DNA of 34,374 nt. It comes from Patescibacteria group bacterium. GTDB taxonomy: Bacteria > Patescibacteriota > Patescibacteriia > Patescibacteriales > UBA12465. A program made the translations under genes and the position numbers. The stretch is taken from contig JAIPJO010000003.1 of the NCBI GenBank assembly GCA_021734135.1, positions 1 to 34,374 on the forward strand, given 5' to 3'. Each line of letters begins with the position of its first letter. Within the stretch, counting starts at the first letter, position 1. Positions 1 through 34,374 of the stretch are shown piece by piece. A model generated the notes under the pieces. That model saw only the letters and a list, made by a program, of their open reading frames with translations. It was not told the origin of the DNA and searched no databases.

Positions 1-332
1 GGCACACTAACAAAACTACCAGCACTAATTACCACCTTAGGCCTTATTAATGCGAGATAAATAAAAGATTGAATAAAACCAGCTAATATATTAAAAATAT
101 CTAAAAAGTTTTTAACAGAAAAATATCTACGAAACTTACCACTTAAAATAGGATAATATTTAATACTTTCCTTTTTTACCATCTCTTTTTCAATACCATG
201 AGTACTGCCGAACCAAAGCATATTCCAATCAGGATGTTTTGTTTTCAGATCTTTAATCACAGCTAAAAGAGGTGTTACTGAACCACCGGTTCCCCCTCCA
301 GAAAAAACAATTGTTTTAGGCTTAGTTTTCAT
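1..332 (-). CDS. murG: MurG, UDP-GlcNAc:undecaprenyl-PP-MurNAc-pentapeptide GlcNAc transferase (N-terminal part, truncated by window edge)
   Basis: Reverse translation from 332 begins MKTKPKTIVFSGGGTGGSVTPLLAVIKDLKTKHPDWNMLWFGSTHGIEKEMV, with the GGGTGG N-terminal motif of MurG; adjacent to ftsW and mraY. Confidence 0.88.
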   Translation of the reverse strand, partial: MKTKPKTIVFSGGGTGGSVTPLLAVIKDLKTKHPDWNMLWFGSTHGIEKEMVKKESIKYYPILSGKFRRYFSVKNFLDIFNILAGFIQSFIYLALIRPKVVISAGSFVSV

Positions 333-356
333 ATATAAATTAATTTAAAAACATAT

Positions 357-1499
357 TTAATCTTCAACTGTATATCTACTAATATTAACTAATATACCCA
401 TAGCAATCAAGCCGGCAAGCATTGCTGAACCACCAGCAGAAATAAATGGAAGTGGCACTCCTGTCATAGGTATTAAATTAAGCATTCCACCAATATTTAA
501 GAAAGCTTGAAAAAATATCCAAGAAACTATACCTACAGCTAAAAGTCTTCCAAACATATCTTTAGCTTTTAAGGCTATGAGCCAACCACGATAGAAAATA
601 TAAGTATATAATAATATTAAGGTACTAGAAAAAATAAAACCTATTTCTTCTGATATAATTGGAAAAATAGCATCTCCACTAACTTCTGGTAAATAAGAAT
701 ATTTCTGTCTACTCTCCCCTAAACCCTTACCCCAAAGTCCACCTGAACCAACAGCTATAAGCGACTGATTTATTTGATAACACTTTTCTTGAGTATCAAA
801 AGAAGGATCTTTTAAACAAGCAAAACGATCTTGTTGATAATCAGTATAAGTAACCATTAAATATACCCCTATAATAGCAATTAAAAATAAAGCTATAATA
901 TGTTTTTTATTGCCTCCCCCAACAAAATAAACAAGTATAGAACTAAGAGCAATAATAGACCAAGTACCTAAATCTGGCTGAAGAAACATTAGAATGCTAA
1001 TAAGGGCAAAAATAATTAAAAAAGGCATTAAACCTTGAGACATTGTCTTTATATCTTTATATCTTATCTGCAACCAAGCAGCTAAATATATTAAAAAGGA
1101 AATCTTTACAAACTCAGCTGGTTGTAAAGATTGTCCAAATACCAAAATCCAACTTCTAGCACTGCCATGACCAGCAGATAGACCAGGAATAAAAACTAAA
1201 ACTAACAAAAGTATAGAGATTAATAAAAAATAAATAGCATTTCTTTTCCATTTTTGGTAATTTGTTTTACTAACAATATAAAAAAAGACTACTCCAATAC
1301 TTGTAGCTATAATTTGCCCTTGAATATATGCATAAGTATTTTGAAATTTAGTATAAGCCAAATAAGCTGAAGTTGAAGCTAGCATAACTAAACCAAAAAT
1401 GATTAAAATAAACAGGGCATAAATTAATTTTTTATCTGGCTCATGCTCATCTCTATCTTTTTTATTAAATTTTTTATAAGCCCTTTTTATTAACATCAT
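357..1499 (-). CDS. ftsW: FtsW/RodA/SpoVE family SEDS glycosyltransferase
   Basis: Polytopic protein with LPEVSGDAIFPIISEEIGFI and MTGVPLPFISAGGSAMLAGL, typical of the SEDS family; between murG and mraY. Confidence 0.9.
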   Translation of the reverse strand: MMLIKRAYKKFNKKDRDEHEPDKKLIYALFILIIFGLVMLASTSAYLAYTKFQNTYAYIQGQIIATSIGVVFFYIVSKTNYQKWKRNAIYFLLISILLLVLVFIPGLSAGHGSARSWILVFGQSLQPAEFVKISFLIYLAAWLQIRYKDIKTMSQGLMPFLIIFALISILMFLQPDLGTWSIIALSSILVYFVGGGNKKHIIALFLIAIIGVYLMVTYTDYQQDRFACLKDPSFDTQEKCYQINQSLIAVGSGGLWGKGLGESRQKYSYLPEVSGDAIFPIISEEIGFIFSSTLILLYTYIFYRGWLIALKAKDMFGRLLAVGIVSWIFFQAFLNIGGMLNLIPMTGVPLPFISAGGSAMLAGLIAMGILVNISRYTVED

Positions 1500-1509
1500 A
1501 TTATAAGCT

Positions 1510-2559
1510 TTAAAGTCCTCTGTCTAATAAAAATAAAATAATACCAATAGCTGCTGTAATAGCTGATATAACCCAAAAACGCATAACAATTTTAGACTCT
1601 GACCAACCTATAGCCTGAAAATGATGATGAATTGGAGTAGAGTGAAATAATTTTCTTTTTTTTATCTTCTTATGAAATACTTGCAAAAGTACTGATAAAG
1701 ATTCAAAAACAAAGAGTAAACCAATAATAGGAAGTAAAATAACATAATTGGTTAACATAGCAATTATAGCTAAAGTAACTCCTAAACTCATAGCACCAGT
1801 ATCACCTAAATAAAAACGAGCAGGGGGAATATTAAACCATAAAAAAGCTAAAAGTCCACCAGTAATTACTCCACAAAAAGCAGCTAAATCATATCTACCT
1901 AAAGCAAAAGCGATAACACCAAAAGCTACATAAGAAGTAATTAAAGTGCCTCCAGCTAAACCATCCAAACCATCACTTTCGTTAACTGAAAAAGAAGTAC
2001 TAATAATTACTAAAATAAAAATAGGTATATACCACCAACCTATTTCAAAATTGCCAAAAAAAGGCACATGAAGCACTGTCCAATCTAATTTAAAATAAAA
2101 CCATAAAGCACCAACTAAAGCAATCACAGTATATATAAATAAACGATGCCCTACAGTAAGTCCACCACCACCTTTTGCCCCCTTACCTCTAACATCTAGC
2201 CAATCATCAACAAGTCCTACTATAGCAGTAGCAATTAAAGCACCAAGGGGCAAAAGAGTTTCACTTCTGGAAAGAAAATTAAGTTTAGTTAAAAATTCTA
2301 AGTTTAAAAAATCCCCCAAGAAACTAAAAAGTATAATTAGAATAAGAAGTGTTAACCAAATTAAAATTCCTCCCATAGTAGGTGTTCCGGCCTTATGGGC
2401 ATGAAGTTTTGAAAATACAGGTGTTTTACCACTATTTCTAATATTTTTACCCAATTTATATTTATATAAATAATGGGTTAAAAGTGGTGTCCATAAAATA
2501 GCAAAAACAAAAGCTAAAGTAGATAAACTAAGAATTTTGGCAATTTGAAATTCTGGCAT
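1510..2559 (-). CDS. mraY: Phospho-N-acetylmuramoyl-pentapeptide transferase
   Basis: Motifs AGTPTMGGILI, VDDWLDVR, NESDGLDGLAGG, LGDTGAMSLG, HHHFQAIGWSESKIVMRFW. Confidence 0.93.
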   Translation of the reverse strand: MPEFQIAKILSLSTLAFVFAILWTPLLTHYLYKYKLGKNIRNSGKTPVFSKLHAHKAGTPTMGGILIWLTLLILIILFSFLGDFLNLEFLTKLNFLSRSETLLPLGALIATAIVGLVDDWLDVRGKGAKGGGGLTVGHRLFIYTVIALVGALWFYFKLDWTVLHVPFFGNFEIGWWYIPIFILVIISTSFSVNESDGLDGLAGGTLITSYVAFGVIAFALGRYDLAAFCGVITGGLLAFLWFNIPPARFYLGDTGAMSLGVTLAIIAMLTNYVILLPIIGLLFVFESLSVLLQVFHKKIKKRKLFHSTPIHHHFQAIGWSESKIVMRFWVISAITAAIGIILFLLDRGL

Positions 2560-2560
2560 A

Positions 2561-2956
2561 TTAGAAAAAATTAACTAAATAAAGACTCAAAAGACTAAAA
2601 AAAGCAATTATATTAACAGCTAAAGAGCTTATTGGTAGCAAATGACTTAAAAAGTGAAAATGTTTTTTTCTAAAAAAACTAATAGTAAGCAGAGTATTAA
2701 AAATAAAAACAGCTAAAGCAATAAATCCTAAAATAAAGATTTCATAAGGATGACCAACTTTATCAATACCAAAAACTACATTATAGTGTAAAACCATTAA
2801 ATCTGAACTAATATTTTTATATAAATACCAAGCAAAAACAAATATTAAAATTAAGAATAACAAATTAATTATAGTATAAATACGCAAATGTTTATCATTA
2901 AAAATTCTTTTAAAAAACCACAAATAACGTCTTAATGCGATCAATATTTTTTGCAT
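2561..2956 (-). CDS. Small membrane protein of unknown function, head of the mraY-ftsW-murG run
   Basis: 131 aa ORF, about three hydrophobic segments, 1 nt from mraY. Confidence 0.6.
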   Translation of the reverse strand: MQKILIALRRYLWFFKRIFNDKHLRIYTIINLLFLILIFVFAWYLYKNISSDLMVLHYNVVFGIDKVGHPYEIFILGFIALAVFIFNTLLTISFFRKKHFHFLSHLLPISSLAVNIIAFFSLLSLYLVNFF

Positions 2957-2999
2957 AAGTTTAACTTAATTAAATCCCAATAAAAAAGGACTTTATTTA

Positions 3000-3027
3000 A
3001 TATTATCATATTTTTCCATAATGTAAA
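3000..3027 (-). promoter_or_regulatory. Predicted divergent promoter for the 2956-to-1 peptidoglycan operon
   Basis: Minus strand TTTACA (3027-3022), 16 nt spacer, TAATAT (3005-3000) preceded by TG. Confidence 0.45.
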
Positions 3028-3041
3028 AATAATGTTATAAT
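3013..3041 (+). promoter_or_regulatory. Predicted sigma70-type promoter with extended -10; expected transcription start at or next to the ATG
   Basis: TTTCCA (3013-3018), 17 nt spacer, TGTTATAAT with TATAAT at 3036-3041; ATG at 3048. Confidence 0.6.
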
Positions 3042-3047
3042 AATATT

Positions 3048-4139
3048 ATGAAATTAAACTTTATTAGCAAACTAATAAATTATGGGCTCTGGCAAGGTGC
3101 TAGTAGTCTTTATATTGAATTGAGCTCTGAAGGTTTAGAAGTAGATTATCATGAAGTTAACGCAGACGACCTACTACTTCCACAAAGGGCTAGCAATAAA
3201 TTCATAACTGAGTTAAACTCACTAACTAACGCTCAAAAATTAGAATCTGGCGCTAATATTTCTTTTAAATTACAAACACCAATTAATACTCGCAATGTTT
3301 ACTTAACTAGTGTTGCTGGTGAAAATCATAAATACCTATTGCAAGTAATTGAACCAGAAAGCACAGCCTGGAAACTATCAAATTTAGGTATGGATTCAAA
3401 TATTTTAAGAAATATTAAACAACACTTAAAGACAGAAAAAACTAAAGGTCTTATTACTATTTCCTCTAAAAATAAAGATGATAAAGAAAAAACTTTATCA
3501 GCTTTTATTCATGAATTAAATAAATTAAATATAGATATATTAAGTATAGGAAAACTTGATAAAAATATTATTTATCTTGATGAAAACCAAAATTGGTTAA
3601 AAAATATTGATGAACATGATTTAATTAGTCTTTTAAATAAACACAGTGAAAATGTTGTAATTACTAATAGTGAAAATGAAAATATCATTAAAGCCTTAAT
3701 AAAATATAGTTTAAATAGTGATAAACTAATAATTTTAAGCATAAATAGCGAAAGTTCACATGATGCTTACAGTAAATTACAAGAAAAAATTAATGATAAA
3801 GGATTAAGTAAGAATATAAATTTTATATTACACCAAGAGTCTTTTAAACATCTATGCCCTCATTGTTTAGATAAAGCTGAACATAGCTCTTATGAAAAAA
3901 AATCTTTAGATGATTTATCCTCTCATTATAATTTAGGAGATATAAAAAATAATTCTTATACTAGTAGTGGTTGTGATAAATGTAATTATAAATCATATAA
4001 TGGTAATGTTTTAGCCTTTGAAGTACTATCTTTTAAATACCCCCACCTTAACACAGCCTCAATAATAGATGATGCCTATAAAAAACAAAACTTAGGTATA
4101 ATCTCTGCTAATGATTTGCTAAGAATAAGTAATATATGA
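3048..4139 (+). CDS. Degenerate GspE/PilB-like (T2SS/T4P) ATPase, predicted pseudo-ATPase
   Basis: Collinear with GspE/PilB: ASSLYIELSSEGLEVDYH (ASDIHIEP region), LGM linker, GLITISSKNKDDKEKTLSAFIHELNKLNIDILSIG (Walker A region), LISLLNKHSENVVITNSEN (Walker B region), KLIILSINSESS (His box region), CPHC...GCDKC zinc motif, FEVLSF. Confidence 0.72.
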   Translation: MKLNFISKLINYGLWQGASSLYIELSSEGLEVDYHEVNADDLLLPQRASNKFITELNSLTNAQKLESGANISFKLQTPINTRNVYLTSVAGENHKYLLQVIEPESTAWKLSNLGMDSNILRNIKQHLKTEKTKGLITISSKNKDDKEKTLSAFIHELNKLNIDILSIGKLDKNIIYLDENQNWLKNIDEHDLISLLNKHSENVVITNSENENIIKALIKYSLNSDKLIILSINSESSHDAYSKLQEKINDKGLSKNINFILHQESFKHLCPHCLDKAEHSSYEKKSLDDLSSHYNLGDIKNNSYTSSGCDKCNYKSYNGNVLAFEVLSFKYPHLNTASIIDDAYKKQNLGIISANDLLRISNI

Positions 4140-4798
4140 AGATACTTTGTATAATTCCAGCCTACAATGAAGAAAAAAATATAAGTAAAACAGTATCATC
4201 TGCTAAAAAATATATTAGTGATGTTCTGGTTGTAAATGACGGCTCTAAAGATCAAACAAAAAAATTAGCCCAAGAAAATGGAGCTAAAGTAATTAGTCAT
4301 ATTATTAACCGTGGTCAAGGTGCAAGCCTTGAAACTGGTAATGAATATGCTAGAAGGCATGATTATGACGCAGTGGTTCACTTTGATGCTGATGGACAAT
4401 TTTTAGCTAAAGAAATACCTGATATTTTAAAACCAGTTATTGAAGAAGCTTACCCTCTTAGTTTTGGGTCTCGTTTTCTAAGTAAAAAATCTAATATGCC
4501 CTGGTTAAAAAAACATATAATCATGCCTCTAGCTAAAACAATTAATTATCTATTTTTAGGTATAAACACCAGCGACCCACAAAGTGGTTTTAGAGCTATG
4601 GATAAAGAAGCACTAGAAAAAATTAAAATTGAACACGATGGTATGGCTCATTGTAGCGAAATATTAGCTAAAACTCATAAATATAATTTAGTTTTTAAAG
4701 AAGTACCTATTACCGTAATATATAATGAATTTGGACAATCTCTAGGCTCAGGTTTTAAGACTATTAAAGACTTACTAATCAATAAAATAAATAAATAA
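4136..4798 (+). CDS. Family 2 glycosyltransferase (dolichyl-phosphate-mannose-synthase-like)
   Basis: IPAYNEEKNISKTV, VVNDGSKDQT, FDADGQF, GSRFL motifs; ATGA overlap with upstream ORF. Confidence 0.9.
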   Translation: MKILCIIPAYNEEKNISKTVSSAKKYISDVLVVNDGSKDQTKKLAQENGAKVISHIINRGQGASLETGNEYARRHDYDAVVHFDADGQFLAKEIPDILKPVIEEAYPLSFGSRFLSKKSNMPWLKKHIIMPLAKTINYLFLGINTSDPQSGFRAMDKEALEKIKIEHDGMAHCSEILAKTHKYNLVFKEVPITVIYNEFGQSLGSGFKTIKDLLINKINK

Positions 4799-4799
4799 T

Positions 4800-5141
4800 A
4801 TGTGGCAACAAACAATAGCTTTAATTTTAATTCTAATCTTCATTTTCAGATTAACACTGTTAAAAAAGAAAGGTAAAGTTCAAAATAATGAATATATTTT
4901 TTGGATGATATTCTGGTCCCTAGCTGCTTTAGCAATGTTATTTTTAAAACAATTAGATACCTTATTAATTGATCTTGGTTTTTCAGGTAGTGGTATTAAT
5001 TTTTTACTTTATTTAGCAATACTCTTTCTTTTCTATTTAATTTTTAGATTAAGATTAAAAATATTGAATCTAGACACAAAAATAACTAAATTATTACGAG
5101 AAATAGCCTTAAAAGATAGTGATAATAATACAGAAAAATAA
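4800..5141 (+). CDS. DUF2304-like small membrane protein
   Basis: 113 aa, three hydrophobic segments, immediately follows a GT2 gene as DUF2304 proteins commonly do. Confidence 0.65.
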   Translation: MWQQTIALILILIFIFRLTLLKKKGKVQNNEYIFWMIFWSLAALAMLFLKQLDTLLIDLGFSGSGINFLLYLAILFLFYLIFRLRLKILNLDTKITKLLREIALKDSDNNTEK

Positions 5142-5143
5142 AT

Positions 5144-6292
5144 ATGAAAATAGCTCAAATTGTCTGCTCCTTCCCTCCTTATAAAGGTGGAATAGGTAAT
5201 AGTGCTAAAGGTCTAGCAAAACTTCTCAGCCCAGAAATAGATATACATACTTTTACTACTGAGAAGCTTAAAGATGATAAAAAACATAATAAAAATAATT
5301 TACATAAAGACAAGTTTAAAGCTGAAAATACTAATGTCTTTTATTTAAAACCATTATTAAAGCTTGGCCAAGCTGCTATCTTACCAAGTCTTTTTTTTAA
5401 ATTAAAAAAATACGACGCTATTATTTTACACTACCCTTTTTTCGGTACTAATGAGATATTATATCTATATAGATTATTTAATAAAAAACAAAAACTTTAC
5501 ATCTATTATCACATGGATGTACAAGCTTTAAATCCTCTATATAAAATACTAAGCCTACCTGGACATATTTGTGGTAAAGCCCTAATAAAACAAGCTGATA
5601 AAGTTATTGTTTCTAGTCTTGATTATCTACAAAATTCACAAATTAAAAAATTATACCAAAAAGAAGTCCAAAAATATAAAGCCATTAGTTTTCATATAAA
5701 TGAAGATTATTATCACAAAGATTTCACAATAAAGGATAAAAATAATATACAACTTCTTTTTGTAGGAGGACTTGATAAAGCTCACTATTTCAAAGGTGTG
5801 GAAAATTTAATTAAAGCAACTGCTAAAATAAAACAAAAAAATTGGACTTTAAATATAGTTGGCAATGGTGAGCTATTAAATAAATACAAAAAGCTTGTTT
5901 TTAAACTTAATTTAAACAAAAATATTAATTTTTTAAATAATGTAGATGATAAAGAATTAAAAAAAATATATGAAAAAGCAGATATAATAATACTTCCCTC
6001 TTTTAATAAAAATGAAGCTTTTGGCCTTGTTTTAATTGAAGCCATGGCTAATTCTACAGCTGTAATTGCTAGCAACCTTAAAGGTGTTAGTCAGGTATTT
6101 AACGATGATTGTGGTTTAAAAGTTATTCCTGGTAGTATAATAGATTTAAAAAATAAAATAGAAAGTATAATCAATAAACCTACACTTATTCAAAACTTTA
6201 AAAAAGAAGCTTTCTATTTAGCTCAAGAAAAATATTTAGATAAACACATTAAAGAAAAATGGCTGAATATTTTAAAAACAGATGACAAATAA
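5144..6292 (+). CDS. GT4-family glycosyltransferase
   Basis: FPPYKGGIGNSAKGLAKLL N-terminus; LLFVGGLDKAHYFKGVENLIKA; EAFGLVLIEAMANSTAVIASNLKG. Confidence 0.88.
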   Translation: MKIAQIVCSFPPYKGGIGNSAKGLAKLLSPEIDIHTFTTEKLKDDKKHNKNNLHKDKFKAENTNVFYLKPLLKLGQAAILPSLFFKLKKYDAIILHYPFFGTNEILYLYRLFNKKQKLYIYYHMDVQALNPLYKILSLPGHICGKALIKQADKVIVSSLDYLQNSQIKKLYQKEVQKYKAISFHINEDYYHKDFTIKDKNNIQLLFVGGLDKAHYFKGVENLIKATAKIKQKNWTLNIVGNGELLNKYKKLVFKLNLNKNINFLNNVDDKELKKIYEKADIIILPSFNKNEAFGLVLIEAMANSTAVIASNLKGVSQVFNDDCGLKVIPGSIIDLKNKIESIINKPTLIQNFKKEAFYLAQEKYLDKHIKEKWLNILKTDDK

Positions 6293-6298
6293 TTATTT

Positions 6299-7483
6299 AT
6301 GAAAATAGCCTTAATTAACAATCTCTATCACAATCAAAAAAGAGGTGGAGCAGAAATAATTATAGAAAAATTAAAACACGCCCTTGAAGAAAAAGGACAT
6401 GATTGTTTTGTTATCTCCACTGCCCCCAAAAAGATTATAGAAAATAAAATAAATAATAATCAAAGAAAAAAAGAAGAAAAAGATATATCTAAAAATAATG
6501 ATTATTTGATAAATTCAATATACTATAATCTACATAAATTCCCTTATATAATCAGATTACTATGGCACTTATATAAACAAATAGAAAATAGGTCAGTTAA
6601 TAAAATAAAGAGTGTACTTAAACATGAAAAACCAGATTTAATTATTAGTCATAATCTTACAGGTTTTAGTATTAAAATATATAAACTTATTGAAGACTTA
6701 AATATTTCTCATATCCATTATTTACACGACATACAAATGCTTCATCCCTCAGGTAGGATGATATATGAAAAAGAAAATATAATTAATTCCTTTTTTGCAC
6801 GTCTTTATCAAAAAATACAAAAAAAATATAGTCAAAAAGTTGACTTAATTGTTTCTCCCTCCAAATGGTTATTAAAAATACATCAAGATAAAGGCTTTTT
6901 TAAAAATACAAAAGTTTGGCAAAAATTTAATCCTATTGAAAACATTAACATTAAAAATATAAATAAAAACTCTAAATCTAATTTCACTTTTATATACATC
7001 GGACAAATCGACAAAGATAAAGGAGTGGAGATTATGATAAAATCATTTCTTAAAACAGCAAATAATAGTGCCAAACTAAGAATAATTGGTGATGGAAAAG
7101 ATTTAAAAACTCTAAAACAAAAATATTATAAACATAAAAATATTATATTTTTAGGTAGACTCTCATATCAAGAGTCTATGCAAAAACTAGCAGAAGCTAA
7201 TACTTTAATTTTACCTTCTTTAATATATGAAAACTCACCTACCGCCCTCTTTGATGCTCTAAAGTTAAATATAGACATTATAGCTACAAATTTAGGTGGT
7301 AACACTGAAATAATTAAAAAATATTATGGACAATTAATTAAGCCTAATAATATCAATGCTTTAAGTAATGCCATCAGTAATTCTCTCAATAGTATTAATT
7401 CTCACAAAAAACCTGTAAATCTAAGTGATTTACAGGTTGATATTTATATACAAGAACTATTAAAGCAATTACATCTTTCTTAA
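6299..7483 (+). CDS. GT4-family glycosyltransferase
   Basis: GGAEIIIEKLKHALEEKGHDCFVI; FIYIGQIDKDKGVEIMI; ENSPTALFDALKLNIDIIATNLGGNTEII. Confidence 0.87.
   Translation: MKIALINNLYHNQKRGGAEIIIEKLKHALEEKGHDCFVISTAPKKIIENKINNNQRKKEEKDISKNNDYLINSIYYNLHKFPYIIRLLWHLYKQIENRSVNKIKSVLKHEKPDLIISHNLTGFSIKIYKLIEDLNISHIHYLHDIQMLHPSGRMIYEKENIINSFFARLYQKIQKKYSQKVDLIVSPSKWLLKIHQDKGFFKNTKVWQKFNPIENINIKNINKNSKSNFTFIYIGQIDKDKGVEIMIKSFLKTANNSAKLRIIGDGKDLKTLKQKYYKHKNIIFLGRLSYQESMQKLAEANTLILPSLIYENSPTALFDALKLNIDIIATNLGGNTEIIKKYYGQLIKPNNINALSNAISNSLNSINSHKKPVNLSDLQVDIYIQELLKQLHLS
7405..7438 (-). terminator. Intrinsic terminator for the minus-strand S8/UXS unit, inside the 3' end of the convergent GT4 ORF
   Basis: 11-bp perfect stem AACCTGTAAAT (7410-7420) / ATTTACAGGTT (7428-7438), 7-nt loop; U-tract only in the minus direction. 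Confidence 0.75.
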
Positions 7484-8485
7484 GCGTTTTCTGGTTCTTA
7501 AATCAAAAATTGTTTTCTTTAAGCCATTATCTAAAGTAGTAATAGGCATCCAACCAAGTTCATTTCTAGCTTTATGAATATCAGGAGTAAGTAGAGGTGT
7601 CATAAATAATTTACTTTTCTTATATACAATTTTAGAATCTGACTCAGTAGTTTCAATTATTTTTTTAGCCAAATCTGTAATATTAACGTCAACATCTGAA
7701 CCAATATTAAATGGACCAGCTAAATCTGATTCCATAAATTTCAAAGTTGCATCAATTATATCACTGACAAAACAAAGTGAAGAAGAAAAGTTCTCATCAC
7801 CATATATTTCAAGATCTTTACCTTCTAAAGCATTGGCTACCATATCTGGAATCATTTGTCCGTCACCTAAAGTCATACGAGGACCAAAAGTTCTAAAAAC
7901 TCTCATTATTTTAGCATCAATATGTTTCTGCTCTCTATAATTATGCACTAAAGTTTCTGCAAATCTTTTACCTTCGTCATAACAACTACGATCACTAGTT
8001 GTAGAAACTTGTCCCATATCTGTTTCTGTAACTTGATAATCTCTAAGCTCTTTACGTTTAAAACCATAAACAACAGAAGAAGAAAACTGCATAAACTTTG
8101 ACTCATATTTACTTGCTATATCTAATAAAACTTTCATTACCAATGAATTAGCATTGATAATATCTAATTTATTTTCAAGAAAATTATCAGGTGACATTGG
8201 ACAAGCCAAATTATATACCTCTTGAATACCCTGAAAACTAATCTTAAATCTTTTTAAAGTATTAATCTCTTCTAAATCAATAGGTTCAGAGAGGTCATGA
8301 TTAATAAACGTAAAATCTGGATTAGAAAGCAAATGATCAATATTTTTTTCTGAGCCAGTAGAAAAATTATCTATACAAATAACTTTAGCTTCTTTAATTA
8401 ATTCATCACATAAATGGGAGCCAATAAATCCTGCGCCACCTGCCACAATTACATTTTTTTTATCAAAGATTATTTTTTTGTCCAT
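7469..8485 (-). CDS. NAD-dependent nucleotide-sugar epimerase/dehydratase, UDP-glucuronate decarboxylase (UXS)-like
   Basis: AGGAGFIGSHLCDEL Rossmann motif, NLACPMSP, SCYDEGKRFAETL (YxxxK), RVFRTFGPRM; resembles UXS. Confidence 0.83.
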   Translation of the reverse strand: MDKKIIFDKKNVIVAGGAGFIGSHLCDELIKEAKVICIDNFSTGSEKNIDHLLSNPDFTFINHDLSEPIDLEEINTLKRFKISFQGIQEVYNLACPMSPDNFLENKLDIINANSLVMKVLLDIASKYESKFMQFSSSVVYGFKRKELRDYQVTETDMGQVSTTSDRSCYDEGKRFAETLVHNYREQKHIDAKIMRVFRTFGPRMTLGDGQMIPDMVANALEGKDLEIYGDENFSSSLCFVSDIIDATLKFMESDLAGPFNIGSDVDVNITDLAKKIIETTESDSKIVYKKSKLFMTPLLTPDIHKARNELGWMPITTLDNGLKKTIFDLRTRKRLRKM

Positions 8486-8500
8486 ATTATTAAAATTATT

Positions 8501-10531
8501 TTATTTCCTTATTGAAATATAACTTACATCAACACCTAAATCATTACTAGCTTCACCAGCATAAAAACCTTGTAATACTTTTCCTTTATTATTATAAACT
8601 CTAACATGAGGAGCGCCACCTGGCCCAGCCCCAGTAATAATGTCTGCAAAACCATCTGCATTTATATCTCCTACACTTATACTAACCCCTTCTTTAAACT
8701 TAGGTGCATAAGCTAAAAATTTACTTTTTATTTGCGCACCTTCATTAAATATTTTTATCTCAGACTCAAGTCCTGGTCCAGGTGCAGTAATTATTTCTTC
8801 TTTATTCCTATCTCTTAAACTATCAATATCAGCAATTGCCACTTTAACACCTGTTCTACTGTGCTTGTCATAAGCAAAGAATTGACTAATAAGATTACCA
8901 TTCATATCAAAAACTCTTATCTGTGGACCTGACCCAGCTTTAGTAGAGCTAACTATTTCATCTCTACCATTACCATTTATATCTCCAACTGCTATATTAA
9001 CACTAATATTCATATTATCATAAGCATTGAAATTGCTAATAAGATTTCCTTTAAAATCGTAGACTCTAATCTCTGAGCTATTTCCAGAATCTAAAGTAGT
9101 TATTATTTCATCAACTCCATCTTTATTTACATCACCTACTGCTATATTAACTCCATTTCTTAAATTTTTATCAAAAGCAAAAAACTGAGACTTAAGTTCT
9201 CCCTCAATATTGAATACTCTAATATGAGCTCCTCCATCACTTTTAGCACCAGTTACTATTTCATTAACTCCATTACCATCAACATCACCACTGCCTATAT
9301 TAACACCTCCTTTAAAATTATCACTATAGGCTAAAAAAGATGATAATTCTACTCCTTTTATATCTCTAATATATACCCTTGGCTCATTATTTTTATGAGA
9401 ACTAGTAATAATATATGGCTTTTGTGAGCTTAGCTTTAACCAAGATATATCAACTGCCCTGCTGACATTAACTCTACCTCTACCTAATTTACCTAAATAA
9501 TCTAAATTTAACTTTCTAATATCATCTGTACTAGACATTAATATATCTGTAGCTTCTTCTTTAGTGATAGTAGGGTTAATACTAAGTATTAAAGCTAAAG
9601 AACCACTAATAACTGGTGCAGCCATAGAAGTGCCAGACCAATAACCATCATAAAGCTCAGAAAATTGATTTCTATCAAAACCTGGATTAGAAGCTACTGT
9701 TCCAAAAAAACTTACTCCTGGAGCACTAATATCAATACAATTTTTGCCATAACTAGAAAATTCAGCTTTTTGATCAAGTGCGTCAGTAGCTGAAACCCCT
9801 ATTACCATATTATCATCACCATCATGACAAACTGGATAAAGTGGGACCTCGTCTATATTATAACCAATGTCATTACTATTTTCATTGCCTGCTGCTGCTA
9901 CCACTAAGACACCAGCATCATGAGCTCTATTTATAGCTTCTTGCAATCCTTGACTATAATTTTCTCCTACAAAACTAAAGTTAATAATATGAGCACCGTT
10001 TTGTATAGCATAATCAACTGCTCTAATCACATCCCTCATGCTACCAGCGCCAGAATCATTTAAAACTCTAAGTGGCATTATCTTACTCTTCCAACTAATT
10101 CCTGCCACCCCTTCTTTATTATTACCTTGAGCAGCAATAATACCTGAAACAATAGTACCATGAGAAAGTCCACCCTCAGTCCAAGTTTTATTAAAATCAG
10201 GAGATGGATTATTGTTGTTTCCTACAAAATCCCAGCCATAGACATCATCAATAAAGCCATTTTTATCATCATCAATACCATTATCAGCTATTTCTTTTTC
10301 ATTTTTCCAAATATTATTTTTTAAATCAGGATGATTAATTTGCACACCAGCATCAATTACTGCTACTACAATCTCCTGAGATCCAGTACTTCTCTCCCAT
10401 GCACCTGGAGCATTAATTTTCTCTAAATACCACTGCCTATCATAATAGCTATCATTTGGCTCTAAAGCTAAAGACAAACTAGGTGTAGCTAGAAATATAA
10501 GTATAAAAAATGTAATCAAAATTTTCTTCAT
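8501..10531 (-). CDS. Secreted S8 subtilisin-like serine protease with C-terminal FG-GAP/VCBS-like repeats
   Basis: Signal peptide MKKILITFFILIFLATPSLSLA; catalytic blocks VAVIDAGVQINHPD, HGTIVSGIIAA, SGTSMAAPVISG; repeats with GDVDGNGVNEIV, GDVNKDGVDEII, GDINGNGRDEIV, GDINADGFADII. Confidence 0.92.
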   Translation of the reverse strand: MKKILITFFILIFLATPSLSLALEPNDSYYDRQWYLEKINAPGAWERSTGSQEIVVAVIDAGVQINHPDLKNNIWKNEKEIADNGIDDDKNGFIDDVYGWDFVGNNNNPSPDFNKTWTEGGLSHGTIVSGIIAAQGNNKEGVAGISWKSKIMPLRVLNDSGAGSMRDVIRAVDYAIQNGAHIINFSFVGENYSQGLQEAINRAHDAGVLVVAAAGNENSNDIGYNIDEVPLYPVCHDGDDNMVIGVSATDALDQKAEFSSYGKNCIDISAPGVSFFGTVASNPGFDRNQFSELYDGYWSGTSMAAPVISGSLALILSINPTITKEEATDILMSSTDDIRKLNLDYLGKLGRGRVNVSRAVDISWLKLSSQKPYIITSSHKNNEPRVYIRDIKGVELSSFLAYSDNFKGGVNIGSGDVDGNGVNEIVTGAKSDGGAHIRVFNIEGELKSQFFAFDKNLRNGVNIAVGDVNKDGVDEIITTLDSGNSSEIRVYDFKGNLISNFNAYDNMNISVNIAVGDINGNGRDEIVSSTKAGSGPQIRVFDMNGNLISQFFAYDKHSRTGVKVAIADIDSLRDRNKEEIITAPGPGLESEIKIFNEGAQIKSKFLAYAPKFKEGVSISVGDINADGFADIITGAGPGGAPHVRVYNNKGKVLQGFYAGEASNDLGVDVSYISIRK

Positions 10532-10540
10532 AGTACCTTT

Positions 10541-10570
10541 ATTCTATCATCTATTAGCTCTTTTATGCAA
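10541..10570 (-). promoter_or_regulatory. Predicted promoter for the S8 protease gene
   Basis: Minus strand TTGCAT (10570-10565), 18 nt, TAGAAT (10546-10541) with upstream TG. Confidence 0.5.
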
Positions 10571-10602
10571 TTAATTTTATTACAAATTAATTTTAAATTA
10601 TT

Positions 10603-10626
10603 AAAAAATGCCCAATGATTGGACAT
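10603..10626 (-). terminator. Intrinsic terminator after the GT4 gene 10649-11929
   Basis: Minus strand ATGTCCAATCATTGGGCAT followed by TTTTT. Confidence 0.65.
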
Positions 10627-10648
10627 TATATAAACATATTAAATATAT

Positions 10649-11929
10649 TTATATTTCCTTAATTAACTTTAATGTCTCTCTAGCTGCTTTTTCCCAGGAA
10701 AATAGTTTAGCTCTCTGTAAACCTTTTACTTTTAAATCCTCTCTAAGTTCATTATTAGTAACTAAACTGTACATAGCATGACTAATAGCATTTTTATCAT
10801 AAGGGTTAAAAAATAATGCACTCTCACCTGCTACTTCTTTCATAACTTCAATATCACTTACAGCTGTAGGTACCCCACAAGCAAGCGCCTGTATTACTGG
10901 TATACCAAAACCTTCATGACGAGTTGGAAAAATAAAAGCACTGGCACCATTATAGATATAAGGTAAATCTTTTTCTGCTACCCAACCCAACATAATTACT
11001 TCCAAATTTAAATCAAATTCTTCAATATAATACTTAACTTCATCATAACCATAACTTGCATCACCAATTAAAACTAACTTATGTTTTATTTCAGGATTAT
11101 TTTCTTTAAGTATTGCTAAAGCCTCAATTAAATTAGGAGTATTCTTCTTTTTTTCTAATCTACCTACATATAAGAAGTATTTTTCTTCTAAACCATATTT
11201 TTTACAAACTGCTTCTACTTCTTCTTTATTACTAATATATCTATATAATTCATTATTATAACCATTATGCACTACAGATAATTTTTCTGGCTTAGTTTCA
11301 TAGACATCTATAATTTCTTTTTTAGTAAAATGAGAAACAGTAATTATTTTCTTAGCAGTTTGTAGAGCAAACTTAGTAGACCAATCAAGATAATCTAAAT
11401 TGTTTAAACTATATTTATTAAAACTTAAAATCTTTACTATCACATTAATTATTTTTCTAAAAAAGCCCGTTTCTTCCCAAGCCATCTTTTTACTGTATAT
11501 AGAGCCTTCTCTTTTAAAGGCAATATCATGTATAGTGGTTATAGTTCTTTTAGGATGTATTAAAGGAATAGTGTGTGCTGGCACAAATAAAACATCAGGA
11601 GCTTTAAAAAGCATCTGCAATGAAAATCTTCCTAAAGTCCATAAATAAGAAAAAGGCCAGCGTAAGACCTTTCCTTTAATATTATTATGTAGACTCTTAA
11701 TAATTTGATAACCATATTTATCAAATTTAGGTTTTTCATCTATGAGTTCAAAATTTTCTTCTTTTTGTGTAAAATCTAACAAACCTCCAGTTAAAGGTTT
11801 GTCAGTATAAAGTATATATTGATTTTCAGAATCTATCTCGGCTAAAGCTTTAATTAAATAATATGAATACCACTCTGTTCCAGTTTTATGCCGACGATTA
11901 GCTCTGCTTGCATCTATGCCAATTATCAT
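10649..11929 (-). CDS. GT4-family glycosyltransferase
   Basis: IGIDASRANRRHKTGTEWY; YFLYVGRLEKKKNTPNLIEAL; PTRHEGFGIPVIQALACGVPTAVSDI. Confidence 0.91.
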   Translation of the reverse strand: MIIGIDASRANRRHKTGTEWYSYYLIKALAEIDSENQYILYTDKPLTGGLLDFTQKEENFELIDEKPKFDKYGYQIIKSLHNNIKGKVLRWPFSYLWTLGRFSLQMLFKAPDVLFVPAHTIPLIHPKRTITTIHDIAFKREGSIYSKKMAWEETGFFRKIINVIVKILSFNKYSLNNLDYLDWSTKFALQTAKKIITVSHFTKKEIIDVYETKPEKLSVVHNGYNNELYRYISNKEEVEAVCKKYGLEEKYFLYVGRLEKKKNTPNLIEALAILKENNPEIKHKLVLIGDASYGYDEVKYYIEEFDLNLEVIMLGWVAEKDLPYIYNGASAFIFPTRHEGFGIPVIQALACGVPTAVSDIEVMKEVAGESALFFNPYDKNAISHAMYSLVTNNELREDLKVKGLQRAKLFSWEKAARETLKLIKEI

Positions 11930-11940
11930 ATTTAATTTTA

Positions 11941-12948
11941 TTATTTAGTTGCAAGTATTGATCTCTTATATGAATCAAGATTCTCTAGTGCTGTACCAGT
12001 ACCTTTAGCCACACAAAGTAAGGCATCATCTGCAATATAGGCTGGCACTCCTGTAGTTCTAGAAAATAATTGATCTATATTTCTCAGTAAGGCACTACCT
12101 CCTGAGATAACTACACCTTTATCCATAATATCAGCTGCTAACTCTGGTGGAGTGTTATTTAAAACTTTCTTAGCTGCGTTTATTATTGCTTCTAATTCAT
12201 TTTGTATAGATTCAGTAATATCATCACTATTTACTGTAATTGACCTTGGTAATCCTGTCATAATATCTCTACCTCTAATTTCCATACTGAGTTTATCCTC
12301 AATAAATAGAGCTGAACCAATATTTATTTTCAGCTCTTCTGCAGTACGTTCACCAATAGCTAAATTATATTTCTTTTTAATAAATTCTAAAATAGACTTA
12401 TCAAACTTATTACCACCCACTCTTACAGAAGCAGAATAAACAACACCACCAAGTGAAATTACTGCCATCTCTGAGGTACCACCACCAATATCAATAATCA
12501 TATGACCAGTAGCTGAACCAATAGGTATATCAGCACCAATAGCTGCTGCTACTGGCTCTTTAATAATATAGGCAGCCTTAGCTCCAGCAGCAATAGTAGC
12601 TTCCACTACTGCTCTTCTTTCAGTAGAAGAAATACCAGCTGGTACTGCTACCATAACTTCTGGTCTAAACAATCTAATGCCACCTAAAGTCTTATTAATA
12701 AAATACCTAATCATAGCTTCAGTTGTACGATAATCAGCAATAACTCCATCTTTTAGAGGTTTTACAGCAATAATTGAGTCCGGTGTACGTCCCAACATAT
12801 CTTTAGCTTCATTGCCAACTGCTAATATTTTTTTATCGTCCACTGACACAGCCACAACAGAGGGCTCGTTAATTACTATACCTCTTTTAGGTAAATATAC
12901 TAAAGTATAAGTTGTGCCTAAATCAATGCCTATTTTTTTTGCAAACAT
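11941..12948 (-). CDS. mreB: MreB-like rod-shape actin homolog (second MreB paralog in window)
   Basis: IGIDLGTTYTLVYLPKRGIVINEPSVVAV, IDIGGGTSEMAVISLGGVV, GVVISGGSALLRNID. Confidence 0.88.
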   Translation of the reverse strand: MFAKKIGIDLGTTYTLVYLPKRGIVINEPSVVAVSVDDKKILAVGNEAKDMLGRTPDSIIAVKPLKDGVIADYRTTEAMIRYFINKTLGGIRLFRPEVMVAVPAGISSTERRAVVEATIAAGAKAAYIIKEPVAAAIGADIPIGSATGHMIIDIGGGTSEMAVISLGGVVYSASVRVGGNKFDKSILEFIKKKYNLAIGERTAEELKINIGSALFIEDKLSMEIRGRDIMTGLPRSITVNSDDITESIQNELEAIINAAKKVLNNTPPELAADIMDKGVVISGGSALLRNIDQLFSRTTGVPAYIADDALLCVAKGTGTALENLDSYKRSILATK

Positions 12949-12964
12949 ATTTTAATTTAAAAAT

Positions 12965-12985
12965 AGCTAATACTTCATATTAGCT
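12965..12985 (-). terminator. Hairpin after the receiver-domain gene, terminator-like and overlapping a predicted -10
   Basis: 8-bp stem AGCTAATA/TATTAGCT, 5-nt loop; minus strand continues TATTTTTAAA. Confidence 0.5.
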
Positions 12986-13006
12986 TATAATCAAGACCTT
13001 AGTCAA
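12977..13006 (-). promoter_or_regulatory. Predicted promoter for the MreB-like gene
   Basis: Minus strand TTGACT (13006-13001), 18 nt, TAATAT (12982-12977). Confidence 0.4.
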
Positions 13007-13008
13007 TA

Positions 13009-13413
13009 CTAAAAACTATTTCCACCTTTACTCTTATTACTTAAAATTCTAATTACTTTTTCTGAAAATTCATTAATATCAAAATCCGTTTTAATAAAGT
13101 AGTAATCAGCTCCTAAATCCATGCTACGGCTCTTACTATCCTCATCACTAAGGTCAGTAAAAACAAAAACAGATAAATCTTTAAGTTCATCTTCTGATCT
13201 AATAGCCTCTAAAAGTTCAAAACCATCTAAATCAGGTAAAATAAGATCTAAAATTACATAATCAAATTTACTCTTTTTAATGTAATTTATTAGTTCTTCT
13301 AAGGTTTCTTCTCCAGTAGTAATCTCCACTTCATAACCTTCTGAACTAAAGCGAGATTGCAAACCATAGAGTAAATTAGCATCATCTTCGATAATGTATA
13401 TTTTTTCACTCAT
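13009..13413 (-). CDS. Stand-alone response regulator receiver domain protein
   Basis: 134 aa; IIEDDANL acidic pair, VILDLILPDLDG phospho-Asp, FVFTDL, FIKTD Lys; no output domain. Confidence 0.9.
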   Translation of the reverse strand: MSEKIYIIEDDANLLYGLQSRFSSEGYEVEITTGEETLEELINYIKKSKFDYVILDLILPDLDGFELLEAIRSEDELKDLSVFVFTDLSDEDSKSRSMDLGADYYFIKTDFDINEFSEKVIRILSNKSKGGNSF

Positions 13414-13458
13414 ATTATTCTTATTAAATTATTTAAATATTTAAAAAAATTAAAATAT

Positions 13459-14424
13459 TTATTTTTTTAATTTCTGCCACCAATCAGTATTTTCTATATA
13501 CCAATTAGCAGTATCTTTCAATCCTTTATCTAAACTAATTTGTGGTTCAAAGTTTAGTTCACTTTTAGCCTTACTGTAATTAATGCCATAGCGTAAATCA
13601 TGACCAGCTCTATCTTTTACATATTCTATCATTGAATCATCTTTATTCATTATTTTAAGAATCTTCTTAGTTATTTCCATATTACTAATTTCACTATTTC
13701 CGCCTAACAAATAAGTTTCACCAATCCGCCCTTTTTTAATAATAGCTTCTAGTGCGCGGCTATGATCATCAACATGAATCCAATCTCTAATATTATTACC
13801 CTGCCCATATACTGGTATATTTTTACCTTCTATTAAATTTGTAAGAAATAATGGGATTAATTTTTCTGGATACTGGTAGGGACCATAATTGTTAGAACAA
13901 TTAGAAATAGTAATTGGTAGATTGTGTGTATGAAAATATGCTCTAACTAAATGATCTGAGGCGGCTTTAGAAGCGCTGTAGGGACTTCTAGGGTCATAAG
14001 GGGTGCTTTCATTAAAAGGCTCATCATCAAAAGATAAAGCACCAAAGACTTCATCAGTGGAAACATGATGAAATCTTGAAACACCAGCATACTTTGCCTC
14101 ATCAAGTAAAACTCTAGTTCCCTCTACATTAGTGCGGATAAAGTCTTCACTATTTTCTATAGATCTATCAACATGAGTTTCAGCCGCTAAATGCACCACC
14201 ACATCAATATCTTTCATTAAAGTCTTAACTAAATCTCTATCGCAAATATCTCCTTGAACAAAACTATAATTACTATTATTTTCAATATCTTTTAAATTAT
14301 CTAAATTACCAGCATAAGTTAATTTATCTAAATTAATTATTTCATCATTACTATTATTTTTTAACCAATAATGAATAAAGTTTGAGCCAATAAAGCCAGC
14401 TCCACCAGTAACTAGTAATTTCAT
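13459..14424 (-). CDS. rfbB: dTDP-glucose 4,6-dehydratase
   Basis: VTGGAGFIGSNFIHYWLKNN, LDKLTYAGNLDNL, HLAAETHVDRSIE, YSASKAASDHLVRAY, NCSNNYGPYQYPEKLIPLF, RDWIHVDDH. Confidence 0.95.
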   Translation of the reverse strand: MKLLVTGGAGFIGSNFIHYWLKNNSNDEIINLDKLTYAGNLDNLKDIENNSNYSFVQGDICDRDLVKTLMKDIDVVVHLAAETHVDRSIENSEDFIRTNVEGTRVLLDEAKYAGVSRFHHVSTDEVFGALSFDDEPFNESTPYDPRSPYSASKAASDHLVRAYFHTHNLPITISNCSNNYGPYQYPEKLIPLFLTNLIEGKNIPVYGQGNNIRDWIHVDDHSRALEAIIKKGRIGETYLLGGNSEISNMEITKKILKIMNKDDSMIEYVKDRAGHDLRYGINYSKAKSELNFEPQISLDKGLKDTANWYIENTDWWQKLKK

Positions 14425-14432
14425 ATAATATA

Positions 14433-14837
14433 TTAATTAATTTGTATCATCTTTAATATCTTCTCTGGCTCACCATCTTTATATTCTCTTTGTGGCCAAA
14501 GCCTTAAATGATCTTCTGGATTTCTAGGAATAACATGAAAATGGGCATGAGGAATCTCTTGTCCAGCCACAGGATCATTATTTAAATTAACATTATAACC
14601 AAGTGCTAAGTTAGCTTTAATACTATTTCCCACTTTTTTAACTACTTTAATTATATCAAGTAAGGTCTCTTCAGGCATATTTTCTAAATTATGATAATGA
14701 CCTTTAGGAATAACTAAAGTATGCCCAGGATTAACTGGTTTAACATCTAAAAAGGCTAAGACTTTATCATCTTCATATACCCTATAAGCTGGTAATTCAC
14801 CTTTTACAATTTTACAAAAAATACAATTATTATCCAT
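14433..14837 (-). CDS. HIT family protein (nucleotide hydrolase/transferase)
   Basis: CIFCKIVKGELPAYRVYEDDKVLAFLD and HAHFHVIPR histidine triad. Confidence 0.94.
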   Translation of the reverse strand: MDNNCIFCKIVKGELPAYRVYEDDKVLAFLDVKPVNPGHTLVIPKGHYHNLENMPEETLLDIIKVVKKVGNSIKANLALGYNVNLNNDPVAGQEIPHAHFHVIPRNPEDHLRLWPQREYKDGEPEKILKMIQIN

Positions 14838-14926
14838 ACTTATTATTTTTAATATTACTATTATTTATACAAATTAAAATATCATTAAAAATTAAAGAAG
14901 TAAAATTAATTAAAATTAATAAACAA

Positions 14927-15379
14927 TTATTCAATTATATAAGGTGAATCACTCTTTTCCTCCCATCTTATCTCATCAATATCATCTTCTTTTTGAATTC
15001 CTTTATATAACTTACTGGGTAAATTAATACTTAGTGCATCTATATCTGAACTACACTTATACCCATGCACTACTCCAGGTGGCACTATTACCAAACTGGG
15101 ATTATCCTCTCCCACCTCTATCTCTAAATGTTTACCATTTGTTTGAGATTCTTTTCTTCTATCCCATAAGTGTAATTTAAAAGTACCAGGGCCAATAAAG
15201 GCAAAGGCATCTGCTTGATAAACATGTTCATGCGGCCCTCTAACAACTCCTGGTTTGGTTAAACTAACATAAGTCATAGCTGGTAAATAATCTATATCAT
15301 CATGACGATATATCTCTGTTAACCACCCTCTTTCATCACTATATTTATTTAATTTTTTTATTATTACACCTTCTATCAT
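14927..15379 (-). CDS. dTDP-4-dehydrorhamnose 3,5-epimerase-like cupin protein
   Basis: DERGWLTEIYR, VVRGPHEHVYQ, IVPPGVVHGYK; RmlC-like fold. Confidence 0.78.
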   Translation of the reverse strand: MIEGVIIKKLNKYSDERGWLTEIYRHDDIDYLPAMTYVSLTKPGVVRGPHEHVYQADAFAFIGPGTFKLHLWDRRKESQTNGKHLEIEVGEDNPSLVIVPPGVVHGYKCSSDIDALSINLPSKLYKGIQKEDDIDEIRWEEKSDSPYIIE

Positions 15380-15423
15380 ATTATTTAAAACTTTTATTAT
15401 TAATTTATTCTTTCCAATTATAT

Positions 15424-16410
15424 TTAAATATTTTTAATATCCTTTTTTCTAAGTAAGCCATTTTGTGCACCTTGAGCTGAAATTACTGAAGCAGAGTTTT
15501 TTGCTCCTAATTTTAAAGCTTTCTGTATATCACCTTCATATAATTCCAAGCCATAAACAAAAGCGCTATTGTGAGCATCACCTACACCAGTAGTGTCAAC
15601 TCTTTTTTGTTCTTTCATAATTTTTTGCTTATATATTTTATCTCCGTCATAAGCACAAGAGCCATCTTTTCCCAAAGTAATAACTACTATTTCAGGACCC
15701 ATTTCTTTAATAACTTTAAGTAAGTTATTATTATCATTAAAAAAGCTCCTATTTTTATCCTTATACTTTTTATCACTAAATACCAACTCAATAGCTTCAT
15801 CTTTATTTAAACAAAGTACTGTAGTTTTCTTAAAATATTTCTTCAATACTCCCGCTCCAAGTTTTAACTGCTCAGATCCTGGATTCCAAGCCACTTTCTT
15901 AGCTGTAGTCACCACTTCAAATAACATACTCTTCCATGGCGTAGAAAGCGAAGTAACATAAAGCCAGTCTGCTGTCTTTATCGCTTTTAAGCTTTTCTTA
16001 TTTAAACTTAAATCAACTTTAGAGCCTTTATAGACAAAGGCAACATGCTCTCCTTTAGGGCCGATTACTAAAAGTGAATATGGACTAAGATTTTTAGAAC
16101 TATTTATAATATAACTAGTATCCACACCTTTAGCTTTTAAATTGGCCTTTATTTTTTTAGCTCTTTCATCTTTACCTAAAGCTGTGATAATAATAGAGTT
16201 AAAACCTAAATTACTAAAACTAATAGCACTATTAGCACTACCACCACCAAAGCTGGAAACCATAGCCTCCACAGATATTTTAGCACCATATTCAAAGGCT
16301 AAAAGTCTTTGTCTTAACAAATCCTTTTTATTGTCTACCACTGTAGCTTCTTGAGGGTATATTGTTATATCTTCAGTAGCTCCACCAAGTGTTATAATTT
16401 TTTTATTCAT
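15424..16410 (-). CDS. PfkB-family carbohydrate kinase
   Basis: GGGSANSAISFSNLGF and DTTGVGDAHNSAFVYGL signatures. Confidence 0.9.
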   Translation of the reverse strand: MNKKIITLGGATEDITIYPQEATVVDNKKDLLRQRLLAFEYGAKISVEAMVSSFGGGSANSAISFSNLGFNSIIITALGKDERAKKIKANLKAKGVDTSYIINSSKNLSPYSLLVIGPKGEHVAFVYKGSKVDLSLNKKSLKAIKTADWLYVTSLSTPWKSMLFEVVTTAKKVAWNPGSEQLKLGAGVLKKYFKKTTVLCLNKDEAIELVFSDKKYKDKNRSFFNDNNNLLKVIKEMGPEIVVITLGKDGSCAYDGDKIYKQKIMKEQKRVDTTGVGDAHNSAFVYGLELYEGDIQKALKLGAKNSASVISAQGAQNGLLRKKDIKNI

Positions 16411-16429
16411 ATCTTTAAATTACCTTTAT

Positions 16430-16457
16430 ATTTTATCATAATTAGAAGAATTAACAA
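16430..16457 (-). promoter_or_regulatory. Predicted promoter for the PfkB kinase gene
   Basis: Minus strand TTGTTA (16457-16452), 16 nt, TAAAAT (16435-16430) with upstream TG. Confidence 0.45.
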
Positions 16458-16463
16458 AAGAAT

Positions 16464-16493
16464 AAAAAAAGAGCGGTAATTTTTATACCGCTC
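16464..16493 (-). terminator. Intrinsic terminator after the 16524-17855 membrane protein gene
   Basis: 8-bp stem GAGCGGTA (16471-16478) / TACCGCTC (16486-16493); minus strand U-tract of 7. Confidence 0.8.
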
Positions 16494-16507
16494 ATACTTT
16501 TTAATTT

Positions 16508-16539
16508 TTACGTTGAAATAATATTACGTTGAAATAATG
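16508..16539. repeat. 16-bp tandem duplication spanning the stop codon of 16524-17855
   Basis: TTACGTTGAAATAATA / TTACGTTGAAATAATG, 15 of 16 identical. Confidence 0.9.
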
Positions 16540-17855
16540 TTAAGTATCTCCCTTTGCTTTTTTCGAATAACTTTTTTCAAGTCATCATGCCCTACTTGCT
16601 CAATCTGTTGAACAAGTTTTTCAATAGAATTAACAACTATAGTGATAAACTCATCATTTCTAGTTTTCTGCAAAATAAAAGAGACTCTATCAAAAAAAAT
16701 ATCCAAATTATTATTCCATATATCACCTTTTAATCTAGAAACTTCAATAATTTTTTTATCTTCAAATTTCTTTAAAGACAAATTTTTAAAGAATTCCTTA
16801 AACAAATTTTCACAATAGAAATAAGAATATCCTTTTATAAATTCATCTACATTACCTTCAGCGATTTTTCTTTTTCTCAATCCATCTTTTTCTTCTTTTT
16901 CTTTTCGCTCTTCTTCACTCTTATCTATTACTAAACTAACAAGAGATTCAACATCAAAACTATAATTAAAAAGAGTTAAAGGTGATTTAAAAAGCTTCTT
17001 GGCAAAATTAAACTGCTCTTTATACATCTCTTCTCTTTTTCCATTAGTTAATTCAGTTCTGTTTTTAAGTATTTTATTTCCAGCTGAATTAACAATACTA
17101 GCCAATTGATGAAACTTTTCTTTTACAAATTTTGTATTTCTTTCATCTTTGTACTTATCAGCAAAGATTTCAAGGAAAAATAAAACAATGTTAATTCTCA
17201 AATTGTGAGATAGAACAGACTCCACAAACTCTCCCCTTTCTTTATTAAACAAAGCTTTTTCAGTAATAGCTAATTTAAAATATCTTTTAAATATTTTTCG
17301 TGAATAAAACTTATTCAAAAGCAATGTTTCAAGCTTTTCTAGCTTGTTAGCGGTTAAGCTAACCTTAAGGTAAATAATCCAAGGTTTAGCATTCTTAGAT
17401 ATTTTTTCAACTGCTTTTAAATTAAATTTACTTAATTTAATTAAAAAAACAACTAGCACAAAAACAGCTAACAGCCAATAATTGTTTGTTAGCACCTGCC
17501 ACAATGCAGATAAAGCCCAGGTAATTTCTTGCCAAATATTTGCATACAAACTTGGCCAAATTGCATAAATGGTAAATCCAAGTGCAAACAATGACATCAA
17601 AGCATGGATTATAAAAACCATGTTTTCCAGCTTATTCTTTAATTTTTTATTCCTAATACTACTTATTGACCTAAAAATATTTGTTTTAAATATCAAAGCC
17701 AATAGAAAGGTAAGCCAAGAAAACCAAGGTGTAATAAATAGACACAATCCTACTACAATAAGAGGATTAAATAACAACAACAAATTAAAGACTTTAGTAA
17801 TCTTCTTCGATTTAACACTTCTGTTTCTTTTCATAACTACTCTGTTTCTTTTCAT
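16524..17855 (-). CDS. Hypothetical multi-pass membrane protein with a long charged C-terminal domain
   Basis: 443 aa ORF; several hydrophobic segments in the first ~160 aa, then a helical, charged region; no family recognised. Confidence 0.65.
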   Translation of the reverse strand: MKRNRVVMKRNRSVKSKKITKVFNLLLLFNPLIVVGLCLFITPWFSWLTFLLALIFKTNIFRSISSIRNKKLKNKLENMVFIIHALMSLFALGFTIYAIWPSLYANIWQEITWALSALWQVLTNNYWLLAVFVLVVFLIKLSKFNLKAVEKISKNAKPWIIYLKVSLTANKLEKLETLLLNKFYSRKIFKRYFKLAITEKALFNKERGEFVESVLSHNLRINIVLFFLEIFADKYKDERNTKFVKEKFHQLASIVNSAGNKILKNRTELTNGKREEMYKEQFNFAKKLFKSPLTLFNYSFDVESLVSLVIDKSEEERKEKEEKDGLRKRKIAEGNVDEFIKGYSYFYCENLFKEFFKNLSLKKFEDKKIIEVSRLKGDIWNNNLDIFFDRVSFILQKTRNDEFITIVVNSIEKLVQQIEQVGHDDLKKVIRKKQREILNIIST

Positions 17856-17861
17856 AACTAC
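17820..17861. repeat. 21-bp perfect tandem duplication spanning the start codon of 16524-17855
   Basis: TCTGTTTCTTTTCATAACTAC x2; encodes MKRNRVV/MKRNRSV. Confidence 0.95.
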
Positions 17862-17944
17862 AATTTTTTAATTTGACATAAACAAAAAACGACATAGCTT
17901 TTTGTGAAAATTTATTTACTTGTAATGATCATAATTAGAAACTT

Positions 17945-17973
17945 ATATTAATATTAATAACACTTTATGTCAA
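17945..17973 (-). promoter_or_regulatory. Predicted promoter for the 16524-17855 gene
   Basis: Minus strand TTGACA (17973-17968), 17 nt, TAATAT (17950-17945). Confidence 0.45.
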
Positions 17974-18066
17974 TATCTTTTATATATAAATTTTTCTAAA
18001 AAATAAAAACTTAATAGCACTAATCTTAATCTATTATAAATAAATATATTAGTTAGTTCTTTCTAA

Positions 18067-18603
18067 CTATTTCTTTTCTAGTAAATAAGGTCTTAGACGT
18101 CTAGTTGTGAAATTTATAATATAAAATAAGACTATAATAATTATACTATGTAATATTAACTTATACCCTAATGACTCCCAAAACCAAGCTTGTGTTAAAA
18201 AAAGACTATTTGAACTTTGATAAATATTAATAATAAAATTAATAATTTGATATGAAAAATTAAAAGTAACAGTTGCAAAGGCAGTAATGACAATAAAGGA
18301 GTAGATTGAACGATTAGTAAAAAAACTAAGCTGTAAATATCTAGAACTCATTACTGCAACAAGAAAACTAATAATAAATATAGGGAAAATATCAAAAAAA
18401 TAAATATCAAATATAAAACCAATTAAAAAAGCAAAGTAGATATGATAATTTTTTCTTCCTAAAATAATTATTAATATAAGTAATATTAAAGGTAAATTAA
18501 TTAAATTAAAAACTGTATGCAAAGAAGATATATAGGTAAATTGAAAAATAATTAAAAAATAGCTTAAAATTATTTGCAAACTTAGATGTAAATATTTAGT
18601 CAT
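18067..18603 (-). CDS. mreD: MreD-like rod-shape membrane protein
   Basis: 178 aa polytopic protein immediately downstream of mreB-mreC. Confidence 0.72.
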   Translation of the reverse strand: MTKYLHLSLQIILSYFLIIFQFTYISSLHTVFNLINLPLILLILIIILGRKNYHIYFAFLIGFIFDIYFFDIFPIFIISFLVAVMSSRYLQLSFFTNRSIYSFIVITAFATVTFNFSYQIINFIINIYQSSNSLFLTQAWFWESLGYKLILHSIIIIVLFYIINFTTRRLRPYLLEKK

Positions 18604-18606
18604 ATA

Positions 18607-19419
18607 TTAAGGAATAACAACTGCTAAAAAATCAAGTTCATTTAAATTATATAAAGGCTCAATAGTTGCTTCTTGCCAAATATCATTACTTTGTTTAGAA
18701 ATAGAATTAACTTCACCAATAATGATTCCTGGTGGTATATCTTTTTCTAAACCTGAACTAAGCACTAAGTCACCAACACTAATGTTATATTCTTGAGGAA
18801 TTAAATTCATAGATATAGTTAGACCTAAACTACCTTGAACTATCCCTAAGGCTTCATTTTGATTAGAAAAACGAGCAGCAAACTTACAGTCTTCATTAAT
18901 ACTTAAACAAACTTGAGCAGAATTATCATGAAGTGACAATATCTTTCCTACTAGTATACCCTCTTCATTTATCACAGCCATCCCTTCTCTTAAACCATCA
19001 TCAGATCCTTTATTAAGATAAATATTACTTTGATTTACTTCTTGTGATAATAAATTATCAGAAGCTACTACTCTAGCCATTACTTTACTATATTCATTAT
19101 CCTCAAAAAAATTCAAATAATTCCTTAACTTATTATTTTCTCTTTCAACTTCTTCCCACTTAGCTTTTTCAGCTAATAATTTATCAACTTCTTTTTCTAA
19201 TCTTTCATTATTTGCTTTTAGTTTTTTCTCCTCATCAGAACCTTCAAAAGATGAACGCCAATTACTACCTAAATTATAAAAAACTTCTCCACCTTTATTT
19301 ATTCCACTAACAATTACTTTCTCTATTGGTTTTAAAGCATTTAAATAATATAAAAAAACTAGCAATATAATTATAGCTAAAACAAAGTATATTTTCTTTT
19401 TATTAAAAGTTTTCTGCAT
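18607..19419 (-). CDS. mreC: MreC rod-shape-determining protein
   Basis: N-terminal TM, coiled coil, RVVASDNLLSQEVNQSNIYLNKGSDDGLREGMAVINEEGILVGKI. Confidence 0.92.
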   Translation of the reverse strand: MQKTFNKKKIYFVLAIIILLVFLYYLNALKPIEKVIVSGINKGGEVFYNLGSNWRSSFEGSDEEKKLKANNERLEKEVDKLLAEKAKWEEVERENNKLRNYLNFFEDNEYSKVMARVVASDNLLSQEVNQSNIYLNKGSDDGLREGMAVINEEGILVGKILSLHDNSAQVCLSINEDCKFAARFSNQNEALGIVQGSLGLTISMNLIPQEYNISVGDLVLSSGLEKDIPPGIIIGEVNSISKQSNDIWQEATIEPLYNLNELDFLAVVIP

Positions 19420-19427
19420 GAAATATA

Positions 19428-20471
19428 TTAGTTTTCCATATCAGCAGAAGAGACTACCTTTTCTAAAAGTTCAGGATCATCAAGCAATGCCCCAGCACCT
19501 CTAGAAACACAAGTTAAAGGATCATCTACAATGTTAACAGGAATTTTAGTGGCTTGAGCAATAGCTTTATCTAGCCCTCTAAGCATTGAACCACCACCTG
19601 AGATATATATACCTCTTTGATAAATATCAGAAACTAACTCTGGAGGTGTATTTTCTAAAGTATTTTTTATATTATCAATCATTTTACTTACAGTTTTTGA
19701 TATAGCTTCCCTAACTTGATCATCGCTAATATTTATAGCCTTTGGTAAGCCAGTTAAAAGATCTCTACCCCTAACTTCCATAGTCTTAGGTTCCTCTAGT
19801 GGCAAGGCACTACCTATTTCAATCTTTACTTTCTCTGCTAATTGTTCACCAATTAAAATATTAAACTCTTCTCTTATATAATCTACAATATTAGAATCAA
19901 ACTCATTACCAGCTAACCTAAGTGACTTCCAAGTAACCACACCACCTAGTGATATCACAGCTATTTCAGTAGTACCTCCACCAATATCAACCATCATAGT
20001 AGCTGTAGCTTCAGTAACTGGTAATCCTGAACCAATAGCAGCTGCCATAGCTTCATCTATTAAATATACCCTTCTAGCTCCAGCTGACTTAGCAGCATCT
20101 TCCACTGCTTTTTTCTCCACCTCTGTTAAATCAAGAGGAATGCCAATCACAACTCTTGGTCTAGGTATAAGAGTAAAAGTTTCACTATGAACTTTATTAA
20201 TAAAATACTTAAGCATTTTTTCAGTTACTTCAAAGTCAGAAATTACACCATCAATTAATGGTTTAATAGCTTCAATGTGACCAGGGGTTTTTCCTACCAT
20301 TTTTTTAGCTGCTAAACCTACTTCTAGAATTTCAGCTGTTCTATTATTAATAGCTACCACAGAAGGCTCATTAATAATTACCCCTTTATCTTTAACATAA
20401 ACTAAAGTATTTTTAGTACCCAAATCTATTCCTAAATCATTGCTAAATTTTCCCAGTAATTTGTTAAACAT
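19428..20471 (-). CDS. mreB: MreB rod-shape-determining actin homolog
   Basis: LGIDLGTKNTLVYVKDKGVIINEPSVVAIN, VDIGGGTTEIAVISLGGVV, GIYISGGGSMLRGLDK; followed by mreC and mreD. Confidence 0.96.
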   Translation of the reverse strand: MFNKLLGKFSNDLGIDLGTKNTLVYVKDKGVIINEPSVVAINNRTAEILEVGLAAKKMVGKTPGHIEAIKPLIDGVISDFEVTEKMLKYFINKVHSETFTLIPRPRVVIGIPLDLTEVEKKAVEDAAKSAGARRVYLIDEAMAAAIGSGLPVTEATATMMVDIGGGTTEIAVISLGGVVTWKSLRLAGNEFDSNIVDYIREEFNILIGEQLAEKVKIEIGSALPLEEPKTMEVRGRDLLTGLPKAINISDDQVREAISKTVSKMIDNIKNTLENTPPELVSDIYQRGIYISGGGSMLRGLDKAIAQATKIPVNIVDDPLTCVSRGAGALLDDPELLEKVVSSADMEN

Positions 20472-20472
20472 A

Positions 20473-21723
20473 TTATCTTAACTTCGCCAAAACCTGTTCT
20501 AAACTTAAAAACTGAGGCTCAGCTTGTGAACGTTTTTTAAATTCAATATTATTATTTTCTATAGTCTTTGAGCTAATTACTATCCTATTAGGACAGCCAA
20601 TTAAATCAGAATCAGCTAGTTTAATTCCAGGTGAAACATCTCTGTCATCATATAAAACTTCAACACCTTCATTTATTAGTTTCTCATATATTTTATCAGC
20701 CTCATCATTTTGTCCCAGTGATAATAAATGTACACTATAAGGTGAAATTGACTGACTCCAACTCATACCTCTATCATCAGCAAACTTTTCCACTATCACT
20801 CCCATTAAACGACTAGGACCAATACCATAGGAAGCCATATAAACAATTTCTTTTTCACCTTTTTCATTGGTAAAGTAATAATCAAAAGCTTTAGAAAACT
20901 TAGTATTTAAAGGAAAAATATTGCCAACTTCAGAAGCTTTAGTAATTCGTAAATCTTTAGTTCCACACTCAGGACAGCTATCTTGTCTATCTAAGACTTC
21001 CTTATTTAAAGCAATTTTACACTTATCACAAACATGTATTTCATCTTCACCGGTTGGACATTCAGTTTGAAATTCATGTGAAAAATCTTTAGTAAAGTCA
21101 CCACCAGAAGCTAAAGTAATATAGGTGGTTTCACCAATACCTAATCTTTCAAATATTCTAAAATATGCTTCTTTAACTACCTCATAATATACCCTCATAT
21201 CCTCTTCACTCACATGAAAACTGTATAAATCTTTCATAATAAATTCCCTTCCTCTAAGTAGTCCAGATTTTGGCCTAGGTTCATTTCTAAACTTAGTTTG
21301 TATTTGATAAGTAGCAAAAGGTAAATCTTTATAGCTCAAAGCAAACTTTTTAACCAAAGGTGTAATAATCTCTTCATGGGTAGAGTTTAAAATATAAGAA
21401 CCGTCATTAACTCTTCTAGACTCTTCATTAGCTCCTCTAGTTTCAAAAAGTACATCCATACTATCTAAACGATTAGTAGTTTGCCAGTTTTCCTTAGGTG
21501 ATAAAGCAGACATGAATATCTCTTGTCCGCCAATAGCATCCATCTCTTCTCTAATAATTTGCTCAATTTTCTTTAAAACCCTATAGCCTAAAGGTAGAAA
21601 TTCATAAACACCGGCCATTATTTTATCAATAAAGCCAGCTTTAATTAGAAGCTGAGAGTTTAAACTTTGTTCATCTTTAGCTACATCTTTACTAGTTTTG
21701 GTAAATAAAACTGATTGTTTCAT
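20473..21723 (-). CDS. proS: Prolyl-tRNA synthetase (compact)
   Basis: GFIDKIMAGVYEFLPLGYRVLKKIEQIIREEMDAIGGQE, TKFRNEPRPKSGLLRGREFIMKDLYSF, YGIGPSRLMGV, C-terminal anticodon-binding domain. Confidence 0.94.
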   Translation of the reverse strand: MKQSVLFTKTSKDVAKDEQSLNSQLLIKAGFIDKIMAGVYEFLPLGYRVLKKIEQIIREEMDAIGGQEIFMSALSPKENWQTTNRLDSMDVLFETRGANEESRRVNDGSYILNSTHEEIITPLVKKFALSYKDLPFATYQIQTKFRNEPRPKSGLLRGREFIMKDLYSFHVSEEDMRVYYEVVKEAYFRIFERLGIGETTYITLASGGDFTKDFSHEFQTECPTGEDEIHVCDKCKIALNKEVLDRQDSCPECGTKDLRITKASEVGNIFPLNTKFSKAFDYYFTNEKGEKEIVYMASYGIGPSRLMGVIVEKFADDRGMSWSQSISPYSVHLLSLGQNDEADKIYEKLINEGVEVLYDDRDVSPGIKLADSDLIGCPNRIVISSKTIENNNIEFKKRSQAEPQFLSLEQVLAKLR

Positions 21724-21834
21724 ATGTGCAAATAATTTATACGATATTAACTATATTTAAATTTATCTTAACTTAAAAACTTGGGGTTGTAAAGATAAAT
21801 AATATTTCTAACTTAATTATTAAAACAATAAATA

Positions 21835-22404
21835 TTATATATTTTTAAGTGCCTGCTTCACTCTTTCTCCACTATCACTTATGTTTTTATCCACCTTTTT
21901 TAAAGCTTCTCTAGCTTCATTCATATTATAGCCTAGAGCCATTAAAGCATCTATCTCATCACTAGAGCTAACACCTGTTTGCATATCAGCTTTAAAGTCT
22001 TCTAGTTTAGCTATCTTTTCTTTAAGCTCTAATACTACTCTTTGAGCAGTTTTTTTACCTATCCCTGAAACTTTAGTTAACATACCAGCATCTTCAGATA
22101 TAATAGCTTCTTTTAAGTGATTAGTACTACTAAGTGATAGTACTGCTAGAGCAGACTTAGGACCAATACCAGAAACAGACAGTAGCATTTCAAACATCCC
22201 TAAATCATCTAAGTTTTTAAAACCATATAAATCTAAACTATCTTCTCTAACATGTTGATGAGTATATAGCTCAATTTCACTGTCTTTTGTGACTTCACTA
22301 TAAATATCAGCACTAACACTAACCTTATAACCTAAACCTTGATTTAAGATTATTAGATCTCCTGATTGTTTAGCAATTATTTTTCCTTTAATGTATGCAA
22401 TCAT
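21835..22404 (-). CDS. ruvA: Holliday junction branch migration protein RuvA
   Basis: MIAYIKGKI, LLSVSGIGPKSALAVLS, VSGIGKKTAQRVVLELKEKI, C-terminal DALMALGYNMNEAREAL. Confidence 0.95.
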   Translation of the reverse strand: MIAYIKGKIIAKQSGDLIILNQGLGYKVSVSADIYSEVTKDSEIELYTHQHVREDSLDLYGFKNLDDLGMFEMLLSVSGIGPKSALAVLSLSSTNHLKEAIISEDAGMLTKVSGIGKKTAQRVVLELKEKIAKLEDFKADMQTGVSSSDEIDALMALGYNMNEAREALKKVDKNISDSGERVKQALKNI

Positions 22405-22408
22405 ATAA

Positions 22409-23677
22409 TTAATTAATTTTTCTTCTTAATACACTAAGCTTTGGTATTTCTTTATCAAAATACATATATACTGTTTGTCCTCCCCCACCTCCATGAGCTT
22501 CAATTATTTCTTCTTGACTATCTTTATCTAACATTCTCTTTAATTTAAACTTTAAAACCTCATAACCTGGCATGATTAACTCTAAAGTATCACCCTTTTT
22601 TAAAGTATTATGTACCTTAATTTCAGTCTTATATTTATCCTTATTTTTCATATTATTATCTAGTTCTGAGCTAATAATCTGCCCACAAAACTCCCAATTT
22701 GGCTTATTATTATCATTACTTAAGTTCTGAGCTTCCCTGCCTTGTTTAAACATAAAACCTTCAGTATAGCCTCTGTGAAATAGTTTAGTTTCTAATTCTT
22801 TATATAAATAATCTAATTCCTTTTTCCTATCCTTAGCGCTTATAGTGCTGCTACTGCTAATATCTATAGCTCTACGATATACTCCCACCACATTAGCTAG
22901 ATAATAGACACTTTTAGCTCTACCTTCTATCTTGAAAGCTTTTATCTTAGCGCTTATCATCTCTGGTATTCTTTTAATCAAACAAAGATCTAATGAGTTG
23001 AAAATATAGGAACCATTTTTATCCTCTCCTAAAACAAAATTAGTGTCATGACCACGCGGTTTAATTTCATATTCCCACCTACAAGGTTGAGCGCAATCTC
23101 CTAAGTTAGCATCTCTATCAATTAACTGTTTAGATAAAAAACAACGACCAGAATAAGCCATACAAAGAGCGCCGTGCACAAACGTTTCTATCTCTAAATC
23201 AGGTACTTTAGTAATAATTTCTTTTATTTCTTTTAAAGCTAATTCCCTACCCAATATAACCCTCTTTACTCCCATATCTTTATACATCTGTGCTGACATC
23301 CAATTAGTACAGTTAGCTTGAGTACTTAAACTAATCTTTATCTCTGGCCAAATTTCTTTAATTAAATAAATTATTCCAGGATCAGAAACAAATAAAGCAT
23401 CGGGATTTAAAGTCTTTAATTTTTCAATATGTTTTTTCACCTTACTTAAATGGGTATTGTGAGCAAAAATATTTACCGTTACATAGGCTTTCTTACCAAT
23501 ACTATGAGCATATTCAATACCCTTCTTCATATCTTTTAAGCTAAAGTCATTAATACGGACACGTAGAGAAAAATCAGGTAAACCAAAATAGACGGCATCA
23601 GCACCGAAAGCAAAAGCTGTTTTTAATTTTTGCAAATTACCAGCCGGAGCTAATAATTCAACTTTATTTTTTTTCAT
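22409..23677 (-). CDS. U32 family peptidase / tRNA or rRNA hydroxylation-type protein
   Basis: ELLAPAGNLQKLKTAFAFGADAVYFG, FVHGALCMAYSGRCFLSKQL, GDCAQPCRWEY. Confidence 0.93.
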   Translation of the reverse strand: MKKNKVELLAPAGNLQKLKTAFAFGADAVYFGLPDFSLRVRINDFSLKDMKKGIEYAHSIGKKAYVTVNIFAHNTHLSKVKKHIEKLKTLNPDALFVSDPGIIYLIKEIWPEIKISLSTQANCTNWMSAQMYKDMGVKRVILGRELALKEIKEIITKVPDLEIETFVHGALCMAYSGRCFLSKQLIDRDANLGDCAQPCRWEYEIKPRGHDTNFVLGEDKNGSYIFNSLDLCLIKRIPEMISAKIKAFKIEGRAKSVYYLANVVGVYRRAIDISSSSTISAKDRKKELDYLYKELETKLFHRGYTEGFMFKQGREAQNLSNDNNKPNWEFCGQIISSELDNNMKNKDKYKTEIKVHNTLKKGDTLELIMPGYEVLKFKLKRMLDKDSQEEIIEAHGGGGGQTVYMYFDKEIPKLSVLRRKIN

Positions 23678-24624
23678 TAAAATCTTTTTACCCTAATTAA
23701 ACCTGAAACAGGAACTACTTCTATTCCCTGCTTTTCTATTTCATCTAAAAACAAATTCATACCTAAAGAATCAGAACTCATATGACCTGCAATAATAACA
23801 TTTATATGATGTTTTTCAGCCTCTTTTCTGTGCTCTTCTGACATGTGCATACCAATAACAGTACCAAAACCATATTGTGCCATTTTCTCAAAAATATCTT
23901 TAGAGCCACTAGTTCCACCGGTAAACTCTGTTACTACCACCTTACCTACCTTATTTTCTTTAGAGCCAGCAAAAAGTTTAGGTCCCATTTGTTTAGCACT
24001 TGACTCTTGATATTCTGGAATTTCTTTAAATATTTCAAAAATATCTTCTACATATTCTGGCTTTTTTTCTTCAATTAAGTCGTGCATAAATCTAGCTGCT
24101 AAATTATCAGCTGTAGTATGAGTACACATAAAGTCTAGTCCTAAGATCTTCGCCATGTCTATATTACGATAATGATTAATTGGTGATAGCTCTCTACTAA
24201 CCTCCTCTACCCTAGGTTGAGTTACAGCTTCAGCTATATTAATAGGTAATCCATATTTAGCTAAAACCTCAGCTTGCAAATCCATTACAGATCCTAGCTC
24301 TGCCAAAGCTGCTCCTTGAGGATGATGAGCAATTACTAAATCTATATCACCTAGCTTGTCAGCTAAGATAAGCTCCGCTCCACCAATATCAATACCAGCC
24401 ATTACTTTTTTAATTTCTTTAGTTTCATTAGGATTATTTAAAATCCTGCTATCTACATAAGGATTACTTAATTTTTCCTTATCAAAATCTGTTTTCTGAT
24501 TTTCAGGTAAATTATTAAACTTTTTATTAATACGAGTCATCCTCTTTTCAACCTCGCTCTTACCTCTTAAATCAGCTTCCATAGCTTTTTCTACAGCTAT
24601 TTTAAATATATCTTTAGTATTCAT
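23677..24624 (-). CDS. NIF3-like dinuclear metal centre protein
   Basis: LVIAHHPQG, GTVIGMHMSEEHRKEAEKHHINVIIAGHMSSDSLG; family recognised by motif. Confidence 0.7.
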   Translation of the reverse strand: MNTKDIFKIAVEKAMEADLRGKSEVEKRMTRINKKFNNLPENQKTDFDKEKLSNPYVDSRILNNPNETKEIKKVMAGIDIGGAELILADKLGDIDLVIAHHPQGAALAELGSVMDLQAEVLAKYGLPINIAEAVTQPRVEEVSRELSPINHYRNIDMAKILGLDFMCTHTTADNLAARFMHDLIEEKKPEYVEDIFEIFKEIPEYQESSAKQMGPKLFAGSKENKVGKVVVTEFTGGTSGSKDIFEKMAQYGFGTVIGMHMSEEHRKEAEKHHINVIIAGHMSSDSLGMNLFLDEIEKQGIEVVPVSGLIRVKRF

Positions 24625-24703
24625 ATATATAAATGATTAATTATTATATTTATCTTTTTTTCGTTTTATTTTTTTCTTTATTTTTTTTACATCTTTATTT
24701 TCT

Positions 24704-25597
24704 CTACTGCATTGATCTCAACTTTGCAATTCTCTCTTCTATTGGTGGATGAGTCATAAAAGCTTTTTTAAAAAGGCTTTTTCTCTTTTTTCCCTTCTTA
24801 TCTTTTAAAGGACTAGCAATGAAAAGGTGAGCCATAGCAGAATTAGCATGTTTTAAACTATTTTCATCTGCACTAATTTTTTCCAGAGCATTAGCTAAAC
24901 CTTCCGGATAACGAGTAAGCAAAGCTCCATCAGCATCAGCTAAAAACTCCCTTTTTCTGCTAATAGCAAACTTAATCATATAAGCAAATATAGGAGCAAT
25001 AATAATTACAGCAATTAATATGACTAAGAAAATTGGATTCTTTTTTGAATCTCCTCCTTTAAAAAATAATGAGTATCTAAGCATGTCAGCAAGAATTACC
25101 ACAGAACCCACTAAAACTGTTACTAAAGTAGCAAACAACATATCTCTGTTGCCAATATGAGAAAGCTCATGAGCAATAACTCCTTCTAACTCACTTTTAT
25201 CTAGCTTTTGTATTAAACCAGCACTAAGTGCTATTACTGCCTTCTCCTTATTTCTCCCAGTAGTAAAAGCATTAGGAGCTGGGTCATCTATAATATATAT
25301 CTTAGGCAGTGGTAGTCCGGCAGTAATACAGAGATTTTCTACTAATCTATATATCTCTTTATTATCCTCAAACTTTAACTCTCGAGCTTTAGCCATGTTA
25401 AGTAATATCTTATGGCTATTATAATAACTAAAGAAACTAGCTAGAACACTAATTAACACTGCTATAATTAAAATACTAGAGTCGTTCATATACCAACTAA
25501 CTGCAAAACCTATAGCAATGATAAAAACAAAAAACAAAGAGATAAGTAAATAACTCTTTCTAGTATTAGAGCTAGCATGTGTATATAAAGTGGCCAT
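24704..25597 (-). CDS. htpX: HtpX-like M48 zinc metalloprotease
   Basis: VIAHELSHIGNRD HExxH motif, PNAFTTGRN, SRKREFLADADGA. Confidence 0.94.
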   Translation of the reverse strand: MATLYTHASSNTRKSYLLISLFFVFIIAIGFAVSWYMNDSSILIIAVLISVLASFFSYYNSHKILLNMAKARELKFEDNKEIYRLVENLCITAGLPLPKIYIIDDPAPNAFTTGRNKEKAVIALSAGLIQKLDKSELEGVIAHELSHIGNRDMLFATLVTVLVGSVVILADMLRYSLFFKGGDSKKNPIFLVILIAVIIIAPIFAYMIKFAISRKREFLADADGALLTRYPEGLANALEKISADENSLKHANSAMAHLFIASPLKDKKGKKRKSLFKKAFMTHPPIEERIAKLRSMQ

Positions 25598-25602
25598 AAT
25601 TG

Positions 25603-26166
25603 TTAGAATTTAACTTCAATATTTTCTGCTTGAGCAGTTTCAATCTCAAAGTATTCATAGGGAGTAAAACTCAAACCTTTAGCAATCATATTGGTAGGAA
25701 AAACTTGGATTTTAGTATTAAACTGCCTAACATTAGCATTGAAAAATCTTCTAGCAGCTTGAATTTTATTTTCTGTATCTGATAACTCTCTTTGTAGTTC
25801 TAGAAAATTAGTATTAGCTTTTAAATCAGGATAGCTTTCTGATAAAGCAAAGATAGACTTTAAAGCTGAACTTAATGAATTCTCTGCTTGAGCCTGCTCT
25901 TTAGTGTCATTTTTCTGTTGTGAATTAATAGCTTGATTTCTTGCCTCTACCACACTATCTAAAGTTTCCCTTTCATGACTAGCATAACCCTTAACTGTTG
26001 AAACTAAATTAGGAATAAGGTCGTAACGTCTTTTAAGTTGTACATCAATGTCACTCCAAGCTTCATCAACTCTGTTTTTTAACTTAATTAAAGAATTATA
26101 TAAAGAGATGATGATAAGTCCTAGAAGGACTATCGCTCCAATAATAATCCATGTTGTTGTAGTCAT
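25603..26166 (-). CDS. lemA: LemA family protein
   Basis: YNSLIKLKNRVDEAWSDIDVQLKRRYDLIPNLVSTVKGYASHE, NTKIQVFPTNMIAK. Confidence 0.95.
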   Translation of the reverse strand: MTTTTWIIIGAIVLLGLIIISLYNSLIKLKNRVDEAWSDIDVQLKRRYDLIPNLVSTVKGYASHERETLDSVVEARNQAINSQQKNDTKEQAQAENSLSSALKSIFALSESYPDLKANTNFLELQRELSDTENKIQAARRFFNANVRQFNTKIQVFPTNMIAKGLSFTPYEYFEIETAQAENIEVKF

Positions 26167-26176
26167 ATTTTTGGGG

Positions 26177-29092
26177 TTATTTTATTTTTTCTAAACCAAT
26201 ACTTATTGATTTATTATTAATATTAATTTGTTTTTTAATCTCAGTTTCTAAGTCTTTCTCAGCTTTAATAATATTGTCAGCTAAAACTTCTCTTTCTATA
26301 TCTTTTTGATATTTATCTAACACTGCTTTAAATTCAGGCTCTGAGCTAAAATAATAGACAATAACTCTATCTTCTATAGTCAATCCTGAATTCTTTCTTA
26401 GATTATTAATAACTCTAATTAATTCCCTTTTCATTCCTTCTTCAATTAGGTCTGCACTTAATTCAGTATCTAAAACTACTTCAATGTTTTCCTTTTCCTC
26501 ATCTAGTTTAAAATTAACATCTTTAATATTTAACTCATCTTTAATTAAAGCACAGTAATCATTATCTAAAGCTAAATCCTCTTTATATACTACAGTAGCT
26601 TTTTGTAGTGGCTGTCTCACTTTAATCTTTTTCTCATCACGCTTTGCTAAACCTTTTTCTACCACTTCTTTAACTATTTCCATTTTAGAAATAATTTCTT
26701 TATCTATATTTTCACTTTTTGGCCAAGACTCTAAATGTACACTTTTGTTTTCATCCTTAAAATTATAGCCACTAATTTTTTGCCAAAGATTTTCAGCCAT
26801 GAAAGGCATAAAAGGTGCCATTATTAAAGATAGTTTTTCAAAAACCGCTTTTAAAGTACTAAGAGCTTCTAATTTATCTTGTCTGTTTTCCCCTTTTAGT
26901 CTATCTCTAGATCTTCTTAGATACCAAGTAGAAAGATCATCGATAAAGATAGCAATAGGTTTAGAAGCTCTAATTAAATTATATACTTTCATGTTATCTG
27001 CAATTGTTTGAGTTGTTTGTGACAGACGTGAAAGTATCCAATTATCTAAAACATTATTAGTTTCACTTATAGTTTCTTCCTCTTCTTCTCTATACATATC
27101 ATAGAATTTATATACATTCCAAACTAACATGGAAGTTTTACGAAATGATTGTAAAACATCTGCTTCACTAAAGTTAACAGTTTCTGCTTGCATAACTGGA
27201 GAGCTAAGTAAATAATAACGCAGAGCATCAGCACTATATTTATTAATTACTTCCATAGGATCAGGGTAATTTTGTAGTTTTTTAGCCATCTTTTTACCAT
27301 CCTCTGCTAAAACAATACCATTAACAATTACATTTTTAAAAGCAGGGGTTCCCATAATAGCAGTAGATAATACATGTAGGTAATAGAACCAGGCTCTAGT
27401 TTGATCTGCTCCTTCAGCAATAAACTCGGCTGGGAAATTATTCTCAAACTTTTCTTTATTTTCAAAAGGATAATGTTTTTGTGCATAAGGCATAGAACCG
27501 GACTCAAACCAACAGTCAAAAACATCTTCAATGCGTTGCATCTTACCACCACAAACACAGTTAATTTCTATCTTATCTAAAGTATGCTTGTGTAAATCAT
27601 CAATCTTTTCTCCACTAGCTTCTTCTAATTCTTTAACTCCACCAAAAACTTTAGTATTTTCACAGCTATCACATTTCCAAACTGGAAGTACCGCTGCCCA
27701 AAAACGTTGACGAGATATAGACCAATCCCTAGCACCTTCTAACCATTTACCAAACCTTCCTCTTTTAATATGTTCAGGTGACCAATTAATTTCTTTAGCT
27801 TTCTTTAATAAATCTTCTTTTATTTTCTCCACACTAACAAAATAAGAAGAAGTCGCATAATTAATTAATGGAGTATCACAGCGCCAACAATGAGGATAAC
27901 TGTGCTCATATTTTTCCTTAGTAAAAAGTTTATCATGATGAGCTAAATACTTAATTATTTCAATATCAGTAGCCATATGATTCTCTTTTGGTTTAACAGA
28001 CATATTTTGAAAATCTTGCACCTCTTCTTTAAATCTACCACCAATATCAATATGCTGAATAAAAGGTAAATTCTTTTCTTTACCTAAATTAAGATCATCT
28101 TCACCAAAAGCTGGAGCAATATGCACTATTCCAGTTCCCTCTTCAGTATTAACAAAATCAGCGCTATGTACCTTAAAGGCATTTTCCATATTTTCTATAT
28201 CAGCCTTTTCATAATAATAAAAGACGGGTTCATAGCTTAAACCTACTAAATCTTGAGCATATAAAGTCTCTTCAATTTTATAGTCTTTATCTTTAAAAAC
28301 TTCTTCTAATCTTTCTTTAGCTAAAATATAATACTCTTTCTCATGCTCAACTTTAACGTATTCTATATCTTCTCCCACAGCTAAAGCCACATTACCAATT
28401 AAAGTCCAAGGAGTAGTAGTCCAGGCTAGTATAGAAGTCTTATCTTGATCTTTTAATTTAAACTTAGCTATAGCTGATAAATCTTTTATATCTTTATAAC
28501 CTTCAGTAACTTCAGATTGAGACAAAGTAGTTTCACAACGAGGACAAACATGCATAGAACGATAACCTTTATATATTAAATCTTTATCCCATAGAGTTTT
28601 AAATACCCACCAAACTGACTCCATATAATCTAAATCCATAGTCTTGTAACTACTATCCATTTCTGCCCATCTACCTAATTTGTCTATAACCTTCCTCCAT
28701 TCATCTGCATATTTTAAAACCTTAGTCTGACAAGACATATTAAATTCTTCTATTCCATTATCAACAATATCCTTTTTACTCTCTGTGCCCATTTCTTTTT
28801 CCACAATATTTTCAATAGGAAGACCATGACAATCCCAACCCCAACGTCTTTCCACTCTATATCCTTGCATAGTCCAAAATCTAGGCACTACGTCTTTCAT
28901 AACGCTACCAACTATATGACCATAATGAGGTGTACCGGTAGCAAAAGGTGGGCCATCAAAAAATACATAATCACCATTTGGCGCTTCTTTATTTACCGAT
29001 TTTTTAAAAATATTGTTTTTATTCCAAAAATCAAGGACTTCATCCTCAAATTCTACAAATATATTCTTATTTTCTGTACTTTTTTCTGACAT
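26177..29092 (-). CDS. ileS: Isoleucyl-tRNA synthetase, eukaryote/archaeal-like (IleS2-type) form
   Basis: GPPFATGTPHYGHIVGSVMKD, VERRWGWDCHGLPIEN, ADQTRAWFYYLHVLS, DGKKMAKKLQNYPDPMEVINKYSADALRYYL. Confidence 0.95.
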   Translation of the reverse strand: MSEKSTENKNIFVEFEDEVLDFWNKNNIFKKSVNKEAPNGDYVFFDGPPFATGTPHYGHIVGSVMKDVVPRFWTMQGYRVERRWGWDCHGLPIENIVEKEMGTESKKDIVDNGIEEFNMSCQTKVLKYADEWRKVIDKLGRWAEMDSSYKTMDLDYMESVWWVFKTLWDKDLIYKGYRSMHVCPRCETTLSQSEVTEGYKDIKDLSAIAKFKLKDQDKTSILAWTTTPWTLIGNVALAVGEDIEYVKVEHEKEYYILAKERLEEVFKDKDYKIEETLYAQDLVGLSYEPVFYYYEKADIENMENAFKVHSADFVNTEEGTGIVHIAPAFGEDDLNLGKEKNLPFIQHIDIGGRFKEEVQDFQNMSVKPKENHMATDIEIIKYLAHHDKLFTKEKYEHSYPHCWRCDTPLINYATSSYFVSVEKIKEDLLKKAKEINWSPEHIKRGRFGKWLEGARDWSISRQRFWAAVLPVWKCDSCENTKVFGGVKELEEASGEKIDDLHKHTLDKIEINCVCGGKMQRIEDVFDCWFESGSMPYAQKHYPFENKEKFENNFPAEFIAEGADQTRAWFYYLHVLSTAIMGTPAFKNVIVNGIVLAEDGKKMAKKLQNYPDPMEVINKYSADALRYYLLSSPVMQAETVNFSEADVLQSFRKTSMLVWNVYKFYDMYREEEEETISETNNVLDNWILSRLSQTTQTIADNMKVYNLIRASKPIAIFIDDLSTWYLRRSRDRLKGENRQDKLEALSTLKAVFEKLSLIMAPFMPFMAENLWQKISGYNFKDENKSVHLESWPKSENIDKEIISKMEIVKEVVEKGLAKRDEKKIKVRQPLQKATVVYKEDLALDNDYCALIKDELNIKDVNFKLDEEKENIEVVLDTELSADLIEEGMKRELIRVINNLRKNSGLTIEDRVIVYYFSSEPEFKAVLDKYQKDIEREVLADNIIKAEKDLETEIKKQININNKSISIGLEKIK

Positions 29093-29150
29093 ATTTTATA
29101 TAATATTACTTATTTATATACAAAAAAGCTATAAGCTCAGCTGTTTTATT

Positions 29151-29179
29151 ATTATATTTTATATAGAGTAGCAAGTCAA
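29151..29179 (-). promoter_or_regulatory. Predicted promoter for ileS
   Basis: Minus strand TTGACT (29179-29174), 17 nt, TATAAT (29156-29151). Confidence 0.7.
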
Positions 29180-29202
29180 TTTTTTAAAGTAATAATTTAA
29201 AC

Positions 29203-29229
29203 AAAAAAATAGACAAATAATGTCTATTT
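29203..29229 (-). terminator. Intrinsic terminator after ATPase copy B
   Basis: 9-bp stem AAATAGACA (29207-29215) / TGTCTATTT (29221-29229), 5-nt loop, minus-strand U-tract. Confidence 0.75.
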
Positions 29230-29275
29230 ACCAAGAAAAACAAAATAATAAATATATTAAGATAAATAAATAAAA

Positions 29276-30463
29276 TTAATAAAAATTATTTACAGTCATC
29301 ATTTTTACAATTGCGTGTTTATATCTATTTTTAAAAGCTTGATTTAATGATCTTTTTTTATATTTAATTTCAACACCAATTAAACCTTCATTATTTTCTA
29401 AAACCAAATCAATCTCTGACCCCTGTTTACTGCGCCAATAATAACACTTATAATTTTCATCAGAATAACTTAATTGTTTTACAATTTCTGAGATAATAAA
29501 ATTCTCAAAAAGCGCACCCTTGTCTTCACGTAAAGAAAGATTAGAAAAGTTTTCTAAAAGTGCATTTCTTATACCATTATCATAAAAATAAATTTTAGCA
29601 GACTTAGAAATTTCATTTCTTTTATTTTTAGAATATGGATAAAGTCTAAATAAAATATAACTTTGTTCAAATATCTCTATATACCTTCTAATTGTTCTAA
29701 TATCCGCTCCTAGACGAGAAGATAATTCAGAATAATTAATTAAATTTCCAATTTGAGCAGCTAGGACTTTTAATAAATCAGTAGCTAATTTTTTATCTTC
29801 AATTAATTTTAATTCCAATATATCTTTAAAAATGAGGCTATCTACAAAATTTAGTAAATATTTTTTATCATTAGGATTATTAACATTTTGTGGATATTGT
29901 CCATATATTAAAATACTTTCTAATATACTTTCCATATCAAAAAGATAGTTTTTATCTTTCAACTCTTCTTTTAGGGTAACATTTTCTAAAATATTAAAAT
30001 TAAGATCTTGTTCAATATCTTTTTGCACTAAATATTCAGAAAAAGTAAGTGGATGTAGCTTGTAATCTATTTTCCTGCCAGCCAAACTTTCTGAGGTTTT
30101 ATTTTTGATATGAAAAGAAGATGACCCAGTAATTACTAAATCTACATTACTTAATTGATCATATATTATTTTAGCCGCTCTACCAGGATTCGATAATAAA
30201 TGAATTTCATCAATTATTAGCATTTTAGCGTCAGGGCTTATTAAATTCTTATATGATTCTATATCATAAGTTTCTAAAATCTTTCTAACAGGTTCATTAT
30301 CAACTAATAAATAAGTAGCTTTAGGAAATATTTTTTTCACAATAGTTGTTTTACCAACCTGCCTAGAACCAAGTAAAATAAGAATTTGTTTATACTTGGA
30401 AAAGTGTGTTTTTATTTTTTCATCTAAATGTCTATGCATAAAAATATATAACTTTTTTAACAT
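29276..30463 (-). CDS. ATPase with C-terminal DUF4143-like domain (copy B)
   Basis: Walker A LLGSRQVGKTTIVK, Walker B KMLIIDEIHLL, VITGSSSFHIK, C-terminal GSEIDLVLENNEGLIGVEIKYKK. Confidence 0.9.
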   Translation of the reverse strand: MLKKLYIFMHRHLDEKIKTHFSKYKQILILLGSRQVGKTTIVKKIFPKATYLLVDNEPVRKILETYDIESYKNLISPDAKMLIIDEIHLLSNPGRAAKIIYDQLSNVDLVITGSSSFHIKNKTSESLAGRKIDYKLHPLTFSEYLVQKDIEQDLNFNILENVTLKEELKDKNYLFDMESILESILIYGQYPQNVNNPNDKKYLLNFVDSLIFKDILELKLIEDKKLATDLLKVLAAQIGNLINYSELSSRLGADIRTIRRYIEIFEQSYILFRLYPYSKNKRNEISKSAKIYFYDNGIRNALLENFSNLSLREDKGALFENFIISEIVKQLSYSDENYKCYYWRSKQGSEIDLVLENNEGLIGVEIKYKKRSLNQAFKNRYKHAIVKMMTVNNFY

Positions 30464-30466
30464 CTA

Positions 30467-30496
30467 ATGTATAAATAGATATAACTAATTATACAT
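30467..30496. repeat. Inverted repeat in the promoter/leader of ATPase copy B
   Basis: ATGTATAA (30467-30474) N14 TTATACAT (30489-30496). Confidence 0.7.
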
Positions 30497-30516
30497 CCTA
30501 ATTAAAAAATAGTCAA
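30488..30516 (-). promoter_or_regulatory. Predicted promoter for ATPase copy B
   Basis: Minus strand TTGACT (30516-30511), 17 nt, TATAAT (30493-30488). Confidence 0.7.
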
Positions 30517-30544
30517 CATTAACCTTAAATATACTAATATACAA

Positions 30545-31714
30545 CTAAAATAATTGTAAATTTTTAATTTTAGCCAAATCTTTCCAATTTAAAACTTTAA
30601 CTCCTTTTCTACTTATATTCATATCACCTGCATAAAACAAAAATTCACTTTGTTTTTTGTTATCCTGCAATTCTCTCCAAGAAACTAAGTTTTTAAACAA
30701 TTCACTTCTAATAGTGCTACCTGCTTTAATTTCTATTGCTGTTACATCTTGACCATTATCAATTATTAAATCTACTTTATTAGCGTTACTATCTTGCCAA
30801 AAATAAAAATTAGCTAAATTACCTCTATTATAATCATATTTTATAATATCGCTGACAATAAAATTCTCAAAAATATTACCCTTTAGATAATGGTTAGTTA
30901 ACTCATCTTCTTTTCTTATACCCAAAAGATAAGATAATAATCCAGTGTCATAAAAAAATATTTTAGGACTCTTAATTATTCTCTTATTAAAATTCTTGTA
31001 ATATGGTTGCAATTTAAAGATTATATAACTTGTTTCCAAAATACTAATCCAATTTTCAGCAGTATGATATGAAATTCCACTATCTTCAGCTATAGTTTTA
31101 ATATTTAAAACTTGACCACATCTACCAGCTATTAACTTTAAAAACCTTAAAAATGAACTATAACTTGATATATTCTTTATCATCCTAATATCTCTTTCTA
31201 TATAAGTATTTACATATGACTTATAGAAACTACTAGGACGAATACTTTGATCAAATATTCTAGGATAAAAACCTGTAAAAATAGCTTTATTTAAATTAGA
31301 TATATTTTCTTTAGGTAGCTCTTCCATACTTAAAGGTAGTAAAGTTACAATACCAGTTCTACCTGCTAAAGACTGAGAAATACTTTCCATTAACAAATAA
31401 TTATGAGATCCAGTCAATATAAAAGAACCATTCTTTTTAATATTATCAACATGTGTTTGTAAATAAGAAAAAAACTCAGGTACTCGTTGCACCTCATCTA
31501 TTATAACATTCTTATCATACTCCTTTAAAAAACCTCGTGGGTCATCTTTTACCAATTCTCTAATATCTGGATCTTCAAAAGAAACATATTTATAAGTCTT
31601 AAAGATATCTTGAACTAAGGTGGTTTTACCTGACTGCCTTGGACCTAAAATAGTCACAATTGGAAACTCTTTTTTTAATTGTAGTATTTCTTTAGTTATT
31701 TTTCTTGAAATCAT
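30545..31714 (-). CDS. ATPase with C-terminal DUF4143-like domain (copy A)
   Basis: Walker A ILGPRQSGKTTLVQ, Walker B NVIIDEVQRVPEF, FILTGSHNYLLM, C-terminal NKVDLIIDNGQDVTAIEIKAG. Confidence 0.92.
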   Translation of the reverse strand: MISRKITKEILQLKKEFPIVTILGPRQSGKTTLVQDIFKTYKYVSFEDPDIRELVKDDPRGFLKEYDKNVIIDEVQRVPEFFSYLQTHVDNIKKNGSFILTGSHNYLLMESISQSLAGRTGIVTLLPLSMEELPKENISNLNKAIFTGFYPRIFDQSIRPSSFYKSYVNTYIERDIRMIKNISSYSSFLRFLKLIAGRCGQVLNIKTIAEDSGISYHTAENWISILETSYIIFKLQPYYKNFNKRIIKSPKIFFYDTGLLSYLLGIRKEDELTNHYLKGNIFENFIVSDIIKYDYNRGNLANFYFWQDSNANKVDLIIDNGQDVTAIEIKAGSTIRSELFKNLVSWRELQDNKKQSEFLFYAGDMNISRKGVKVLNWKDLAKIKNLQLF

Positions 31715-31733
31715 ATATTTATATTTTACTGAT

Positions 31734-31765
31734 ATTACATAAGTATTATATATTATTTATGTAAT
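31734..31765. repeat. Inverted repeat flanking the -10 of ATPase copy A
   Basis: ATTACATAA (31734-31742) N14 TTATGTAAT (31757-31765). Confidence 0.75.
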
Positions 31766-31773
31766 TTAGTCAA
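31745..31773 (-). promoter_or_regulatory. Predicted promoter for ATPase copy A
   Basis: Minus strand TTGACT (31773-31768), 17 nt, TATAAT (31750-31745). Confidence 0.7.
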
Positions 31774-31830
31774 TGGACTGATGAAATTGCAGAGTAAAAT
31801 AAGAACAACATATAACTTTAAATTTTATTT

Positions 31831-31855
31831 AAAAAAAGAAGCTTATAATAAGCTT
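31831..31855 (-). terminator. Terminator-like hairpin downstream of the possible decayed gene
   Basis: 7-bp stem AAGCTTA (31839-31845) / TAAGCTT (31849-31855); minus strand continues C then T7. Confidence 0.55.
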
Positions 31856-31859
31856 ACTT

Positions 31860-32130
31860 TGTGTCTCAAATATTAAAGTTTAAATTTATCCACACTGTCA
31901 GCAAATTCTTTCATAGTAAAGCTTTAACGATTTTCAATTAAGTTATTAAGATGTACTTTATTATTTTTAATAGCTATTCGAATTTTTAAAATAACTGATT
32001 TAGTTATTTTCTTCCAGTAAATTTAAATATTGCTTTAACTCTTTTTTGTTCTTGAGCTTGTAAAAATTCTTTACAAGTTAACCTTAGTTAAACCTCTTTC
32101 TAAACACTTTTATATTTGTAAAAAAGCTTA
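31860..32130 (-). pseudogene. Possible decayed small gene upstream of the ATPase pair
   Basis: Minus-strand segments KNFYKLKNKKELKQYLNLLEENN and KIRIAIKNNKVHLNNLIENR*SFTMKEFADSVDKFKL* are protein-like but in different frames with interrupting stops; a terminator-like hairpin follows the last stop. Confidence 0.3.
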
Positions 32131-32135
32131 GCACA

Positions 32136-32657
32136 TTAATTGTCAATATGAATTAAAGAAGTTCTAATAGCTTCTTTAGTATATTCTTTTCTGGTTAACC
32201 TGCCTTTAGTCATAATACCCACTAATCCTTGAGCTGAACCAACTTTCATATTGTCAGTATAGCCAGCCTTATAGGCAGCTTCATTCATATCTAGCCCATC
32301 TTCTAGCATTAACTTAGAAACTCTCTCAGGAGCCTCCCAGGCTGAAGATAAGCCTAAGTGATACTCACTACCATCAAAGATAGCACAAGCACAAACATCC
32401 ATATAACCTGACTTAGTATAGGGCACTGTTATTAGTCCTGATTCAATACCAAAACTATAGTCACATTCACTATATGCTTTTCTAGCTCTGTTTTTAGCTC
32501 CAGTGATTGTCTCCTCTAAAGACTTGGGTTGATCACTAACACCTGAAGATACATCTATACTTTCTACTCTAGCGTTTTGCAGGTGTTTGTAATCTAAAAG
32601 CATCTCTTTTAGAGCTTCTATTTTAACTGGATTTTTTGAAGCAATATTTATATTCAT
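32136..32657 (-). CDS. yjjX: Inosine/xanthosine triphosphatase, YjjX/DUF84 family
   Basis: NIASKNPVKIEALKEML, SLEETITGAKNRARKA, FGIESGL, AAYKAGYTDNMKVGSAQGLVGIMTKGRLTR. Confidence 0.87.
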   Translation of the reverse strand: MNINIASKNPVKIEALKEMLLDYKHLQNARVESIDVSSGVSDQPKSLEETITGAKNRARKAYSECDYSFGIESGLITVPYTKSGYMDVCACAIFDGSEYHLGLSSAWEAPERVSKLMLEDGLDMNEAAYKAGYTDNMKVGSAQGLVGIMTKGRLTRKEYTKEAIRTSLIHIDN

Positions 32658-32672
32658 ATTATCTACTAAAAA

Positions 32673-34374
32673 CTATCTACCACAGCACTTCTTATATTTC
32701 TTACCACTGCCACAAGGACAGGGATCATTTCTACCTACCGTTTTACCACCTTCAGTTTTAGGCTTAGATTTTGCCATATTTACCTGACTAGTATTATTAG
32801 CACTTTTCTCGCTCATAACTTTAGCAGGGGCTTGAAAGTTTTTAGCCCTATCAGCCAGTGATGGAGATTTAAACATATTTAAAGCATTGCCTTCAATAGC
32901 AGAAACTGTTTTGTATATTGAATATACTACTTGTTTTCTAATTAAATCTTGTAGTTCATTAAATAACCTAAAAGCTTCTTTTTTGTATTCAACTAAAGGA
33001 TCTCTTTGGCCATACCCTCTAAGACCAATTCCCTGTCTTAGATAAGCAATAGTTTCTAAATGTTCAATCCAAAGATTATCAATAGAGCGAATAAGGATAC
33101 CTTTCTCTACCTCAGCAAAATTTAAGTTTAATTCTTTAAAAGAATCTTTCATTTCTTGATACACCTTTTCAGCTTTAGTCTGTAAATATTTCTTAATTTC
33201 CTTTCTAGCCTCATCTTTAGACTTGTCTTTTAACATTGCCTGTAGTTTTTCTTCTAAATTACCATCCACTTTATACATAGTAACAATAGTTTCAGCAATC
33301 TCTTTAATATTCCAATCTTTTTGTAGTTCTGCGCTGGTATGAAAATCAACTAACATAGCAATTTCATCATTAACCATGTTTAAAATTCTCTCAGATAATT
33401 TATCTTTATCTTCTGCTTTCTCATAGATATATAGAATCTCTTTTCTTCGTTTGTAAATTGTTTCTCTATGTTTGTTAATAACATCATCATACTCCACTAA
33501 GTGCTTTCTCATATCAAAATTATTTCCTTCTACTTTTTTCTGCGCTGATTCTAAAGAATTAGAAATCATAGAATTTTGTATAGGTTGATCTTCTGGTAAT
33601 TTCATTCTAGACATTAAAGACTTCATTCTTTCACCTCCAAAAATACGCATCAAATCATCCTCTGCTGATACATAAAACTGGCTAGAACCTGGATCACCCT
33701 GTCTACCTGAACGTCCTCTAAGTTGATTATCAATACGTCTAGACTCATGTCTTTCTGTACCAATTACATGCACACCTCCTAAATCTTTTACTCTCTCTTG
33801 CTCTTCTTTATTAGGTGGATTACCACCTAAAACAATATCTACACCACGACCAGCCATATTAGTGGCAATAGTAATAGCTCCTGGACGTCCAGCTTGAGAT
33901 ATTATTTGCGCTTCTTTAGCATGGTTTTTAGCGTTTAATAGAGCTGGCTGTAATCCTTCTTTCTCCATTAATGCTACTAAAAACTCATTTTTTTCAATAG
34001 AAATAGTACCAATAAGTATGGGCTGACCTTTTTCATGTCTTTCTTTCACTTCTTTAATCACCGCTTTATATTTCCCCATCTCAGTTCTAAAAATAAGGTC
34101 ATTATAGTCTTTCCTGATCACTGGCTTATGGGTTGGAATTACAATTACCTCAAGTCCATATATCTTAAAGAACTCTTCCTGTTCAGTTTCTGCAGTACCA
34201 GTCATACCTGATAATTTCTCATACATTCTAAAATAATTTTGAAAAGTTACAGTTGCTAAAGTCTGTGATTCCCTTTTCACCTCTAATCCTTCTTTAGCTT
34301 CAATAGCTTGGTGCAAACCTTCACTATAACGTCTACCGGGCATTAAACGACCGGTAAATTCATCAACAATAATA
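32673..34374 (-). CDS. secA: Preprotein translocase SecA, C-terminal part (truncated by window edge)
   Basis: IIVDEFTGRLMPGRRYSEGLHQAIEAKEG continues past the ORF-track start to the window edge; TNMAGRGVDIVLGG; C-terminal CPCGSGKKYKKCC SEC-C motif. Confidence 0.97.
   Translation of the reverse strand, partial: IIVDEFTGRLMPGRRYSEGLHQAIEAKEGLEVKRESQTLATVTFQNYFRMYEKLSGMTGTAETEQEEFFKIYGLEVIVIPTHKPVIRKDYNDLIFRTEMGKYKAVIKEVKERHEKGQPILIGTISIEKNEFLVALMEKEGLQPALLNAKNHAKEAQIISQAGRPGAITIATNMAGRGVDIVLGGNPPNKEEQERVKDLGGVHVIGTERHESRRIDNQLRGRSGRQGDPGSSQFYVSAEDDLMRIFGGERMKSLMSRMKLPEDQPIQNSMISNSLESAQKKVEGNNFDMRKHLVEYDDVINKHRETIYKRRKEILYIYEKAEDKDKLSERILNMVNDEIAMLVDFHTSAELQKDWNIKEIAETIVTMYKVDGNLEEKLQAMLKDKSKDEARKEIKKYLQTKAEKVYQEMKDSFKELNLNFAEVEKGILIRSIDNLWIEHLETIAYLRQGIGLRGYGQRDPLVEYKKEAFRLFNELQDLIRKQVVYSIYKTVSAIEGNALNMFKSPSLADRAKNFQAPAKVMSEKSANNTSQVNMAKSKPKTEGGKTVGRNDPCPCGSGKKYKKCCGR

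Follow-up and report, generated by a model that had tools for sequence, protein, structure and literature searches.

A degraded PilB-like gene, most likely derived from the motor of a second type IV pilus, at the head of a glycosyltransferase operon in Patescibacteria

In one family of Patescibacteria, tiny and mostly uncultured bacteria, the gene that marks a second type IV pilus, kept by most relatives in the order, is missing. A PilB-like gene that has lost its catalytic residues stands there ahead of a set of sugar-transferase genes – an arrangement which suggests that a motor has been converted into a helper without motor function. The example described here lies at 3048–4139 of the window (the whole stretch of DNA analysed, 34,374 nucleotides of contig JAIPJO010000003.1). 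The origin of the degraded gene from pilB2, the motor gene of the second pilus, and the selection acting on it are well supported. On balance, we favour the reading that its product is a catalytically dead PilB2 descendant, kept by selection and serving the glycosyltransferase operon as a nucleotide-independent scaffold or regulator. Its molecular role and partner we infer, operon position alone being no proof of a role in glycosylation.

Identity and fold

The locus is made up of the following features, the smTM gene being divergently oriented with respect to the frame of interest and the order of the two last genes being conserved in relatives:

1510–2559, minus strand: mraY, the syntenic anchor
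2561–2956, minus strand: smTM, a small membrane protein of 131 residues with no Pfam match, which marks the pilB2 position beside mraY throughout the order
3048–4139, plus strand: T2SSE/PilB-like pseudo-ATPase of 363 residues with an ATG start (Pfam, phmmer, AlphaFold, Foldseek); N2-type domain at about residues 1–105, RecA-like domain from about 110 to 270 onwards, zinc-type region at 270–312, then C-terminal helices
4136–4798, plus strand: GT2 glycosyltransferase resembling dolichol-phosphate-mannose synthase (Pfam PF00535, E = 2e-23; PDB 5mlz, E = 7e-14)
4800–5141, plus strand: DUF2304 small membrane protein, a partner of the GacJ type (Pfam PF10066, E = 5e-17)
5144–6292, plus strand: putative GT4-like glycosyltransferase (our reading)
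6299–7483, plus strand: second putative GT4-like glycosyltransferase (our reading)

A preliminary description of the window, made from the sequence alone, had assigned the frame at 3048–4139 to the GspE/PilB proteins, and its membership of this T2SSE sequence and fold family is confirmed. It matches the Pfam T2SSE profile (PF00437) over residues 6–330 with 38.5 bits (cut-off 24.9; E = 7.2e-10), and phmmer against the PDB retrieves EpsE/GspE (1p9r, E = 8e-11, residues 5–327) and Myxococcus PilB (3jc8, E = 9e-6). An AlphaFold2 model built from a 27-row alignment has a pLDDT of 89 and a pTM of 0.73; with this predicted model as query, Foldseek places EpsE, GspE and PilB on top, the best PDB match being EpsE (E = 2.6e-22, TM 0.60). 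The high rmsd of that match would, in our reading of the model, fit an altered domain orientation. A chance reading frame is excluded, since 363 stop-free codons have a probability of about 6e-16 at the composition of the frame and the gene stands at the same position in 24 other genomes of the family.

Degeneration of the catalytic motifs

Alignment of intact and degraded copies places the motifs of the window copy as follows, all on the plus strand:

3099–3122, plus strand: ASSLYIEL (residues 18–25), counterpart of ASDIHIEP, without the D and H that are invariant in intact copies
3462–3497, plus strand: degenerate Walker A, SSKNKDDKEKTL (residues 139–150)
3537–3560, plus strand: degenerate Asp box, ILSIGKLD (ILTLEDPVEY in the intact form of this genome)
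3639–3683, plus strand: degenerate Walker B region, KHSENVVITNSENEN (residues 198–212; intact form RQDPDIIMVGEIRDEE)
3720–3758, plus strand: degenerate His box, DKLIILSINSESS, which includes SINSESS; the intact TGH reads SDK
3855–3983, plus strand: zinc-type region with both CxxC pairs kept, CPHC at residues 270–273 (3855–3866) and CDKC at residues 309–312 (3972–3983)

The claim that every catalytic block is degraded stands: Walker A, Asp box, Walker B Glu and His box are all replaced, the position of the catalytic Glu of Walker B (GEIRD) being occupied by Asn. To these losses, as listed earlier, can be added the invariant arginines of the N2 domain, which are also replaced. Judged by its sequence, the pseudo-ATPase lacks what marks a working PilB/GspE motor, namely Walker A, the GEIRD Glu, the Asp and His boxes and the N2 arginines. 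The earlier motif readings were right apart from two points, the P-loop lysine and the zinc cysteines. Although the Walker A consensus is indeed gone, its lysine position still carries Lys (K146), flanked by Asp in place of Gly and by Glu in place of Ser/Thr. The two CxxC pairs form a putative zinc-binding site, and FEVL follows at residues 324–327.

Degraded copies across the family

A contig search with the window protein alone gave no related loci, as the gene is too divergent, and the search was run from the neighbouring GT2 instead. It recovered a recurrent block, ftsW–mraY–smTM facing X–GT2–DUF2304–GT4–GT4, in which X is a degraded T2SSE gene. The spot is readable in 30 family genomes, all comparisons being made on fragmentary drafts, and 25 of them have such a copy at mraY–smTM (in one further genome the contig stops there); the genera g5 (three genomes) and g8 (two genomes) have lost the gene and retained GT2. 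A comparison by eye of gene loss with the presence of a second pilC gave no clean link. The degraded copies, of 254 (contig-cut) to 399 residues, are 18–34% identical to the window protein.

None of the 27 degraded copies compared, the window's included, has the full catalytic set, and the residues lost differ from copy to copy. The preliminary description had named orthologues with an intact Walker A as a sign of mere decay; two of the 27 do retain the consensus, yet they are without Asp box, His box and N2 arginines, and the rest show GK[ST], GR[ST] or none of these. Where intact proteins have the Walker B Glu, many copies carry Asp, a few Glu and the remainder other residues; the N2 arginines are missing singly or together; and the His-box histidine is absent from all but one of the 27. 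Both CxxC pairs are present in 13 copies, including that of the window, and both are absent in the other 14, many of which retain GK/GR[ST], so that the zinc motif is kept, as had been stated, in the window copy but not in the clade as a whole. The TGH histidine, invariant in intact copies, is replaced by Lys in the window and, outside the window pair, by Arg in 83% of the clade, a residue both derived and conserved; at position 226, in the His-box region, most copies of the clade carry a basic residue (R or K).

One candidate, L048 (genome G047, 391 residues), resembles an orthologue in length and was rejected because of its intact motifs, different neighbourhood and isolated place in the tree. 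As a separate observation, the contig of L136 (JALOQQ010000011.1) goes under the title ‘Planctomycetota bacterium’, probably in error, since its genes are ordered as in the window's family.

Likely origin from a second type IV pilus

Elsewhere in the order, in other families, the smTM spot (with mraY where the contig reaches it) holds an intact PilB2 of 575–608 residues, in which the 15 scored catalytic and arginine positions are all present in 11 of 11 proteins. In five loci (L185–L188, L193), PilB2 opens a second type IV pilus locus of the order pilB2–pilC2–...–pilM2–pilN2(–pilO2), the short stretch of L187 covering pilB2–pilC2 only; no smTM was detected beside the PilB2 of L184. In five others (L107, L111, L113, L126, L168), an intact PilB2 heads the same glycosyltransferase operon, with pilO-, pilN- and pilM-like genes running convergently beyond the last glycosyltransferase. 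On L113, Pfam recognizes PilM (E = 6e-41) and, under the cut-off, PilN (0.002) and PilO (0.0003); in the remaining four the pil genes were assigned by similarity and order.

Because its mraY–smTM spot is the one that holds intact PilB2 in other families, the pseudo-ATPase is most likely, from gene order and sequence, the positional orthologue of PilB2. Trees built without the catalytic columns agree with this placement: the 27 degraded copies form a single clade (support 100/98), which is adjoined by two intermediates of 418–421 residues, L135 and L142 (99/99), and in the best tree the degraded copies and intermediates group with PilB2 (100/96). An origin from the genome's own PilB1 is rejected by the AU test (p-AU 0.0008). 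Derivation from the tandem double-T2SSE protein, which is not formally rejected (p-AU 0.117), is disfavoured by the tree and has no positional support. The preliminary description's paralogue of the genome's PilB can hence be refined to a likely orthologue, by position, of PilB2; its remark that the gene does not sit with pilus genes is true of the present arrangement, but the spot is where the ancestral pilB2 of a lost second pilus locus stood.

The loss is shown for pilM2. A search for PilM2 found it in 20 of 24 genomes of the other families of the order (E < 1e-70). Among the 36 genomes of the window's family, 27 of them with a completeness of 90% or more, there is no such match; the best hits, mostly at 1e-20 to 1e-27, are PilM1.

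The intermediates themselves (L142:4662–5927, L135:4150–5406) read GDFNSGRT or GGFDSGRT and GDI.., and lie away from smTM, with an SDR epimerase gene on one side and GT2 on the other. One of their genomes, G049, also has an intact PilB2 elsewhere (L184), which implies a duplication at least there.

The window genome (G000; 730 kb, 87% complete) has three intact T2SSE domains elsewhere, one in a PilB adjoining pilC on contig C49 and two in tandem within a single frame of 1011 residues on C3. Tandem double-T2SSE frames of 1003–1014 residues occur across the order (L089:4652–7687, in G000 C3:16663–19158; also L097, L099 and L101); in G000 the Walker motifs are intact in both halves, which might make the protein a built-in double pilus motor, and in the tree each half, N or C, has a clade of its own.

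Selection on the degraded gene

If the gene were left over from the lost pilus and dispensable, unselected in the window lineage and heading for the loss seen in g5 and g8, one could cite for it the absence from these two genera, the extreme N/K/S/I and AT bias of the window copy (23% GC in the second part of the frame) and its degree of conservation, the lowest in the compared block, with 34% identity to genome G010 against 63–64% for GT2. The codon data speak otherwise. In three close pairs of degraded copies, dN/dS is 0.05 (L144/L129), 0.12 (L147/L150) and 0.09 (L160/L180), within the range of the flanking enzymes, and the last value holds even though the P-loop Lys of that pair has become Ala. 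These YN00 estimates are confined to the closest pairs, more distant ones being saturated, and the window's own lineage has no such value because its nearest copy, L104, is too distant for dS. The window lineage and L104 hold the most eroded copies; they are 34% identical, with five gap residues over 360 codons and an open frame, and differ at first, second and third codon positions by 0.54, 0.38 and 0.62, the second position lying well under the third.

Purifying selection is therefore demonstrated in sister lineages and, for the window lineage, indicated only. No sign of a pseudogene was seen, either as a broken frame in the copies found or as relaxed selection in the sister pairs, and AlphaFold folds the window protein confidently. 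Slow decay thus strikes us as quite unlikely, and the earlier view of a maintained, catalytically dead protein is upheld by synteny, by the single clade, by the mosaic loss of catalytic residues and by the low dN/dS of related copies.

Coupling to the glycosyltransferase operon

The ATG of GT2 overlaps the stop codon of the pseudo-ATPase by four nucleotides (ATGA), as it does in about ten relatives. The distance to GT2 is 23–126 nucleotides for intact and intermediate forms and −4 to +37 for degraded copies, several of which lie 10–37 nucleotides away with no overlap. GT2 and DUF2304 are neighbours in a GacI/GacJ-type arrangement and, on sequence grounds, would be expected to form a polyprenyl-phosphate-sugar synthase. 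GT2 does not strictly depend on the pseudo-ATPase, as g5 and g8 have lost the one and kept the other. A promoter scan did no better than on shuffled sequence (37 found against 33 expected), and a −10-like TATAAT at 3036–3041 is only suggestive as a promoter element.

The overlap could also mean that the frame acts merely as a leader which sets the expression of GT2, its protein scarcely mattering. We consider this very improbable, given the constraint at the amino-acid level, the conservation of fold residues together with the clade-specific basic residue at the TGH histidine, and the copies that stand apart from GT2.

In some relatives, a frame of 144–189 residues lies on the opposite strand between GT2 and DUF2304 (L040:3652–4221, L042:3695–4213, L046:6680–7114, L053:4509–4967, L060:5710–6207, L062:5746–6195).

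Possible role of the dead motor

In the sequence of events that would best account for these data, the ancestor of the family had a second type IV pilus (T4P-2) at the mraY–smTM locus, with pilB2 as its assembly-motor gene. The rest of T4P-2 would have been lost (as shown for pilM2), a loss that, we infer, preceded or drove the change in PilB2. The PilB2 remnant would have shed its N-terminal MshEN-type domain and the residues of the ATP cycle, while the PilB core fold stayed, and would have become the first gene of the GT2–DUF2304–GT4–GT4 operon, often with the four-nucleotide overlap of stop and start. Purifying selection on the pseudo-ATPase implies a function that requires the fold and not ATP hydrolysis. 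The dead PilB2 may act in the cytoplasm, in an apo-like state, as a scaffold or regulator, either for the enzyme that makes the lipid-linked sugar (GT2 and the DUF2304 protein as its partner in the membrane) or for the glycan pathway. More tentatively, the PilB fold might, after pilus loss, have become across the family a dedicated non-catalytic subunit of the GT2–DUF2304 synthase complex, forming a membrane-associated scaffold for glycan assembly.

A different partner is conceivable. The dead PilB2 could bind PilC1, or join or cap hexamers formed by PilB1 or by the tandem T2SSE protein, and so tune the first pilus, T4P-1, its operon position being merely historical; the retained PilB core fold and the presence of both intact proteins in the genome would suit such a role. 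We regard it as unlikely: the Asp box, the His box and the N2 arginines, which act at the subunit and nucleotide interface, are lost, and the coupling of the gene is to GT2 instead of to pil genes. The mixed hexamer proposed in the preliminary description is likewise unsupported, as the residues for coupling between adjacent subunits are gone.

Comparison with known systems

The pseudo-ATPase shares with PilB and GspE (EpsE) the fold, the domain order, two CxxC pairs, the FE motif and the C-terminal helices. It differs from them in lacking a complete Walker A, the Asp box, the Walker B Glu, the His box, the N2 arginines and the N-terminal MshEN-type domain, and in its place in a glycosyltransferase operon. 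With the PilB2 of related Patescibacteria it has in common the position beside smTM–mraY and the grouping in the best tree, whereas those proteins are 575–608 residues long, have all catalytic residues and occur with pilC2 and pilM2N2O2, pilM2 being absent from the window's family. The second locus of Nanosynbacter lyticus TM7x may be likened to PilB2 by analogy only; in Saccharibacteria, a second pilus contributes to host binding (PMC12206443).

For a PilB without ATPase activity, the closest parallel would be Myxococcus xanthus, in which an ATPase-dead Walker A variant promotes exopolysaccharide and the apo form has been proposed as a signalling state (PMC5544727). By analogy, an apo-like PilB might still affect extracellular polysaccharide. 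That variant, however, is a single mutant, engineered from a working motor, and it acts via Dif, whereas the pseudo-ATPase is natural and fixed clade-wide; in the open-access literature, we found no natural clade-wide PilB/GspE pseudo-ATPase. The adjacent GT2 and DUF2304 genes of the window recall GacI/GacJ and WpsA/WpsB, which have this arrangement and make polyprenyl-phosphate sugars, although a T2SSE-type gene is not described as part of those systems (PMC8327497, PMC10821137).

At a traceable locus, the order offers a series from intact motor through intermediates and dead copies with differing residual motifs to loss. This series makes testable what a secretion-motor fold can do without ATP, and whether PilB signalling towards surface sugars, as in the Myxococcus mutants, can become the sole role.

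Other genes in the window

Two MreB-like proteins (our reading) are encoded on the minus strand at 11941–12948 and 19428–20471, with about 7 kb between them, although the genome is very small. Two adjoining genes on the same strand, at 29276–30463 and 30545–31714, encode what we read as AAA-type ATPases with intact P-loops, which resemble paralogues of each other.
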